Assembly (NCBI GenBank): GCA_913048385.1
Contig: CAJWVZ010000014.1
Coordinates: forward strand, 1 to 64,000
DNA length: 64,000 nucleotides
Origin: an uncultured Gammaproteobacteria bacterium
GTDB lineage: Bacteria; Pseudomonadota; Gammaproteobacteria; Pseudomonadales; Pseudohongiellaceae
Direction: 5' to 3'
Shown: positions 1 through 64,000 of the stretch, piece by piece
Layout of the letters: each line of letters begins with the position of its first letter
How positions within the stretch are numbered: the stretch's first letter is position 1
The notes under the pieces: generated by a model
The model's database searches: none
What the model was told of the DNA's origin: nothing
Seen by the model: only the letters and a program-made list of their open reading frames with translations
Translations under genes and position numbers: made by a program

Positions 1-315
1 CGATCCAACAAAACAAATTCTTACATTTCGTTTATGAAATGCGTGAATTTCGTTGCGGCGGAGAACCCCGATGAAAAGTGCCATTAACGCTCTAACTTCT
101 TTTTTTGGCCTTAACCAATTTTCGCTGCTAAAAGCGAATAAAGTTAAAATGGGGATTTTGCTTTCCAAACAGTAATTGACAATATCTCTCGCAGCTTCAG
201 CGCCACGACGATGCCCCTCCCTTGACGTATAACCATGCGATTTTGCCCAACGATTATTACCATCCATAATAATTGCGACGTGCTTTGGCAAAGCGGAAGA
301 AGATTGACATGTCAT
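1..315 (-). CDS. uppS: Undecaprenyl diphosphate synthase, N-terminal part (cut by window edge)
   Basis: This is the first 105 codons of cis-prenyltransferase UppS, which extends farnesyl diphosphate with isopentenyl units to make the C55 carrier for peptidoglycan and O-antigen. The sequence shows the family start signature HVAIIMDGNNRWAK, followed by GHRRGAEAAR and later FAFSSENW, which bind the diphosphate and catalyse chain growth. The Asp of MDG is the Mg-binding residue of the family. The ATG at 315 is the only good start, because an in-frame stop lies about 13 codons upstream. It follows frr by 42 bases and is probably the last or a late gene of the rpsB operon. The C-terminal half lies outside the window. 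Confidence 0.95.
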   Translation of the reverse strand, partial: MTCQSSSALPKHVAIIMDGNNRWAKSHGYTSREGHRRGAEAARDIVNYCLESKIPILTLFAFSSENWLRPKKEVRALMALFIGVLRRNEIHAFHKRNVRICFVGS

Positions 316-357
316 CGAATGTTGTTCGCCATTGTGCAGTAGACAAAAGTTTTAATG

Positions 358-915
358 CTATATAGACAGCAGGTCAGTCTCTTTGACTTGGTAAATTGAT
401 TCAATATTACCTACGTAAGTGTCCGTCAGTTTTTGGATCCGCTCCTCTGACCGACGCTGGTCATCCTCGCTAATTTCTTTATCTTTTTCCAAATCTTTCA
501 AATGGCTGTTCGCATCTCTACGTATATTCCTCAAAGCGATCCTCGCATTTTCAGCTTCGTTCTTAGCCTGCTTAGTGTATTCACGCCTTGTCTCTTCGGT
601 CAAAACCGGCATAGGAACTCTTAAAGTATCTCCGTTGTTAGCCGGATTGAGCCCCAGATCAGATTTCAGTATCGCTTTTTCAATATCTGAAATCATACTC
701 TTCTCCCATGGAGAAATCAGAAGAGTCCTACCCTCTTCCACGATTATATTTGCTACCTGAGAGATTTGTGTTTCACTACCATAATACGAAACTGTGATCG
801 CATCTAGAATACTGGGATGTGCACGACCCGTTCTTATTCTTTTGAACGCGTCCTCCAAAGATGCAACACTTTTTTGCATTCGGACCTCTGCGTCCTGAAT
901 AATATCCTCAATCAC
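358..915 (-). CDS. frr: Ribosome recycling factor
   Basis: RRF splits post-termination 70S ribosomes together with EF-G. The protein is 185 residues long, as usual for the family, and has the conserved DAEVRMQKS start, RTGRAHPSILD, SDLGLNPANNGD, IRRDAN and KDKEISEDD blocks. The open frame extends upstream to a TTG at 927. However, a GGGAGG ribosome-binding site lies inside that extension, just before a GTG at 915, and starting at the GTG gives MIEDIIQDAEVRM, which aligns with known RRF N-termini. I therefore choose the GTG start. The gene lies between pyrH and uppS in the standard order. Confidence 0.96.
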   Translation of the reverse strand: MIEDIIQDAEVRMQKSVASLEDAFKRIRTGRAHPSILDAITVSYYGSETQISQVANIIVEEGRTLLISPWEKSMISDIEKAILKSDLGLNPANNGDTLRVPMPVLTEETRREYTKQAKNEAENARIALRNIRRDANSHLKDLEKDKEISEDDQRRSEERIQKLTDTYVGNIESIYQVKETDLLSI

Positions 916-985
916 ACGACCTCCCAAAACATAGAAACAATCAACCTTTCAGTCGAATAACTGGTTGAAAATCAGCGTCACAGCG

Positions 986-1705
986 TCAATTGATTAATGT
1001 GCCTTCCGCCAAACCTAAAACATTATCCAAAAGAGCTCCTGAACGTTTCATATTGAAAACTTTAATAGGCACCCCATGATCACGACTCAGACAAATAGCA
1101 GTCAAATCCATAACGCCAAGTTTCTTTTCGATTACATCATCATAAGTCAATCGATCAAATTTTTTCGCGTCTTTATTTTTTTCAGGATCTGAAGAATAAA
1201 CCCCGTCCACCTTAGTTGCTTTCAATATGAGATCTGCATCAATTTCTATGCCGCGCAGACATGCCGCTGTATCCGTAGTAAAAAATGGGTTTCCTGTTCC
1301 CGCAGAAAAAATAACAACATCGGAAGCGTTTAGGTGTCGGATAGCAGTCCTTCGGTCATAGTGCTCAACAACACCGCTCATCGGTATAGACGACATCACC
1401 CTCGTTGGTATGCTGGCTCTTTCTAGCGCATCCCTCATCGCAAGAGCGTTCATTACCGTGGCGAGCATTCCCATATGATCACCGGTGACTCTCTCCATAC
1501 CAGCAGCACTGAGAGCCGCTCCGCGGAACAAATTGCCCCCGCCAATAACCATTCCAATCTGCACTCCAAGCCCAACTAGCTGACCGACTTCAACTGCTAT
1601 GCGATCCAATATTTTTGGATCGATACCAAAATCAGCGTCTCCCGTTAAGGCCTCGCCACTCAGCTTGAGAAGTATCCGATTGTATTTTCTCTCTTGCTTG
1701 GGCAT
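986..1705 (-). CDS. pyrH: UMP kinase
   Basis: The hexameric UMP kinase phosphorylates UMP to UDP with ATP in de novo pyrimidine synthesis. The 239-residue protein belongs to the amino-acid-kinase family. Visible are the N-terminal LLKLSGEAL loop, [12 protein letters not shown], the [15 protein letters not shown] helix, the [16 protein letters not shown] substrate loop and [13 protein letters not shown]. The gene sits between tsf and frr, the usual arrangement. There is an 89-base gap to tsf and no obvious terminator, so it is probably co-transcribed. Confidence 0.97.
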
Positions 1706-1794
1706 AAATTTTACACTCTCTGTTCAGAAGGCCAGAGTTCGCCAAAAGCAAAAATGCTTCCATAGCTGGCGTTCAATTGTTAAAAACTTATTTT

Positions 1795-2673
1795 TTAAGA
1801 GTTCTCCAGTTGTGCCGCAACTTCCGTCGCAAAATCTACTTCTTCTTTTTCAATACCCTCCCCAAGTTCATATCTAACGAAGCTTACAACATCAGCTCCC
1901 GCTTCATTTAATAGCGCTCTGATGGTCAAGTCGGGGTTTTTTACAAACGACTGCTCTAATAAACTTACCTCAGCCACATATTTTTTTAGTCGCCCGTTAA
2001 TCATTTTAGCAATAATCTCTTCTGGCTTTCCACTTTCTCTGGCTTGAGCCGAGTATATTTCAGACTCTTTCGCTAGCAATTCTTCTGGAACCTCTTCAGG
2101 ACTCACCACTAAAGGATTCACAGCAGCGACGTGCATGGCTATATCCTTTCCGAGCCCAGAATCTCCGCCCCTAAGAGCCAAAAGAACCGCTATCCGGTTA
2201 TTGCTGTGCACATAGGTTTCAATGATCCCTGCATCTGCATCATCGACTTGAAGACGCTCAATTCGACGAACGCTGATATTCTCTCCAATCTTCTGAACCA
2301 ACGCTTCACGCGAAGCCTCCAATCCCTCCGCCAACAGAGCGTCAATACTTGCCTCTGAATGCAAAAAAGCTTGATCTAGAACTTCGTTAGCAAACGTTAA
2401 GAAATTTTCGTCACGCGCGACAAAATCTGTCTCACTATTAATCTCAACCATAACTCCAAAATTTCCGTCCTGAGCTACTTTCGACAAAACGATGCCTTCG
2501 GACGCCACTCGGCCAGCTTTTTTTGCAGCTTTTAAACCGCTTGCCTTACGTAAATCATCAATTGCTTTATCGATCACTCCATCAGCCTCTAAAAGAGCCT
2601 TCTTACAATCCATCATACCGAGACCGGTCCGCTCTCGTAGCTCTTTAACCATACTTGCTGTTATTGTTGTCAT
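1795..2673 (-). CDS. tsf: Elongation factor Ts
   Basis: EF-Ts is the guanine-nucleotide exchange factor for EF-Tu. The protein has 292 residues. The N-terminal UBA-like segment (MVKELRERTGLGMMDCKKAL, about residues 8-27) and the TDFVARDENF motif near residue 82, which contacts EF-Tu, are intact. The frame is open further upstream, but ATG 2673 is preceded by an AAAGGA ribosome-binding site and starts exactly where other EF-Ts proteins start. It lies downstream of rpsB, separated by a hairpin terminator or attenuator. Confidence 0.97.
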   Translation of the reverse strand: MTTITASMVKELRERTGLGMMDCKKALLEADGVIDKAIDDLRKASGLKAAKKAGRVASEGIVLSKVAQDGNFGVMVEINSETDFVARDENFLTFANEVLDQAFLHSEASIDALLAEGLEASREALVQKIGENISVRRIERLQVDDADAGIIETYVHSNNRIAVLLALRGGDSGLGKDIAMHVAAVNPLVVSPEEVPEELLAKESEIYSAQARESGKPEEIIAKMINGRLKKYVAEVSLLEQSFVKNPDLTIRALLNEAGADVVSFVRYELGEGIEKEEVDFATEVAAQLENS

Positions 2674-2783
2674 ACAATTGTTCCTTTCGTTTAAAGATCT
2701 AATACCCGACCTCGACACATACAAATAATTCAAAATGGTTTCGCACAACGAAACCAGGTTTAAAAATAAGTTTTCGATACTGA

Positions 2784-2811
2784 CAAAAAGGGGTCAGAAG
2801 ACCCCTTTTTG
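2784..2811 (-). terminator. Hairpin between rpsB and tsf (attenuator or partial terminator)
   Basis: A perfect 12-bp stem (arms 2784-2795 and 2800-2811, loop AGAA) with GGGGTC/GACCCC at the tip ends in a run of five T on either strand. It is placed after the rpsB stop and before tsf, where partial termination lowers tsf relative to rpsB expression in other bacteria. That role here is inference. Confidence 0.8.
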
Positions 2812-2863
2812 TATATTCAAAATAGACTCGTTATAAGCAGAAATTTAAACTTGTAAGGCCCAA

Positions 2864-4006
2864 TTATTCTTTAGTTTCAGGGTCGGAGAGAGATTCTGCT
2901 TGCTTAGTTTCCTCTTTCTCTGCTTTTTTTACTGGCGGCTTTTTTGTCGCTGCCTTTTTTACTGGCGGTTTCTTCACCGCAACCTTCTTTGCTGGAGCTT
3001 TTTTTGCTGGAGCTTTTTTTACTGGAGCTTTTTTTGCCGGAGCTTTTTTTGCAACAACCTCGCGCGTATCCTCAGACACATTATTCTTCTTAGCAACGCT
3101 CTCTGGCGCCGCAGAGTCTTCGCCTGAAGTCGAATCCAACGGAACCTCGACAGAAACCTTGAGCTCTTCAGCAGGTTGCTCTACAAGGGTCCCCTCCGGA
3201 TCTTTCATCTCAACATCCGCGCTCTCAGCAGATTCACTTTTTTCGTCCTTCGGGCCTTCTTCGGACGTGGTCTCCAAAGCTGTCTCAGTGACCTCAACAA
3301 ATTCACTGGCGCTTACTTTCGACGCATTTCTAGCACGCCCTTCGATACATGCATCCGCAACGGCGGAGACGTATAGCTGTATCGCCCTCTGAGCATCGTC
3401 ATTCCCAGGTATTACGACATTCACACCATCAGGGTCGCTGTTAGTATCCACTATACCGATCACAGGGATGCGAAGATTGCCAGCTTCGGTAACTGCGATT
3501 CTTTCGTGGTCAACATCAATAACGAAAATAGCGTCAGGCAAACCACCCATGTCTTTTATCCCACCGATGGAGCGGATCAACTTCTCCTTAGCACGTGTGC
3601 GCATCAGCGCTTCTTTTTTCGTTAATCTCGAAAATGTACCGTCAGCTTCCTGTACTTCTAGATCTTTTAGCCTCTTTATCGACCCGCGAATCGTTTTGTA
3701 ATTCGTTAACATCCCACCAAGCCAGCGGTGATTAACGTAGGGCATTCCTGCCCGCTGAGCCTCTGCAGATATGACTTTCGAGGCAGCTCGCTTTGTTCCT
3801 ACAAATAAAATCTTTCGATTACGCTCTGCTAGGTCTGCTACTTGCTCCAGCGCTTGATTCATGGCTGGAACAGTTTTCTCTAAGTTAATGATGTGTATTT
3901 TATTTCGAGCACCAAAGATAAAAGGCTCCATCTTCGGGTTCCAATAACGACTTTGGTGACCAAAATGCACCCCTGCACGGAGCATATCCTTCATAGTTAC
4001 GGACAT
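2864..4006 (-). CDS. rpsB: 30S ribosomal protein S2 with long acidic/lysine-rich C-terminal tail
   Basis: S2 binds the 30S head-body junction and recruits S1. Residues 1-235 are ordinary S2: [48 protein letters not shown] and DTNSDPDGV. The start at ATG 4006 has an AGGAAA ribosome-binding site; the open frame upstream of it is not S2-like. The protein is 380 residues, about 140 more than the common length. Residues 236-317 form an acidic, Ser/Glu-rich linker. Residues 318-364 are Lys/Ala/Pro repeats (KKAPAKKAP type) resembling histone H1 tails, like the H1-like protein near 13 kb. The role of the tail is unknown to me. Confidence 0.97.
2991..3050. repeat. Four tandem 15-bp repeats inside rpsB
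   Basis: Four head-to-tail 15-bp units (gctggagcttttttt and one- or two-base variants) encode the Lys-Ala-Pro repeats of the S2 tail. Less regular copies flank them on both sides. Each unit carries a seven-T run. Because the unit is a multiple of three, slippage would change tail length without breaking the frame. Confidence 0.8.
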
Positions 4007-4230
4007 ATTATTTCCTATTTTTTTTCGGGTTAAGCCTCCACACACCCCATGAATCAACCCGCGCTTTTTTCAGTTCGGGCACCCAGACTCTATGTGTCGG
4101 TGCATGTGCGACATTTTAAACGGATCCAAATAAACGATATCCGTCACTTTATTGTTTCCAGACCAAAACCCTTGAGAGGAAGATCTAACGCTAATCAAGT
4201 CCAAACTTAAGAAGCCCAAAAACGCGCGGT

Positions 4231-4258
4231 TTTATACCACAATACCCGCTAATTTCAA
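4231..4258 (-). promoter_or_regulatory. Putative rpsB promoter
   Basis: Reading the minus strand, TTGAAA (4253-4258) is followed after 16 bases by TATAAA (4231-4236), a good sigma-70 match. It lies about 225 bases before the S2 start. The rest of the 405-base divergent gap (4007-4411) has no convincing gene. The long leader would have room for S2 autoregulation, which is known in other bacteria, but I cannot identify the structure here. Confidence 0.5.
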
Positions 4259-4411
4259 AGAATTACTCCTCTTTTACACGCAGACAATAATATTCGTCCT
4301 ATCCCAATCACAAACTCTGCTTTACAATACACAGGTGAGTCTAGCTTCCTAGACCCAAAACTAAGCTTAATTTCAGCTAAAACAACATTTACAAACAAAC
4401 GCACAACAACT

Positions 4412-5182
4412 ATGCCTGTATCTATCAAATCGCCAGACGATATCGTTAAAATGAGGATTGCCGGCGCGCTCGCGTCAGAAGTGCTTGAAATGATCGGACC
4501 CCATGTTGTTCCCGGCGTTTCTACGGGTGAATTAGACTTAATTTGTCACGACTTCATCGTTGGACACCAAAAAGCCATCCCAGCCCCGCTTAATTACAAT
4601 GGTTTCCCAAAATCAATTTGTACATCTCTTAATCATGTTGTTTGTCATGGCATACCCAGCAACGAAAAGATCCTGAAAAATGGAGATATTCTTAATATTG
4701 ATGTAACAGTGATCAAAGACGATTTCCACGGCGACACAAGCAAAATGTTCATTGTTGGAGAAGCTCCAGATCATGCAAAAAGAATAATAAGAGTGACTCA
4801 AGAAGCTCTTTATCTTGGAATAAATCTAGTCAAACCTGGCATCTCTCTCGGCGACATTGGCCACGTTATCCAAGAATATGCTGAATCTCATAACTACTCC
4901 ATCGTTCGAGAATACTGTGGCCATGGAATTGGAAGAGTTTTCCATGAAGAGCCTCAAGTTTTGCATTACGGACGTCCTGGGACCGGACTTACCCTCGAAG
5001 AGGGTATGACATTTACCATAGAGCCAATGCTAAACGCTGGGAGTCGCCACACCAAGCTTGCAAAAGATGGCTGGACAGTGAGCACAAAGGATAGGCGACT
5101 GTCTGCACAATGGGAGCACACCTTAGCAGTCACCAAAGATGGTTTTGAGGTTTTAACTTTACGCTCGGATGAAACGCTCTGA
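4412..5182 (+). CDS. map: Methionine aminopeptidase, type I
   Basis: The enzyme removes the initiator methionine from nascent proteins. The 256-residue protein keeps the five metal ligands of the pita-bread fold: Asp in NIDVTV, Asp in FHGDTS, His in CGHGIG, Glu in TIEPML and Glu in QWEHT. The substrate His lies in the VCHGIP segment. The gene diverges from rpsB and precedes glnD by 21 bases, an arrangement shared with Pseudomonas. Confidence 0.97.
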   Translation: MPVSIKSPDDIVKMRIAGALASEVLEMIGPHVVPGVSTGELDLICHDFIVGHQKAIPAPLNYNGFPKSICTSLNHVVCHGIPSNEKILKNGDILNIDVTVIKDDFHGDTSKMFIVGEAPDHAKRIIRVTQEALYLGINLVKPGISLGDIGHVIQEYAESHNYSIVREYCGHGIGRVFHEEPQVLHYGRPGTGLTLEEGMTFTIEPMLNAGSRHTKLAKDGWTVSTKDRRLSAQWEHTLAVTKDGFEVLTLRSDETL

Positions 5183-5203
5183 GCCCTTTAGAAGTTGCAG
5201 CCA

Positions 5204-7882
5204 ATGGATAGCGCGGAACTGAATTCTGGTCAAGATATTGTAAACTTTAAACTTTCCGCAGAAAGCGCTGATGCGTCAGCGAAGCCAATCTTGCGCATCA
5301 GAGAGATGTTAAGAACCGTAACCAAAAATCTCGACTCGAGATTTATCGCCGGCGAACCAATCGAACGTATTGTTCGTGATCGCGCAAGATTAATAGATCA
5401 ACTTCTCGGTTTTCTCTGGGCAGAGCAAGATTGGCCAAATCAGAATATAGCCCTTTTAGCGGTCGGTGGGTTTGGAAGGAGTGAGTTGTTCCCATATTCT
5501 GATATTGACTTACTTATTCTCACTAAAACAGACGATAACGAGCATCTTAAACCGGCCATCTCCAATTTTATCACTGCGTTATGGGATGTTGGCTTGGAAG
5601 TCAGACAAAGTGTTCGATCACTGTCGCAATGCTCAGAGGAATCACGCAACGATATAACAGTTGCAACATCTCTAATGGAGTCTCGCACATTAGCAGGTTC
5701 AAAATTTTTACAACACGAACTTGCTGACCTTATCGAGACAGAGAAAGTATGGCCTGTCAAAGAATTCTTTCATGCTAAGGTGCACGAACAAGAAAATCGA
5801 CACCAAAAATACGACGATGCAGACTATGCGTTACAGCCAAACGTTAAAACCTCACCAGGAGGTCTGAGGGACATACAAACCATTTCTTGGATTGCGATGC
5901 GTCAGTTTAGAGCCTCTACCTTTGACGACTTTGTTAACCTTAACCTGTTAAACGATGCTGAAGACCGGATGATCAGAGAAGGTCGAAGCTTTTTATGGAG
6001 AATACGTTATGGTCTTCACTTGATCGAAGGGCGAGGCAATGACCGGTTAACCTTTGACAAGCAACGAGAACTCGCAAAGATTTTCGGTTACAAAGATGAC
6101 TCACTCACTCTTGGCGTAGAGAAATTAATGAAAGAGTACTATCTTTCGGTCTCGAAGCTTCGAGAACTAAATGACCTTGTTCTGCAACATTTCGAAGAAA
6201 CAATTCTCAGAGCTGACACTCCCGATAAACTATGGAAAGTTAATAACCGACTAAACGTACGTAATAATTATATCGAAGTTATTCACGAGAAGATTTTTCA
6301 AAGGTACCCATTTACCTTGATCGAAATCTTTGTGAGCATTGCACAAAACACCTTCATAATGGGAATCACGGCACCGACCATCAGGCTTATTCGAGAAAAC
6401 CTGAATCTTATAGATGAAAAGTTTCGTAGAGACATCCGTTGCACATCTCTTTTTACCGAGCTACTAAGGTCCCCACACAAGCTGACGCTCCAACTAAGAA
6501 GAATGGCTCGGTACGGGATTCTTGGTCGTTATCTTCCCGAATTTGGAAAAATAATGGGGCAGATGCAGCACGATATGTTTCATATTTACACTGTGGATGC
6601 TCATACATTTCAAGTTATAGAAAACATGAGACGTTTTTCTTATGACTCTGCCTCAAATGACTTTCCTATCGCATCCAGAATAGTTAAAAAGCTACCAAAA
6701 ATTGAACTACTATACATCGCTGGCCTATATCACGATATTGCAAAAGGCAGAGGCGGCAATCATTCAGAACTAGGCCAACAAGATGCGATGGATTTCTGTC
6801 TTCGACATCACCTAAGTAAGTGGGACGCTAAGCTAGTAGCTTGGCTTGTAAAGCATCATCTTTTAATGTCGATGACAGCACAACGAAAAGATATTTCAGA
6901 TCCCGAAGTCATAAAAGAATTTGCCGAAAATATCGGAGACAAACTTCATCTCGACTATTTATATGCTCTTACAGTCGCTGACATTCGAGCAACCAATCCA
7001 GAACTTTGGAATAGCTGGCGCGCCTCGTTAATAGCTCAACTATACAGTCATGCCAAAAAAGCTCTAAGACAAGGACTCGAAAACCCTATTGATAGGAAAG
7101 ATTTGATAGAGGACAAGAAAGATGAAGCCTACAAAATACTCACCCATAACGAAATAAAAGACGATGCTATCGCATCTGTATGGGAGAATGCAGATGATGA
7201 GTATTTTATTCGTGAAACCTCACATAACATTGCGTGGCATACTGAAGAAATCATAAATTTTAACAAGCTCATCCCTCTTGTCTCAATTCGAGAGCTAAAT
7301 CTAAATGAACAGGAAATGGTAACTCAAATTTTTATTTACACGAAAAACAGTGACTTTTTGTTCGCTAATATGACATTAGCTATCGAAAGGCTAGGATTGA
7401 ACATTCAAGGCGCTCGCATTTTTACCTCTCATAACGACAACTGCATGAATACTTTTATTGTTTTAGAAAAAAATGGCAATTCAGTTGGAGAAAATTTGAG
7501 TCGAATTCATGAAATAACCGACATTATCCAAACCACTATTTTAAATAAAGGGCCGATGAATTTAAAACCAAGATTTCGAGACTATTCAAACGTACGCCTG
7601 TTTAGCAAAGAGATCTATGTGCGAATAATCAACTTCCGTAAGAAGGCATTTTCAACACTTGAAATCAATTGCCCTGATTATCCTGGAATTTTAGCATTTA
7701 TTGGGAGCGTACTAGCCGAAGAAGACCTGCGAATCAGAGACGCAAGAATCACCACGTTGGGCGAAAGAGTTGAAGATTTATTTTATGTGACTGACTCACA
7801 GAACAATGTTTTAAAAGGGGCAAAAAATTTACGAACAATAGAAAAAAGAATCAAAGCAAAACTGGAAAAAAAAATAGCTTAG
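5204..7882 (+). CDS. glnD: PII uridylyltransferase / uridylyl-removing enzyme
   Basis: GlnD senses glutamine and uridylylates or deuridylylates PII proteins, so controlling nitrogen assimilation. The protein has about 892 residues, the normal length. In order it shows the nucleotidyltransferase core GGFGRSELFPYSDID (about residue 88), the central helical domain, an HD phosphohydrolase domain (LYHDIAKGRGGNHSELG near residue 508) and two C-terminal ACT domains (about 700-790 and 810-890; CPDYPGILAFIG in the second). I take ATG 5204; an in-frame TTG three codons upstream is possible. Neither has a strong ribosome-binding site. In Pseudomonas dapC follows, but here an ArsC-like gene follows directly. 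Confidence 0.96.
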   Translation: MDSAELNSGQDIVNFKLSAESADASAKPILRIREMLRTVTKNLDSRFIAGEPIERIVRDRARLIDQLLGFLWAEQDWPNQNIALLAVGGFGRSELFPYSDIDLLILTKTDDNEHLKPAISNFITALWDVGLEVRQSVRSLSQCSEESRNDITVATSLMESRTLAGSKFLQHELADLIETEKVWPVKEFFHAKVHEQENRHQKYDDADYALQPNVKTSPGGLRDIQTISWIAMRQFRASTFDDFVNLNLLNDAEDRMIREGRSFLWRIRYGLHLIEGRGNDRLTFDKQRELAKIFGYKDDSLTLGVEKLMKEYYLSVSKLRELNDLVLQHFEETILRADTPDKLWKVNNRLNVRNNYIEVIHEKIFQRYPFTLIEIFVSIAQNTFIMGITAPTIRLIRENLNLIDEKFRRDIRCTSLFTELLRSPHKLTLQLRRMARYGILGRYLPEFGKIMGQMQHDMFHIYTVDAHTFQVIENMRRFSYDSASNDFPIASRIVKKLPKIELLYIAGLYHDIAKGRGGNHSELGQQDAMDFCLRHHLSKWDAKLVAWLVKHHLLMSMTAQRKDISDPEVIKEFAENIGDKLHLDYLYALTVADIRATNPELWNSWRASLIAQLYSHAKKALRQGLENPIDRKDLIEDKKDEAYKILTHNEIKDDAIASVWENADDEYFIRETSHNIAWHTEEIINFNKLIPLVSIRELNLNEQEMVTQIFIYTKNSDFLFANMTLAIERLGLNIQGARIFTSHNDNCMNTFIVLEKNGNSVGENLSRIHEITDIIQTTILNKGPMNLKPRFRDYSNVRLFSKEIYVRIINFRKKAFSTLEINCPDYPGILAFIGSVLAEEDLRIRDARITTLGERVEDLFYVTDSQNNVLKGAKNLRTIEKRIKAKLEKKIA

Positions 7883-7902
7883 AAAATTTTGGTGGGGTGT
7901 GC

Positions 7903-8316
7903 ATGAAGGCAGAGAAAGACATTATTACAATTTATGGAATAAAAAACTGCGATACAATTAAAAAGACTAAAAAATGGTTTGATTTAAAAAATATAAATTA
8001 TTCTTTTCATGACTTTAGGATTTTAGGGTGTGGAGAATCGATAGCGCGGTCGATGCTAAAACAACTGGGCCATCACATTGTTATAAATCGACGGGGAACC
8101 ACTTGGCGAAAAATTCCATTAACAGAGCGTGAAACTATTACTAATGAAACCGCATTAGAATTAATTGTTAACTATCCATCTTTAATTAAGCGCCCAGTCA
8201 TAAAACGAAAAGAAACTTGGCACGCAGGGTATGACGAGCTTGTCTTTGAAAAAATATGCTCGTCTGCTTCAAACCCATGTCCTAACGAAAAAACTGGAGA
8301 GGAAAATAATGAATAA
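7903..8316 (+). CDS. ArsC/Spx-family YffB-like protein
   Basis: This is a thioredoxin-fold protein of the ArsC/YffB group, 137 residues from ATG 7903. The signature ITIYGIKNCDTIKK contains the single N-terminal cysteine of the family. The downstream block RRGTTWRK...LIKRPVI is typical of YffB, for which glutathione-dependent reductase activity has been proposed. The GTG at 7897 lies within the GGTGGGG ribosome-binding site, so the ATG is preferred. The stop codon region overlaps the dapD start by eight bases, suggesting translational coupling. A yffB gene next to dapD/dapE is a widespread arrangement, but no functional link is established that I know of. Confidence 0.85.
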   Translation: MKAEKDIITIYGIKNCDTIKKTKKWFDLKNINYSFHDFRILGCGESIARSMLKQLGHHIVINRRGTTWRKIPLTERETITNETALELIVNYPSLIKRPVIKRKETWHAGYDELVFEKICSSASNPCPNEKTGEENNE

Positions 8317-9358
8317 TGAAGATATTTTTGCGTTTGGTCTTGGGTTAGATACAAGAAATAGCCAAGATGAAGTAATTGAAATCATGTACACAGTCTTTCA
8401 AGTCAACCCAAACGAGCAAGTCTCCGAAATTCTGACATCTATTACTCCACAAACTCCCGATCACAGTATTTTTTTCAACCTGAGTGAGGAAAACCAAAAG
8501 ACCTTTATCTCGATGCTAGCTGAAAAAAACGAAATCGAATTACAAACCACAGTTTCCCAGCTAGTAAATACTAATCGTCCTATTACTGTTTGTGTTATAA
8601 AAGAAGACTCTCCCCCGCTCTCTGTACCCGAAGCTTTTTTAAAATTACATTTGTTATCCTCCCGCCTAATCCGTCCGCACAAAATCAATATCGATAGAAT
8701 TTTTGGCATCCTGCGAAATATAGCTTGGACAAACCAAGGCCCTATTGATCTAGAAGATTTAGCGAAGCGGCGACTCATGGCTCGAGCCTCTGGGAAGCAT
8801 TTAAGCGTTGATTCAGTCGACAAATTTCCGAAAATGGCCGACTATATCGTACCGTCAGGTATCCGCATAGCGAATAGTGCTCGTGTCCGTCTAGGCGCAT
8901 TTCTAGGTGAAGGAACAACTATTATGCATGAAGGCTTTGTAAATTTTAATGCAGGTACTGATGGACCGGCCATGATCGAAGGACGAATATCAGCAGGGGT
9001 TATGATCGGGGCTAATAGCGACTTAGGCGGCGGCTGCAGCACCATGGGGACCCTCTCTGGCGGAGGAAAAGAAATTATAAGCGTAGGCAAAAACTGTCTT
9101 ATTGGAGCTAATGCAGGCATAGGAATACCTCTAGGAGACAGGTGCGTCATTGAGGCAGGACTTTATGTAACTGCGGGAACCAAACTAACCACTATTGACG
9201 TTAATACAAACGTTAACGCTCAAGTTAAAGCACGTGAATTAGCAGGTAAAGATGACCTGTTATTTCGTCGAAACTCCATCAGTGGTGCTGTTGAGTGCCT
9301 AATCAATTCTCAATCAGCTGAGATTCAACTAAACGCAGAGCTTCACAACAACGATTGA
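8309..9358 (+). CDS. dapD: Tetrahydrodipicolinate N-succinyltransferase
   Basis: DapD succinylates tetrahydrodipicolinate using succinyl-CoA in the lysine and meso-diaminopimelate pathway. The 349-residue protein is the longer Pseudomonas-type DapD. It contains VDKFPKMADYIVPSG, ARVRLGAFLGEGT, MHEGFVNFNAGT, GGGCSTMGTLSGGG, GANAGIGIPLGD and LLFRRNS, the left-handed beta-helix and active-site loops. ATG 8309 with a GGAGAGG ribosome-binding site is chosen over the longer open frame. It overlaps the ArsC-like gene and is followed by dapE after 14 bases. Confidence 0.96.
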   Translation: MNNEDIFAFGLGLDTRNSQDEVIEIMYTVFQVNPNEQVSEILTSITPQTPDHSIFFNLSEENQKTFISMLAEKNEIELQTTVSQLVNTNRPITVCVIKEDSPPLSVPEAFLKLHLLSSRLIRPHKINIDRIFGILRNIAWTNQGPIDLEDLAKRRLMARASGKHLSVDSVDKFPKMADYIVPSGIRIANSARVRLGAFLGEGTTIMHEGFVNFNAGTDGPAMIEGRISAGVMIGANSDLGGGCSTMGTLSGGGKEIISVGKNCLIGANAGIGIPLGDRCVIEAGLYVTAGTKLTTIDVNTNVNAQVKARELAGKDDLLFRRNSISGAVECLINSQSAEIQLNAELHNND

Positions 9359-9372
9359 GAAAGGAAAAGGTC

Positions 9373-10527
9373 ATGACCGCAACTTTAGACCTCGCAAGAG
9401 AACTAATTAAGCGCAAATCAATCACACCTGAAGACGAGGGATGTCAGGTTATTATCGGTGAGCGTCTTCGAGCGATTGGGTTCAACGTTGAAACACTGCA
9501 ATATGGTGAGGTTATCAATACCTGGGCTACCTGGGGTGATCAAGGCCCTTTACTTGCTTTTGCCGGGCACACCGATGTAGTACCCACAGGAGACAAAAAC
9601 CAGTGGGGAGAAGACCCATTTTCAGCGACAGTCAAGGATGGAGTTCTATTCGGGCGTGGCGCTGCAGACATGAAAGGAAGTTTGGCGGCAATGGTAGTCG
9701 CATTAGAAAATTTTTTATCGAAAGACCACAACAAATGCGAAAAGATTAGGCTAGGTGTGCTTCTTACCAGTGATGAGGAAGGACCAGCGAAAAACGGTAC
9801 ACGAAAAGTCATTGAATTACTCCAAGAACGAGGTGAAAAAATTGATTATTGCATTGTCGGCGAGCCGAGTAGTAACGAACAACTGGGCGATGTTGTAAAA
9901 ATTGGACGGAGAGGCTCACTAAATGGCGCCTTAACTGTTCTTGGTATTCAAGGTCACATCGCATATCCTCACCTTGCAGATAACCCAATTCACAGCGCCG
10001 TATGTGCACTTACTAAACTTACTTCAATTAATTGGGACAATGGAAACGAGAATTTCCCGCCAACGAGTTTACAAATATCCAATATTTCGGCTGGCACAGG
10101 TGCAACAAATGTAATTCCAGGTTCGCTGAAAGCTGACTTTAACTTCCGATTTTCAACAGAAATATCTAGCGAAGAATTAAGAGCCATCGTTGAAAATACA
10201 CTACTTGAAAACGACTTAAAATTTAAAATTTCCTGGGATGAGTCAGGCTCGCCATTTTTAACTCCAAATTCATGGCTTCGCAAAACAGTGGAAACCTGCA
10301 TTCGAGAAGAGACAGGCCTCGATACAATTCAATCTACCGCTGGAGGAACTAGCGATGGTCGTTTTATAGCGCCAACCGGAACCGAGGTAGTAGAGCTAGG
10401 ACCTTCTAATGAGACTATTCACAAAATAAATGAACGCGTTCGGACAGAGGATCTAGAGATTCTAAAAAACATTTACCTTAGAATTATTTCTCACCTCTGC
10501 GAAACGACGAAGTTAAAGATTAATTAG
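9373..10527 (+). CDS. dapE: Succinyl-diaminopimelate desuccinylase
   Basis: DapE is a di-zinc hydrolase that releases L,L-diaminopimelate from its succinyl derivative, two steps after DapD. The 384-residue M20-family protein shows the metal-site motifs GHTDVVP, GRGAADMKGS, TSDEEGPA and GEPSS, and C-terminal TAGGTSDGRF and ELGPSNETIHKINE. ATG 9373 follows an AAAGGAAAAGG ribosome-binding site; a TTG at 9355 overlapping the dapD stop is less likely. dapD-dapE form an obvious pathway pair. The succinyl-DAP aminotransferase dapC is not in the window. Confidence 0.96.
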   Translation: MTATLDLARELIKRKSITPEDEGCQVIIGERLRAIGFNVETLQYGEVINTWATWGDQGPLLAFAGHTDVVPTGDKNQWGEDPFSATVKDGVLFGRGAADMKGSLAAMVVALENFLSKDHNKCEKIRLGVLLTSDEEGPAKNGTRKVIELLQERGEKIDYCIVGEPSSNEQLGDVVKIGRRGSLNGALTVLGIQGHIAYPHLADNPIHSAVCALTKLTSINWDNGNENFPPTSLQISNISAGTGATNVIPGSLKADFNFRFSTEISSEELRAIVENTLLENDLKFKISWDESGSPFLTPNSWLRKTVETCIREETGLDTIQSTAGGTSDGRFIAPTGTEVVELGPSNETIHKINERVRTEDLEILKNIYLRIISHLCETTKLKIN

Positions 10528-10528
10528 C

Positions 10529-11191
10529 CTAGGCGCGACTCAAATACACATCAAAACGATGTGACGACCCAAAATATTGAATGTCAGGTTCAGCCTCACT
10601 CAAAAACGGTGAGCTTTTCCCGCGCTTTACAACAACCCTATTCCTTGCAAAGCGCTTCGCATGCGCTAGCATCTGAGATCCAGAGCCATCATCAGTCACA
10701 AGCGTCTGAAGTACCTGCATATCCTTTTTAACAAGCGCAGACTTTCTAGCTTTTGGAAACATAGGATCTAAATAAACCGTATCCCAAACACCATTTTGTA
10801 AGTTGGCTTTTAAAAAGTCACCCTCAAAAAGCGACATCCGTTCTATGCTCTCAACAACTGTCCGACTCGAACTCCTCCGGGCTCGACTAAAACCATCTTC
10901 TAATAACTCAAACATTATAGGGTCTCGCTCAAGCAATCTGACCTCGCAGCCTAAACTTGCTAAAAAAAACGCGTCTTTACCAAATCCTGCCGTCGCATCA
11001 AAAACTTTCAAATCTTTTTGTTTTTTTAAACCTACGGCCTTTGAAAGGCTTTGCACCTTTGCCCTATCTCTCACCCGGTGCATTAATTTCTGACCTTCAA
11101 AATCAACAAAGACCCCAGACTTTTCACTCTCAAACGGCAAATACGTCAACCGTCCATCTATTTTCTTTAATAACGTCGCATTAGGTTTCAT
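10529..11191 (-). CDS. rsmJ: 16S rRNA (guanine1516-N2)-methyltransferase
   Basis: RsmJ methylates G1516 of 16S rRNA using S-adenosylmethionine. The 220-residue sequence matches the family throughout: VFVDFEG near the N-terminus, the SAM-binding DATAGFGKDAFFLASLG, LLERDPI, the catalytic-type YLDPMFP, KSALVKKDMQ and the C-terminal HRFDVYLS. The gene converges on dapE with a two-base gap and overlaps the end of uppP by four bases (ATGA), so it is translationally coupled downstream of uppP. Confidence 0.93.
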   Translation of the reverse strand: MKPNATLLKKIDGRLTYLPFESEKSGVFVDFEGQKLMHRVRDRAKVQSLSKAVGLKKQKDLKVFDATAGFGKDAFFLASLGCEVRLLERDPIMFELLEDGFSRARRSSSRTVVESIERMSLFEGDFLKANLQNGVWDTVYLDPMFPKARKSALVKKDMQVLQTLVTDDGSGSQMLAHAKRFARNRVVVKRGKSSPFLSEAEPDIQYFGSSHRFDVYLSRA

Positions 11192-12012
11192 ATCAACAAG
11201 AATAACAAGCTAAGTCCAAAAAGCACTCTATAAAATACAAACGGCAAGAAACCGATGAGTGGAACTACCCGCATACAAAGATGAATGCACCAAAAAGCAA
11301 CCAGTCCTGAAACAAAAAACGCTAACCCCATTTGGATCCACGGCAATTCAATGAACGTGTGACCAGCCCCACGCAATTCCCAGAATTTAAACCCCCCGCT
11401 CGCAATGATAATAGGCACAGAAAGAAAAAACGAAAAGCGCAACGCTTCATCACGTGTAATTCCACAAAACAATGCCGCCGTTATAGTTACTCCGGAACGA
11501 GAGACACCTGGCACTAGAGCAAGCGCCTGCGCAAAACCGATTATACAAACCTGCCACCAAAAAACTTTCGTTGTTCTACTCGCTGCCGTCCTTGATTTAT
11601 CCGCCGCGAATAACAACAAGCCAAAGAAAATCGAAGTCACTGACAACACTACCAGTGAACGAGCGGCGTTCCCAATCGTATCTGAAAAAATGAAACCGAG
11701 CACACCAGCCGGAAGCGTGGCTACAATGATTTTCCAAAAAAAATCTGATTGCTCATTACTCTTATCAATCCTAAAAACACTTCTAAACCATTCAAGGAAG
11801 AGGCTAGAGAGCTCTTTCCAAAAATAAGAAACAACAGCGACCAGACTCCCAAGGTGCAGAACAACATCAAACAATAGGCCTTGGTCCGCCCAACCCAGCA
11901 ACAAAGAGGGTAAGAGAAGATGTCCTGATGAAGAGATTGGAAGAAACTCAGTCGCGCCTTGGATAAACGCAAGAAATAATATTTGTAATTCAGATAAATT
12001 TTCAAACCCCAT
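11188..12012 (-). CDS. uppP: Undecaprenyl-diphosphatase
   Basis: This integral membrane phosphatase recycles the C55 diphosphate carrier and confers bacitracin resistance. The 274-residue protein has about eight hydrophobic segments and both active-site loops: ATEFLPISSSGHL near residue 20, and PGVSRSGVTITAALFCGITRDEALRFSFFLS in the second half, with the conserved Glu, Ser and Arg residues. It overlaps rsmJ downstream. Together with uppS at the left edge, two steps of C55 lipid metabolism are encoded in this window. Confidence 0.95.
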   Translation of the reverse strand: MGFENLSELQILFLAFIQGATEFLPISSSGHLLLPSLLLGWADQGLLFDVVLHLGSLVAVVSYFWKELSSLFLEWFRSVFRIDKSNEQSDFFWKIIVATLPAGVLGFIFSDTIGNAARSLVVLSVTSIFFGLLLFAADKSRTAASRTTKVFWWQVCIIGFAQALALVPGVSRSGVTITAALFCGITRDEALRFSFFLSVPIIIASGGFKFWELRGAGHTFIELPWIQMGLAFFVSGLVAFWCIHLCMRVVPLIGFLPFVFYRVLFGLSLLFLLI

Positions 12013-12071
12013 TCTAGAAAAACTCTTCCTCTGTTTTGATTATTCTTATTTATGGAATAAAATATAAGAGC

Positions 12072-12767
12072 TCAAACGTAATCTAGATGTTCCTTGACAT
12101 AATTAGGTCTTAGTTCTTTTGCCGAGACAAGAATTCCAGCCAAAAACTGTACCCTCCCTAAGTCCAATAAATGTTTTATTGACTTAGGCCCACTTTCAGG
12201 CCTCACTTTTTCTGCACTCAACAAGTCAATTTGTTGACCATAACCATCAAACCATGGGTCTCCAACAAAGCAAGGCGCAGAATCAATCTTTGGATACACA
12301 ACATCGTCCAGAGAAACAACCATCTCAGGCATAACAGCGATAATTCCGACTTCAGGACAGGATCTATAATGTCCAAAATAAATCTCTTTGTCTCGAGCCC
12401 CTGCGGCAACGAAAAAAGCTTCATTAAATTTAGCTTTTTTATCTCTCAAACTGGCTCCGTAAGCTAATAACGCAAGGTTTGAAATTGTAACGATGGGAAT
12501 ATCGTGGGCAAAACCGAAGGCCTGCGCTACGGAAATCCCTATTCGCAGGCCTGTAAAAGATCCTGGGCCCGTCGCTACTGTGATAGCACTAAGTTGTTCG
12601 ATATCAATTTTTTCGGCTTGCAGCATTTTCGCAATTTCAGGAAGTATTTCGTGTGCTGATTTGCGCACCTCCCGCGAAACCCAAAATGTCTTGCCCAAAG
12701 GGGTCAACAAGCCCAAAGAACAGCCTGAAGAGGTATCTATCGCTAGTATGAGCTGACTAAATTCCAT
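12072..12767 (-). CDS. tsaB: tRNA threonylcarbamoyladenosine biosynthesis protein TsaB
   Basis: TsaB is the non-catalytic partner of TsaD in t6A37 modification of ANN-decoding tRNAs. From ATG 12767 the protein has 231 residues with the actin-like fold start ILAIDTSS and the diagnostic ATGPGSFTGLRIGI, then AQAFGFAHDIP. The frame is open for 42 codons upstream, but that part is not TsaB-like and crosses a hairpin terminator. The gene lies 59 bases before the uppP start. Confidence 0.92.
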   Translation of the reverse strand: MEFSQLILAIDTSSGCSLGLLTPLGKTFWVSREVRKSAHEILPEIAKMLQAEKIDIEQLSAITVATGPGSFTGLRIGISVAQAFGFAHDIPIVTISNLALLAYGASLRDKKAKFNEAFFVAAGARDKEIYFGHYRSCPEVGIIAVMPEMVVSLDDVVYPKIDSAPCFVGDPWFDGYGQQIDLLSAEKVRPESGPKSIKHLLDLGRVQFLAGILVSAKELRPNYVKEHLDYV

Positions 12768-12834
12768 ACTTTCAATCCTACCAAGCCAGTTGCTATTTGT
12801 GAAACGGCGGGAACCACACCCTGTTGGTGAAACA

Positions 12835-12876
12835 AAGAAAACCCCCACATCGAGCAATTGATGCAGGGGTTTTCTT
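12835..12876. terminator. Hairpin terminator upstream of tsaB
   Basis: The arms AAGAAAACCCC (12835-12845) and GGGGTTTTCTT (12866-12876) pair perfectly, with an inner CATC/GATG helix. The site separates the H1-like gene transcript from tsaB and has T-rich ends on both strands. It is probably the terminator of the H1-like gene. Confidence 0.7.
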
Positions 12877-12963
12877 AAAAAGTAATTATGCAATTACTCC
12901 ACTCTTAACGACGGACATGATCGCGGGCACGCCATGGGTCCCGTCATATGACTACGCAATGCG

Positions 12964-12991
12964 TGCCTGCCTTGTATTATCAAGGCAGGCA
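12964..12991. other. Perfect 11-bp stem-loop after the H1-like gene
   Basis: TGCCTGCCTTG pairs with CAAGGCAGGCA around a six-base TATTAT loop, eight bases beyond the stop codon of the H1-like gene. There is no T-tract directly next to it, so it may be a 3'-end stabiliser rather than a terminator. The terminator is then the hairpin about 90 bases further on. Confidence 0.6.
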
Positions 12992-12998
12992 TTGTTTC

Positions 12999-13736
12999 CT
13001 ACCTTTTCTTCTTCGCAGGCGCCTTCTTCTTAGCTACTGCTTTCTTCTTCGCAGGTGCCTTCTTCCTTGCAACAACTTTCTTTGGCGCAGCTTTCTTAGC
13101 AGCTGCTCTTCGGACAGTTTTTTTCTTAACGACCTTCTTTTTTGCAACCTTTTTCTTTGCTACTTTCTTCTTTGCAGGAGCCTTTCTGGCCTTGGCCGCT
13201 GCCTTCCTAGCTGCAACTCTCTCTCTAGCAGCAGCTCTTTTCGCTGCAAGACGCTCTTTCGCCGCATCTTTCTTAGCTTGCTTCGCAGCTTTCTTGGCGT
13301 CAGACTTAGCCACTTCGGCCTTATATTTTGCAATAAACGCTTTTACCGCCTTATCCATGTCTGCTGCAGCTTTTTTTGCTTCAGCAGCTTTTTTCGCCTG
13401 CGCTTGAGCTGCAAGCGTCACAACCCTTATCCTAGCTTTTGCAGCTCTAATTCTCGCGTTCGTTGCGACAACCTTCGCCGAGGCCCTCTTAGAGGCATTC
13501 TTTGACGCAACGGTAGCTTTGCGACTTGCAGGGGTTCTTGCTTTAGCCGCTGCTTTAGAGGCCGCTAAAACCTTTCTCCGTGCAGCAGCAAGTTCCCTCT
13601 TTGCCGCGCTTAGAGTCTTCTCTAAAGCCGATAGTGCTGACTTAGCACTTGTGATTGCTGGGGATCTCACTACTTTAACAGTCGCTTTTTTTACTGGTTT
13701 TTTTTTCGCTCTTGATTTAGGTTTTGCTGTAGCCAT
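12999..13736 (-). CDS. Histone H1-like nucleoid protein (Lys/Ala-rich)
   Basis: The 245-residue, strongly basic protein consists almost wholly of Ala, Lys, Arg and Val. Residues about 1-30 are a basic leader, 30-165 look like a long Ala-rich helix or coiled coil, and the last 75 residues are Lys/Ala/Pro repeats (KKAPAKKK type). This is the composition of bacterial H1-like proteins such as AlgP/AlgR3 of Pseudomonas and Hc1-type proteins, which bind DNA without sequence specificity. Homology is uncertain, because low-complexity composition alone produces similarity. The start has a strong AGGAGAAAGG ribosome-binding site. It is a single-gene unit flanked by a 338-base AT-rich gap and two hairpins. 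Confidence 0.8.
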   Translation of the reverse strand: MATAKPKSRAKKKPVKKATVKVVRSPAITSAKSALSALEKTLSAAKRELAAARRKVLAASKAAAKARTPASRKATVASKNASKRASAKVVATNARIRAAKARIRVVTLAAQAQAKKAAEAKKAAADMDKAVKAFIAKYKAEVAKSDAKKAAKQAKKDAAKERLAAKRAAARERVAARKAAAKARKAPAKKKVAKKKVAKKKVVKKKTVRRAAAKKAAPKKVVARKKAPAKKKAVAKKKAPAKKKR

Positions 13737-14074
13737 TTCCTTTCTCCTAAGTTAGGACAAGTGCCCGCTTTTACTTTCTCTTAATTTCTTCAACTGTTCA
13801 AAACTTATCTTATTTTTTTGCAGTAAATATTATTACATACAAAAACAACTGCTAAAAATCAGCATCACTCTATGTTTCGCTTGTTTAGGAAAAAACTTTA
13901 AGGATTCAGCAGTTATTTTTCGCGTTAACTTTACCCCAGATCAAACGTTGATTTGTATGAAAATAAAAAAAACGATAAAAAGAACACAGTTCAAAACCTG
14001 ACTGCCTAGTTTTTTTATTTAGCATGACTCTTTTTTAACTTTTAAAAAGTATAAAAAAAAAGCAAAAAACTTTT
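13737..14074. other. AT-rich intergenic gap between adk and the H1-like gene
   Basis: There is no convincing gene in these 338 bases. The half next to the H1-like gene must hold its promoter; several weak -10-like boxes (TAATAA, TATTTA) on the minus strand prevent a choice. The half next to adk has long A and T runs (14046-14074) with the weak inverted repeat AAAAAGT/ACTTTTT, which could end the adk transcript. Confidence 0.5.
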
Positions 14075-14728
14075 TTATCCTGAAGTAATCATATGAGCTA
14101 TTTGATCCCGAATTTTTTCTACAGCCGAAACCCCATCTATAGTCACAAACCGAGTTTTCCCTTCGCTACTCATTAATTCTTTGTAATAAGTAACCAACGG
14201 TTGCGTCTGTTGGTGATAGATTTTTAATCGAGTTCGGACTGTGTCTTCAGCGTCATCAGCTCTCTGAATTAATGCCTCCCCAGTGACATCATCACAGTCA
14301 ACTAATTTTGGAGGATTATATGCAACATGATACACACGCCCAGAGTCAGGATGAACTCTCCGCCCGCCGAGTCTTTTGACGATTTCGTCATCCGGTACGT
14401 TAATTTCCAAAACCAAGTCAATACCAATACCTGCTTCCGCAAGAGCTTCGGCCTGGGGGATGGTCCGCGGGAATCCGTCGAAAAGGAATCCGTTATTGCA
14501 ATCCGCTTTTTGTAATCTCTCTTTTATAAGCGCAATTATAATTTCGTCAGTCACGAGGGCTCCAGATGCCATCACCTGTTCGACCTGATTTCCCAATGCT
14601 GATTTTGAATTTACAGCAGACCTCAGCATATCTCCCGTCGAAATCTGCGGCACCCCTAATGTTTCACAGATAAATTGCGCCTGAGTACCCTTACCTGCGC
14701 CAGGCGCACCAAGAAGGATTAATTTCAT
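14075..14728 (-). CDS. adk: Adenylate kinase
   Basis: Adk interconverts ATP + AMP and 2 ADP. The 217-residue long-form enzyme shows the P-loop [10 protein letters not shown], the AMP-site STGDMLR and [11 protein letters not shown], and the LID region [19 protein letters not shown], without the four zinc cysteines of Gram-positive forms. It starts at the conserved [10 protein letters not shown]. Confidence 0.97.
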
Positions 14729-14791
14729 TTGATAACCTCCATCTAATAATTATTCTTTTCCATAACATGTAAATCCGCTCATAACGGCAGC

Positions 14792-15676
14792 TTAAGGTCG
14801 AGACTGCTTAGCCTTATTCCACAATGCTTCTAAGTCTGAAGAGCTAGCGTCTTTGAATTTAATACTTAATTCCTGCAATTCATTTTCCATAAAACGAAAA
14901 CGCGAATCAAATTTATGATTAGCTTCCCGTAAAGCGGACTCTGAACTTATCTTTAAATGGCGAGCAAAATTTACACACGTAAATAGCACATCGCCTAACT
15001 CTTCCTTGACGCGGGCCTCATCTACTTCTACTCCGTCACCATAGATTTCCTCAAGCTCCTCAAGTTCCTCTCGAAGCTTTAAGAGAACGAATTTAGGACT
15101 ACTCCAGTCGAATCCAACACTTGCCGCTTTCTTTTGCATTTTTCTTGCCCTTTCAAACGCTGGCACGGCTGTTGGTACGTCGCTTAGCAAGCTTTCCTGC
15201 AATCGATCTCCCGAAACGTTTTTATTCATTTTTTCTCTTTTTTCTTGACGCTCTTGTTCTTTTATACTTTCCCAATTCGCAACAACTTGGTCTGACGAGA
15301 TCTTTTGCTGCGCTCCAAAATTAGTTATTTCCCCTCTAGGGAAAACGTGCGGATGCCTCCTCACGAGCTTACGTACTACTCCTTTAGCAACGTCATCAAA
15401 ATTAAAGACGACTTCCTCCGACGCCAATTGAGCATAAAACACAATTTGAAAAAGCAAATCTCCTAACTCATCCTCCAACCCCGCCATATCATTTTTGTCA
15501 ATAGCGTCAACAACTTCGTAAACCTCCTCAAGAGTGTGTGGCACCAACGATTTAATAGACTGTTTCAAATCCCAGGGGCAACCAAATTCGGGATGACGAA
15601 GCATTGCAACAACCTTTAAAAGCTCTTTCAAATTTGATGAATCCAAGCCTTCGTTTTTCTGAATTAAATCCGACAT
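14792..15676 (-). CDS. mazG: Nucleoside triphosphate pyrophosphohydrolase MazG
   Basis: MazG hydrolyses NTPs and dNTPs to monophosphates, and in E. coli it affects ppGpp levels. The 294-residue protein has the two tandem MazG folds, seen as CPWDLKQ...HTLEEVYEVVDAI...LEDELGDLLFQIVFYA and, later, LREELEELEEI...EELGDVLFTCVNFARHL with EExxE metal sites. ATG 15676 with a GGAAAGG site is chosen; ATG 15703, overlapping the rlmD end, is a possible nine-codon extension. It directly follows rlmD. In many gammaproteobacteria relA lies between the two, but it is absent here. Confidence 0.93.
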   Translation of the reverse strand: MSDLIQKNEGLDSSNLKELLKVVAMLRHPEFGCPWDLKQSIKSLVPHTLEEVYEVVDAIDKNDMAGLEDELGDLLFQIVFYAQLASEEVVFNFDDVAKGVVRKLVRRHPHVFPRGEITNFGAQQKISSDQVVANWESIKEQERQEKREKMNKNVSGDRLQESLLSDVPTAVPAFERARKMQKKAASVGFDWSSPKFVLLKLREELEELEEIYGDGVEVDEARVKEELGDVLFTCVNFARHLKISSESALREANHKFDSRFRFMENELQELSIKFKDASSSDLEALWNKAKQSRP

Positions 15677-15692
15677 CGTAGAGCCTTTCCTT

Positions 15693-17078
15693 CTAAATCT
15701 CATCTAAAGGTAAATCTTCCCTTTGAAACTCTGCCACAGACTCGACGTGAGTTGTATGAGGAAACATATCCATAACTCCAGCAGACAATAATCTATAACC
15801 ATTATCTAGAAAAACTTTTGTATCCCTTGCAAGCGTAGACGGATTACACGATATGTATACAATTTTCTTAGCGCCAATCGCCGATATGGCCTCTACTATT
15901 TCAAACGCACCCGATCGCGGAGGATCCAGTAGAATCTTATCATAAGCACGGGCCGCCCATTTTTCATGCTTGAAGCATTTAGATAGATCTGCCGAGTAAA
16001 ATTCCGTATTTACTAAGTTATTGTATTCGGCATTTTCCATGCCCCGAGCAACCATTTCAAGGCTACCCTCAACCCCAACAACAGATAGGGCTTTAGTAGC
16101 AATAGGCAAAGTAAAGTTGCCAAGCCCACAAAAAAGATCCAAAACAGTGTCCTGCTCAGCTACCTTTAAGAGATCGACCGCATGACTAACAATTGCTCGA
16201 TTCAGCCCAGCATTGACCTGAGTAAAATCCATTGGGTGAAAAAGAAATCTAAGACCAAAAGCTGGTAAAAAGTACTCAAGCCTTAGAAAACCATCTGCTG
16301 GAAATACTTTATGCACACTACCTAAACCTTGCGGTTGCAGATACAGTTCAATTGCATGGTCATTAGCAAATTGCAAAAGAGACGCAAGGTCTGTGCTTGT
16401 GAATTCTTGCAAATGTCGAATTACAAGAGCCACCTTTTTTTTACTACTACGAATCGATTCCTCTCCAACTGCGACTTCAATCTGCGGAACAAAAGCACCC
16501 ATGTCTAAACTAGTTATTAACTGTTTCAATGGTGTAATTAACTGAGCAACCTCAGCCACGACAACCTTACAGTCATCCATATCGGTGATAAACGAGCTGT
16601 ATTTTTCACGAAACCCAATCAAAGCGCCGCCTTTTTTTTCAACAACCCTTACCGCTAACCTAGCTTTTCTTCTATAGTGCCAATGATCTCCCGTAATACG
16701 ATTTAACATCTTAAAGGCTGTTTTGTTCTCACCAAGTTCCTGCCTAAGTTTTTCAATCAACACTGATTCTTTAAAAGCAATTTGTTGTGTTGTGTTCATG
16801 TGCTGAAGCGAACAACCACCGCAAAGGCCAGAAAATTTGCAGGCCGGGTCAACCCGATGAGGAGAAATATTAGAGATATTAACTGCGCTTAGTTCGTCTA
16901 AACTCGACCTCCTTCGAACATATTTAGCGTTGACATTCTCACCTTCTAGCGCACCATCAACAAATGCGACCTTACCATTTATCCGAGCGATGCCCCTCCC
17001 CTCATGATTCAACGCCTCAATATCAAGAGTAACTATTTCTTGCGGCAGTTTTTTTCGCCGAAATCTGCGCTTGCTCAT
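15693..17078 (-). CDS. rlmD: 23S rRNA (uracil1939-C5)-methyltransferase RlmD
   Basis: RlmD is an iron-sulfur SAM-dependent methyltransferase for U1939 of 23S rRNA. The 461-residue protein has an N-terminal TRAM domain (DIEALNHEGRGIARINGKVAFVDGAL) and the cluster cysteines in CKFSGLCGGC plus a later Cys in MDDCKVV. The methyltransferase core includes FTQVN, LDLFCGLGNFTLP and the catalytic-Cys block YISCNPSTLARD. ATG 17078 has a GAGGAG site; the upstream open frame overlaps recO and is not conserved. It follows recO by seven bases. Confidence 0.95.
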   Translation of the reverse strand: MSKRRFRRKKLPQEIVTLDIEALNHEGRGIARINGKVAFVDGALEGENVNAKYVRRRSSLDELSAVNISNISPHRVDPACKFSGLCGGCSLQHMNTTQQIAFKESVLIEKLRQELGENKTAFKMLNRITGDHWHYRRKARLAVRVVEKKGGALIGFREKYSSFITDMDDCKVVVAEVAQLITPLKQLITSLDMGAFVPQIEVAVGEESIRSSKKKVALVIRHLQEFTSTDLASLLQFANDHAIELYLQPQGLGSVHKVFPADGFLRLEYFLPAFGLRFLFHPMDFTQVNAGLNRAIVSHAVDLLKVAEQDTVLDLFCGLGNFTLPIATKALSVVGVEGSLEMVARGMENAEYNNLVNTEFYSADLSKCFKHEKWAARAYDKILLDPPRSGAFEIVEAISAIGAKKIVYISCNPSTLARDTKVFLDNGYRLLSAGVMDMFPHTTHVESVAEFQREDLPLDEI

Positions 17079-17085
17079 AAACTCC

Positions 17086-17808
17086 TCATAATTTGCTTGA
17101 TTTAGCAAAAAGATTTCGACTGTTGATTGGCTTCCCGCCCAACTGCTCAGCCAATGCCAAGCGTAATACTCGTTTAGCCGTGCGAAGCACACTTAATTCC
17201 TCAATTTGACGATTACGTAACGCTATTAAATGCGCCCCAAGGAAAATATTTGCGTGCTGTAATTTATCGCTGCTACGATCAATCACAAATCCAGACTGAG
17301 CATTAAACTCATACCACTCACTCTCATCAATTAACTCCCCTGTGGAGCAATCGTTATCTAAATTTATGCCATAGCCGAGATTCGAGAGCAGCTCGAGTTC
17401 AAACTCTCTCAGCATTGTCTCAATATTACCGCCAGCTTGCAGCCCTAAGAGGGTTTCCTCGTAAATTCGAAACAATAAATCATGCTCAATATCGCCCTCT
17501 AATAATCGTATTAAAAGCTCGTTGATATATAACCCGCTATAGAGATACTCACCCTTTAAATTAATCGACGCCGCAGAGCTCTCGATTCCAACAAGAGTTT
17601 TAAGCTCACCGCGACCGGACAGTGAAACTAACACAGGTTGAAAAGGCTGGAGTAACGAACGTGACTTAAACTTACTCGCCCGACCACCTTTCACAATGGC
17701 CCGCTGACGACCGAAATTGAGAGTAAAAAGATCCACAATTAGGCTTGTGTTTTGAAATGGATATCGATGCAATATAAACGCCGGTTGGAGACTGACCTTT
17801 GAATTCAT
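17086..17808 (-). CDS. recO: DNA repair protein RecO
   Basis: RecO acts with RecF and RecR to load RecA on SSB-coated single-stranded DNA. The 240-residue protein has the N-terminal OB fold (LQPAFILHRYPFQNTSLIVDLFT...GRQRAIVKGGR) and the helical ELLIRLL and REFELELLSNLGYG blocks. It lacks the zinc cysteines seen in some RecO proteins. It lies 23 bases downstream of era in the usual rnc-era-recO order, but rlmD-mazG follow instead of the pdxJ-acpS found in Pseudomonas and E. coli. Confidence 0.93.
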   Translation of the reverse strand: MNSKVSLQPAFILHRYPFQNTSLIVDLFTLNFGRQRAIVKGGRASKFKSRSLLQPFQPVLVSLSGRGELKTLVGIESSAASINLKGEYLYSGLYINELLIRLLEGDIEHDLLFRIYEETLLGLQAGGNIETMLREFELELLSNLGYGINLDNDCSTGELIDESEWYEFNAQSGFVIDRSSDKLQHANIFLGAHLIALRNRQIEELSVLRTAKRVLRLALAEQLGGKPINSRNLFAKSSKL

Positions 17809-17831
17809 AATACTACTCAGTGGAGCTGTAC

Positions 17832-18773
17832 CTAACGGTCTATGTACCCCAGACTTTTAAGCGCTCTTAGATCATCAGACCATCCGGTTTTAACCTTTAC
17901 CCATAAATTAAGCATGACTTTCGTGTTAAAACTCACCTCTAAATCACTTCGCGCAGCCGTGCCTATTTGTTTTAACCGTTCCCCATCACTTCCAACGATA
18001 ATGTTCTTCTGTCCTTTACGATCGACTAAGATCAAACCATGTATGTGTAGAATTTTATTCTGCTGCTCAAATTTTTCGATTTCAACCGTGACTTCATGTG
18101 GAATCTCATCACCGAGTTGTCGAGTCACTTTTTCACGGATGAGCTCTGAGGCGAGGAAACGGGAACTCCGATCCGTAACCTGGTCAATGGGAAAAAGAAA
18201 AGGGCCTTTCGGAAGAAAACCACAAACAGTGCTCTCGAGGACACTTAAATTGTGCCCGTTTAGGGCTGATACCGGGATAATTTCGGCAAAAGCCCTCACA
18301 TTTCTTATTTTATCAATATGCGGGAGGAGTTGCCGCTTATCCTTAACAAGGTCTATTTTGTTCAAAACAAGCAAGGTTCGAACATCTGACTGAGAGAGCG
18401 CCTCTAACACGCGTTGATCAGCTTCGTTCCAAACAAACCTTTCGACAACGAACAGAACGAGATCGACATCTTTAATTACACTGTAAACAGTCTCATTCAT
18501 AGCACGATTAAGAGCCTTCCCTTGAGCTAAATTCAAACCCGGTGTATCGACGTATATAATTTGATGATTCCCGTGGCTGGTGATGCCATGTATTCGATGC
18601 CGAGTCGTTTGAGGCTTCCGCGACGTAATACTGATCTTTTGCTCTAAAAGGTGATTCAAAAGCGTAGACTTGCCCACATTAGGGCGACCAATGATAGCGA
18701 CAAAACCACAGTGAGTATCGTTCACCCCACCTGAACGGCTAATCTCTATGTTAATTGCGTCCCTTTTTTCCAT
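17832..18773 (-). CDS. era: GTPase Era
   Basis: Era is an essential Ras-like GTPase that assists 30S assembly at the 3' end of 16S rRNA. The 313-residue protein shows G1 GRPNVGKST, G3 DTPG and G4 NKID, a switch region QTTRHRIHGI, and a C-terminal KH domain with GQKNIIVGSDGERLKQIG. It is in the rnc-era-recO group, with an unusually long 110-base gap after rnc in which I see no gene. Confidence 0.96.
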   Translation of the reverse strand: MEKRDAINIEISRSGGVNDTHCGFVAIIGRPNVGKSTLLNHLLEQKISITSRKPQTTRHRIHGITSHGNHQIIYVDTPGLNLAQGKALNRAMNETVYSVIKDVDLVLFVVERFVWNEADQRVLEALSQSDVRTLLVLNKIDLVKDKRQLLPHIDKIRNVRAFAEIIPVSALNGHNLSVLESTVCGFLPKGPFLFPIDQVTDRSSRFLASELIREKVTRQLGDEIPHEVTVEIEKFEQQNKILHIHGLILVDRKGQKNIIVGSDGERLKQIGTAARSDLEVSFNTKVMLNLWVKVKTGWSDDLRALKSLGYIDR

Positions 18774-18883
18774 CTATTATGCGGCCTTTTTATGTCCAAC
18801 GGATGACGCGCACTTCCAGGTTCTATTAAGCTCATTGAGAGGGTATCCATGCATCCTCCAGTTACAGCTAATCCTAAAGCAAT

Positions 18884-19561
18884 TCATCCTTTTTCTTTTA
18901 AATTCTTTAACGCCATACTCGCCGCCATCTGTTCAGCTGCACGCTTGGTGCTCCCTTTGCCAAAAAAAGATCCGCTGGGCCCAGTTATAACGCACTCAAC
19001 ACGAAAAACTTGCTCATGCGCAGCACCGTCAACACTACGCACCAAGTATTTGGGTAATGGCTTTCCTGAACCCTGTTGAAATTCTTGGAGCTCCGTTTTA
19101 GGATCTCGATTATTCTTTCGCCCGGAGTGGCCGCAAGGATCCTGACCAACCAATCTATTGACAAATCCGCTACACGCATCAACCCCCCCGTCAAGATAAA
19201 CGGCACCAATAATTGCCTCCACAGCGTCTGCCAGGACAGAGTCACGGTCTCGCCCACCACTATTTTCTTCCCCCAGACCCAAATAAAGATGGTCACCAAT
19301 TCCTATGTCTCTGGCTGTGATAGCTAAAGCTTCTTTATTAACAAGCGTTGACCGAATCCGAGTTAAATCACCTTCATGGAGGTCGGGATATAATTGATAG
19401 ATCCTGCGAGCAACCAGGAAGCCCAATAAAGCGTCTCCCAAAAATTCTAACCGCTCGTTATGACTTCTATTGCAACTTCGGTGTGTAAGTGCACGCGTAA
19501 GCAGGCTAAGATCATTAAAGTGATAACCTAATATCACTTGCAGTTTCTGCAATTCAGGCAT
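18884..19561 (-). CDS. rnc: Ribonuclease III
   Basis: RNase III cleaves double-stranded RNA in rRNA processing and mRNA decay. The protein has 225 residues. The catalytic signature NERLEFLGDALLGF (about residues 35-48) and the second acidic site DAVEAIIGAVYLDGG are intact. The C-terminal double-strand RNA-binding domain begins DPKTELQEF and ends in KRAAEQMAASMAL. I choose ATG 19561; TTG 19567, abutting the lepB stop, is the alternative. It lies immediately downstream of lepB. Confidence 0.95.
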   Translation of the reverse strand: MPELQKLQVILGYHFNDLSLLTRALTHRSCNRSHNERLEFLGDALLGFLVARRIYQLYPDLHEGDLTRIRSTLVNKEALAITARDIGIGDHLYLGLGEENSGGRDRDSVLADAVEAIIGAVYLDGGVDACSGFVNRLVGQDPCGHSGRKNNRDPKTELQEFQQGSGKPLPKYLVRSVDGAAHEQVFRVECVITGPSGSFFGKGSTKRAAEQMAASMALKNLKEKG

Positions 19562-19567
19562 TCGCAA

Positions 19568-20407
19568 CTACTCAAGCATTCGGTTATTACTAAAAGTAGG
19601 CAAATTTAAACCGGCGTCCTTATGCATCCAAACGGCAAACGCACGTCCAACTATTTTGTCTTCGCTGACTACCCCCCAAACCCTGCTATCCATACTATTA
19701 TCTCGATTATCACCCATCATAAAATAATGTCCTGGTGGCACTATCCATGAGTTTCTCCCACGATTCGCGGGGACCAAGTCGATATACTGAGTAACGTGTG
19801 AAACATCACCTAAAATTTCCTTATGCAAAGTCCCATTCAGTGAATTCTCACCATACTGTATCGCAATATTTGAATCATATTCTTTATCTACGGGTTCTCC
19901 ATTAATCATCAAAGCTTTATTTTCATATCGTATTGTATCTCCTGGCAATCCAACGACCCGCTTTACGTAGTATTTATTCTCATGAGGCGGAATAAAAACC
20001 ATTACCTCCCCACGCTGAGGATCGGAAACATCAAAAATCTTTGTTCCAATTACCGGCAGCCGTAATCCGTAAGCAAATTTATTTACAACAATAAAGTCTC
20101 CAATTTTAATAGTCGGTATCATCGAGCCTGTGGGAACCATAAAGGGTTCAAATAAAAACGAACGCAGAACCAAAACAAACATCAGCACTGGGAAAAATGA
20201 TTTTGCGTACTCAGTAAAAATAGGTTGTTTTAATATTTCCTCAAGCTCCGCTTCACGAACAGTTTTTGCAACTCTGGAACCATGGCCTTCTAAATATTTT
20301 TCTCCGGCTCTCGTCCGCGCACCGGATAAAAAAAGGTGGTCAAAGAGCCAGATCGCACCACAAAGCGCGACAAGACACACAAGCACCAACGACATATCTA
20401 TATCCAT
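19568..20407 (-). CDS. lepB: Signal peptidase I
   Basis: Leader peptidase removes signal peptides at the outer face of the inner membrane. The 279-residue protein has two N-terminal membrane segments (about residues 5-25 and 70-85), the catalytic Ser in PTGSMIPTI and the Lys in YYVKRVVGLPGD. It also has the DNRDNSMDSRVWG box. It lies between lepA and rnc. Many gene products in the right part of this window carry signal peptides that this enzyme would process. Confidence 0.96.
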   Translation of the reverse strand: MDIDMSLVLVCLVALCGAIWLFDHLFLSGARTRAGEKYLEGHGSRVAKTVREAELEEILKQPIFTEYAKSFFPVLMFVLVLRSFLFEPFMVPTGSMIPTIKIGDFIVVNKFAYGLRLPVIGTKIFDVSDPQRGEVMVFIPPHENKYYVKRVVGLPGDTIRYENKALMINGEPVDKEYDSNIAIQYGENSLNGTLHKEILGDVSHVTQYIDLVPANRGRNSWIVPPGHYFMMGDNRDNSMDSRVWGVVSEDKIVGRAFAVWMHKDAGLNLPTFSNNRMLE

Positions 20408-20461
20408 AAATTTTCTCTTTGTTAGCTGTAAAGGAACTAACCGTGTCTCATGTTTAAAAAC

Positions 20462-22276
20462 CTATCCATCTACTTTAAGGACCGCTAAAAATGCCTCTTG
20501 AGGCACTTCCACATTACCTACTTGTTTCATTCTTTTTTTACCCGCTTTCTGCTTCTCTAATAACTTCTTTTTCCGAGTAATATCACCACCATAACACTTT
20601 GCCGTAACATTCTTTCTTAAGGCCTTGACTGTCTGTCTTGCTATTACCTTTCCTCCGATCGCAGCTTGAATAGCTACATCATAAAGCTGCCGAGGAATTA
20701 ACTCTTTCATCTTTTCTACCAGGACTCTTCCTTTGCTCTCTGCATGGTCTCGGAAGACGATTAGCGCAAGTGCATCAACACGGTCACCGTTAATCAACAC
20801 GTCAAGACGAACGAGCTGAGCTTTTTCAAAACGTATAAATTGGTAGTCTAACGACGCATATCCTCGGCTGGTCGATTTGAGCCGGTCGAAAAAGTCCAAA
20901 ACCACTTCGTTCATGGGCAATTCGTATTTTAATGACACCTGCTTACCCACAAACTGAAGATCTTTTTGAACACCCCTTTTTTGCACGCAAAGCGTAATAA
21001 CATTTCCTAAATATTCATGAGGGACGAGGATATTAGCAACTACAATTGGCTCGCGCATTTCTTCTATCGAAGCTACCGCTGGAAGCCTCGATGGACTATC
21101 AACCATCACAACATCTCCGTTAGTCATGAGCACCTCATATATGACCGTCGGAGCAGTTGTTATCAGCGACAAGTTATACTCACGCTCCAAACGTTCCTGA
21201 ATAATCTCCATGTGCAACATGCCCAGAAAACCACAACGGAAACCAAACCCAAGCGCATCTGAATTTTCAGGCTCATACAAAAGTGACGCATCATTCAACG
21301 TCAGCTTACTCAATGCATCCCGAAAGCTTTCAAAATCCTCAGATGAAACCGGAAATAAACCGGCATAAACCTGAGGTTGTATTCGCTTAAAACCTTCTAA
21401 GGCATCAACATCTGGATTGCTTGCAAGAGCGATGGTATCTCCAACTGGCGCGCCTAAGATTTCTTTAACTCCGGCAACAATAAAACCAACCTCTCCCGCC
21501 GAAAGCGAAGGCATCTCATGGCGTTTAGGGGTGAACACACCAACGCTGTCAACTGTATGAACCTTTCCAATCGACTTTAGTATTATCTTATCGCCCTTTT
21601 TTAGTTTGCCCGCTACGACCCTCACGAGCGAGACCACACCCAAATAATTATCAAACCAAGAGTCAATAATTAAAGCCTGTAATTCTGACGCGCGGTCACC
21701 AACTGGAGCTGGAACTCGAGTAACAATATCTTCTAAAATATCATCTATCCCTAGACCACTTTTTGCACTTGCACAAACAGCCTCTTGAGCGTCTATCCCA
21801 ATAATTTCCTCGATTTCTATCCTCACACGCTCAGGATCCGCTTGAGGCAAATCCATCTTGTTCAAAACCGGTATCACTTCGAGTCCCTGTTCAATTGCGG
21901 TGTAACATGTCGCCACTGATTGAGCCTCAACCCCCTGACCTGCATCAACAACTAACAAAGCTCCCTCACATGCGGCGAGTGAGCGAGATACCTCGTAAGT
22001 AAAGTCCACGTGGCCGGGGGTATCAATGAAGTTTAGTTGGTAACGGTTGCCATCGAGTGCATTGTAATAGAGGGTAACGCTCTGGGCTTTAATGGTGATA
22101 CCACGCTCTCTCTCAATATCTAGCGTATCGAGAATTTGAGCCTCCATTTCGCGTTCCGAAATAGCACCACAGCGCTGAATAAAACGATCGGCCAGCGTAG
22201 ATTTCCCATGATCGATGTGAGCGATTATTGAGAAATTACGAATGTGTTCGAGGTCAGTCAAGAGACTATTCGCCAA
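20462..22276 (-). CDS. lepA: Elongation factor 4 (LepA), TTG start
   Basis: LepA is a ribosome-associated translational GTPase. The 604-residue protein is intact: G1 AHIDHGKST, switch [10 protein letters not shown]3 DTPGHVDF, G4 NKMDLP, domains II-V and the LepA-specific C-terminus [18 protein letters not shown]. No ATG exists near the expected start. Translation must begin at TTG 22276, or at TTG 22261, which would give an N-terminus closer to other LepA proteins. Neither has a strong ribosome-binding site. It is followed by lepB. Confidence 0.94.
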
Positions 22277-22417
22277 TTAAAGCTGTTAGGTGCGAAAGAG
22301 TTCCGCGGAAGACCGGATCTTACACCAACTCCAATGGACTGTCAGTCCAAAAAAGTCTCACAAAAAGTAATCAATTTTCCTAGCAACTCTTAAAAACATT
22401 AAAAATTTGCACATCGT

Positions 22418-23833
22418 TCATTCAGCAAGCTCCAGAGCAAGAGTAGTGCCTTGACCCTCGCGTACAACTCGTACGGGGATATAACCGCTCCGGGGAAGAG
22501 ACTCAGCCACTCGAGCAAAACCTTCAACAGATGAAATTTCGCTTCGATTCAGCGCCACCACAACATCTCCCTCTCGGAGACCCGCTTCGGCGCCAGGCCC
22601 GGGGTTTAATTTCACAATCCTTACACCTTCAATTCCGGCCACCTCTTTGATATCTTCGCTGAGCTCTTCTACCAGAAAACCCAGCGGATTGACCCTTGCT
22701 GGCTGGACCGAGGTTTTGAAAGCGACGCCTTCATTTGTCGGAGAGCTGCCTAAAACAACGCTCGTCTTCTGCTGAACTCCCCCTCTGTAATAGATTAGCT
22801 CCGCCTCTGTGTTCGGCCTATACTGACCCACATAAAAAGGAAGATCTGTAAAATATTCAATGTCATGACCATTGAAACCAACAATAATATCTTCGTTTTT
22901 TATACCTGCATCACCTGCTGGGCTTCCGGGCATCACCCCGTCGACGAAGGCACCTCTCGGTATGTCCATGTCAAATATTTCAGCGAGGGCAAAATCTACC
23001 TCTCTCATTCTGACCCCAAGTAACCCTCTCTCCACGCGTCCGGCTTCTTTCAATTGCGAAATGACGTTCATTGCAACATTACTTGGTATTGAAAAAGAAA
23101 TCCCGTTAGAACCACCGGTGCTGCTGATAATCTGCGAATTTATTCCGATTACGTCACCCTGTAAATTAAATAACGGGCCACCTGAGTTACCTTGATTAAT
23201 TGCAACATCTGTCTGGATAAAAGCCATATAGTTGTAACTCGATCGCCCGGGAACTGATCGACCCTTTGCGCTGACGATCCCCGCCGCGGCCGAAAACTCA
23301 AGTCCAAAAGGAGACCCGATGGCTAAGACCCATTCTCCGACGCGAACAGCATCCGAATCGCCAAAGTCCACGAACGGAAGTGCCTCCGCATCTAACTTAA
23401 GTAAGGCAATGTCAGATGGCTCGTCCAACCCAATAATTTCAGCATCAAAAACTCGCCTATCGTTTAGGTGTACTCTTATTTCATCAGCACCAGAAACAAC
23501 ATGATTGTTTGTAATTACGAATCCGTCACTGGAGATGATAAACCCCGAACCGACTGCAGCGCGCCTCGGGGCTCTCAATGGAACCTGCCCTGAATCCTCT
23601 CCTGGAACCCCTCCAGGACCGAACTGCCTCAAAAGCTCGTCTATACTCCCGCGTTCCCCTGAGGCTTGCATTTCCACATTTCGCAGAGTTGAAATCTCCA
23701 CAATAGACGCGGAGTGCTTCTCAACCAAGTCCGCAAAGTTTGGGAGTTCTGCCCCATTTAACTTTGCGATAAGAAATACACCGCATAAAAAAGAGAGGAA
23801 AGTGCCTTTGAATGCACTGTAGAGATTTTTCAT
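22418..23833 (-). CDS. mucD: Periplasmic DegP/MucD-like serine protease
   Basis: This HtrA-family protease degrades or refolds misfolded envelope proteins. The 471-residue precursor has a signal peptide (residues about 1-27). The trypsin-like domain has His111 (TNNHVVSG), Asp141 (EPSDIALLK) and Ser217 (NQGNSGGPL), and two PDZ domains follow (about 265-355 and 385-465). Its position between the sigma-E genes and lepA is that of mucD in Pseudomonas. There is a 213-base gap to rseA instead of mucB and mucC. Confidence 0.94.
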   Translation of the reverse strand: MKNLYSAFKGTFLSFLCGVFLIAKLNGAELPNFADLVEKHSASIVEISTLRNVEMQASGERGSIDELLRQFGPGGVPGEDSGQVPLRAPRRAAVGSGFIISSDGFVITNNHVVSGADEIRVHLNDRRVFDAEIIGLDEPSDIALLKLDAEALPFVDFGDSDAVRVGEWVLAIGSPFGLEFSAAAGIVSAKGRSVPGRSSYNYMAFIQTDVAINQGNSGGPLFNLQGDVIGINSQIISSTGGSNGISFSIPSNVAMNVISQLKEAGRVERGLLGVRMREVDFALAEIFDMDIPRGAFVDGVMPGSPAGDAGIKNEDIIVGFNGHDIEYFTDLPFYVGQYRPNTEAELIYYRGGVQQKTSVVLGSSPTNEGVAFKTSVQPARVNPLGFLVEELSEDIKEVAGIEGVRIVKLNPGPGAEAGLREGDVVVALNRSEISSVEGFARVAESLPRSGYIPVRVVREGQGTTLALELAE

Positions 23834-24046
23834 AATTTTGTTCTCAACTGTTGATCGGTCAAAAGTATCTCAAGAGCTCAGTCTGAGTGAAGCATAAAAT
23901 GGACATCTTCAGCAGTTATTTGTGATGTACCACTTGCGAAAGCGCGCAATTAACGGGCCACTGCTTCTTGAACTGTCCATAACAACGCTGACACATTCTC
24001 GCCAGATCAACCACCGGTGTTACTTGGTTCAGTGGCCAGAACAAAC
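23834..24046. other. Gap where rseB/mucB and mucC would be expected
   Basis: These 213 bases separate rseA and mucD. I find no signal peptide, no LolA-like fold coding and no other recognisable remnant of RseB/MucB or MucC in any frame. A minus-strand frame of about 30 codons after rseA is too short to call. The gap probably holds only a mucD promoter, but no sigma-E motif is evident. Confidence 0.5.
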
Positions 24047-24637
24047 CTACCGGCTCGGGAAGTCGACTGTGTCATTAACGAGTCGATACAAGGGAGAGTC
24101 TCTCAAAGCTTCAATTGGCAACGGGCCGGTAGTCTCTGTTACTCCACCGTTAAAATTGATCCTTGATATGTACTCATCTAAGCGCTTTTTGGCGGCAGGA
24201 TCAATCCGATGTTCAGATTTAGAATATAACTCTAAATAACTAATATTATTGTTTTCTTCTATTGTTGAGGAAGAGTTTAAAACTACGGACTGCGTCTCTT
24301 CCAAAATCGGCAAGAAATAAGGCATCGAAAAAACAATGGCAAAAGCTACCGAAGCAGATATCGCAAGCTTCGCAACGCCAGACATCCATCGGGAATCTCT
24401 CCTACTCTTTTGCGGATTTTTCTCAATGTAATCCTTGATTCGATCAGAAAGCGAAAGAGACGGAATTACGTCGCGAGAATGGATAATGTCCTGAACCAAC
24501 GAATATCGACGCCACTTTTCTGCCAATTCCTTAGATTTATGAACATCAGCGACTAAGCGCCTTAACTCAAAGTCAGTTGCCTCCCCGTCGAGCAACGCGG
24601 AGAGAATTTCATTATCTGTCGAAACCATGCCTTCCAT
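24047..24637 (-). CDS. rseA: Sigma-E anti-sigma factor RseA/MucA-like
   Basis: This single-pass membrane protein is predicted to hold sigma-E inactive until it is cleaved by envelope-stress proteases. The 196-residue protein has the N-terminal anti-sigma domain (NEILSALLDGEATDFELRRL, WRRYSLVQDII), a membrane segment near residues 92-110 (LAISASVAFAIVFSMPYFL) and a periplasmic tail of about 85 residues. It lies downstream of rpoE with a 57-base gap. No RseB homologue follows, so a different protection of the periplasmic domain is inferred. Confidence 0.85.
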   Translation of the reverse strand: MEGMVSTDNEILSALLDGEATDFELRRLVADVHKSKELAEKWRRYSLVQDIIHSRDVIPSLSLSDRIKDYIEKNPQKSRRDSRWMSGVAKLAISASVAFAIVFSMPYFLPILEETQSVVLNSSSTIEENNNISYLELYSKSEHRIDPAAKKRLDEYISRINFNGGVTETTGPLPIEALRDSPLYRLVNDTVDFPSR

Positions 24638-24694
24638 CTGCCGCCCTCAATGAACCAATTATATGGGATTTCGCCTATATTCACTATTTCAAAA

Positions 24695-25258
24695 CTAGCT
24701 TAGGAAATCTTTAATTTTATTGTCTATTAAATCTCTAGCTCTAAAAATACGAGATCTTACGGTGCCAACAGGACATCCCATTACTTTCGTTATGTCGTCA
24801 TACGCCATCCCGTGAAACTCTCGAAGCGTGTAAGTCGTTCTCAGCTCTTCTGGCAAACCATCGATCGCTGATTCTATTACCAATTTAAGTTCAGCTGTCG
24901 AAAAAGTTTCTTCAGGACCCTCGTTATTCACTAATATGCTGCTCGTCTCTGCAACATCTAGCTCTATATCCGTTTGGGGCGGGCGACGACTCCGCGAAAT
25001 CAAATGATTTTTAGCCGTATTAACTGCAATTCTGTGCAGCCAAGTGTAAAACGAGCTATCACCACGGAAGGTTTTGATTGCCCGAAACGCCTTTATGAAC
25101 GATTCTTGACAAACATCCTCTATTTCCGATTTGTCAAAAATAAAGCGGCTCACCAACCCTGCTACCCTGCTTTGGTAACGCAGTACCAGTAAATTAAAAG
25201 CGGAGTTATTTCCAGCTAGAACCCTATTGACGAGCTGCTGATCCGTATCGTTCGACAT
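24695..25258 (-). CDS. rpoE: RNA polymerase sigma-E factor (RpoE/AlgU)
   Basis: This is an ECF-type sigma factor for envelope stress. The 187-residue protein shows region 2 (DVCQESFIKAFRAIKTFRGDSSFYTWLHRIAVNTAKNHL) and region 4 (LPEELRTTYTLREFHGMAYDDITKVMGCPVGTVRSRIFRAR), both very close to RpoE/AlgU. ATG 25258 with a CGGAGA site is chosen. The longer open frame would run through the promoter at 25322-25348 and cannot be the natural start. It is divergent from nadB, as in Pseudomonas and E. coli. Confidence 0.95.
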   Translation of the reverse strand: MSNDTDQQLVNRVLAGNNSAFNLLVLRYQSRVAGLVSRFIFDKSEIEDVCQESFIKAFRAIKTFRGDSSFYTWLHRIAVNTAKNHLISRSRRPPQTDIELDVAETSSILVNNEGPEETFSTAELKLVIESAIDGLPEELRTTYTLREFHGMAYDDITKVMGCPVGTVRSRIFRARDLIDNKIKDFLS

Positions 25259-25321
25259 TTGTCTCCGTTTTGTAACGCTGCTCCGATGAGCAAAAAACCT
25301 AGAAGCAAATGCATCTGATAA

Positions 25322-25348
25322 TCTGACAACATCAAGATGCAAAAGTTC
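25322..25348 (-). promoter_or_regulatory. Sigma-E-type autoregulatory promoter of rpoE
   Basis: On the minus strand GAACTT (25343-25348) is followed after exactly 16 bases by TCAGA (25322-25326), matching the sigma-E/AlgU consensus GAACTT-N16/17-TCTGA. It lies about 65 bases before the rpoE start, giving a short leader. Autoregulation of rpoE is known in related bacteria. Confidence 0.75.
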
Positions 25349-25418
25349 TCAAAAAAGTTAGAATCGGTTTAATTGGTATGCGAACAATATTCACATAAAA
25401 TACGAATCTCGACCAACT

Positions 25419-25445
25419 TTGAAAAGAAAAAATTTCTTGTATTAT
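25419..25445 (+). promoter_or_regulatory. Possible nadB promoter
   Basis: TTGAAA (25419-25424) is followed by TATTAT (25440-25445), with a short 15-base spacer and a TTG just before the -10. An overlapping TATAAA at 25443 gives an 18-base spacer. It lies about 40 bases upstream of the nadB ATG in AT-rich DNA, so a chance match is possible. Confidence 0.35.
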
Positions 25446-25485
25446 AAAAATTAACATCAATATCAATTATTTAAAATACTTTACT

Positions 25486-27150
25486 ATGGTAGATTCTGCG
25501 CTCAATGACAATACCAGATTCGATGTGATCGTAATCGGCAGCGGAGCTGCTGGGCTAACACTCGCGCTGCGCGCTGCTGATCATTGCTCAGTAGCAGTGC
25601 TCAGCAAAGGCGACCTCCACCAAGGAGCGACTTTTTACGCGCAAGGGGGAATTGCCGCCGTCCTGGACGAAACCGATAGCACTGAATCACACGCAAGTGA
25701 TACCTATGTGGCTGGTGCTAATCTCGGCGACCCCGAAATAATTAGATACATCGTCGAGGGCAGTGCAACGGCTGTCGAATGGCTTATAGATCAGGGCGTC
25801 CCCTTCACAACCAAGGCTGAGATCGCAGACGGTTCAAGCGCCAATTCAGACAACAGCAAAAAGGTTCAACCAGCCTCCCTTCATTTAACAAAAGAGGGCG
25901 GCCACACTCATCACAGGATCATTCATGCAACTGATGCGACTGGAAAAGCAATTTTTCAAACATTACAGAAAAAAGCAGCAAAACATCCTAACATTAAGCT
26001 AATCGAGGGAAGCACTGCGATTGACTTGATAACTCAGACCCAACTTCTAAACAAAACCTGCGTGGGGGCTTATGTACTCGATCAAGCCACAGGGAATGTG
26101 CAATTGATGTCTAGTAAATTTGTAGTTCTTGCTACAGGTGGCGCTAGCAAGGCTTACCTCTACACCTCTAATCCGGATGGAGCAAGTGGCGATGGCATCG
26201 CAATCGGTTGGCGCGCTGGCTGCCGGGTAGCGAACCTAGAATTCAACCAATTTCATCCAACATGCCTATACCATCCTCACGCTAAATCATTTCTCATCAC
26301 GGAAGCCCTGAGGGGAGAAGGTGCCAAATTGGAACTTCCAGATGGTAAACGCTTCATGGCAATGTTTGATAATCGAGAGGAGTTAGCGCCTCGAGACATC
26401 GTCGCTCGAGCCATCGATCATGAGATGAAACGCTTAGGGTGCGACTGTGTGTTTTTAAATATTTCAGACAAACCTGCAAACTTTATAATCGAAAGATTTC
26501 CCACAATTTATAAAAAATGCCTCACACTGGGAATTGATATAACAAAAGACAGGATTCCAGTAGTTCCCGCTGCGCATTACACTTGCGGAGGAATTATGGT
26601 GGACCGTAACGGTATGACTGACATTACAAACCTTTATGCAATCGGAGAGACAAGTCACACCGGCCTTCACGGCGCAAACAGAATGGCAAGCAACTCTCTA
26701 CTAGAATGTTTCGTAATGTCTTTTGCGGCGGCGCGAGACATCAAAGGCCGAATCGACCAGACCTCATTCAGCGGAACACTGAGGCCGTGGGACGACAGTC
26801 GCGTCAGGTACCCTGATGACGAAACTTTAGTCGCACATAACTGGGAGGAGCTCCGTCGGTGCATGTGGAATTTTGTTGGTATCGTGCGCAATAACGAACG
26901 TCTCAAAAGAGCTAAGCGACGGATAACATTAATACAGGGCGAGATTCAGGAACACTACGAAAAACATCGCGTTACCAATGACTTACTCGAGCTTCGAAAC
27001 TTGATTCTTGTTTCTTCGTTAATCATAGACTCTGCGCTGTCGCGGAAAGAAAGCCGAGGACTGCACTACAATTTAGATTACCCAAAAATCTTAGACAGAG
27101 CTGAAAATACAATACTCACGCCCACCAGCGGTCGTAGGGAAGACTCATGA
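25486..27150 (+). CDS. nadB: L-aspartate oxidase
   Basis: NadB oxidises L-aspartate to iminoaspartate, the first step of de novo NAD synthesis. The 554-residue flavoprotein shows the FAD-binding VIVIGSGAAGLTLALRAA, then LSKGDLHQGATFYAQGGIAA, EFNQFHPTCLY, the catalytic-loop Arg in EALRGEGAKL, and PAAHYTCGGIMVD with ETSHTGLHGANRMASNSLLE. A C-terminal helical cap follows. It diverges from rpoE and converges on sdhE with a 23-base gap. Confidence 0.96.
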   Translation: MVDSALNDNTRFDVIVIGSGAAGLTLALRAADHCSVAVLSKGDLHQGATFYAQGGIAAVLDETDSTESHASDTYVAGANLGDPEIIRYIVEGSATAVEWLIDQGVPFTTKAEIADGSSANSDNSKKVQPASLHLTKEGGHTHHRIIHATDATGKAIFQTLQKKAAKHPNIKLIEGSTAIDLITQTQLLNKTCVGAYVLDQATGNVQLMSSKFVVLATGGASKAYLYTSNPDGASGDGIAIGWRAGCRVANLEFNQFHPTCLYHPHAKSFLITEALRGEGAKLELPDGKRFMAMFDNREELAPRDIVARAIDHEMKRLGCDCVFLNISDKPANFIIERFPTIYKKCLTLGIDITKDRIPVVPAAHYTCGGIMVDRNGMTDITNLYAIGETSHTGLHGANRMASNSLLECFVMSFAAARDIKGRIDQTSFSGTLRPWDDSRVRYPDDETLVAHNWEELRRCMWNFVGIVRNNERLKRAKRRITLIQGEIQEHYEKHRVTNDLLELRNLILVSSLIIDSALSRKESRGLHYNLDYPKILDRAENTILTPTSGRREDS

Positions 27151-27173
27151 GTAACTAGGAACAAAATCCGACC

Positions 27174-27434
27174 TTATTTTTGACCTCCGAAAGAATTTTC
27201 GATCAGAATACGGTCTATTATTTTCTCAAAACGCAGTTCAGAGGGCTCTTGACCGATCACTAGCCAATCCCATAGGTTTTGATCCTCTTCAGCCAGAAGA
27301 TCTCTGTAGAGAAGTTGCTCCTCATAAGAAAGGCTCGCAAAAATATTTTGTGAGAATGGAACGAGTAGCAAATCAAGTTCAAGCATTCCGCGACGACTAT
27401 GCCAAAATATTTTTCGTGGATTCAGCTTTTCCAT
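27174..27434 (-). CDS. sdhE: FAD assembly factor SdhE
   Basis: This small cytosolic protein helps covalent flavinylation of succinate dehydrogenase and fumarate reductase. The 86-residue sequence has the hallmark RRGMLELD (residues about 14-21), the YEEQLLYRDLLAEEDQNLWDWL helices and the usual length. It diverges from ygfZ. This sdhE-ygfZ pairing, next to nadB, is frequent in gammaproteobacteria. Confidence 0.93.
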   Translation of the reverse strand: MEKLNPRKIFWHSRRGMLELDLLLVPFSQNIFASLSYEEQLLYRDLLAEEDQNLWDWLVIGQEPSELRFEKIIDRILIENSFGGQK

Positions 27435-27562
27435 TCGGCTTTTCTCACAGTATAAAAATTGATTAATTTTGTTACGTTTTTCCGAAAGGTCTAGGTCTCA
27501 ATTTTAACCAAATTAGCTTACAATAACCGCTATTAAACGCTTAGATATATTCCGAGATTTAA

Positions 27563-28477
27563 ATGTCATTACAAATTCTTCAACTCCGTCGCGACTTCCT
27601 GCGGGTCAGCGGCGAAGACACACGAGTCTTCCTGCAAGGTCAGGTTACCTGCGACGTTGAGAAAATAACCGCTACCAAAGCTATTCGTGGCGCTCTATGC
27701 AACATAAAAGGAAGAGTCATCGCTGATTTTATTGCCTTACAAATAGACGATGAAATTATACTGCAATGCAACGATGGTATGGGAAAAATCCTGCACGCGA
27801 CTCTGCAAAAGTATGCGGTTTTTTCAAAAGTATCCATTACTCTCGACACCTCTTTACTGGCTATCGGATTAATCTCAGAGAAAACGGAGACTTTAAATAC
27901 CCTGAGAAAATCAATTAACTTGCCTGGAGAGCCCTTAAATGAAAGCGATGCTATCACTAACCAGAACTCAACAGCTATCTGCACTTCAGGTGTTTTAGCG
28001 CGCGAACAAATCTGGCTGCGAAATGGTTGCTTGCCTCCCGAACTCACCAAAACTCTGATTGAAGACGAAACTGATTGGACCAATCAGGATATCCTCTGCG
28101 GGATCGCCCATATCCATGAAAGAATCAGCGAGCAGTATACACCCCAGCTCCTCAACTATGACGTCTCACGCGTAATAGACTTCAAGAAGGGTTGCTACAC
28201 GGGACAGGAAGTCGTCGCAAGGATGTACTATCGAGGAACACCTAAAAAGCGATTGTTCTTGTTAAGCTCTAAAGCAAAAACCGGAAACAACATAGTCTCA
28301 ACTGATGGCTCGGAACATCAAATTATCGCTAAGAGTTTCGATGAATCCGGAGGACACTTTTTAGCTATTCTACCAGTAGCCATAGCAAAAGATGGCGCTG
28401 TGTTTAAGATCGATGATAAATACAACTCCGAGACATCAATAAAGACCCTCCCCTATGACTTTGATCGATCCAATTGA
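27563..28477 (+). CDS. ygfZ: Folate-dependent iron-sulfur cluster protein YgfZ
   Basis: YgfZ is a GcvT-like, folate-binding protein that supports certain [4Fe-4S] enzymes. The 304-residue protein carries the family motif KGCYTGQEVVAR (around residue 209) with its essential Cys. N-terminal FLQGQVTCDVE and GRVIADF and a C-terminal beta-barrel are also present. It is divergent from sdhE. Confidence 0.93.
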   Translation: MSLQILQLRRDFLRVSGEDTRVFLQGQVTCDVEKITATKAIRGALCNIKGRVIADFIALQIDDEIILQCNDGMGKILHATLQKYAVFSKVSITLDTSLLAIGLISEKTETLNTLRKSINLPGEPLNESDAITNQNSTAICTSGVLAREQIWLRNGCLPPELTKTLIEDETDWTNQDILCGIAHIHERISEQYTPQLLNYDVSRVIDFKKGCYTGQEVVARMYYRGTPKKRLFLLSSKAKTGNNIVSTDGSEHQIIAKSFDESGGHFLAILPVAIAKDGAVFKIDDKYNSETSIKTLPYDFDRSN

Positions 28478-28512
28478 TAAACATGTTCAGGGAATAAATC
28501 GCCACGCCAATT

Positions 28513-29016
28513 TTATTCTGCGAAATGGAAATCTGGCGGACCTTTCCTCTGCACTAATAAGATAATATCTTCTGTTTGCTCACGCATGTCCCACTCATGA
28601 GCATGACCACCCGGTATAAAAAAATACGTTCCGGCCTCAACCTCGCGACTAACGTTATCAATCACAAACGTTAGCCGCCCTTCGACCAGCAATGCTATTT
28701 CATCGTGAGTATGCCAATGGCTGCGATAATAAGAGCCCGCAGGGAAACGAGCATAATATGAAATACCACCAGTCTCCTTGTCTTCTGCAAATCGGTATGT
28801 TTGCAGGCCTTCAGGAAAACCATTACCCCCACCCCTTTCTCCCCACTCAATATCACTGAGACTAAGGACAACAGAGTCTTCCCCGAAACAACTCACGAGG
28901 GTCATATAAACCACAAGCAAGGCGCTACATGGAAAGAATAAAAACCTCGGCAAATTTCGAATACTCGTTTTTCTCTGAGACCAAATTTGAAGGCTATAGT
29001 TAAAAAGTAAATGCAT
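28513..29016 (-). CDS. Lipid-anchored or membrane-anchored single-domain cupin
   Basis: The protein has 167 residues from ATG 29016, which is preceded by a run of seven G that serves as a strong ribosome-binding site. After a hydrophobic segment, LVSC resembles a lipobox (cysteine about residue 43), so the mature protein may be a lipoprotein. The long basic N-terminal stretch is atypical, however, and a simple membrane anchor is possible. The remaining part is one cupin domain with the metal motif HWHTHDEIALLVEGRLTF and the second motif PGGHAHEWD. Its substrate is unknown. It converges on ygfZ. Confidence 0.65.
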   Translation of the reverse strand: MHLLFNYSLQIWSQRKTSIRNLPRFLFFPCSALLVVYMTLVSCFGEDSVVLSLSDIEWGERGGGNGFPEGLQTYRFAEDKETGGISYYARFPAGSYYRSHWHTHDEIALLVEGRLTFVIDNVSREVEAGTYFFIPGGHAHEWDMREQTEDIILLVQRKGPPDFHFAE

Positions 29017-29249
29017 GTTAAGACCCCCCCGAACCAACGCACCGAATTGACTTCCAAATAACGCTTAGAGCTAAAATCACCGCAAAAACCTGCTTTTGAA
29101 ACAACAGTCTTTACTCATTAAGAATGACACTCTGGACGGACCCTGACCTTCCATGATTTCCGTTCAACACTATGATAATCTTTATGGAACTTTGCTCTCT
29201 TGCTTACAGAGTAATTCACCAATACTTCTTTTACAAAAAGGAACCCAAA

Positions 29250-29684
29250 ATGAAAAAAGCTCTCTCTATATTAAGTTTTTTACTCGTCTTATCTTCGACC
29301 CACACACTCGCCGATCACCATAGCGCGTCATTTGAAGCGCGGCAAGATCGATCGGAAATGAACGTTACTTCAGTCGAGTTTCGAGCCGAGTCAACAGTTA
29401 TAACAGCAGAAGGACAAATGGGAGAGTACGGTAAAGTCTATGTTACGTATGAATTACATATAGACGCTTCCGGAACAAGCGGTCTGGTGACAGGACAAGG
29501 CCGAGGATTTATCGATGAAGACACCGTCTTGAGCGGTATTTTCAGTGGGATCTGGAGCAGAGAGGGGTCGGTAGTAAAAATGCGTAATTTTGTAAATATT
29601 TCAGATGGAAGCAAAAATTTAGACCTGATTTCATTCGATGGTAGAGAGAATACGATAACTGTTGACGCCTACATCGTAGAGTAA
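29250..29684 (+). CDS. Small secreted protein of unknown function
   Basis: The 144-residue precursor starts at ATG 29250, with an AAAAGGAA site, and has a clear signal peptide ending near LADHH. The mature part is predicted mostly beta, with repeated Gly-rich turns (GQMGEYGKVYVTYELHI, GQGRGFIDEDTVLSGIFSGIWSR). I do not recognise the family. The pattern of a barrel that begins with a His-containing mature N-terminus is only suggestive. It stands alone, divergent from the cupin gene. Confidence 0.65.
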   Translation: MKKALSILSFLLVLSSTHTLADHHSASFEARQDRSEMNVTSVEFRAESTVITAEGQMGEYGKVYVTYELHIDASGTSGLVTGQGRGFIDEDTVLSGIFSGIWSREGSVVKMRNFVNISDGSKNLDLISFDGRENTITVDAYIVE

Positions 29685-29768
29685 CATCGTTTAGCAAACG
29701 CAGGTCTGGCTTCTGATCTCGCTATCTTTCTCCCATGAGCGGCCGGAGTCCAGACCATTGCAATTCAT

Positions 29769-30098
29769 CTACAATAAGGTTCGCACTCTGGAGGCAAGCA
29801 TCTCGAACCTGTACCGAATCGCTCGCATTGGTTTGGAATACCTTTTGTCTGCCCTCACTTTACTGGCAAAAACATCTCCATAAACCTCGCAATCTAAGCC
29901 TCTTTTGTCAATTTCGAACTTATAATATTTTTCAAGGAAATTATTCTCCGTCATTCTCATCCAGCCCCTGCAAACCCCTTCGTCTGAAGTCCCGGCAACC
30001 TCGGCGGCGATATCTTCCCTTAAAACACATGAATTCAAAAACAATGCACACAAACATATCCAGACAATGCGTTCGCGAAGCAATCTAACATTTTTCAT
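29769..30098 (-). CDS. Small lipoprotein of unknown function
   Basis: The 109-residue protein has a basic start, a hydrophobic segment and a lipobox-like LNSC near residue 24. It is therefore probably an outer- or inner-membrane lipoprotein. The mature part is charged, with two further cysteines (GVCRGW, LDCEVYG) that could form a disulfide. No family is recognised. It converges with the secreted protein at 29250-29684. Confidence 0.55.
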   Translation of the reverse strand: MKNVRLLRERIVWICLCALFLNSCVLREDIAAEVAGTSDEGVCRGWMRMTENNFLEKYYKFEIDKRGLDCEVYGDVFASKVRADKRYSKPMRAIRYRFEMLASRVRTLL

Positions 30099-30473
30099 CT
30101 CTAAAAAGCCTCAAGCCTAATCACATATTAAGGATCCAATCGACACTTTAGATAATTATCTTAGATTCCATCTCAGGCGAGCCGGAAAAATCGTCATATA
30201 CATCTTTAGGTAGAGTCGTGAGCAGGCACGCTCAGGATAATGTTTAAAATATAAGGTCAGAGTAATGACCTTTCTTTCGAAGATTCGCTGCAAATAAAAT
30301 GCCACCAATAATTATCAAGTATTTGAGAATGGAAGGAACGTTAATGCCATTTCAAGCCTACAGCAAAGCCTAAACCGAATGTCCTTCAGGACGGAGTACT
30401 AAAAAGATGAGAGTACGCTAACGAAAAATGTAAACCAACTCTTCGTCAACCCACCCTCATTCCGTCTTCATTA
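30099..30473. other. Intergenic gap with one small hairpin
   Basis: No gene is supported in these 375 bases. A perfect 7-bp stem, AAGGTCA/TGACCTT (30253-30272, loop GAGTAA), has T-rich sequence on both sides and could end the TPR-gene transcript from the right. The part next to 30098 should hold the promoter of the small lipoprotein gene, but no good boxes are seen. Confidence 0.4.
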
Positions 30474-32057
30474 TCAGAGCCCCAAATAACCCTTTGCCTC
30501 TGATACTTCCGCAAGGCTATCGTCTTGCCATAAAGCATGAAAATCCTGGTACCGTTGCCGCGCATTATACTCATCGCCCAAGCCCGCATAGCTTCTACCC
30601 GCACCCAAAAGGGCTCTCGGGCGATTAGCCATCCGGCCCAACGAGGCTTCATATAGTTCGGCCGCTTGCTTGTGCTCTCCCATGTCAAGGAGAACGTCAC
30701 CTGCCAGTTCATGTACCGGCTTCAAAGGGCTAGCAGCTCCTCGTGGTGGTGACTGATTTTCAGCCATCTCAACCGCTTCCATCAACATTGACACGGCGTC
30801 TTGTCCCTTGCCATGCTTGTACATCGTCAGTGCATTAACTTCCATGCTGACTAGGTTCAAGTTGGTATTATTTGGATTTTTAGCCGCTAGGTCTGCTAAA
30901 CGATCAGCAACTTCTTGCGCCAAATCAAGCTCTCCCAGATGGGCAGCACTCAACCCAAGTGCTAACAATTCATCTGTATTTAGGTCGTCCGACATATCAC
31001 GCGTCTCCCACTGCTCGGTCTCAATAATGTGCCGCGCCTTCATGGTCTTTAACGTTCCGGTAGACCTTGCATCTCCAGCCATTTTTGCTAGCACCTCTCC
31101 CGCACGCTCTATCCAAAGAGCAGACCGTTTAAAATCCCCTAGCTGAAGGTCCCCATACTGGCCCCAATCCGATGAATGATTTTGATCCCCAGCTGAATCG
31201 CCGGGCTCCCACAAATTCTTACCCGCGTTGAACGCAGAATCATTCCATTCAGACACCTTGTTCCACATACCGTGCTGAATAAAAATATGCGTGGGCATGT
31301 GCCTAGCGTGAGATACCGCGGGGGCAATACTCGCATATTTCTCAGCAGCAGAGAGCGCAAGAGGAGCATACGTTGGATGATCGAAGGAATGAATTATGTA
31401 ATGAGCAGCGCCCGGATGATCGGGGTTTTCTCTAAACAAATCCATCGCAATCGCGCCAGCACGCATCGTGATTTCCGTACCTGATTCGGTCAAGAAATTG
31501 TTTAACACCCTACCGTCATTTGAAACCGTAGCACCACTGATCATCGACACTGCATAAAAAGCTGCTACCTCACGATCATCAGGAAACTTTTCGTATAAAT
31601 CTTGCATGGCATACATCCATGCCAACCTCTTTTCTCCTAAAGAGCCTTCCGTAAACGCAAACGCCTCAGCTGCACGCACGAATCCTTTTTCCCTCATTGT
31701 TGGCGCTTTGGAAAGTCGTTCCTCCGAGGTTAAGCCTAACCGTTCTAACGTATCTATTGGCGACTGTGGGTCTTGCAATACTGGTATCAAGGGGTGATTG
31801 TAGGTGAACGCCTCACCCCAATATGCGAGAGCAAAGTCAGGCTCTATCTCTTGAGCTTTCCGGAACTCGGTCCGAGCTTGTTTCCAACCAAAGCTGTGCA
31901 GATATCCCACGCCGAGGTTAAAGTGCGCTTGTGCCTCGTCCGAGGCCGATGTTGGAAAATCAAAGGTTCCAATTTGCTCTAGATCTGCAGCAAGCGACAC
32001 TGACGAGAAAAGACCCGTCAATAGCGCACAGATGAATAAATTAAATCGATTTTTCAT
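30474..32057 (-). CDS. Exported TPR-repeat protein
   Basis: The 527-residue protein has a signal peptide ending at SLAADLEQ. Its N-terminal block (ASDEAQAHFNLGVGYLHSFGWKQARTEFRKAQEIEPDFALAYWGEAF) is a tetratricopeptide pair, and further TPR-like helices fill the C-terminal 150 residues. In the middle, conserved-looking motifs such as NPDHPGAAHYIIHSFDHP and HARHMPTHIFIQHGMW hold many His residues and suggest a metal- or ligand-binding surface. Similar proteins are common as uncharacterised secreted TPR proteins in marine proteobacteria. I start at ATG 32057 (AGGGGA site). No operon partner is evident. Confidence 0.75.
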   Translation of the reverse strand: MKNRFNLFICALLTGLFSSVSLAADLEQIGTFDFPTSASDEAQAHFNLGVGYLHSFGWKQARTEFRKAQEIEPDFALAYWGEAFTYNHPLIPVLQDPQSPIDTLERLGLTSEERLSKAPTMREKGFVRAAEAFAFTEGSLGEKRLAWMYAMQDLYEKFPDDREVAAFYAVSMISGATVSNDGRVLNNFLTESGTEITMRAGAIAMDLFRENPDHPGAAHYIIHSFDHPTYAPLALSAAEKYASIAPAVSHARHMPTHIFIQHGMWNKVSEWNDSAFNAGKNLWEPGDSAGDQNHSSDWGQYGDLQLGDFKRSALWIERAGEVLAKMAGDARSTGTLKTMKARHIIETEQWETRDMSDDLNTDELLALGLSAAHLGELDLAQEVADRLADLAAKNPNNTNLNLVSMEVNALTMYKHGKGQDAVSMLMEAVEMAENQSPPRGAASPLKPVHELAGDVLLDMGEHKQAAELYEASLGRMANRPRALLGAGRSYAGLGDEYNARQRYQDFHALWQDDSLAEVSEAKGYLGL

Positions 32058-32201
32058 GACGTTATTCCCCTTACGGTTCATTACACAGACAAATTACAAT
32101 ATTTTTCAGATAAATAAGTTTTCAGTGGCGTATTTCTACCATTTTATACCACATATCAATTAGTCTTAGCCATAGAACAAGACGTTCCGGAGGAAGTCAA
32201 C

Positions 32202-32834
32202 ATGACTCAAGAGCCCCTTATCCAGACTGAAGACTGCATTCAGCAAGGTCTAGCTTGGCTTGCGCAAGAACAACCCCGTTTTAAAAATGCGATAGAGATT
32301 ACTGAAGACATACCACTGAGATTAAGAGATGAAGGGTTCAAACAGTTGCTCAATGCTATTGTTAGCCAGCAGCTGAGCGTTTCATCGGCGAATTCTATTT
32401 GGAATCGTATTGAAGACGCTAAACTAGATACTCCGAAAGCAATTACTGCAGCCTCTGATGAAGATTTGCGAAACGCAGGGTTTAGTCGACAAAAAGTTTC
32501 TTATGCTCGCTCCCTTGCTGAAGCGAACATCGACTACGCCTCGCTCAGAGCTCAAGATACTGCAACGGTAATAAGTTCACTGACAAAAATCAAAGGGATT
32601 GGAACCTGGACGGCGGAAATCTACCTAATTTTTAGTCTCGGTAGACAAGATGTCTTCGCTCCCGGCGATTTAGCTTTGCAAGAAGCAACACTATCTCTCT
32701 TTAAATTGTCATCCAGGCCTACGGAGAAAGAGCTGAGAGCATTGTCAGAATCCTGGTCTCCATGGCGATCCATTGCGGCAAGATTGCTCTGGGCATATTA
32801 CAAAAAAATAAAATCCAGAGAAGGAATAAGGTAG
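32202..32834 (+). CDS. DNA-3-methyladenine glycosylase II-like (AlkA family)
   Basis: This HhH-GPD base-excision glycosylase is predicted to remove alkylated purines. The 210-residue protein has the family pattern LLNAIVSQQLSVSSANSIW, the helix-hairpin-helix KIKGIGTWTAEIYLIFSLGR and the catalytic Asp in FAPGDLALQEA. It lacks the N-terminal domain of E. coli AlkA, as do many short bacterial forms. It is a single-gene unit with a GGAGGAA site. Confidence 0.88.
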   Translation: MTQEPLIQTEDCIQQGLAWLAQEQPRFKNAIEITEDIPLRLRDEGFKQLLNAIVSQQLSVSSANSIWNRIEDAKLDTPKAITAASDEDLRNAGFSRQKVSYARSLAEANIDYASLRAQDTATVISSLTKIKGIGTWTAEIYLIFSLGRQDVFAPGDLALQEATLSLFKLSSRPTEKELRALSESWSPWRSIAARLLWAYYKKIKSREGIR

Positions 32835-33175
32835 CCGTGTCGTCAGGCTTTCACAGCACGCTTAACAATTGAGTTGCATTTTTCTGTCGAACTAACAATT
32901 CCAAAAGATGAGTCGTTGGTAATTTTGTAATTTCCAAACTTATACAACACCTCGAAAAAATAGACCGAACGCCTCGAACAAACCTTCTTTGAATATCAGA
33001 TATTTATATGCAAAATATTTCTCGAATCCATGCTTCAGGTATTTTTAAGTTATTACCTTTCTATTGATTTATTCTAATCTTTTTAGCTATAGTAAATCGG
33101 TCATACAAAAATACTGTCCTGTCTTTAGTTTTTTTAAAGGAAAATAATTAAGAAGGCAACTGTTACACGGAGAAT
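32835..33175. other. AT-rich intergenic gap
   Basis: No gene is supported in these 341 bases. A minus-strand frame of about 45 codons (stop at 32844) has no credible start. The region next to 33176 is very AT-rich and should hold the promoter of the small DUF4177-like gene, but several weak boxes compete. Confidence 0.4.
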
Positions 33176-33361
33176 ATGATGGAAACGCAGTGGGACTACT
33201 ACGTAAGCACGATTATTACAGATCCAAATGAAAAAAGTAAAAATGCTGAAAAGCTTGAAGTTATGATGCGGAAACAGGGTCTTTCGAACTGGGAACTAGT
33301 CAATGTTGTTCCCTCTGGCAATAATGCTCTATATGCTATTTATAAGAAACCTATAAACTAA
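33176..33361 (+). CDS. DUF4177-like small protein
   Basis: The 61-residue cytosolic protein has the pattern of DUF4177: an N-terminal aromatic beta strand (WDYYVSTI), a helix with KLEVMMRKQGLSNWELVNVVP (the common LnxxGxxGWELV box) and a final strand YAIYKKP. Two adjacent ATG codons follow an ACGGAG ribosome-binding site, and either could be used. The function of the family is unknown. Confidence 0.7.
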   Translation: MMETQWDYYVSTIITDPNEKSKNAEKLEVMMRKQGLSNWELVNVVPSGNNALYAIYKKPIN

Positions 33362-33583
33362 ACTGAGCATCGAATGATGACGTGAATGCCCTCACTGGCA
33401 TGGGATCCATGTGCCAAAGGAATGCCAACCGAAAATATCCGAGAAACAAGGCTAATTAGAAGAAATATCGCTGAGGTTTTCCGGCTAGAAAGCGTATACT
33501 CTCTTCTGGTAAAGTATAGCTCAAAACACAATTTAGTTTATTTGAGCCTTAGGTTTTAGCCGCGACAAAGGAATAACAAGAGA

Positions 33584-34513
33584 ATGAATGTACAGAGTAA
33601 CAACTTCATGAAGTTTGCGCTAATAAATATATTTACCATGCTCAACTTAAGTGTTTTTGCTGCAGAGATAACGTTAGTCCGATTCGGTCCTATTGGGGAA
33701 GAAAAGCCAGGTATCATTGACGATCAAAATCAAATTCGAGACCTCACTAGCGTCATCGCTGACATAACTCCACAACAGCTATCCGATGAAGTTATTAACC
33801 AGATAGCGCAGACTCCAATCGAAAGCCTACCCATTGTCTCAGGCAAACCACGCATTGGCGCACCGCTCACTGGAATCGGGAAAATTGTAGCGATTGGATT
33901 TAATTATGTAAATCATGCCGCAGAAATGGAAGTTACCCTTCCCACTGAACCCCTAGTTTTTATGAAAGCAACCTCAGCACTCTCAGGCCCATTTGATGAC
34001 GTTGTGCAACCACGAAATAGCTCCAAGCTTGACTACGAATCAGAGTTAGTAATCGTAATCGGGCGTCGCGCGCAATACATAAGCGAGGAGGAAGTATTTC
34101 GACACATTGCCGGATTTACAATCGGTCATGACGTTTCAGAACGAGCGTTTCAAAGAGAACGCGGCGGGCAATTTACAAAAGGAAAGAGTGCGGATACCTT
34201 CGCCCCCATCGGTCCATATCTGGTGACGCGCGACCGAATCGACGATATTCAAAACCTTTCTATCTGGTCAGAAGTCAATGGCGAAACGCGACAGCAAGGA
34301 AGCACAGCTGACATGGTTTTCAACATCAAGGAAATTGTCAGCCATCTGAGCCAATTTATGACCCTCAATCCTGGAGACATTATTTTTACTGGAACTCCAG
34401 CAGGAGTCGGCGACGGAATGACTCCTCCGAGTTATCTAAACCCAGGGGACACCGTTAGTCTAGGTATAAGCGGTTTGGGTGTCCAGCGGCAGAGCATCGT
34501 CGCAGCTGAGTAA
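33584..34513 (+). CDS. Fumarylacetoacetate hydrolase-family protein with signal peptide
   Basis: The 309-residue protein is a clear FAH-superfamily hydrolase or decarboxylase: GIGKIVAIGFNYVNHAAEM, PLVFMKATSALSGP, the metal ligands in DYESELVIVIGR, the GFTIGHDVSERAFQ segment and the C-terminal NPGDIIFTGTPAGVG. Unlike usual cytosolic FAH proteins, it begins with a hydrophobic, signal-peptide-like segment (MKFALINIFTMLNLSVFAAE, residues about 9-28), so a periplasmic location is inferred. The substrate is unknown. A small secreted protein follows eight bases downstream and may be co-transcribed. Confidence 0.85.
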   Translation: MNVQSNNFMKFALINIFTMLNLSVFAAEITLVRFGPIGEEKPGIIDDQNQIRDLTSVIADITPQQLSDEVINQIAQTPIESLPIVSGKPRIGAPLTGIGKIVAIGFNYVNHAAEMEVTLPTEPLVFMKATSALSGPFDDVVQPRNSSKLDYESELVIVIGRRAQYISEEEVFRHIAGFTIGHDVSERAFQRERGGQFTKGKSADTFAPIGPYLVTRDRIDDIQNLSIWSEVNGETRQQGSTADMVFNIKEIVSHLSQFMTLNPGDIIFTGTPAGVGDGMTPPSYLNPGDTVSLGISGLGVQRQSIVAAE

Positions 34514-34521
34514 CAAGCAAC

Positions 34522-34905
34522 ATGATAATCAAAATCATCAGCACTCTTATTTTTTCTATCGCAGTTTTGTGCGCACCACTCTCGGCGGCAGACATTTATT
34601 TTTGCACCGACATTGCTGGCGTTTCTATTAATAAATTTGGAATGAAAACTTCGAACGAGAATACGAAGGAGATTACTCTGCAAAACTGGCTCGTTGATAC
34701 GAACAAGGGATGGCGACGCGAAGATGTCGAGGGATATGCAGGCGCATGCGAAATTAACAAAGGTTACGTTGTGTGCAGAGCAGAAGACGTCGTTTTTGGT
34801 GAAGCTATTTTTTCAATACACCCTGACGATTCTAATTTTGTCCTTACCTATCTCGACTATGGACTAGATGCACTATCTTATGTCGGTACCTGCAAAAAAC
34901 CGTAA
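34522..34905 (+). CDS. Small secreted four-cysteine protein, paralogue A
   Basis: The 127-residue precursor has a signal peptide ending at SAAD. The mature part has four cysteines and the pattern IYFC...NWLVDT.KGW...YAGAC...VVCR...FSIHPDD..F...YVGTC. The same pattern occurs in the protein at 51829-52224, so they are paralogues. No named family is recognised. It starts eight bases after the exported FAH gene; no strong ribosome-binding site is present, which is compatible with coupling. Confidence 0.6.
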   Translation: MIIKIISTLIFSIAVLCAPLSAADIYFCTDIAGVSINKFGMKTSNENTKEITLQNWLVDTNKGWRREDVEGYAGACEINKGYVVCRAEDVVFGEAIFSIHPDDSNFVLTYLDYGLDALSYVGTCKKP

Positions 34906-35001
34906 CGTCTCTACAGGGACCGAGTACGATAATAATACCCTCCTCACAAACAGTTCCAGCCCAATGCGATCAACTTTATCTTACAGAGAGTTGACGCAAT
35001 G

Positions 35002-35039
35002 AGGATTGAGCCCAACAGAAACATTGAAGACTCAATCCT
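35002..35039. repeat. Inverted repeat near the katG 3' end
   Basis: AGGATTGAG (35002-35010) and CTCAATCCT (35031-35039) pair over nine bases with a 20-base loop, 13 bases beyond the katG stop. It lies between convergent genes. It has no T-run, so it is at best a weak terminator or an mRNA 3'-end structure. Confidence 0.4.
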
Positions 35040-35051
35040 TCACCTGACAGA

Positions 35052-37265
35052 TTACGACTCTAAATCAAAGCGATCTAACGTCATAACTTTCACCCACGCA
35101 GCCGCAAAAGCTTCAACAAACTCTGAAAGAGCATCGTCCGAAGAGTAGTGCTCAGCGATGGCCCGAAGCTCAGAATTTGATCCGAAAATTAAATCCACCG
35201 GCGAGGCCGTCCACTTAAGCTCTCCACTAACTAAATCACGACCTTCATACACCCCTGCCAAACTCGCAGACTGAGTCCACTGCGTGGAAAGGTCAACTAA
35301 ATTCACAAAGAAATCATTGGTCAGTAAGCCGGGCTGCAACGTAAAAACTCCGTGACCGGAGTCTTTAGAGGAAACGTTCAAAACACGCAGCCCCCCTACT
35401 AGTACAGTCATCTCTGGCGCCGTTAAGCCCAACAAAGCCGCTTTTTCGACAAGCATTTCTGGCGGCGAGCGCGGACTCTCCTCGCTAAAGTAATTTCGAA
35501 AACCATCAGCCATCGGCCTTAGAAGTGAAAACGACGCTATATCAGTCTGATCCTGCGACGCATCCGTCCGACCGGCTACAAAAGGCACATCAATTTCAAC
35601 TCCTGCTTTACCTGCTGCGGACTCGATAGCGGCAGCGCCACCAAGCACGATAACGTCTGCCAGCGAAATTTTCTTTCTGCGATTATTCGAATTAAAGTTG
35701 CTCTGTATTTCCTCCAACACCTCTAACACTCGATTGAGCTGTTCTGGATTGTTTACTTCCCAGCTCCTTTGGGGAGCCAGACCAACTCTCGCCCCGTTCG
35801 CACCTCCACGCATATCGGTGCCTCTATATGTAGAGGCCGAGGCCCATGCTGTCTCAACTAGCTCCGCAGTCGTCAGCCCTGACTCCATAATCGCCGTTTT
35901 TAGGCGAGAAACGTCACGTTCAGTGACAAGATCGAAATCGACGGCAGGAACAGGGTCTTGCCAAACAAAAGTTTCAGCAGGCACAAGTTTCCCCAAGTAC
36001 CTCGAGCTTGGACCCATGTCTCGGTGCGTCAGTTTGAACCACGCACGCGCATAAGCGTCAGAGAACTCTTCCGGATTCTCAAGCCAGCGAGAAGTAATTT
36101 CCCTGTAAGCCGGATCTACCCTGAGAGCCAGATCCGTAGTGAACATCATAGGCGCATGACGCTTAGAAGAATCGTGCGCATCAGGCACTAAATTTGAAGC
36201 AGCGCCATCAATAGGCTTCCACTGCACCGCACCCGCTGGACTTCTTGTTTGCTCCCACTCATACCCATATAAATTAACGAGGTAGTCGTGAGTCCACGCC
36301 ACTGGGTTACTGGTCCAAGCGCCCTCCAAGCCACTTGTAATGGTATCGGCGCCTTTCCCGCTGCCGTATTTATTCAGCCAACCCTTCCCCTGCGATTCAA
36401 TTGACTCTCTCTCTGGCTCTGAACCGACATAGTCATCTGGGCTTGCCGCACCATGGGCCTTTCCAAAGGTGTGTCCCCCAGCGATCAGCGCCACAGTCTC
36501 CTCATCATTCATCGCCATCCTGCCGAAAGTTTCCCGGATCGCATCTGCCGCTGACTGAGGATCTGAATTGCCCCCGGGACCTTGCGGGTTCACGTAGATT
36601 AATCCCATCTGACTCGCACCGAGAGCCCCGATCAGCTTCCCGTTTTCGTCTCTTCTGTCTGCGGCCAACCACTCCCCTTCTGGCCCCCAATTCACGTCCT
36701 CCGGCTGCCAAAGATCAACACGCCCTCCTGCAAAGCCAAGTGTTTCGAATCCCATGGAGTCCATCGCGACGGTACCTGCCAAAATCATTAAATCCGCCCA
36801 AGAGATTGCACTGCCATATTTCTGTTTTATGGGTAAAAGTAATAGACGCGCTTTATCTAGATTTGCGTTATCCGGCCAGCTGTTGAGAGGTGCAAATCGC
36901 TGCATGCCTCCATCGGAACCTCCTCGACCGTCTATTGATCGATAAGTTCCAGCACTATGCCAAGCCATGCGGACAAAAAATGGCCCGTAGTTCCCATAAT
37001 CCGCCGGCCACCACTCCTGTGAAGTAGTCATTACTTCAGTGAGGTCATTGACCAAATCGTCTAAATTTAATGCTTGGAAGGCGTCGGCATAATTAAATGC
37101 CCCTCCCGATGGGTCAAACGAAGAATCTTCTCTTAGCGGCTCAAGATTGAGCCGATTGGGCCACCAATATTCGTTGATCGCCAACTGATCTTGAGCGCCG
37201 CTGATAGTTACGGCACCAAGTCCTATCAAGCACATCACGGATGACAATAAAATTTGTCTAGTCAT
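35052..37265 (-). CDS. katG: Exported catalase-peroxidase
   Basis: This haem enzyme decomposes hydrogen peroxide and has broad peroxidase activity. From ATG 37265 (GAGGAG site) the protein has 737 residues and two tandem peroxidase-like halves. The active-site Arg99-Trp102-His103 (RMAWHS), the Tyr in [10 protein letters not shown] and the Met in FGRMAMND form the Trp-Tyr-Met adduct of the family. The haem-ligand His is in [12 protein letters not shown]. The first 24 residues ([20 protein letters not shown]) are a signal peptide, so the enzyme is probably periplasmic, like KatP of enterohaemorrhagic E. coli. No oxyR is adjacent. Confidence 0.93.
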
Positions 37266-37458
37266 TTCTTTCTCCTCAATCAACTTTCATACAGTAAACA
37301 TCAAGACACTATGAAACAATATTCGACTACGTCATACAGATAAAGTGATTTATTTCGATCACTTTGATCGAAATACCCAATAACTAGTAATAAACTCCTA
37401 CGACGATTAGTTGTCTAACGCAGCATCCATATTTTCCGCGTCCCAGAAGACCGAACAA

Positions 37459-38169
37459 CTAAAACGGAAGTAAGTTGTATAATATGGCCGCTAAAATAGA
37501 GCCAATTATTGGACCGACAACTGGAATCCAAGCATAATTCCAATCACTACTTCCTTTGCCAATAATAGGTAGCACCGCGTGAGCAATGCGCGGCCCGAGA
37601 TCTCTAGCTGGGTTGATCGCATAGCCGGTTGTCCCTCCCATCGCCATGCCGATACCAAACACCAGCAAACCAACAGGCAGCGCGTCTAAGGCTCCCAACC
37701 CAACCTCCGGGCTCGCTATATAGAGCACACCCAGCACAAGAACAAAAGTAGCGAGCACCTCAGAATAGAGATTATTCAAGACGTTTGGAATAACTGGAGC
37801 GGTGCTAAATACGCCTAATTGAGCGCTCGGATTATCCGTGATATCAAAATGATCTTTATATTGAAACCAAGCGGCCACCGCGCCAAAGAATGCGCCAATC
37901 AGTTGCGCTAATATGTAACCAGGCACCTCAGACCAAGCAAATTCACCGGCGCTTGCGAGTCCTATTGTAACTGCGGGATTAATATGGGCGCCGCTAACGT
38001 CCCCAGTTACAAACACTGCGACGAACACAGCTATCCCCCACCCCGCTGTAATTATGATATAGCCACTGTCGTTACCGCCAGTTTTCGCGAGAGAAACGTT
38101 TGCGTTCACCCCTGCCCCGATCAAAATTAGAATAAAAGTGCCCAATAATTCGGCGATGTATGCATCCAT
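37459..38169 (-). CDS. Aquaglyceroporin (glycerol facilitator type)
   Basis: The 236-residue inner-membrane channel has six hydrophobic helices and the two half-helix motifs SGAHINPAVT and GYAINPARDLGPR. The Asp after the second NPAR is typical of glycerol facilitators (GlpF) rather than water-only AqpZ channels, so glycerol, or another small solute such as hydrogen peroxide or urea, may pass. No glycerol kinase or regulator is nearby. It is co-directional with katG but 193 bases upstream of it. Confidence 0.88.
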   Translation of the reverse strand: MDAYIAELLGTFILILIGAGVNANVSLAKTGGNDSGYIIITAGWGIAVFVAVFVTGDVSGAHINPAVTIGLASAGEFAWSEVPGYILAQLIGAFFGAVAAWFQYKDHFDITDNPSAQLGVFSTAPVIPNVLNNLYSEVLATFVLVLGVLYIASPEVGLGALDALPVGLLVFGIGMAMGGTTGYAINPARDLGPRIAHAVLPIIGKGSSDWNYAWIPVVGPIIGSILAAILYNLLPF

Positions 38170-38460
38170 GTTGATTCCTTTATGAAACGATTTGGGATTT
38201 TTTTAAAGAAACAAACCCGTGTAGATTAAATCGAGTATATGGGTGCCCCCTAAATTTTACTAATCTTTTAAAGTAAACATTGCCCGATAATTCAGTTCTG
38301 ATAAGAAAAATTATGTAGGTAAAAAAGAAGCGTACCCGAAAGAAAAATCTGTACACACGCGCGTGAATTGGTAAACTAATCGCGTCTCACTTAGCCTGAA
38401 ACAAAATTTTTTATCTCAACCGTAGATTAACTTTCAGATATTCTGATTCGGGAGAAAATT

Positions 38461-38931
38461 ATGAAGCTCATGTCGATAGCGAAGGTTGTCCTTTTTTCCA
38501 GCAGCTTAATTGGCGCAGGCCTGTATGGTCAACCCGCCTACCAGAGTTTTGGTGCAGAAATGCCTGAAGGCGGGGAAACTGTATCGTTGTCTCAAGCAAT
38601 AGCCTCTCTAGGAGAGAATGATGTTGCGAAGGGGTCGGTGAAAATTGAAGGAAAAATAACTGAGGTTTGCCAAGCCAAGGGTTGCTGGATGGTACTAGTA
38701 GACGGCGACAAGTATGCCAGGGTGACTTTCAAAGATTACGGATTTTTTGTTCCAACAGAAACTAGCATGCAAGACGGCACTATCTTCGGGGAATTGTCTA
38801 AAACTGTTCTAACAAAGGAGCAGTTGCAGCACTACGCAGAGGACGCCGGCCGAGAACACGCAAAAGTTAGTGATGATCCTTTAGAAGAATATTGGTTGGT
38901 GGCAAGCGCGGTGTCGATCAAAACAAAATAA
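38461..38931 (+). CDS. DUF4920-family exported protein
   Basis: The 156-residue precursor has an N-terminal signal-like segment and the DUF4920 core: a small OB-like fold with EGKITEVCQAKGCWMVLVDG, containing two Cys around residues 70-75, and a final strand YWLVASAVSI. A metal- or redox-related role of the Cys pair is often guessed, but none is proven. It converges on the cupredoxin gene, separated by a terminator. Confidence 0.75.
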   Translation: MKLMSIAKVVLFSSSLIGAGLYGQPAYQSFGAEMPEGGETVSLSQAIASLGENDVAKGSVKIEGKITEVCQAKGCWMVLVDGDKYARVTFKDYGFFVPTETSMQDGTIFGELSKTVLTKEQLQHYAEDAGREHAKVSDDPLEEYWLVASAVSIKTK

Positions 38932-38956
38932 AAAAAGGGGCTGTACGCCCCTTTTT
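38932..38956. terminator. Bidirectional intrinsic terminator
   Basis: AAAAAGGGGC (38932-38941) pairs with GCCCCTTTTT (38947-38956) around a TGTAC loop, giving a GC core flanked by A and T runs on both strands. It lies between convergent genes and would end both DUF4920 and the Fur-controlled operon. Confidence 0.85.
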
Positions 38957-38967
38957 GAACGTACTGT

Positions 38968-39411
38968 TTAAAGCGAGTTTAAATATCCATCTAATCTGTC
39001 TCCAGACATGACAAATCCACTTTTCTTCTCTGCCGCAGCTGCTTTCACTGCGTCTAAGTTTCCTGCAGCTCCGACTTGTATAACGCCGACCATCGCCATC
39101 ATCATATGCGGCGTGCACTGGTAAACGTAAACTCCTTCTGCGTTCAGAGTTACCGTTACATCCTGGCTCATCCCACCGTTCCAGCTCTCTGCTCCAGCTG
39201 GTATCATCCCTTCCATTGAGGCCGAATTATGCCCAGGATTAGCTGATTTGAAGGTGACGGTGTCTCCCGGGTTAACTTTCAAAACCGCGGGCTCAAAAAC
39301 CATTACACCGTCCGTTCCTGCATTTAGCATCTGCACTTCGTGGTTGTCTGCAAAAACCACGTTTGTAAGTGCTGCTGTCAATGTAATAGCTGCCAATCTA
39401 AAAACTTTCAT
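38968..39411 (-). CDS. Pseudoazurin-like type I copper protein
   Basis: The 147-residue precursor has a signal peptide ending at FADNHE, then a cupredoxin fold. The four copper ligands of pseudoazurin are present with the right spacing: His61 (NPGHNSA), Cys99 and His102 (YQCTPH) and Met107 in MMMAM. It is thus a periplasmic one-electron carrier. ATG 39411 has an AAAGGTGG site. It is the last gene before a terminator and follows the CbiX-like lipoprotein gene by 27 bases, so it likely belongs to the same transcript. Its electron partner is unknown; the peroxiredoxin and receptor of the operon, or a c-type cytochrome, are candidates. Confidence 0.88.
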   Translation of the reverse strand: MKVFRLAAITLTAALTNVVFADNHEVQMLNAGTDGVMVFEPAVLKVNPGDTVTFKSANPGHNSASMEGMIPAGAESWNGGMSQDVTVTLNAEGVYVYQCTPHMMMAMVGVIQVGAAGNLDAVKAAAAEKKSGFVMSGDRLDGYLNSL

Positions 39412-39438
39412 GTTTTCCACCTTTCAATTATCGTTTAT

Positions 39439-40467
39439 TTACCCACCTGCTAGAAGCCGCCGATGGATTTCTTGAGCTTGGTTCTTAATCCAAAGAGTTA
39501 CATTTTCGTGTGGCAGGAGGCCCAGACCGTTCGACCGGTAATCGAGTCCGCGCAGCAATTCCGCATACGGACCAAATCCACTCACTCTAAACGGGATTAC
39601 TATAACAGATCTGCCTGCTAAATTGGCTTCCCTTACGTAGTTGCGTATAGCCACTTCAGCGTCATTTCTCTTTTCGGGCCAATCCTCACGTAGTGTGAAG
39701 GTCGATACGTCGTGTAACTGCAATTTGGTTTGTACTTTGGACAATATTTTTTGGATTCTGTTTATCCAGAGCAGATTCTCATCGTCATCGCCCGGTCCGT
39801 GAGCAATGACCACTACGTCCTCGGAAGCCGGCTGCTCACTCAGACTCTCAATGCGATCGCCAATTACGGCTTCCATCTCTTCAGCAGCAGACAGACCAAT
39901 GGCGCTCATCCCTATTTTAGCCGACGATTCTACTCTCCAAAAACTTTTTGACATGAATGCGGAGTGAAGCTCCTCTCTAGACTCGTTGTCTCCAATGTTA
40001 ATTGTCTGACTATTTTTACTAGAAAATTCAGGCGCCCCCTCAGCTAAACCCAAAATCTTCGCTGTCCGCTCTCTCCAACTATCACCTGAAATAAACAATC
40101 TTACGACTGCGACGTTTTTGACGCCCTTCGACTCCAGCTCCTCAAGCCCCCCTTGCAATGAGGCAGCGTCAGCCATTCCGAATGCAATAGCCACAGGATA
40201 TTCCTCTCTTAATGGCAAAACTGCATCCTCCACTTGCTTATTCCAAACCTTGCCGCCACCGTGGGCCATGATCAGAATTCCATTTGCATTCTCATTAGCA
40301 GACGACATGTCTGCGTGCTGTTCAAAATCAAATTTGCCAGAACTCTGAGCTATCGATCTCAACTCAGATGGCGTAGCGCAGTTAGCTAGAATCAAACAGA
40401 GCGCAGCCATTACCAACAATACTTTCCATACCTTCAGAAAATTCACCTGAAACATATTAGAACTCAT
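39439..40467 (-). CDS. Lipoprotein with two-lobed CbiX/class II chelatase fold
   Basis: The 342-residue protein has a signal peptide with the lipobox LANC (Cys30). The mature part consists of two similar lobes like sirohydrochlorin cobalto/ferro-chelatases. Lobe one has ILIMAHGGGKVWNKQVEDAV (His69) with GLEELESKGVKNVAVVRLFIS; lobe two has VVVIAHGPGDDDENLLWI (His223) with a C-terminal IVIPFRVSGFGPYAELL. The AHG histidines correspond to the metal-site His of the family. CbiX proteins are cytosolic, whereas this one should be outside the cytoplasm. It overlaps the end of the TonB receptor gene by 11 bases. A role in metal insertion into, or removal from, a tetrapyrrole is inference. Confidence 0.75.
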   Translation of the reverse strand: MSSNMFQVNFLKVWKVLLVMAALCLILANCATPSELRSIAQSSGKFDFEQHADMSSANENANGILIMAHGGGKVWNKQVEDAVLPLREEYPVAIAFGMADAASLQGGLEELESKGVKNVAVVRLFISGDSWRERTAKILGLAEGAPEFSSKNSQTINIGDNESREELHSAFMSKSFWRVESSAKIGMSAIGLSAAEEMEAVIGDRIESLSEQPASEDVVVIAHGPGDDDENLLWINRIQKILSKVQTKLQLHDVSTFTLREDWPEKRNDAEVAIRNYVREANLAGRSVIVIPFRVSGFGPYAELLRGLDYRSNGLGLLPHENVTLWIKNQAQEIHRRLLAGG

Positions 40468-42694
40468 ACTTATAAGAAACTCTTAAATTGATTCCAGGCT
40501 GAATCGCATTCTGGAGATTTTCGATCGAATCTTTGCTGAGACCCTGTATAGATGACCAACGAGCATATTCCTCATCCAATATATTAAATACCCCACCCCT
40601 GAGCGAATGGGACTCATTAAAAGTATAGTAACCCAGCAGATCAGCAACAATATAATTGTCTCCAGTCACCACTTCGTCGGATGACACGCGATCTTTCCGT
40701 TGCACTAGCGTCATAAACAACTCAGCCCCCCAATTGTTTGCTGGACTGTCGTAACTTGAACTCACAACCGTAGTCACCGGCTGGACCGAGTCTATCGGCC
40801 TATCTGTAATGTCGTTGGTTCCGCGAGCGTAAGCGATGGAACCCTGAATATTCCAATCATCAGTCAAATAATAAGCAGAAACTACTTCCAAGCCTTTTAT
40901 GGTCGCAGCACCCGAGTTTTGATCCTGATACAAAGCTATCCTCCCCGCAGTACCTACAGCTTTGCTCTCGATAAAATCACTATACTTATTCTGAAAAGCA
41001 GAAATACTTAAAAACGCATTGTCTAAACTTTGCCTCATACCTACCTCAAAACTGTCACTTGATTCAGCTGAAAGATTAGCATTGGGAACGGTGGCATAAC
41101 TGTAACCCAAATTCACAAAAGCCTGATTTGACTCATCAAAATTTGGTGGCCGATAGCCCTCGGCATATTGTAAAAAGATTGAAGACTGCGCGCCGAAGTC
41201 GTAGATTATTCCGAGGCTTGCCGACGTCGCATCCACATCAACTTCGGAGAGTGAAAATCCACCAAAACCAGCAATGATGCCGCTGCTGTCCACTGATGGA
41301 TCAACCCTTGGAGTCATCTTGTAACTGTCATAGCGTAAACCGGGGATTATAGTCAGCCCGAGTCCAGGGAAAGAAATCTCATCTTGAACATAAAATCCTT
41401 GACGCTCCGTTGTGGTATCCGGAAAGGTTTTATTTGGAAAATTTTCTGTTGGAGCCATCGGGTAGGCAGAAATTTCACAAACAACTGTACCTGAACTTAT
41501 CTCCGTCTCACATCGGTTTCGAGGGCGCTCTGTGTCAGTTTCATCGTGATTAAATCCGTACGCAAATGTATGTGTAATCGCACTGCCAACATACTCTTTA
41601 CGCAAATTCAACCCGAATGCAAACGTATCCTGATTAAATTCAAAATCCGTAACACGATCTGCAGATGTTCCCGCAAAAGAACGTGGATTACGCGGATCTA
41701 TGAACGAATAACTGGTCCTATTCTGCTCAGTATGCTGCAGCGCATCTGTATTTTGCTTTTGAATTTTAAGATCAACCGCGTCAAAGAGTGCCGAATCCCC
41801 TTCCCACGAGTAACCAATGCCAAACCTATCCCTGTTCGTGGTGTCACTACCTACCGAGGAAGAGACACTGCGGCTAAGGTCACTTAACATCATCACATCA
41901 TTTTGCTCTTCGTACTGATCGACGAGGAAACTAAGTTGCTGGGAGTCTGAAATATCCCAAAAAGCCTTAATTAATAACCCTTCGGAGTCGCCATCCTGCG
42001 GATTCAAAGAACCCTTACCATTCACATCAAACTCAGAAAACTCTCGTGCTGTATACTGAATCATCGTACCAAAATTTGCAGCTTGCCAAGCTCCAGTAAA
42101 ACCTACCCTCGTCATTTCATTTGCCGAGGCATTCGAAGTTTGCACAGAAAAATAGGTTCGGTTTTCTCCATCGACATAATCTCGCGGGGTTTTCGTGCGA
42201 AGTAAAACAGCACCTCCCATCGCATCAGCTCCATACAAGACAGAGGAAGGGCCACGTATTATTTCAACAGCTTTTAGATCATCCATCTCAAAACTATCCT
42301 TGCCGTAAGATGAAGGCCCTGCGCCGTAAATGTCGCTACTTCGAATGCCGTCTATCACAGTCAGAACGCGGTTTCCACCGATTCCTCGAATAGAAAACCC
42401 CTGATGGCCTCCGCGACTGGCAGTTTCCATACTCACGCCAGGCTGGTATCTCGCTAAATCATCAATGTCATTGACGAGCTGACGCTCAATCTCTTGCTCA
42501 GAAATAACAGAAACCGTCCCCGCAATACTGCTGATAGTGCGAGAGACGCGCGTTGCGCTGACTTCTATTTCTTCTATGCGAACACGTGAATCCTGCGCAA
42601 CTATCGTGCCTGATAAAATAACTGAAGAGGCAAGTAGAGAGCGTATAAAACTTGATTTACGTGACAACAATATTCTTTGTGAATCCTCACACAT
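40457..42694 (-). CDS. TonB-dependent receptor, haem/haemoglobin family
   Basis: The 745-residue outer-membrane receptor has a signal peptide (cleavage near IVAQDS). A TonB box-like stretch EEIEVSATR is followed by the plug TVSVISEQEIERQL...GGHQGFSIRGIGGNRVLTVIDGIRSSDIYG...VEIIRGPSSVLYGADAMGGAV. This matches the haem/haemoglobin/transferrin receptor subfamily. The beta-barrel ends in the aromatic C-terminal YKYEF expected of outer-membrane proteins. It overlaps the chelatase-like lipoprotein gene, so the two are translationally coupled. Haem, or another tetrapyrrole, is the likely ligand. Confidence 0.88.
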   Translation of the reverse strand: MCEDSQRILLSRKSSFIRSLLASSVILSGTIVAQDSRVRIEEIEVSATRVSRTISSIAGTVSVISEQEIERQLVNDIDDLARYQPGVSMETASRGGHQGFSIRGIGGNRVLTVIDGIRSSDIYGAGPSSYGKDSFEMDDLKAVEIIRGPSSVLYGADAMGGAVLLRTKTPRDYVDGENRTYFSVQTSNASANEMTRVGFTGAWQAANFGTMIQYTAREFSEFDVNGKGSLNPQDGDSEGLLIKAFWDISDSQQLSFLVDQYEEQNDVMMLSDLSRSVSSSVGSDTTNRDRFGIGYSWEGDSALFDAVDLKIQKQNTDALQHTEQNRTSYSFIDPRNPRSFAGTSADRVTDFEFNQDTFAFGLNLRKEYVGSAITHTFAYGFNHDETDTERPRNRCETEISSGTVVCEISAYPMAPTENFPNKTFPDTTTERQGFYVQDEISFPGLGLTIIPGLRYDSYKMTPRVDPSVDSSGIIAGFGGFSLSEVDVDATSASLGIIYDFGAQSSIFLQYAEGYRPPNFDESNQAFVNLGYSYATVPNANLSAESSDSFEVGMRQSLDNAFLSISAFQNKYSDFIESKAVGTAGRIALYQDQNSGAATIKGLEVVSAYYLTDDWNIQGSIAYARGTNDITDRPIDSVQPVTTVVSSSYDSPANNWGAELFMTLVQRKDRVSSDEVVTGDNYIVADLLGYYTFNESHSLRGGVFNILDEEYARWSSIQGLSKDSIENLQNAIQPGINLRVSYKYEF

Positions 42695-42824
42695 ATTTTT
42701 CGCCTTTTATGAATTAAAAAATTTGTGACATCTGAGTGATTGTTCTTAACAGCAAACAGAGCCTCTCGACTTTTACGAACAATCGCAAACTGTTTAAGGG
42801 CTAAGCCTGTCGCGTATAACCGAC

Positions 42825-43424
42825 TTACAACTTCGTTTCGTTGTCTCGAAGATAACTCGAGACACCTTCTGACGTCGCTACCATTCCGACATCTCCATCT
42901 TTCCAACCGGCTGGGCATACCTCACCGTGCTCTTCAGTAAATTTTAAGGCATCGAGCAGCCTTAACATCTCGTCAACGTTCCTCCCTAAAGGAAGGTTAT
43001 TTATCGTGGCGTGCTGAATAACTCGATCCCTATCGATCAAAAAAGATGCCCGAAACGCAATTCCCTCTGAATTAGCAACTCCGTATGAGTCAATTATTTC
43101 GCGCTTCACATCAGCAACTAATGGAAATTCAACTGAGCCTATCCCGCCCTTGTCTGTTGAAGTATTTCGCCAAGCCAAATGTGAGAACTGAGAATCAATA
43201 GATACACCTATAACTTGTGCACCTTTTTCCCTAAAGGAATTGACTCTATTGTTGTGAGCAATAATTTCCGACGGGCACACGAACGTAAAATCCATGGGGT
43301 AAAAAAACAGGACTATATAGCTTCCCTGATAATCCGATAGTTTAAAATCTTCCTTAATTGTGCCGTCCGGCATTACCGCAGCTGCCTGAAAGTCTGGTGC
43401 CTGTTCACAAATTGCTATACTCAT
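42825..43424 (-). CDS. Typical 2-Cys peroxiredoxin
   Basis: The 199-residue thiol peroxidase reduces peroxides. The peroxidatic Cys50 is in FYPMDFTFVCPSE and the resolving Cys in GEVCPAGW; the C-terminal region is not extended by a YF motif. It differs from classical AhpC in the HATINNLPLGRNVDEMLRLLDAL type and is closer to the eukaryote-like/Tsa group. ATG 43424 has a GAAGGT site. It follows the small Cys protein closely, and 130 bases separate it from the TonB receptor gene. Iron import produces peroxide stress, so its place in a Fur unit makes sense. Confidence 0.92.
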   Translation of the reverse strand: MSIAICEQAPDFQAAAVMPDGTIKEDFKLSDYQGSYIVLFFYPMDFTFVCPSEIIAHNNRVNSFREKGAQVIGVSIDSQFSHLAWRNTSTDKGGIGSVEFPLVADVKREIIDSYGVANSEGIAFRASFLIDRDRVIQHATINNLPLGRNVDEMLRLLDALKFTEEHGEVCPAGWKDGDVGMVATSEGVSSYLRDNETKL

Positions 43425-43435
43425 CTGTTCTACCT

Positions 43436-43678
43436 TCAATAAAGTTTAATGTTTACTCCAAATTTACTGAGCGTTGTTTTTGGGCTCGGTATTTTTTTCC
43501 TAAAGTAGTCCTCTAATATCATCTGAGACAATGATTCATATATTTCCCGCTCCATTCGAAAACTCATTGGCCCAATATGTAATGTGAACGAGTTGCAACA
43601 CTCGCAACAGGTTACCGAGGTAAACGGCCCTCTTGCGATGGTTTTTACGATGCAGGCATTGGAGTTATGAGCATCCAT
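43436..43678 (-). CDS. Small Cys-rich protein of unknown function in the Fur operon
   Basis: The 80-residue protein has no signal peptide. Its centre holds VTCCECCNSFTLHIGP, four cysteines in five positions, which suggests metal binding or a redox function, followed by the amphipathic helix MEREIYESLSQMILEDYF. ATG 43678 has an AAAGGA site; an earlier TTG would overlap the upstream gene. I do not recognise a named family with confidence. It lies between the upstream 89-residue gene and the peroxiredoxin. Confidence 0.65.
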   Translation of the reverse strand: MDAHNSNACIVKTIARGPFTSVTCCECCNSFTLHIGPMSFRMEREIYESLSQMILEDYFRKKIPSPKTTLSKFGVNIKLY

Positions 43679-43698
43679 AGACAATCCTTTTTTTAAAC

Positions 43699-43968
43699 TC
43701 AATGGAGATTTCTTAAATGCGTTTCTGAAATTGTGGAAAAGTATGTGTCAACATCAAAGTCTGGATGCATTTGCTCCCAATGCGTTTTGAGCCTTCTACA
43801 CGTGTTGCTTAATCCAGAGTTATGCAAATTAGGATGTTCTAAAACCATTTCGAAGTGTTCTACAATTGCATTTTGCAAACGCTCACATGGCTTGTTGTTG
43901 TAGCGGGTCAGCATAAAAAGTAGGGATGCGATTAATATCTCTATCGGGGGCGTTTCATGATCAAGCAT
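43699..43968 (-). CDS. Small helical protein of unknown function, first gene of the Fur operon
   Basis: The 89-residue, apparently cytosolic, all-helical protein (IEILIASLLFMLTRYNNKPCERLQNAIVEHFEMVLEHP) has no recognised family. ATG 43968 has a CGGAG site and is the first start after the Fur-type promoter at 43996-44024. Its gene is followed by that for the Cys-rich protein. Two His-rich helices (HFEMVLEHPNLHN, HWEQMHPDF) could bind a metal, but this is only a guess. Confidence 0.65.
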   Translation of the reverse strand: MLDHETPPIEILIASLLFMLTRYNNKPCERLQNAIVEHFEMVLEHPNLHNSGLSNTCRRLKTHWEQMHPDFDVDTYFSTISETHLRNLH

Positions 43969-43995
43969 TTAAAGCTCCGTTGAAGTCAGAAACAA

Positions 43996-44024
43996 ATGAT
44001 AATGATAATGATTATCATTTGCAA
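43996..44024 (-). promoter_or_regulatory. Promoter with embedded Fur box
   Basis: On the minus strand TTGCAA (44019-44024) and TATCAT (43996-44001) are separated by exactly 17 bases. The segment 44001-44019 is a perfect 9-1-9 palindrome built of Fur hexamers (AATGATAAT, centre, ATTATCATT), with one more TGATAA half-site to the left (43997-44002). Fur with iron would block this promoter directly. TTGCAA is itself palindromic and could also act as -35 for the gene starting at 44085, but no good -10 is seen on that side. Confidence 0.85.
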
Positions 44025-44084
44025 CAATTAAAAAGATTATTTGTGATAGGATAAATTTTTAAGGAATAAATAAAGAGCGCTCCA

Positions 44085-44450
44085 ATGAAGCCAAATTATT
44101 CTCTCGCCGTCATCCTGATACCGCTGGCTTTGATGAGCTGCTTAGGCTCACTATCCCTCAGCTCAGCCTCAGCACAAAACAATGCTGCCGTAACAACCTC
44201 AATTCTGGATAAACAAGTGATGGGAAAGTGGGCACGCAGTTGCGCGCTGTGCCATGTCACCGGCGAAGCAAACGCCCCAAAGATGGGGGACACGAAAAAT
44301 TGGAATGATCGCTTGAAAAAGAGCGAAGAGGAAATTTTGCAAAATGTCGTGTATGGATACAATTCCATGCCGCCCTTAGGCTATTGCATGTCCTGTGAAA
44401 TTTCAGATTTCAAGGCTATGATTGCGTTTATGGCAGGGGGAGAATTTTGA
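44085..44450 (+). CDS. Cytochrome c5-like protein
   Basis: The 121-residue precursor has a signal peptide ending near SASAQ and one haem-binding CALCH motif (Cys53, Cys56, His57). Met95 in NSMPPLGYC is the likely sixth ligand. The C-terminal YCMSC pair is the extra disulfide typical of cytochrome c5. It should be a periplasmic or lipid-associated monohaem electron carrier. The stop overlaps the TTG start of the lactone-oxidase gene, so the two proteins are co-translated and likely exchange electrons. Confidence 0.9.
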   Translation: MKPNYSLAVILIPLALMSCLGSLSLSSASAQNNAAVTTSILDKQVMGKWARSCALCHVTGEANAPKMGDTKNWNDRLKKSEEEILQNVVYGYNSMPPLGYCMSCEISDFKAMIAFMAGGEF

Positions 44451-45808
44451 AAAAAACGTCACGAAGAGTATTTTTAGCAGCGAGCGTGAAAGCCGCTCTT
44501 TTTAGCGCTTACGCATCTGGGTCGTCGATTATGTCGGGCCCTACACCCTGGAGTAATTGGTCTGGCGGTCAGACATGCCGCCCTGCCGGACGGCACGATA
44601 TCACTGATGAAGGTGAACTCCGGAAAATCCTACGGTCCTCTTCCGGCCAAATCCGGCCAGTAGGCTCTAGTCACTCTTTCAGCCCCCTTATCCCGACCGA
44701 TGGCCATTTAATTGTCGTCGATCAACTTAACCAAATTCGGAGTTACGATCAGAAAGCAATGACGGTCACCCTTGGCGCTGGAGCACGCCTTGGGGACCTC
44801 GGTGCGCAGTTAGATACTATCGGTCAGGGTATGATTAATTTACCAGACATTGACCGTCAAACAATTGCTGGAGCAATGGCCACCGGGACCCATGGAACAG
44901 GTGTGACTCTCCCCGCACTGTCATCAATGATAATAGGGCTTCGACTTGTAACCCCAAACGGCAACGTATTAAATATTGATACCAGCGATATGGAAATGCT
45001 CCATGCGGCAAGAGTTAACGTTGGAGCCCTTGGCATAGTGACCGAGGTAACCATCCAAAATAGAGAATCTTACAAGTTAAAGAAACGAGAATGGGCAGCG
45101 CCTACCGAGGATATTCTCGACAGTTTTGCGGATCTCACTAACAACCATCGACATTTTGAAATTTTTCCGCTTGTTTACTCGGACTATTCTTTAGCACTGT
45201 CAATGGATGAGACCAATGATCCGATCGGAAAAGCCGTGACCGAGCCAAGTGATGACGCTTCGATTGCTGAGTCGTTAGGATTAACCGCAAACCCAACGCC
45301 TGCGGAACGTCGAAAGCTTTCCAACATAACTGCGTCTCGTATCCAACCGAGCGAGTCAGTAGATGTATCGTATAAACTGCTATCCAATTTAAGAAATAGC
45401 CGCTTTAATGAAATGGAATATTCAGTCCCCGTGGAGGCTGGAGCTGATTGCTTGCGGGAAATTTTAAAGACAATTTATGACAAAAAGATAGATGTAGTTT
45501 TTCCCCTTGAGTACCGTTATGTTAAGGCAGACCAAGATTGGCTAAGTATGGCGTATGGCGATCACCCACACGCGACTATCTCGATTCACCGAACTGCTAG
45601 CGAAGACTTCGCTCCATACTTCGATATTATTGAACCCATTTTTTGGAAATACGCAGGTCGGCCGCATTGGGGAAAAATCCATAGCCTAAAGCATAAAGAG
45701 TTGGTCAAGTTATATCCACGATATAGAGATTTCATGGAACTCAGGAAATCTCTCGATCCATCTGGAAGATTACTCAATGCGCACTTGCGCACACTATTTA
45801 ACGCGTGA
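44447..45808 (+). CDS. FAD-linked aldonolactone oxidase/dehydrogenase, Tat-like leader
   Basis: The 453-residue flavoprotein belongs to the VAO family, D-arabinono/L-gulono-lactone oxidase group. His76 in the PVGSSHSFSP loop is the position of covalent FAD attachment in the family. TIAGAMATGTHGTG forms the second FAD loop, and the C-terminal HWGK (about residue 405) is the family's active-site box. The N-terminus SRRVFLAAS resembles a twin-arginine leader, so export with FAD bound is inferred. The TTG start at 44447 overlaps the cytochrome stop and follows a GGGGGAG site. In mitochondria, galactonolactone dehydrogenase passes electrons to cytochrome c, so the coupling here has a precedent. 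The substrate is unknown. Confidence 0.85.
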   Translation: MKKTSRRVFLAASVKAALFSAYASGSSIMSGPTPWSNWSGGQTCRPAGRHDITDEGELRKILRSSSGQIRPVGSSHSFSPLIPTDGHLIVVDQLNQIRSYDQKAMTVTLGAGARLGDLGAQLDTIGQGMINLPDIDRQTIAGAMATGTHGTGVTLPALSSMIIGLRLVTPNGNVLNIDTSDMEMLHAARVNVGALGIVTEVTIQNRESYKLKKREWAAPTEDILDSFADLTNNHRHFEIFPLVYSDYSLALSMDETNDPIGKAVTEPSDDASIAESLGLTANPTPAERRKLSNITASRIQPSESVDVSYKLLSNLRNSRFNEMEYSVPVEAGADCLREILKTIYDKKIDVVFPLEYRYVKADQDWLSMAYGDHPHATISIHRTASEDFAPYFDIIEPIFWKYAGRPHWGKIHSLKHKELVKLYPRYRDFMELRKSLDPSGRLLNAHLRTLFNA

Positions 45809-45818
45809 CTCGATACTC

Positions 45819-46832
45819 TTAATCTGAGTGCCTGAAGCTTAGATCGTGAGGCTGCGCGTAAACCGGCGGGCTGCTAAATAAAGGGCCTTTCAGCACTCTG
45901 TGAGTCGCACTAAGGATAAGTTCATTAATCTGCGACTTAGCTTCCTGTCGGCGCTGAAAATCTGGCCCGTCACCACCCAGCGCTCCTGGATCCGTATCAA
46001 TAGCCTTGTAATGATCAAGGCTTGCGTAACGAATTAGACTATAGTCCTCGTCATACTGAGAGCTTTCTATCGGAGTACCATTCGGCAGATAGACGATCTT
46101 CCACTGACCTACTGGGCGCCCACCAATTTTTTCCAAATAAGGCCAGACGCCATCTCTCTCTATTTCGTACAATTCCTGAAAGGCGTTCTTTTTAATTTTA
46201 CGATATCGCAAAATCAGAATCTCATTATTAGGCAACGCGATTCTGTGCGAGACAGGCGCTGGGAGATCATCCTGCAAAGAATCGACCGTCTCGCGAAACG
46301 TTTCCTTCGTTCCAGGCATATACAATGGTCGAGTTTGCGCCATATGACCCTGCAGAAAGACTGCTTCTTTTGAGCCCTGTAAAACCGTTCTGCGATTGCT
46401 CAAGCCTATATCGCTTTCAGCACTTAAACTGCCCTTACCCGCAAGAACAATCGAACCTCCTGTCGGATTTTCCGCACTGGCGCGACGCGTAGCTTGCCAG
46501 TGCTCATAGCTTGCGTATCGGGCAAATCGCAACGCTTCATCTTGACCGGGCGATTCATCTCTCATCTCAGGATAAATAACTTTGAAGTCACCTATCATCC
46601 TAGCGCCGAGGCGTTGAAACCAGGGCCAAACCTTTTGTCGACTCTCTCTCTCCCAAAACGTATATTCGCCTTCTTCAATGAAAGCATGTCGCATCATAAT
46701 TACCTCTTGCTGCCCGACACGCGCAACCTCATTACGAACAGGAACGATCTCCTGTGCAAAGTCAACCGGTGGGAACAAAACAATAAATGTGCAAACCACT
46801 GCGACGACAAATCCCTGCGTTTCATTTCTCAT
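45819..46832 (-). CDS. Exported protein with two NIPSNAP-like repeats
   Basis: The 337-residue precursor has a signal peptide (cleavage near VDFAQE). Two homologous halves follow: the first has VWPWFQRLGARMIGDFKVIYP...RFARYASYEHWQATR, the second has VWPYLEKIGGRPVGQWKIVYLP...SLIRYASLDHYKAID. Each has the ferredoxin-like NIPSNAP/dimeric alpha-beta-barrel pattern, so the protein could form a barrel from one chain. The role is unknown. It converges on the lactone-oxidase gene with ten bases between them. Confidence 0.7.
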   Translation of the reverse strand: MRNETQGFVVAVVCTFIVLFPPVDFAQEIVPVRNEVARVGQQEVIMMRHAFIEEGEYTFWERESRQKVWPWFQRLGARMIGDFKVIYPEMRDESPGQDEALRFARYASYEHWQATRRASAENPTGGSIVLAGKGSLSAESDIGLSNRRTVLQGSKEAVFLQGHMAQTRPLYMPGTKETFRETVDSLQDDLPAPVSHRIALPNNEILILRYRKIKKNAFQELYEIERDGVWPYLEKIGGRPVGQWKIVYLPNGTPIESSQYDEDYSLIRYASLDHYKAIDTDPGALGGDGPDFQRRQEAKSQINELILSATHRVLKGPLFSSPPVYAQPHDLSFRHSD

Positions 46833-46996
46833 ACAAAATTCCCTATCTGTTATCTATGCACTGTTGATCTAAAAAGTTAAAACGCCGCACGACCAAGTTG
46901 GATGAGACAAAATACTGTCATCTTTGTAGTTTAGGCGAAAACCAAAAGCGGTGACAATACGTTATCCGACCGTATAATCTTTTTTTGGAGAAACTT

Positions 46997-47107
46997 GTGT
47001 CACACAGTATTAAAACTTTTATTAACTTCGGGCTCGCTATGGTCATTAGCCTGACCTTCACCGTTGCAGCAATTGCGTTACCAGCCACAATTTTGTATGT
47101 TGCTTAG
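46997..47107 (+). CDS. Small single-span membrane protein
   Basis: A 36-codon frame starts with GTG 46997, seven bases after a TTTGGAG ribosome-binding site. It encodes a short polar start followed by one hydrophobic span (LAMVISLTFTVAAIALPATIL). No homologue is recognised. It is the only feature between the NIPSNAP gene and the HAD phosphatase. Good initiation signals and the clear membrane segment support it, but its size leaves doubt. Confidence 0.45.
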   Translation: MSHSIKTFINFGLAMVISLTFTVAAIALPATILYVA

Positions 47108-47335
47108 TCGGAAAGTTCATTCACCCGCCTACGCTCTGAGTCTCGCATATCGCCGCTGTTTTAGATAACATGCAGCGCAATTCCGATCAGTAACGACATT
47201 GTAGGCGCACTTGGAAAGCTACGCCTGAGAGAAGACAGTATCTCAGGATTTATTGAGGGTACTGTGGGCTCAGCGACCCAATAAAACAGTGTGCCATCGG
47301 AACCTAACTTTTGCCTCCAACACGGATAGCTGCGT

Positions 47336-48154
47336 ATGGATCTGATTTTTTTTGACCTTGATGGCACTTTGTTGAACGGTTCGTCGGAATTGTCGGTGGT
47401 CACCAAAGAAACTCTCATGCTCCTGAAAGCGAAAAAAATTGCGCATACCATCGCAACAGGGCGCTCCATGCTCTCCGCCCACAGCATCCTAAATGGATAT
47501 GACTTTGATCTCCCTCAAATATATAACAACGGTGTTACGATATGGGATCCGGCGAAAGAAGAATTAATACTTGAGAATCTCCTCGACGAAAATTCTATCA
47601 CCAGCATCTTGCATGCGGCTATGTCGAAAAATATCGCGCCTTTTGTTCACGGAATCAATGGCCGAAATTACTCTGTTTATCATCCGAAGCCAAAACATAA
47701 AATCGAACAACAATTAATTGACAAGCATTTCTCGCGGTCGAATGCCGAAATTCTGCCGTTAAAAAGCTTACCCGCAAACAGTAATGTCACAAATATAAGT
47801 ATGATTGGCGCGTCAAACACGATTAACGAGATACAAACAGACATCGAATCCCACAGTGAACTTATCGCTTATTCTGGACCCGCTGTAGAGGGCGATGTCT
47901 ACCGCTGGATGGATATTCATCATTGCAAAGCCAATAAAGGTGCAGCGGTCTCCAGATTAAAAAGACAATTAAACGCTTCAAACGTGATTTGCTTCGGAGA
48001 TAGTGACAATGACCTGAGCATGTTTGAGATTGCTGACGAATGTTATGCTCCCGCAAACGCAAAAGCTCAAATCAAAGAGTATGCCACGGCTGTTATTGGG
48101 AATAATTATGAGGACGGCATCGCCCTTTTCCTTAAGGAGCGCTTTTCTCTCTGA
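47336..48154 (+). CDS. HAD-superfamily phosphatase (Cof type)
   Basis: The 272-residue cytosolic hydrolase has the nucleophile motif FFDLDGTLLNG, the TGR of motif II and the motif IV FGDSDNDLSMFEIA. A large C2-type cap lies between (about residues 80-190). Such enzymes dephosphorylate sugar phosphates or flavin precursors; this substrate cannot be told. The sequence HHCKANKGAAVSRL is the usual Lys-containing motif III. Confidence 0.88.
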   Translation: MDLIFFDLDGTLLNGSSELSVVTKETLMLLKAKKIAHTIATGRSMLSAHSILNGYDFDLPQIYNNGVTIWDPAKEELILENLLDENSITSILHAAMSKNIAPFVHGINGRNYSVYHPKPKHKIEQQLIDKHFSRSNAEILPLKSLPANSNVTNISMIGASNTINEIQTDIESHSELIAYSGPAVEGDVYRWMDIHHCKANKGAAVSRLKRQLNASNVICFGDSDNDLSMFEIADECYAPANAKAQIKEYATAVIGNNYEDGIALFLKERFSL

Positions 48155-48252
48155 TTCTAGGCTAAACACACATTATAAAGGACACCACAAACGCTTTGCG
48201 CAACGGCACGACCAGCTAAAACCTTTCGATAACCGACAATACCTGAGAAATT

Positions 48253-49254
48253 ATGGACCCAGTCAGTCAAGCCGCCATCGGTGCAAGTTTTTCACAATCG
48301 ATAACAAAAAACACCAATATAAAAATTGCTACCTTCCTTGGGTGTGTCGCCGGCATGGCACCAGATCTCGATGTTCTTATATCGTCAAAAACTGACCCAT
48401 TACTTTTCTTAGAGTTCCATAGGCAATTCACGCATTCTCTATTCTTTATACCGATCGGCTCTCTAATCGTTGCTGCCTTTTTTTATCCCATTTTTAAAAG
48501 ATACTGTTCATTCAAAAATGGATACCTATATTGTTTTTTAGGGTATGCGTCTCATGGACTTTTAGATGCTTGCACGACATATGGTACCCAGCTCTTCTGG
48601 CCTCTCAGTTCCTCTAGACACGCATGGAACAACATCTCTATCATCGACCCTTTTTTCACGTTTCCGATTTTAATCTTTATTGCTTTGAGTGTTTACAAAA
48701 ACAGCCGCTTATTGTCAAAGATGGGCCTCATCTGGGCTATCGGATATTTATTACTGGGGCTGGTGCAAAGAGATCGCGCAGTATCTGTTGGGCAAGAATT
48801 AGCAGCCTCTCGAGGACACACCGTAGAGCGACTTGAGGCGAAACCCGGTTTTGCCAATCTATTAGTTTGGAAGACTATCTATGAGAGCGAGGGACAGTTT
48901 TATGTTGACGCCGCGAGGGTCGGATTTAAAAGAAAAGTGATTCCTGGGGGGAGTATTAAAAAATTAGATACCTCAACACAATTATCGTGGCTCGACCTTC
49001 AAAGCCAACAAGCGCTCGATGTCGAAAGATTTAAGTGGTTTTCCAACGACTATCTAGCTGTCGACCAATTGAACCCTTACAGGGTTATTGACATTCGTTA
49101 TTCTGCTGTACCCAATGAGATCAGCCCACTATGGGCGATCGACTTAGATCCTGATAAGGAATTTACCGAGCATGTAAAATGGGTAGCATTGAGGCAAATT
49201 GGCCCCGATCAAATCAACAATTGGTGGTCTATGATCAGGGGAACAAAAAAGTAA
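48253..49254 (+). CDS. YdjM-family membrane protein, predicted metal-dependent hydrolase
   Basis: The 333-residue inner-membrane protein begins with the YdjM/DUF457 signature: MDPVSQAAIGASF, then GCVAGMAPDLD, HRQFTHSLFFIP and GYASHGLLDACTTYGTQLFWPLSS. Conserved Asp and His residues line the membrane segments. About five helices are followed by a soluble C-terminal domain of about 140 residues. The activity of the family is unproven. It follows the HAD gene by about 100 bases. Confidence 0.82.
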   Translation: MDPVSQAAIGASFSQSITKNTNIKIATFLGCVAGMAPDLDVLISSKTDPLLFLEFHRQFTHSLFFIPIGSLIVAAFFYPIFKRYCSFKNGYLYCFLGYASHGLLDACTTYGTQLFWPLSSSRHAWNNISIIDPFFTFPILIFIALSVYKNSRLLSKMGLIWAIGYLLLGLVQRDRAVSVGQELAASRGHTVERLEAKPGFANLLVWKTIYESEGQFYVDAARVGFKRKVIPGGSIKKLDTSTQLSWLDLQSQQALDVERFKWFSNDYLAVDQLNPYRVIDIRYSAVPNEISPLWAIDLDPDKEFTEHVKWVALRQIGPDQINNWWSMIRGTKK

Positions 49255-49296
49255 ACGTCGAATCGCCCCAGAATGAGGTAAGCATCAGAACTCGAT

Positions 49297-50865
49297 CTAT
49301 GAGCACAGTTTCTCTATTGGCCAGATTTTTAAACGATTGAGTGCCATTTTCTCTTTGCTCAATAAAAATCGCACGAGGATGCAATAGATATCAAAGTCAA
49401 ATCTAACTTCTTGCTCCAAACAATCCTCATTACCAACCTGAGTTATTATATGATCGTTTAAAATAGCGCCTCGATTAGATTTTTCCGGCCGCAAAACCGT
49501 GTAACCCAGATCATGAATATCTTCTAGTGAACGCACCTGACCTAGGTAACGCCAATGGTCAACCATGTGCCAAACGCTCTCGCCAGGGCCTTCACAGGAA
49601 GCCTCTTCAATAACGACAGCATGAGAAAACAGCCATTGCTTGCGTTGATAGTTTTTAATGGCTCCCGTTACGCGCTCGTTATATGTCTCGGCGGGCTCGA
49701 TGCCACAACAACCACCAAAACACTTTTTCAATTGACTGCGAAAACATAGCTTATTGTCGAAGGCCTCTATGCCTAACATTTGATGACATAGAAAATATTG
49801 ATCAGCCAATTTCAACATCTGTTTCGCCGCTTGCCGACGCGATCGAAACAGGCCAAAGTGGCTTTCGTCGTGAGTAGCTTCCATTTCAACGGTCTCAATT
49901 TGTAACCGAAGATATCCCCTATCGTCTAAGCCAGACCGATACTGAAACAATTTCTTTACCTTCCTCAGGCGTCGATTGTATAGGGGATTAAGTAACTTAA
50001 TCTGATTACTCTCTCGAATTTGTGCTCCAAAGTCACTGGGCGTCAGTTCAAATTCTATGCGCGTTATCTTAGAGCTCATCTGCAAATCTTTTGAGTTTTT
50101 GTGATCCGATGAAAAATGACTCATTACTCTATTCCGAAGGTGCACACTTTTTCCGATATAGAGCAACACTGAGTTCTGATCATAAAAATAATAGACACCG
50201 GCACGGGCAGGAAGCTTCTCAATTTCTTTTATATCCAGTAGCGCAGGCAAGGCAGGTAGTTTGAGAGCTGTCTTACAGGTCGCTAAAATTTCATCATTAG
50301 AGAATATCTGAGAAGAACGGAGAAAGAAATCGTAAATAGTCTTAGCATCGTCAAGTGCCCTGTGCCGATTTTGAATAGAAAAACCGAACCTTTTGATAAT
50401 TTCACTTAACCCATGACGCTTAAATTGAGGATACAAGTTCCTGCTAAATTTAACTGAACACAAAGGCTTAGCTCGAAAATTAATACCGGCTCGCTCAAAC
50501 TCATTTTTTAGAAAACTATAATCAAAGCGAGCATTATGAGCTACTAAAGTCCGTCCCTCGATCTTACTTAACAGGCACTCCGAGACAGCACTAAATTTTG
50601 GAGCATCGCGCAGCATACCCGGCGTTATTCCTGTCAATCTCTGTATCGACTCTGGGAGGATAGTATTTGGGTTAATAAACGACTGCCACTCCTCAATGAC
50701 TTCGCCATGCTCGATCACAATGAGACCAACTTCGATTATTCTATGGTAGTTAGCATTACCACCTGTCGTTTCGCAGTCAAGCAACACCATGAACTCGGGG
50801 AAACCGGAGGACAAATGAGCAGCGGATGGAAGATCTTGATCAATCCAATTGAACTGGCTACTCAT
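49297..50865 (-). CDS. DnaQ-like 3'-5' exonuclease fused to GIY-YIG nuclease (UvrC/Cho-like)
   Basis: The 522-residue protein has an N-terminal DEDDh exonuclease (VLLDCETTG with Asp30 and Glu32, HNARFDYSFL, and RHRALDDAKTI at about 165-180). A GIY-YIG domain follows (GVYYFYDQNSVLLYIGKS, RNRVMSHF, ESNQIKLLNPLYN, about 220-305). The C-terminal region of about 200 residues has Cys pairs in FGGCCGIE. This architecture occurs in other bacteria beside or in place of Cho, and a role in excision repair or recombination is inferred. ATG 50865 is chosen; a TTG six codons upstream is possible. The gene converges on the YdjM-like gene. Confidence 0.88.
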   Translation of the reverse strand: MSSQFNWIDQDLPSAAHLSSGFPEFMVLLDCETTGGNANYHRIIEVGLIVIEHGEVIEEWQSFINPNTILPESIQRLTGITPGMLRDAPKFSAVSECLLSKIEGRTLVAHNARFDYSFLKNEFERAGINFRAKPLCSVKFSRNLYPQFKRHGLSEIIKRFGFSIQNRHRALDDAKTIYDFFLRSSQIFSNDEILATCKTALKLPALPALLDIKEIEKLPARAGVYYFYDQNSVLLYIGKSVHLRNRVMSHFSSDHKNSKDLQMSSKITRIEFELTPSDFGAQIRESNQIKLLNPLYNRRLRKVKKLFQYRSGLDDRGYLRLQIETVEMEATHDESHFGLFRSRRQAAKQMLKLADQYFLCHQMLGIEAFDNKLCFRSQLKKCFGGCCGIEPAETYNERVTGAIKNYQRKQWLFSHAVVIEEASCEGPGESVWHMVDHWRYLGQVRSLEDIHDLGYTVLRPEKSNRGAILNDHIITQVGNEDCLEQEVRFDFDIYCILVRFLLSKEKMALNRLKIWPIEKLCS

Positions 50866-50917
50866 ACTCAATTTTTTATCCAACTGTCTGCATGTAGGAC
50901 GAAGTCTCTAACCCAAT

Positions 50918-51652
50918 TCATAACGGAAAATAAGTTTTCTTTATGAATCGATTCAAACTTTTAAGAAGACCCTTGCTTTGATCGCGAATAACAAAAACTG
51001 ACTCTTCCCTTGATCCTGGGTTAAGATCGTGATGGTCAATCAGCACAACGTCATCACCATACGATGGGATTACTCTCCCCGAAAGATCGTAATACTCAGC
51101 CTCCGCGACAGCATCAAGACGGCCAAGCTCAAAGTCTGAATACAATTCACCAAAACTCGTCGTCGTTACGATATTTACACCACTCGGAGCACGCCGATTT
51201 ACGTCAATTTCCGCAGCCATTCCTGAAACAACGCCAACCTTCTTCCCAACAAAGTCCGCAATAGTCTCGAAGTTGGCCGCGTCCATCGGCCTAATTCTCA
51301 AGGCTCGTCGTTCATAAAGAAATGGATCAGAAAAGGTAGACCCTGGAACCACTCGGTCGGAGAAACTAGCAACATTCGTCGCAACTAAATCAACAGAATC
51401 ATTACTGGCAAGGGTCCAAGAACCGTCAAATGCCACAACATTCCATTCGACCCGCAACTTTTCTTCCTCTGCAAATTTTTCAATATATTGTCGAATCCAA
51501 AGTTGTGGATCATATTGACTGATCGGAGAATCTGAAGTCACCGCAACGGAGAGCACACTTGGAACTATAGTCTGTATTGTCTTCTCCCCAGCACATCCCA
51601 ATACCGTACATAAGAACAACACAAAGTAACTACACCGAATTATAATCTTCAT
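50918..51652 (-). CDS. Periplasmic solute-binding lipoprotein (family 3 type)
   Basis: The 244-residue precursor has a lipobox VLGC near residue 20. The mature domain resembles family 3 amino-acid binding proteins: LSVAVTSDSPISQYDP, YIEKFAEEEKLRVEWNVVAFDG, GKKVGVVSGMAAEID and LGRLDAVAEAEYYDL. The usual ABC permease and ATPase genes are absent, so it may act as a sensor or scavenging protein. ATG 51652 has a GGAG site. It lies 52 bases upstream of the fusion nuclease gene, probably by chance. Confidence 0.72.
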   Translation of the reverse strand: MKIIIRCSYFVLFLCTVLGCAGEKTIQTIVPSVLSVAVTSDSPISQYDPQLWIRQYIEKFAEEEKLRVEWNVVAFDGSWTLASNDSVDLVATNVASFSDRVVPGSTFSDPFLYERRALRIRPMDAANFETIADFVGKKVGVVSGMAAEIDVNRRAPSGVNIVTTTSFGELYSDFELGRLDAVAEAEYYDLSGRVIPSYGDDVVLIDHHDLNPGSREESVFVIRDQSKGLLKSLNRFIKKTYFPL

Positions 51653-51828
51653 TCTATACTCCATGATATTAGGACACTGGAAGCAATCCTATTCCGTAAT
51701 AAAAGAACGGACTTCCAGCCAATTAATTTATTTCCTGGCCCTATTCCGAATCAAAATTATTGTCATCCACAAAGTTATTTAAAACGTTACCTGCCGTGAA
51801 ACTTATGCAATCATCAAACGGTACGGCC

Positions 51829-52224
51829 ATGAAAATCAAATTATTTGCACTTTTTTGCTCTCTCTTAGCTGCCGAGACTCAGGCGGCAATCTATTTTTGT
51901 AAAGCTGAAAAATCTAGTTCATTGGGATACGACACTGTGATCAATGAAGTGAGATCCCAAACGAACTTCATGGTCGATACAACTCGCGGATATTCGACAG
52001 TCGGTAACCAAATGGTCGAACAAACCATCAGCTATGTGGGTAGCTGTCGCACTGCAGGATCAGTTATTTTTTGCCGTGATGGAACCTTTGAAAGAGGCGA
52101 CTTGAATCAAAGTACACTGCACCTCTCGACTAAAGATAATAGGTTCCTATACGTTAATCACAATACCATCATCCCCTTAGTTACCACAGTGACTGGACAG
52201 TGCAACCCAATCGCTAAGAGTTAA
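51829..52224 (+). CDS. Small secreted four-cysteine protein, paralogue B
   Basis: The 131-residue precursor has a signal peptide ending at TQAAI. It shares with the protein at 34522-34905 the pattern AxIYFC...NFMVDT.RGY...YVGSC...VIFCR...LHLSTKD..F...TGQC, with four cysteines in the same order. Function is unknown. ATG 51829 is chosen because the signal peptide starts there; the frame is open 23 codons further upstream. Confidence 0.6.
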   Translation: MKIKLFALFCSLLAAETQAAIYFCKAEKSSSLGYDTVINEVRSQTNFMVDTTRGYSTVGNQMVEQTISYVGSCRTAGSVIFCRDGTFERGDLNQSTLHLSTKDNRFLYVNHNTIIPLVTTVTGQCNPIAKS

Positions 52225-52315
52225 TTCAAAAAAAAAATCAGAGTAGTTCAGCCCCTAGGGCACCTTGCCTCCTAACAGTATCACCGGCCAAAAGAGAACT
52301 ATCTCAGGCTTTTAT

Positions 52316-53035
52316 TCACTTTAACTCAATCGTAACAGCCTTCGGTGTCCCTGATATCGCTTTTTCTGCACGAACAGTGCCGGCTGAAATAAATCGAGCT
52401 TCTCCAGTTGCAAAGGCCTCAGTCAATGACGCACCGTTCGAAAAGGTATATTGTAAAATCCCGGGTGCGGTCATAACTTGCAACGAGTCCCTCTCATAAG
52501 TCATAAGGCTATCAACTCCTTCAGGCTCCCAACCGTGCACCCATTCCAAAACCCGTTCATTATCTATTGCTAATTTAGAACCCACCCTAGGAAAAGCCGC
52601 TACACTCCCTGAGACCGGCTCCACAAAAGTACCTGAGACATCTTTTAGGTCAAACATGATCGCCCATCGCTGAGGTACATCACCTGGAAAACCAACCATC
52701 TCTTCCTTGTGAATCACATCTGCAGGTTGAAAAAAAGGCCGAGGAATCTCAAACGGCGGATTCTGTGGATTTACAGTTCCATCTAGTCTTGTGATTCTAA
52801 TCGGTCCATAACGGAGATACACAGCGGCAAGATCATATCGGTGGCGATGATAAGGCTGTTCAACCCCTCTCAACCAAGTTACATCCCACGCAAAAACGCG
52901 TTCATTTTCAAATAATGTCCGCACGCCCTCTCTCGGATACGCATGAGATAAATCTTCTTGTGCAAAAAGAGACCCACTCAATATTCCCAGGAAATTTAAT
53001 ATCAAAAGAGTCAATTTAATCTTTTTTAGCAACAT
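52316..53035 (-). CDS. Exported bicupin-like protein
   Basis: The 239-residue precursor has a signal peptide (cleavage near SLFAQ). Two cupin-like halves follow: the first has VFAWDVTWLRGVEQPYHRHRYDLAAVYLRYG with two His, the second has VLEWVHGWEPEGVDSLMTYERDSLQVMTAPG with fewer metal ligands. No named family or substrate is known to me. It lies 16 bases downstream of the S66 peptidase gene on the same strand, suggesting an operon. Confidence 0.6.
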   Translation of the reverse strand: MLLKKIKLTLLILNFLGILSGSLFAQEDLSHAYPREGVRTLFENERVFAWDVTWLRGVEQPYHRHRYDLAAVYLRYGPIRITRLDGTVNPQNPPFEIPRPFFQPADVIHKEEMVGFPGDVPQRWAIMFDLKDVSGTFVEPVSGSVAAFPRVGSKLAIDNERVLEWVHGWEPEGVDSLMTYERDSLQVMTAPGILQYTFSNGASLTEAFATGEARFISAGTVRAEKAISGTPKAVTIELK

Positions 53036-53051
53036 AATGGGCTTCCTCTCG

Positions 53052-54089
53052 TTATGTAACAGGACTCTCGAGTAACGTTAATGTGCCGACATCTGCATCG
53101 AGCTCGGCTCTAATTCCTATGGGTACTATTGTCTGATCTGATGTGTGGCCTATCATTAACCCTCTCAGAACAGGCACACCTAATCCTTGGCATCTCAGAC
53201 GGATGACCTCCTCAACACTGAAGGTATTTCGGGTGTAATCCGTGTCCGTGAACTTACCAAAAACTATACCATTTACTTGTTCGAGCTTTCCGGCAAGCCA
53301 GAGGTGAGTAAGCATCCTATCTATGCTATAGGCGGGCTCAGACACATCCTCCAGAAACAATATCGAACCTTCGAAATCTGGCTCAAACTCGGTTCCAAGC
53401 AACGTAACGAGCAGAGATAAATTACCGCCTATTAACCGACCCTCGGCAACTCCTGGGTTAATTGTTGTTAATCTGTTATCTCTATCGATCTGCCCAGGTT
53501 TGATTTCAAATTCAGGTGGCGAACCTATTTCAACCGAATCTGATGGAGCCCCAATTACTTTTTGATATTCCCGATACGTATAGTCTGTAAAATTTTCAAA
53601 TGCCATTGGCCCATGAAATGTAACTAAGCCAGTCTTAACATGTATCGCATTCAACAGAGCGGTAATGTCACTATAGCCCATAAAAATTTTTGGATTCTGC
53701 GAAACAGCATCGTAGTCCAAGAGAGGAAGTATTCTTGGGGTCCCATATCCACCACGTGTACAAAATATAGCATCGACCTCAGGGTCAGTAAAAAATGAAT
53801 TAAGATCGGCAGCTCGCTGGTCGTCACTCCCCGCTAGATATTGAGCCCGAGCGAACAAATTTGGTGCAGCTTTTACCTTCAAACCCAGCGAGCGAACAAA
53901 TTCCATCGACGCTAGTATGGACTCATCTTCAGCAGCATTACTCGCCGGCGACACAAGCCCTACTGTCATACCTGATGCGAGATGTTTTGGCTTCAGAATT
54001 AGACTTGTTTGCGCTTGCAAAGATGGCGCATACCCAGATATGCCGAGGTAGGCAGTGTAGGCAAAAAAATTTCTCCGAGAAAACCTCAT
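53052..54089 (-). CDS. S66 peptidase (LD-carboxypeptidase/MccF-like), Tat-like leader
   Basis: The 345-residue protein has the S66 triad: Ser140 in MGYSDIT, Glu in FLEDVSE and His in IGHTSDQ. The GGYG block TRGGYGTPRILP is also typical. Known members cleave the D-Ala from murein tetrapeptides or detoxify microcin C, and most are cytosolic. Here an N-terminal SRRNFF resembles a twin-arginine leader with a following hydrophobic part, so an exported form is inferred. It is followed by the bicupin gene. Confidence 0.83.
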   Translation of the reverse strand: MRFSRRNFFAYTAYLGISGYAPSLQAQTSLILKPKHLASGMTVGLVSPASNAAEDESILASMEFVRSLGLKVKAAPNLFARAQYLAGSDDQRAADLNSFFTDPEVDAIFCTRGGYGTPRILPLLDYDAVSQNPKIFMGYSDITALLNAIHVKTGLVTFHGPMAFENFTDYTYREYQKVIGAPSDSVEIGSPPEFEIKPGQIDRDNRLTTINPGVAEGRLIGGNLSLLVTLLGTEFEPDFEGSILFLEDVSEPAYSIDRMLTHLWLAGKLEQVNGIVFGKFTDTDYTRNTFSVEEVIRLRCQGLGVPVLRGLMIGHTSDQTIVPIGIRAELDADVGTLTLLESPVT

Positions 54090-54389
54090 AATAAAACCTC
54101 TAAAACGCCCCTACCAGAATAAAGTTAACATAACTTTTCACAAAACTAGATACAAAGAGAAAAGTTTTTATTATGAATGTAGCTACTGCAGGCTTATTTG
54201 CGATACGATAAAAATATTGCTCAGATAAATGAATATCGCAAGTGAAATAGTTCTTAAATCGCAACAGTCAGTTTCATTGCAAACGCGTTGGCATTGTCCT
54301 TCCAGTTGGAGAAACCGCCTCTAAGAACAAATTGCAAATATAGGATCCTAGCGAATCCAAAATAAAAATAAGAAAGGAGTAATTAGAAA
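54090..54389. other. Divergent intergenic gap
   Basis: No gene is found in these 300 bases between the S66 peptidase and the small membrane protein. It must hold both promoters; the AT-rich part at 54120-54240 has several weak boxes and I cannot choose. Confidence 0.35.
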
Positions 54390-54599
54390 ATGGTGATCGA
54401 ATACATATCTTCACTAATTGGCTGGGTCCTCTGGGGCTGGGTCTGTTTTATGGGATTTGGGGTGATTATCAAAATGATCGGTTCCGGATTTAAAGCAACT
54501 GATTCGACGAGCATGTTCGCGGTTTGCGGAATCTTTGGATTACTCCTGATTCAAACTTTGGGCATACAGGTACCCTTTAGAGTGCTCTTTGGCCTATGA
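54390..54599 (+). CDS. Small membrane protein with two spans
   Basis: The 69-residue protein has two hydrophobic segments (about residues 8-29 and 42-60) joined by a short polar loop (GSGFKATDST). A strong AAAGGAG site lies ten bases upstream of ATG. No family is recognised. It is a single-gene unit before malic enzyme. Confidence 0.6.
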   Translation: MVIEYISSLIGWVLWGWVCFMGFGVIIKMIGSGFKATDSTSMFAVCGIFGLLLIQTLGIQVPFRVLFGL

Positions 54600-54783
54600 T
54601 GCCAGAGTATCTGCAATAAAGTTCCCTAATCCCTTATTAAAGTCCGACCCTAAGTACTCAATCATGCAACTGCATTAATTTAATACCTAAGTACGAGTAT
54701 CCTCGGACAAATTTTATCCAAATCGACAGCTCAACTTAAATATAAAAACAAGCTAGTTAAATTCTAAGAGAATACTAAAAGTA

Positions 54784-56472
54784 ATGACTGACACCAAGCC
54801 GATCTATATCTCTCATGCAGGCCCCTCCTTACTGGAAACACCCCTCTTGAATAAGGGCTCAGCATTCTCTGAGGGTGAGCGTCTGGCATTTAATCTCATC
54901 GGACTCTTACCTCCAAGGTATGAAAACATTGAAGATCAAGTAAAACGAGCTTATATGCAGTTCAAGAGCTTTGATGAGCCAATTAATCAGCACATCTACT
55001 TGCGAGCAGTGCAGGACAATAACGAAACCCTCTTCTATGGGCTTCTGAAAGAACATCTTGTCGAGATGCTACCGATTATCTACACGCCCACGGTTGGCGA
55101 GGCCTGCGAGCACTTTTCTGATATCTATCGTAGCGCCAGGGGCATAATTGTATCCTATGAAGAGCGGCAATTTATAGATGAGATGCTTCGAAGTGTTACA
55201 AAAAATAAAGTGAAGGTCATCGTAGTAACAGACGGAGAGCGTGTTTTAGGACTTGGCGATCAGGGCATTGGAGGTATGGGTATCGCTATTGGGAAATTAG
55301 CTATTTATACCGCGTGCGGTGGCATCAGCCCCGCATATACGCTTCCAGTAGCTCTTGATGTAGGCACCAATAATGAGACTTTATTAGATGACCCTCATTA
55401 CATGGGCACACGCCATCCACGGATAAAACAATCCGAATATGACGCGTTCGTTGATCAATTTATCGACGCAGCACAGAGGCGTTGGCCTGGAGTAATGATT
55501 CAGTTTGAAGATTTTGCTCAACCAAATGCCATGCCGATACTAAAGCGCCATCGCAATCAAGTTTGTTGCTTTAACGATGACATCCAGGGAACGGCAACAG
55601 TGACACTCGGGACCCTTCTGTCTGCTTGCCAAAAAAAAGGCGAGGAGCTAAAGCAGCAGACCGTAATCTTTGTGGGCTCTGGCTCAGCAGGTTGCGGTAT
55701 CGCGGAACAAATTATCAAAGCGATGGTTGCTCAGGGTTTAACGGATGCTGAGGGCCGAGCTAGGGTTTTTATGGTAGACCGCTCAGGCCTCCTCACTGAT
55801 GGGATGGACGATTTGCGAGATTTTATGAAAAATCTTGCTCAACCCTTATCTCTGATAAACAAATGGAATCTTGCCCCGAATAATAACCACCCAAGCTTGA
55901 TGGATGTAATCAAGAATACCAAAGCGACTATTTTAATTGGCGTCTCGGGCAAACCAGGCTTATTTACTGAGGACATTGTTCGCGAAATGGTGAAGGCCTG
56001 TTCTCGACCCATCATTTTACCTCTCAGCAATCCGTCCCAACATGCTGAAGCCCATCCGCACGACGTCCTAGAATGGACTAATGGGAAAGCCATTGTTGCC
56101 ACCGGCAGTCCATTTAAACCGGCTAAGTACGACGGCGAAACTTTTGAGATATCACAATGCAACAACAGCTACGTGTTCCCCGGTGTAGGCTTAGGTGTTA
56201 TTTCTTGCAATGCAAAGTTAATCAGTGACGAGATGTTAATGGCGGCCAGTAGGACTCTCGCTGATCTATCTTTGAATTCACAGGGAAAGACAAATGCCAT
56301 CTTGCCACCTCTTACATCCTTAACGGAAATCAGTCGCAAGATTGCATCAGTGGTAGCGAAGACCGCAATAAAACAGGAGCTGGCGCGAGAAATGACCGAT
56401 AACGAACTACACACTGCTATCGAGCATAATTTCTGGACGCCAGCCTACAGAGAGTATCACAGGATTGCCTAG
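54784..56472 (+). CDS. NAD-linked malic enzyme
   Basis: The 562-residue enzyme oxidatively decarboxylates malate to pyruvate. It is the long SfcA/MaeA type: [37 protein letters not shown], the metal-site QFEDF and [11 protein letters not shown], the NAD-binding [14 protein letters not shown], and [10 protein letters not shown] with [17 protein letters not shown] preference is inferred from family. It is a single-gene unit. Confidence 0.95.
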
Positions 56473-56507
56473 CACATAGACAATGTAACTAAGATACAGA
56501 TACCTTG

Positions 56508-56891
56508 TTAATCAGATGATGACGCTGTTATGTAGGTCATAAAAGAATTTTCGCAAGTATAGACAGACTGATACAGGGCAGCAAAAGAAGCACCGTCTGC
56601 AGTACCAGTAAACCAGTCAATAGCCTTCCCAAAATCGACTGCAGATGGTGATATTCCTATCCAGTTAACCGAATTGGTTTTTATTGGAACTTGCTGAAAT
56701 CCAACATGAGCGACATAGCTGTCCGCGATACCGGCCTTCTTTGTCAAATCCGAAAAAACTTGGACCATATTATTGACGTCCTCCATCGTTTTTCCGTCAT
56801 TTAACGTGCACTCAAAGGTTTCAACGATTGGCCCGGCAAAGCTATAAGACACAATGAACATTGAGACAAACATTCCTAATAATTTTTTCAT
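56508..56891 (-). CDS. Small secreted protein of unknown function
   Basis: The 127-residue precursor starts at ATG 56891 (GGAG site) with a signal peptide ending at SFAGP. The mature part has a predicted alpha/beta pattern beginning TFECTLNDGKTMEDVNNMVQVFSDLTKKAG, with two cysteines. It recalls dimeric alpha-beta-barrel (antibiotic-monooxygenase-like) folds, but I cannot assign it. It converges on malic enzyme. Confidence 0.6.
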   Translation of the reverse strand: MKKLLGMFVSMFIVSYSFAGPIVETFECTLNDGKTMEDVNNMVQVFSDLTKKAGIADSYVAHVGFQQVPIKTNSVNWIGISPSAVDFGKAIDWFTGTADGASFAALYQSVYTCENSFMTYITASSSD

Positions 56892-57049
56892 CAAGAACTC
56901 CACAGGTTAAGGCAATTAATCAAACTTCTCCGAGAGAATAACCGCAACAAACAGAAATTAAAACCTCTATTACATTTGGTTGAATATTTTTAAAAGCTCA
57001 ATAGAATATCGATGATCAATGAAGTCTAAAAAAAACAAAAGGACGCGAA

Positions 57050-58135
57050 ATGTTGAAAACCAAACTTGAACTTTACCTTTCTCCTGTTGCAACGTGGTTT
57101 GCTACATTTACATTTTTACTCGCTTTTTCCTGCTCTTATGCCCAGCAGCCTCCCCCACCATCCGGCGCCTATGATGGATCTCCATATCTGGGGCAAGTAA
57201 GAAACACTTATCTGTACTCTGGTATTTGGGAGCGGTCGAACCTTTCGAAGCGGGATCGCAGCATGATTACAGTCGCAGTTAATCAAGCTTTATATGCAAC
57301 GAACGAACTTCGCCTTCATATGGGTCGCGCTTTAGATAACGGGATTACTCAAACAGAGTTATCAGAGATCATAGCCCACGTTCTCTGGTACTCGGGGTTC
57401 CCAACTGGTGTCAATGCTGCAAGGGTTGCGGCTGAAGTTTTTGCTGAGCGCAACCTTCCTGCCATACCACCCGAAGCTTCACCTCGCCAAACGCATAAAG
57501 AATCTGAGTTTGAGTTCCCAGATGCATTCCCGCAAACACCTTACCTCAGAGATTTACTGAACCAGGTTGTCTATGCGGAAACTTGGAAGCGAACCGAATT
57601 ATCTCCTCGGGATAGAAGTATGATTACTGTAGCTGTTGGCACCGCATTATATGCCTCTAGCGAAGTGCGCTACCACGTCGGCAGAGCGCTGGATAACGGC
57701 GTAACGCAGGATGAAATCTCAGAGATAATTACTCATGTTACTTTCTATTCTGGCTTCCCCACTGGAGTAAACGCGTCAAGAATAGCGGCAGCAGTTTTTT
57801 CAGGCAGAGGACTCCCCCTTCCAGCTGGCCGTTTTCCCGGTGCTCCCTACCTAGAAGAGTTAATCGACGGTTTAGTTCTCGGTGAAACTTGGACTCGCGA
57901 TCAATTATCTCTCCGAGACCGAAGTCTAGCGACCATCGCTGTAACATTAGCCGGCTATCAGTCAGACCAATTGCGAGCGCACCTCTCGCGTGGCTTAGAT
58001 AACGGCGTAACTACGCAAGAGATATCAGAACTGATTGCTCATGTAACCCTTTATTCAGGATTTCCCACCGGAGTGAACGCATCCAAGTTGTTCGTCGAAA
58101 TATTACAAAAACGTGGTATGCCGCTTCCTAAGTAA
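57050..58135 (+). CDS. Exported protein with three carboxymuconolactone decarboxylase-like repeats
   Basis: The 361-residue precursor has a signal peptide (cleavage near SYAQQ). Three similar modules follow, at about 40-135, 155-250 and 265-355. Each has the order SPYL/APYL, LSxRDRS(M/L), LRxHxxRxLDNGxTxxEISExIxHVxxYSGFPTGVNA. This is the CMD/AhpD fold. The catalytic CxxC of AhpD is absent, and the mature protein has no cysteine. A gamma-carboxymuconolactone decarboxylase-like or binding role is possible. Three copies may build one half of the hexamer usual in CMD proteins. The gene has an AAAGGACG site and precedes the beta-lactamase-like gene by 44 bases. Confidence 0.8.
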   Translation: MLKTKLELYLSPVATWFATFTFLLAFSCSYAQQPPPPSGAYDGSPYLGQVRNTYLYSGIWERSNLSKRDRSMITVAVNQALYATNELRLHMGRALDNGITQTELSEIIAHVLWYSGFPTGVNAARVAAEVFAERNLPAIPPEASPRQTHKESEFEFPDAFPQTPYLRDLLNQVVYAETWKRTELSPRDRSMITVAVGTALYASSEVRYHVGRALDNGVTQDEISEIITHVTFYSGFPTGVNASRIAAAVFSGRGLPLPAGRFPGAPYLEELIDGLVLGETWTRDQLSLRDRSLATIAVTLAGYQSDQLRAHLSRGLDNGVTTQEISELIAHVTLYSGFPTGVNASKLFVEILQKRGMPLPK

Positions 58136-58179
58136 TTCAGTCGGGTAAAAGAGGTATGTAGACTACAAAAGGATAAGCT

Positions 58180-59703
58180 ATGTGTCAGCAAACAAAACAG
58201 CGAATAATGTTGGTATACATGCAATACGCATCTATACTAATTGTTTTAGCCGGCATATTTACTGCTTCTATAGCAAATTCTGCTGAACGCTCTGAACTTT
58301 TTCATAGCAGAACAGGCTTATTTGAGGCCTGGATGGAAAACCTAACGCGCACATTCGATCTGCCTGGGGTCTCCGTCGGCGTAGTTCATGGTCAAGAATT
58401 GGTATACGCAAAGACCTTTGGCTATAGCGACATTAGAAAAAAGGTGCGCGCAACTGACCAAACTCTTTACTCGGTCGCTTCGCTCTCCAAACTTTTTACG
58501 GCTATTGGCCTCATGCAGCTCATTAAAGAAAGACAGATCGAACTCGATGATGCAGCGGTGCAATACATCCCAGAATTATTCCAACTGCAGTCGAGCAAAA
58601 CAGATATTGAATTAATCACCATTCGATCGATTTTGCGTCATACAACCGGGCTCCCTATCAATAACAACTACCTCTTGACATCTGCTTCCCCTGTTATAAA
58701 AGATTTGACTCAAATTTTAGAGGGTCTCAGCGAACAAAAATTAATACACCCACCCAACAGCCGCTTTCATTACTCAAATCTTGCGATGAGCCTTGGTGGG
58801 ATAATTATCGCAAGAGTTGCCCAGAAAGATTACTCCCAGTATATCAAGGACACCATTTTCACCCCTTTACGTATGAATGCATCTTCTTTTGATATTCCAC
58901 TCAGAAATGGAGCGGCGATCGGCTACTCACGAAACACAGCGAATGGCAGGAACAATACTAGTAGATGGGATATGGGAAAAGCGATAGGGATACCAGCCGC
59001 AGGATTGAAAACTAATATTCAGGATCTTTCACGCTTCGTGGCTTGGCACTTTGCAACACTCACTGGGGACCCGACCGAGATATTAGATCGCGATACCTTG
59101 GAGTATATGCAGCAAATACATTGGGCACAGCTCTCTATTGTATTGCCGAAATTAATCCAATCCGGCATCACTCAGCTCTCAGATGCCTTTGATATCGGAG
59201 GTAACGGATTAGGGTATTCTCGGACCGGGAAATTCGTCCGTCACAGCGGCGGAATTGATGGGTTTAGCGCTGAGCTTTTAATGGATAATGAAAACCAAAT
59301 TGGCGTCATTGTCCTAGCTAACAGCAGTGATGCACCCGTGAATTGGGATGCTAGCCCAAGCATTTCGCGAAACCTCTTTGAAATTATTGGGACTTCACTT
59401 TTAAAGAATTTAGACTCGGCGACTGAAGACTATAAAGAATACCAGAAAATTTTTACCGACCATCATTACTTCAATTATTACGCAATGGCGTTGAATGGGC
59501 GTTTATCCTTGATCGATCTAAATTCAGATTTTCCATTGCGTTCACCGATAACATTAAGTCCACTCCCGGAAGATGATGCCTATTTCGCACCCGATCATAA
59601 AGCCTTCTATGCAGAAGAATTCTTTGTGCGATTCAGACGTAATGACCAACAAAAAGTTACATCACTCGTATTGGCAAGCAATATACTTAATGCTACGAAA
59701 TAG
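58180..59703 (+). CDS. Exported serine hydrolase, beta-lactamase/class C fold
   Basis: The 507-residue protein has a membrane or signal segment at about 15-33. It also has the serine beta-lactamase-like motifs SLSK (Ser101, Lys104), YSN (about 208) and HSGG (about 362). These enzymes include class C beta-lactamases, DD-peptidases and esterases; the large length and lack of specific motifs favour an esterase or peptidase. ATG 58180 has an AAAGGA site. It follows the CMD-repeat gene and may be co-transcribed. Confidence 0.85.
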   Translation: MCQQTKQRIMLVYMQYASILIVLAGIFTASIANSAERSELFHSRTGLFEAWMENLTRTFDLPGVSVGVVHGQELVYAKTFGYSDIRKKVRATDQTLYSVASLSKLFTAIGLMQLIKERQIELDDAAVQYIPELFQLQSSKTDIELITIRSILRHTTGLPINNNYLLTSASPVIKDLTQILEGLSEQKLIHPPNSRFHYSNLAMSLGGIIIARVAQKDYSQYIKDTIFTPLRMNASSFDIPLRNGAAIGYSRNTANGRNNTSRWDMGKAIGIPAAGLKTNIQDLSRFVAWHFATLTGDPTEILDRDTLEYMQQIHWAQLSIVLPKLIQSGITQLSDAFDIGGNGLGYSRTGKFVRHSGGIDGFSAELLMDNENQIGVIVLANSSDAPVNWDASPSISRNLFEIIGTSLLKNLDSATEDYKEYQKIFTDHHYFNYYAMALNGRLSLIDLNSDFPLRSPITLSPLPEDDAYFAPDHKAFYAEEFFVRFRRNDQQKVTSLVLASNILNATK

Positions 59704-59835
59704 ATCCCCACTTAAAATTATTCAGGAACCAACCAGAGAATATGCAAAAGCCGGTAATTTAGACAACGTGAGGGAGTATCGTTCTTAGGTTGATAGTTAT
59801 AATAGGTTAACCCACTTACTAAAGGTGAATTTGAA

Positions 59836-60891
59836 TTGAATATACTGCTTGCCTTTATTTTAGTTGTCAGCCTTTTCGCAATGAGCTCTCATGCAGCCCC
59901 ACCGTTTTCCGGAACAGTATGGGTTGATAGTGATATTATTACACCGTCAGACCCCTCTTCTTTTATAACAATTACTCCTATTTCTTCTGAGTCAAGACCG
60001 ATTTTCGACCGTCGAGCAAACAACGGTTCGGGAGGGTGGCTAACCTTAAACCCGACTATGTTCTCTGCTTTTTATCTCGATGGTAATGCAATTGAGATTC
60101 AAGTTAATCCGGAATTTGATTTTGATGAGGCGGCAAGCAAGGCAGAATTTTACGGGAGGGCGATTGGCCAACTACCTAAATTATTAAGAACCGACGTAAA
60201 AACTGTTTGGATACACAAAGGAGATGAAGCCTTTGGTGGGGGCAATGATAACCTTTTAATCCACACCGACAGTACGGGTTATCATGGCGAAGCGCTTGAG
60301 GAAACTTTATTTCATGAAGCGTGCCATACATCATTAGATTCCCGAGTTTATGGTAATGCATGGTCTAATGCTCAAAATCTAGACAATGAATTTATTTCTA
60401 TTTACGCCAAAAATTACCCGGAAAGAGAGGATGTTGCGGAAAGTTGCGCGCTTTATTATGCAGTTAAATTTAGACCCGATCGTCTTACCCAGAGCCTTGT
60501 ATCCCTTGTGAACGAAACGATTCAGAATAGAATTCTTGTATTTGATTCTTTTGACATGAAACCTGTTTCAAAAGCTGACGTCCCTGCAAGTTACGAAGCT
60601 TCCTCAGGACAATTAATTCTCCCTGCTGTCAAAGCAGCAGGCAAGAACTACGAATTAATTCTAGAGTTGACTGACCCAGGAAGTTTAGTTTTTTCTCTTC
60701 AATCAGCCATAGAAACAGAATCGTCAAACTATGTTGACACAGCTATATATAGCGACGGCCTGCTGTCAGTACCTCTATTTCTCATCAAGAGTGATACCTT
60801 TTCAATTACCTTGGAATTGATCACGTCTCAAGAAGGCGCGATTGACTTTAAATACCTTACACATGTTAAAAAAGAGCTGATTGCTAATTAA
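59836..60891 (+). CDS. Candidate exported zinc metallopeptidase
   Basis: The 351-residue precursor starts with TTG 59836, preceded by an AAAGGTG site, and has a signal peptide ending near SSHAAP. A HEACH motif (His160, Glu161, His164) fits HExxH. A second acidic block EREDVAES, about 35 residues later, could give the third ligand. Thus a gluzincin-like metallopeptidase is suggested. The C-terminal 130 residues look beta-rich. No named family is recognised, and the start codon is unusual. Confidence 0.6.
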   Translation: MNILLAFILVVSLFAMSSHAAPPFSGTVWVDSDIITPSDPSSFITITPISSESRPIFDRRANNGSGGWLTLNPTMFSAFYLDGNAIEIQVNPEFDFDEAASKAEFYGRAIGQLPKLLRTDVKTVWIHKGDEAFGGGNDNLLIHTDSTGYHGEALEETLFHEACHTSLDSRVYGNAWSNAQNLDNEFISIYAKNYPEREDVAESCALYYAVKFRPDRLTQSLVSLVNETIQNRILVFDSFDMKPVSKADVPASYEASSGQLILPAVKAAGKNYELILELTDPGSLVFSLQSAIETESSNYVDTAIYSDGLLSVPLFLIKSDTFSITLELITSQEGAIDFKYLTHVKKELIAN

Positions 60892-61029
60892 AACCTGGCG
60901 TTTAAAACCTTCAGCATCCTATCATCAATAGCAAGGCCGGATGATTTTGAGGGTGATATAGATGGAGGTATACATATTTTCACCATCTCACAGGCAGTCG
61001 TTCATGCTTAACGCCAGCTCCTGAACGAA

Positions 61030-61212
61030 TTAATCTTTTCCTTTGACCTGATTACGACCGCACTTCTCGCACCCCATAATTTGGCAAATCCCATAATTAT
61101 CAGCTTCAGCTAGATCCCTTTTCCCCGCCAAGTACATTCGACAATGCGAGACAGGCCCTCTCGAATATGAAAAAGCTAATGTACTTTGAATGTTATTAGT
61201 AATGATTATCAT
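61030..61212 (-). CDS. Possible small Cys-rich protein under a Fur box
   Basis: A 60-codon minus-strand frame begins within the Fur-box palindrome (61201-61213), so the longest form is doubtful. A shorter form from Met27 (ATG 61134) is more plausible: MYLAGKRDLAEADNYGICQIMGCEKCGRN. Its Cys-Gln-Ile-Met-Gly-Cys and Cys-Glu-Lys-Cys spacing could bind a metal. No ribosome-binding site is convincing for either. The remaining part of the 396-base gap 60892-61287 has no further gene. Confidence 0.35.
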   Translation of the reverse strand: MIIITNNIQSTLAFSYSRGPVSHCRMYLAGKRDLAEADNYGICQIMGCEKCGRNQVKGKD

Positions 61213-61239
61213 TGGCGTTTAGGTCCGAATGTAGATAAA
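61201..61239 (+). promoter_or_regulatory. Fur box overlapping a possible promoter of the PepSY operon
   Basis: AATGAT-T-ATCATT (61201-61213) is a perfect Fur-like palindrome. It overlaps a possible -35 TTGGCG (61212-61217), followed after 16 bases by GATAAA (61234-61239). The first gene of the operon starts at 61288. A second -10-like TATAAT lies at 61252-61257. Fur control of this operon is inferred. Confidence 0.6.
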
Positions 61240-61287
61240 ATTTGCTCCCATTATAATTACTCGAACTAACTTAATAATAGTGCTGCC

Positions 61288-61602
61288 ATGATAATTGCTG
61301 TGTCTCTCCTTTGGCTTGCTGCCTTAACCGCTTACTGTTCCTCTAAGCAGCAATTGTTACTTAAACGCCCCCTCTCTAAGTTATCGGGCTGGGGGGGGTT
61401 TGTAATCTTATTTTTTACTGCATGGCTGTTTCTATTAGGCAGCTACTCCTCGCTGTCAGCATTTCTGTTGGCTTTAAGTTATGTAATGGCAGCATGGCTC
61501 GCTACGATTTTTATTCTGGGACATTTCCAATTGAGCCTCTGGCAGTTTGGTTCGGCTGGCGGCGCCCTATCGATAGCTATTTTCTATATGGGCCTTTTTT
61601 AA
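61288..61602 (+). CDS. DUF3325-like small membrane protein
   Basis: The 104-residue protein has three hydrophobic segments and the length and position of DUF3325 proteins, which accompany PepSY membrane proteins in iron-related operons. The codons for its GWGGF stretch contain a run of eight G (61391-61398). The stop TAA overlaps the next start by one base (TAATG), indicating translational coupling. Confidence 0.7.
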   Translation: MIIAVSLLWLAALTAYCSSKQQLLLKRPLSKLSGWGGFVILFFTAWLFLLGSYSSLSAFLLALSYVMAAWLATIFILGHFQLSLWQFGSAGGALSIAIFYMGLF

Positions 61603-61862
61603 TGTGGGCCAAGAGTTTCGCTGGAGTATTAGGAGGACTACTGATCTCAATATCAGTGATGGCAACATTCTACTATACCCTACCACTCACTGCGGACGCC
61701 CGAATCATGATCGGATTGATATTGGGCTGGATCGTTTGGGCCGCTGTTATGGTGTGGAGCTATGCCAGTGATTGCGGAAAACAGGCTTGGGTGCGGGTGG
61801 GCGGACTTTTTTTGGTGACAGCAGGCCTCAATGCGATGCTTGTTTTTTTGGTTAGTCCTTAA
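61602..61862 (+). CDS. DUF3649-like small membrane protein
   Basis: The 86-residue protein has three hydrophobic segments: FAGVLGGLLISISVMATFYYTLP, IGLILGWIVWAAVMVWSY and VGGLFLVTAGLNAMLVFLV. This fits DUF3649-type partners of PepSY proteins. The start ATG 61602 overlaps the stop of the preceding gene by one base. The longer upstream frame overlaps that gene and is rejected. Confidence 0.65.
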   Translation: MWAKSFAGVLGGLLISISVMATFYYTLPLTADARIMIGLILGWIVWAAVMVWSYASDCGKQAWVRVGGLFLVTAGLNAMLVFLVSP

Positions 61863-61891
61863 TAACTGGCTTGTAATTCGGAGAGAACTTC

Positions 61892-63499
61892 ATGGACAAA
61901 GATTTCATCAAAAGAAATACTGAAGCACATGGTTGGCTTGGATTAATAATATCCTCAATGCTTTTTGTTGTCTTTTTCACGGGGTCAATCAGTTTCTTTC
62001 GCCACGACATCGAGCTTTGGGCTATTCAGGGGCATTTCCAATTTGATGGCTATAACCCAGCGGAATATTTGAGCGTGAGCGAAGTGTTCGAAATGACACT
62101 GTCAGGCCGATCGTACGACCCTCGAGAACCTCAGATTGTATATCCTCCTACGCGGAAAGAACCCTACTATCGAGCATACGTTAATCTCGATGAAGAAAAG
62201 GTGAGTAAAGAAAGTGAATATTTACTCATTGACCCGCGCAGTGGGCAAATTATGGGTAGCCTTGATAACTTTTTCTTGGCGGATTTTTTGTATCGATTAC
62301 ATTACAGTTTGAATCTGCCTCTAGGCAACTATCTAATTGGTTTTGTGACTCTAGCTTTTCTCTATACCATTTTTTCGGGTGTACTAATTCACGCTAAAGA
62401 CATGGTAAGAGGGTTCTTCCGTTATCGCCCTAAGGGCAGACTACGCAGTCAGCTTCTCGATATACACAATGTCATAGGCGTAATTTCCCTGCCATATACC
62501 CTCATGCTAGCGATTACAGGTTTAATATTTAATTTAGTCATTATCTATCAGGTTGCCTTCGCCTTCATTTTGTATCAGGGTGACGTTGATGCATTGCTCT
62601 CAGATGCGGGAATATTTTCATCGGCCTCTGAATGGTCGAATGAGCCTTGGGAATCCCCACCGATCGATGACCTTTATCAACAACAACTGCAAAAATGGGG
62701 CACTGTCCCTGCCCAAGCTAGGATTACAAACTACGGTGACAGCGGCGCTACTTTTGAAATCTTTGGAGATACTGCAGAGGGTTTAGGTGGACGCTACAGT
62801 ATTTCCTACAATTTGAGTGATCAGAGCATAAACTATAGTGAACCAAGCAATACGCCTAATATTGTCACTGAAGGTATTGGTGTAGTCAGCTCACTTCACT
62901 TTGGTAATTTTGCTGGTTTTGATCTTCGGGCCATATATTTCTTACTCGGCATCGCAGTTTGCGCACTGATTGTTACTGGAAATTTGCTTTGGGTTTCACA
63001 GCGCGAAGGAAAAATGAGCAGCGCAAAGCTAGTTTTTATTGATCGCTTTACACTAGCCAGCACCGCTGGGTTAGCCGTCGCCACTGCCATCTCTTTTTTA
63101 GCTGAGAGAATTCTTCCAGTCAGCATGGCTAACAGAGCTGACATGTTAGTGAATTGCTTTGTCGGTAGCCTTTTGTTTGCAACGGTCTATATTTGGTTTG
63201 CAAGAAACAGACGAAAGGCGCTGGTTAACTTACTCAGTTGTTTTTCTCTCATTTGCGTTTCAATAGTCTCCGTTGACCTTATATTTTTCAACAAGGCTTT
63301 AATGTCGGCAATCGACAGCGGTCAGATAGCCTTATTAGGTGTTGATGCTGCGATCATAATTTCCGCTGGATTGGTTGGATTCTTGACCTGGAGGTTGTAT
63401 CAGCGTGGTAAAATTCGGTCCGAGCCTGAGCCTGAGCCTGAGCCTGAGAAAAAAGCTACTGTCTTGGAAACACCAGTTTTACCCCCGGTCTCCAGGTAG
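61892..63499 (+). CDS. PepSY-associated membrane protein
   Basis: The 535-residue inner-membrane protein has the PepSY-TM layout. A first helix follows RNTEAHGWLGLI (about 8-30), a periplasmic PepSY domain (about 50-140) contains YLLIDPRSGQIMGS, and LHYSLNLPLGNYLIG leads to further helices. A second periplasmic domain follows, then C-terminal helices. Conserved His in HGWLG, FRHD, RLHYS and DIHNVIG are haem-ligand-like. Such proteins are linked to reduction of ferric siderophores or haem. The C-terminus has a short Glu-Pro repeat. ATG 61892 has a GGAGAG site. Confidence 0.83.
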   Translation: MDKDFIKRNTEAHGWLGLIISSMLFVVFFTGSISFFRHDIELWAIQGHFQFDGYNPAEYLSVSEVFEMTLSGRSYDPREPQIVYPPTRKEPYYRAYVNLDEEKVSKESEYLLIDPRSGQIMGSLDNFFLADFLYRLHYSLNLPLGNYLIGFVTLAFLYTIFSGVLIHAKDMVRGFFRYRPKGRLRSQLLDIHNVIGVISLPYTLMLAITGLIFNLVIIYQVAFAFILYQGDVDALLSDAGIFSSASEWSNEPWESPPIDDLYQQQLQKWGTVPAQARITNYGDSGATFEIFGDTAEGLGGRYSISYNLSDQSINYSEPSNTPNIVTEGIGVVSSLHFGNFAGFDLRAIYFLLGIAVCALIVTGNLLWVSQREGKMSSAKLVFIDRFTLASTAGLAVATAISFLAERILPVSMANRADMLVNCFVGSLLFATVYIWFARNRRKALVNLLSCFSLICVSIVSVDLIFFNKALMSAIDSGQIALLGVDAAIIISAGLVGFLTWRLYQRGKIRSEPEPEPEPEKKATVLETPVLPPVSR

Positions 63500-63513
63500 T
63501 TAAATTGCCAATT

Positions 63514-64000
63514 ATGAGATATGAAGCGCAGCCTGATGCAGGCCCAGCGCAAAAAAACCAGAAATCGCAGTTGTGGTTTATTTGGCACAGCTGGTTGGGT
63601 GTACTCAGTGGTCTACTTCTTTTTATCGTTTGCTGGGGGGGTACTTTTGCTACTATATCATATGAACTCGATTGGCTATTTAACCCAGATCAGAGGGTCC
63701 AAGCCATAGGCGAGATTCGCCGTTTAGAGGATATTTATCAGAGCGTCGCTAACACATTCCCCAATAGCAGTGTTGAGACCGTATATTCACCTCGGTATTC
63801 GAATTTTGCTGCTGAATTATCAATACGCAATGAAAAAAACCAATCTAAAAGGGTTTATGTTAATCCGTATACACTTGAAATTACCGGTGTAGCTCCTTTT
63901 TTGAATATACAGCGTTACCTTCGGGACTTTCATAGACGTCTTTTTACTGGGAGCTTTGGTTTTTACTTAATTTGCCTGTCGTCAATTCCCTTGATTGGTT
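63514..64000 (+). CDS. Second PepSY-associated membrane protein, N-terminal part (cut by window edge)
   Basis: The frame is open from ATG 63514 to the end of the window (162 codons). It shows the same start as the preceding protein: WFIWHSWLGVLSGLLLFIV, a first membrane helix, then YVNPYTLEITG and LRDFHRRLFTGSFGFYLI, as in PepSY-TM proteins. It is a distant paralogue of its neighbour. A run of seven G (63635-63641) lies in its codons. It begins 14 bases after the stop of the first PepSY gene, so an operon is likely. Confidence 0.8.
   Translation, partial: MRYEAQPDAGPAQKNQKSQLWFIWHSWLGVLSGLLLFIVCWGGTFATISYELDWLFNPDQRVQAIGEIRRLEDIYQSVANTFPNSSVETVYSPRYSNFAAELSIRNEKNQSKRVYVNPYTLEITGVAPFLNIQRYLRDFHRRLFTGSFGFYLICLSSIPLIG

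Follow-up and report, generated by a model that had tools for sequence, protein, structure and literature searches.

A predicted Fur-controlled operon joins a haem-type TonB receptor to an exported chelatase-fold lipoprotein in a Pseudohongiella-like marine gammaproteobacterium

In many Proteobacteria, a TonB-dependent receptor of the PhuR group keeps genetic company with an exported protein of two-domain class II chelatase fold behind a Fur-like box, as sequence, gene context and a structure model show. The pair bears on the question of how bacteria without a standard inner-membrane haem permease could use haem. We examined it in a set of six genes within a window of 64,000 nucleotides, the whole stretch of DNA analysed, and with considerable confidence we read the set as an operon by which a Pseudohongiella-like marine gammaproteobacterium acquires haem iron under Fur repression. 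A first-pass annotation of this locus was largely right: its interpretation of the pair holds, and its treatment of all six genes as one chemistry is not supported.

Results

Locus and predicted iron control

Six consecutive minus-strand ORFs (43968 to 38968 in the ORF list) and the terminator-like hairpin that follows them span 43968 to 38932 (Table 1), which bears out the co-directional arrangement first noted; the host genome (G000; 2.52 Mb in 37 contigs) is 98.9% complete. Because a 130-bp gap separates the peroxiredoxin ORF from the receptor ORF, a single transcript for the six genes is something we infer. The receptor and lipoprotein genes had been described as overlapping; they do so by 11 bases when the 342-aa ORF is taken, but the 338-aa start at the second ATG (database entry P0001) leaves no overlap. 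The pseudoazurin gene begins about 20-30 bases after the lipoprotein gene, ahead of the terminator. What had been called a strong terminator is a 10-pair hairpin with a T-run, but hairpins of this kind are about as frequent in the region scanned as chance would give (8 vs 6.3 expected). The 2-Cys peroxiredoxin passes the Pfam AhpC-TSA model but falls below the cut-off of the best NCBIfam model (252 vs 301 bits).

Table 1. Features of the operon, listed 5' to 3' along the minus strand.
Feature	Position	Strand	Basis
Fur box	43998..44022		consensus matches and perfect 9+1+9 palindrome, 44001-44019
orfA, 89 aa	43699..43968	-	ORF call; no Pfam family
orfB, 88 aa as called, cysteine-rich	43436..43702	-	DUF6686 13.4 bits, under cut-off 23.9
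2-Cys peroxiredoxin (AhpC/TSA + 1-cysPrx_C)	42825..43439	-	Pfam; both cysteine motifs read from sequence
TonB-dependent receptor, haem group	40457..42694	-	TIGR01786, TIGR01785; PhuR nearest solved relative
Exported chelatase-fold protein, probable lipoprotein	39439..40467	-	structure model; conserved H69, H223, H320
Pseudoazurin, exported type-1 copper protein, likely start 39411	38968..39420	-	TIGR02375; H, C, H, M ligand pattern from sequence
Intrinsic terminator-like hairpin and T-run	38932..38956	-	10-pair stem

Matches to the Fur consensus with at most three mismatches form one cluster in the 64-kb window, where four overlap against 0.01 expected; the best has 1 mismatch in 19 (43998-44016), and the perfect palindrome reported at first pass lies in this cluster. 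The head of the operon thus carries a predicted Fur box, as in a Fur regulon. Among relatives, an upstream Fur-like site reaches 13/19 matches in 33 of 44 loci, vs 86 of 880 stretches drawn at random from those loci. Since the palindrome lies about 65 bases ahead of the start of a divergent c-type cytochrome gene, both sides of the gap may be iron-controlled.

The divergent genes (44085-45808, plus strand) encode this small cytochrome and a twin-arginine-like FAD sugar-lactone oxidase (TIGR01679). Two genes from the operon, a catalase-peroxidase-like ORF (35052-37283, minus strand) shows an apparent N-terminal export signal in its translation and is probably a periplasmic KatG. A PepSY_TM protein (PF03929, 194 bits) with a small membrane partner lies at the window end (61422-63499, plus strand); PepSY_TM proteins can act as inner-membrane ferric reductases.

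Conservation of the receptor-lipoprotein pair

Relatives' loci were the best 80 of 102 candidates from species genomes, at least 10 kb long in 60 of the 80; the contigs of the closest lipoprotein homologues, P0002-P0004, lie outside this sample. At least 2.6 kb of upstream sequence was present in 66 of the 80, and the receptor gene lies directly upstream on the same strand in 41 of these 66. By a tally of record titles, this adjacency is found in 41/52 proteobacterial loci vs 0/14 others; the 25 loci of the 66 without it comprise all 14 outside the named Proteobacteria and 11 of the 52 within. The lipoprotein occurs in 20 of the 97 genomes searched, its own included, all of the same genus. A receptor lies alongside in 15 of the other 19 and receptor fragments stand at contig ends in G018 and G050, while in G007 and G037 no close receptor was found on the fetched stretch around the lipoprotein. 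A cultured strain, Pseudohongiella O18 (L117), also carries receptor and lipoprotein genes side by side.

Neighbour-gene clusters, built from 73 of the 80 loci, place HemP (PF10636; one representative scanned) immediately before the receptor in 7/73. In genome G048 the receptor, lipoprotein, orfA and orfB adjoin HemS, a periplasmic binding protein, FecCD and an ATPase, and in G002 HemS and FecCD are on the lipoprotein's contig, with ORFs matching the rest and no orfB match. Because the lipoprotein and the cytoplasmic haem route occur together in these two genomes, the lipoprotein is not simply a replacement. In G084, where the genome search found no lipoprotein, the genes after a receptor of 50% identity encode a periplasmic binding protein, FecCD, an ATPase and a PNPOx/DUF2470 protein; in this one case an inner-membrane importer occupies the lipoprotein's usual place.

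Other arrangements were also seen. In Pseudohongiella nitratireducens (L052:7576-8852) a HemP-type gene overlaps the lipoprotein gene start, with no receptor between. DUF6607 (PF20311) directly adjoins the lipoprotein gene in three loci (L047:75-1202, L084:6551-7543 and L095:8902-9987) and is a possible further partner. Where the lipoprotein gene stands away from a receptor, genes nearby include those for a ferritin (L069), a DtxR-type repressor (L112) and a ZIP transporter (L103). A phage linkage was rejected, none of 10 pattern matches in viral contigs encoding a relative.

An orfA homologue adjoins the lipoprotein gene in 7/73 loci and lies three genes off in L053. In L075, L076 and L104, orfA, orfB and a peroxiredoxin (68-71% identity) come after the lipoprotein gene, and in L107 a 52% identical peroxiredoxin and orfA come before it. 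In the window operon the module instead stands first; that it is reshuffled yet still linked suggests shared regulation. Homologue searches returned six close proteins for orfA and five for orfB, none with a functional name.

The lipoprotein and the receptor

Described at first pass as CbiX-fold, the lipoprotein does have a chelatase fold in its structure model, which has FetB and CbiK as structural matches and predicts two domains of class II type, but its CbiX sequence score of 17.4 bits is below the cut-off of 22; the CfbA model gives 21.3 bits vs a cut-off of 120. Some homologues bear a precomputed PF01903 assignment, and the G011 and G019 copies exceed the CbiX cut-off. FetB and CbiK are not among the three sequence matches of a 75-sequence lipoprotein profile at E <=1. 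In the database, 1,473 proteins match the lipoprotein at E <=0.001 (120 listed); among the matches listed, the closest are P0002-P0004 (79-87% identity), and 13 of the 22 with a source name are labelled sirohydrochlorin ferro- or cobaltochelatase. That the protein is the host's own sirohydrochlorin chelatase was rejected in view of its export signal and haem-locus context. The signal reads LAN-C after a hydrophobic stretch, with an unusual Asn at -1; by pattern match only, 53/75 homologues have a lipobox-like motif and 71/75 a hydrophobic start. The host genome also encodes a second relative (L002; G000:C13:71343-71747), 29% similar and 343 aa long, with an apparent export signal and no Pfam family.

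In Pp-CbiX the histidine pair His127/His187 is catalytic or metal-binding (PMC4063343, as excerpted). The first catalytic histidine is present in both halves of the lipoprotein, as H69 and H223, each in 75/75 sequences. At the second position, one half has W131 (70/75, from an alignment to CfbA that is weak at E 0.013) and the other G299-P300-Y301 (75/75, by manual extension past the end of the alignment, the C-half alignment to CbiX being weak at 21% in hhalign). The second class II catalytic histidine thus seems to be replaced in both halves, which makes catalysis doubtful unless H320, a possible substitute conserved in 70/75, serves instead. A charged block (R260-W263, K266-R267 and D227-E230) is nearly invariant across the 75 sequences.

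The receptor was rightly assigned to the haem group, scoring 408.5 bits on TIGR01786 (cut-off 323.75) and 356.5 on TIGR01785 (cut-off 316.85), and its closest solved relative is PhuR (8the, 270 bits). These model scores are for the window receptor and do not extend to its distant counterparts in Alphaproteobacteria and Lysobacteraceae (~30% identity). Haem receptors usually have FRAP and NPNL boxes with a histidine between. In the window receptor the boxes read YRPP and VPNANL with no histidine between; among 22 relatives printed, this histidine is absent in 20 and present in L048 and L067. Of its five histidines, H375 alone reaches 85% conservation among 34 close relatives (33/34; distant 9/10).

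Other iron genes of the host

The host genome gave no match at E <=0.001 to HemS or FecCD, the latter present in 94/97 genomes searched, and no match to FeoB, the PF01126 haem oxygenase, ZIP or CbiX; for haem routes the search covered HemS, FecCD and PF01126, with enzymes of the HutZ/HugZ and IsdG types and haem importers of dipeptide type beyond its scope. The genome encodes an SBP_bac_6/8-type binding protein with a BPD-type permease, which we read as a FutA/FbpA-like ferric ABC importer. HemH is also present, and with it the host probably makes its own haem; haem taken up from outside would then be a source of iron. With no detectable FecCD, HemS, FeoB or PF01126, action on haem outside the cytoplasm becomes more plausible.

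FeoB was tallied by hand from the genome search results. Across 61 same-genus genomes (G000-G060) it is rarer with the lipoprotein than without it (8/20 vs 37/41, p 6.7e-5), and likewise among genomes at least 90% complete (5/14 vs 19/22, p 0.003), phylogeny being uncontrolled in both comparisons.

Pseudoazurin

The pseudoazurin assignment holds (TIGR02375, 136.2 bits vs cut-off 109.85). No pseudoazurin was found at the 80 related loci (tblastn, E 1e-4; loci limited by flank and contig ends), an absence on which we rejected a conserved six-gene pathway; of the gene order whose conservation was to be checked, what endures is the receptor-lipoprotein pair. Pseudoazurin matches occur in 14 of 97 genomes, the host's included, one of them weak (32%) and not among the stretches compared. 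In 13 stretches from 12 relatives' genomes, it never accompanies the receptor or the lipoprotein. Two of these stretches (L148, L149) have it beside a cytochrome c that is 39-42% identical to the window operon's divergent one.

A Fur-like box precedes pseudoazurin in two of the 13 stretches: L144, with 18/19 matches (6186-6204), and L146, with 16/19 (1450-1468) about 30 bases before the ORF. The best match in the remaining 11 is at most 13, and only three 19-mers in all 13 stretches score at least 16, two being these boxes. In both L144 and L146 a divergent gene shares the gap with pseudoazurin and may be the one that the box controls. Most simply, pseudoazurin would itself be a gene of the iron-starvation response, its product a carrier with copper that replaces one with haem, for which plastocyanin and cytochrome c6 are the model. 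Excerpts of one paper on pseudoazurin show no link to Fur.

Discussion

Taken as a whole, the explanation that we judge best, and towards which we lean slightly, combines the operon, periplasmic release of haem iron and iron-free stand-ins. The receptor would carry haem, or a closely related compound, to the periplasm, where the lipoprotein would take it over and most likely release the iron by reverse chelation; the freed iron would then cross the inner membrane through the ferric-type ABC importer, and not through HmuTUV or FeoB. The peroxiredoxin may be an iron-free stand-in for haem peroxidases and the pseudoazurin one for a c-type cytochrome, both under the same iron-starvation signal and neither a step of haem chemistry. 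Several observations weigh against this explanation: the apparent replacement of the second catalytic histidine, the missing histidine between the receptor's boxes, the cytoplasmic haem route alongside the lipoprotein in G002 and G048, the lower frequency of FeoB in genus-mates that have the lipoprotein, the 25 of 66 loci with no receptor next to it, and the 11 of 13 pseudoazurins elsewhere that have no Fur-like box. The earlier proposal of one pathway outside the cytoplasm thus stands for the iron control, the haem-type receptor and the exported chelatase-fold partner, which recur across genomes, but not for pseudoazurin in that chemistry.

As to the lipoprotein itself, we consider the case for iron release, as against mere haem binding, to be evenly balanced. 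It is quite conceivable, if not our preference, that the protein is a non-catalytic haem-binding chaperone that buffers haem and passes it to an inner-membrane route yet to be found. The apparent loss of the second catalytic histidine from both halves agrees with such a role, as does the presence of the lipoprotein alongside HemS-HmuTUV genes in G002 and G048. However, a host with no match to FecCD, HemS or PF01126 offers no known destination for intact haem, and the near-invariant charged block seems to go beyond the needs of passive binding.

It is improbable that the lipoprotein instead does what P. gingivalis FetB is reported to do and exchanges or inserts Mn, Co or Zn in imported porphyrins, yielding a useful or less toxic metalloporphyrin, since the window protein has no His-rich linker of that kind and iron control suggests iron supply. 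We also think a non-haem tetrapyrrole, such as a cobamide, a chlorophyll product or another metalloporphyrin, an unlikely ligand. The missing histidine between the FRAP and NPNL boxes and the lipoprotein's weak sequence similarity to the sirohydrochlorin enzymes CbiX and CfbA would fit this idea, but the haem-receptor model scores, the Fur box and the HemP and HemS-HmuTUV neighbours in relatives favour haem. Lastly, pseudoazurin as a working part of the pathway, passing electrons to hemin or taking them from released Fe(II) for the ferric importer, would suit its place between the lipoprotein gene and the terminator and a host with a ferric-type importer and no FeoB match, but its absence from related loci, its separation from receptor and lipoprotein in relatives and its non-significant association with the lipoprotein by genome (6/20 with vs 5/41 without, p 0.15) make this very unlikely.

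The known systems closest to our preferred reading, periplasmic release of haem iron, are cited here from excerpts of their published accounts. The first-pass annotation knew of no described pathway that joins such a chelatase fold and a blue copper protein behind a haem receptor. The pairing of a receptor with an exported chelatase is not new in principle, because Porphyromonas gingivalis IhtA and the lipoprotein IhtB/FetB have been described in a closely similar way (PMC10913741, PMC13402209). IhtB/FetB shares with the window lipoprotein a predicted export signal with lipobox and a gene next to a TonB-dependent receptor. However, IhtB is CbiK-like and is not PgFur-regulated (PMC10913741), whereas the window operon has a predicted Fur box; the two families give no sequence match at E up to 1; and IhtA-IhtB includes an inner-membrane ABC set, IhtC-E, that the window operon does not. 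A periplasmic class II chelatase is also known from Desulfovibrio vulgaris, the cobaltochelatase CbiK-P, which has a metal-binding His207 (PMC4063343) without evident counterpart in the window lipoprotein and is 14-16% identical to it (2xvx/2xvz).

The Bacteroidetes HmuR-HmuS/BtuS and FeoAB system likewise sets an extracytoplasmic chelatase-type protein with a receptor, and periplasmic haem-iron release has been proposed for it (PMC6460266, PMC10100974, PMC13227078). Unlike the window lipoprotein, HmuS is large and of the class I CobN type, and the system uses FeoAB, whereas the host genome has no FeoB match. In B. fragilis, haem iron is removed in the periplasm, FeoAB is required and FeoB takes up haem-derived iron; disruption of a CbiK-type gene left haem-iron use unaffected (PMC6460266), a point against such proteins in general. 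Stenotrophomonas maltophilia hemP-hemA-smlt0796-smlt0797 comprises a Fur-regulated gene for a haem receptor and, behind it, two genes whose products are predicted to be periplasmic and are at most candidate members of the lipoprotein family; deletion of smlt0796 or smlt0797 did not affect hemin use (PMC9241770). The canonical HmuRSTUV/PhuRSTUV systems resemble the window operon in their PhuR-group receptor and Fur box, with HemP in some relatives, and differ in that the host genome has no HemS, FecCD or PF01126 match. The lipoprotein family may work like the known exported-chelatase systems; it belongs to a different sequence group, apparently has a different histidine pair, and stands apart in its predicted Fur control and its spread through Proteobacteria. 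Among the papers listed by literature searches, no title or abstract opening places a CbiX-type lipoprotein next to a haem receptor, and none of the papers deals with haem and iron uptake in the marine genus.

Haem is a recycled pool of iron in the sea (cf. PMC5225302, as excerpted). Despite their chelatase database labels, members of the lipoprotein family are exported and, in Proteobacteria, mostly lie behind a TonB receptor. Tentatively, and as a proposal we hold to be possible and no stronger, the lipoprotein may represent a branch, in Proteobacteria, of haem dechelatases that work outside the cytoplasm and whose active site differs from those of known chelatases (one histidine per half, REDW..KR and GFGPY), which would let bacteria without HmuTUV, HemS, PF01126 or FeoB live on haem iron by way of a ferric ABC importer. 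If the family does free iron from haem, this would be a widespread route that needs no oxygenase and spares the porphyrin, and the chelatase label in the database would be wrong and need correcting.
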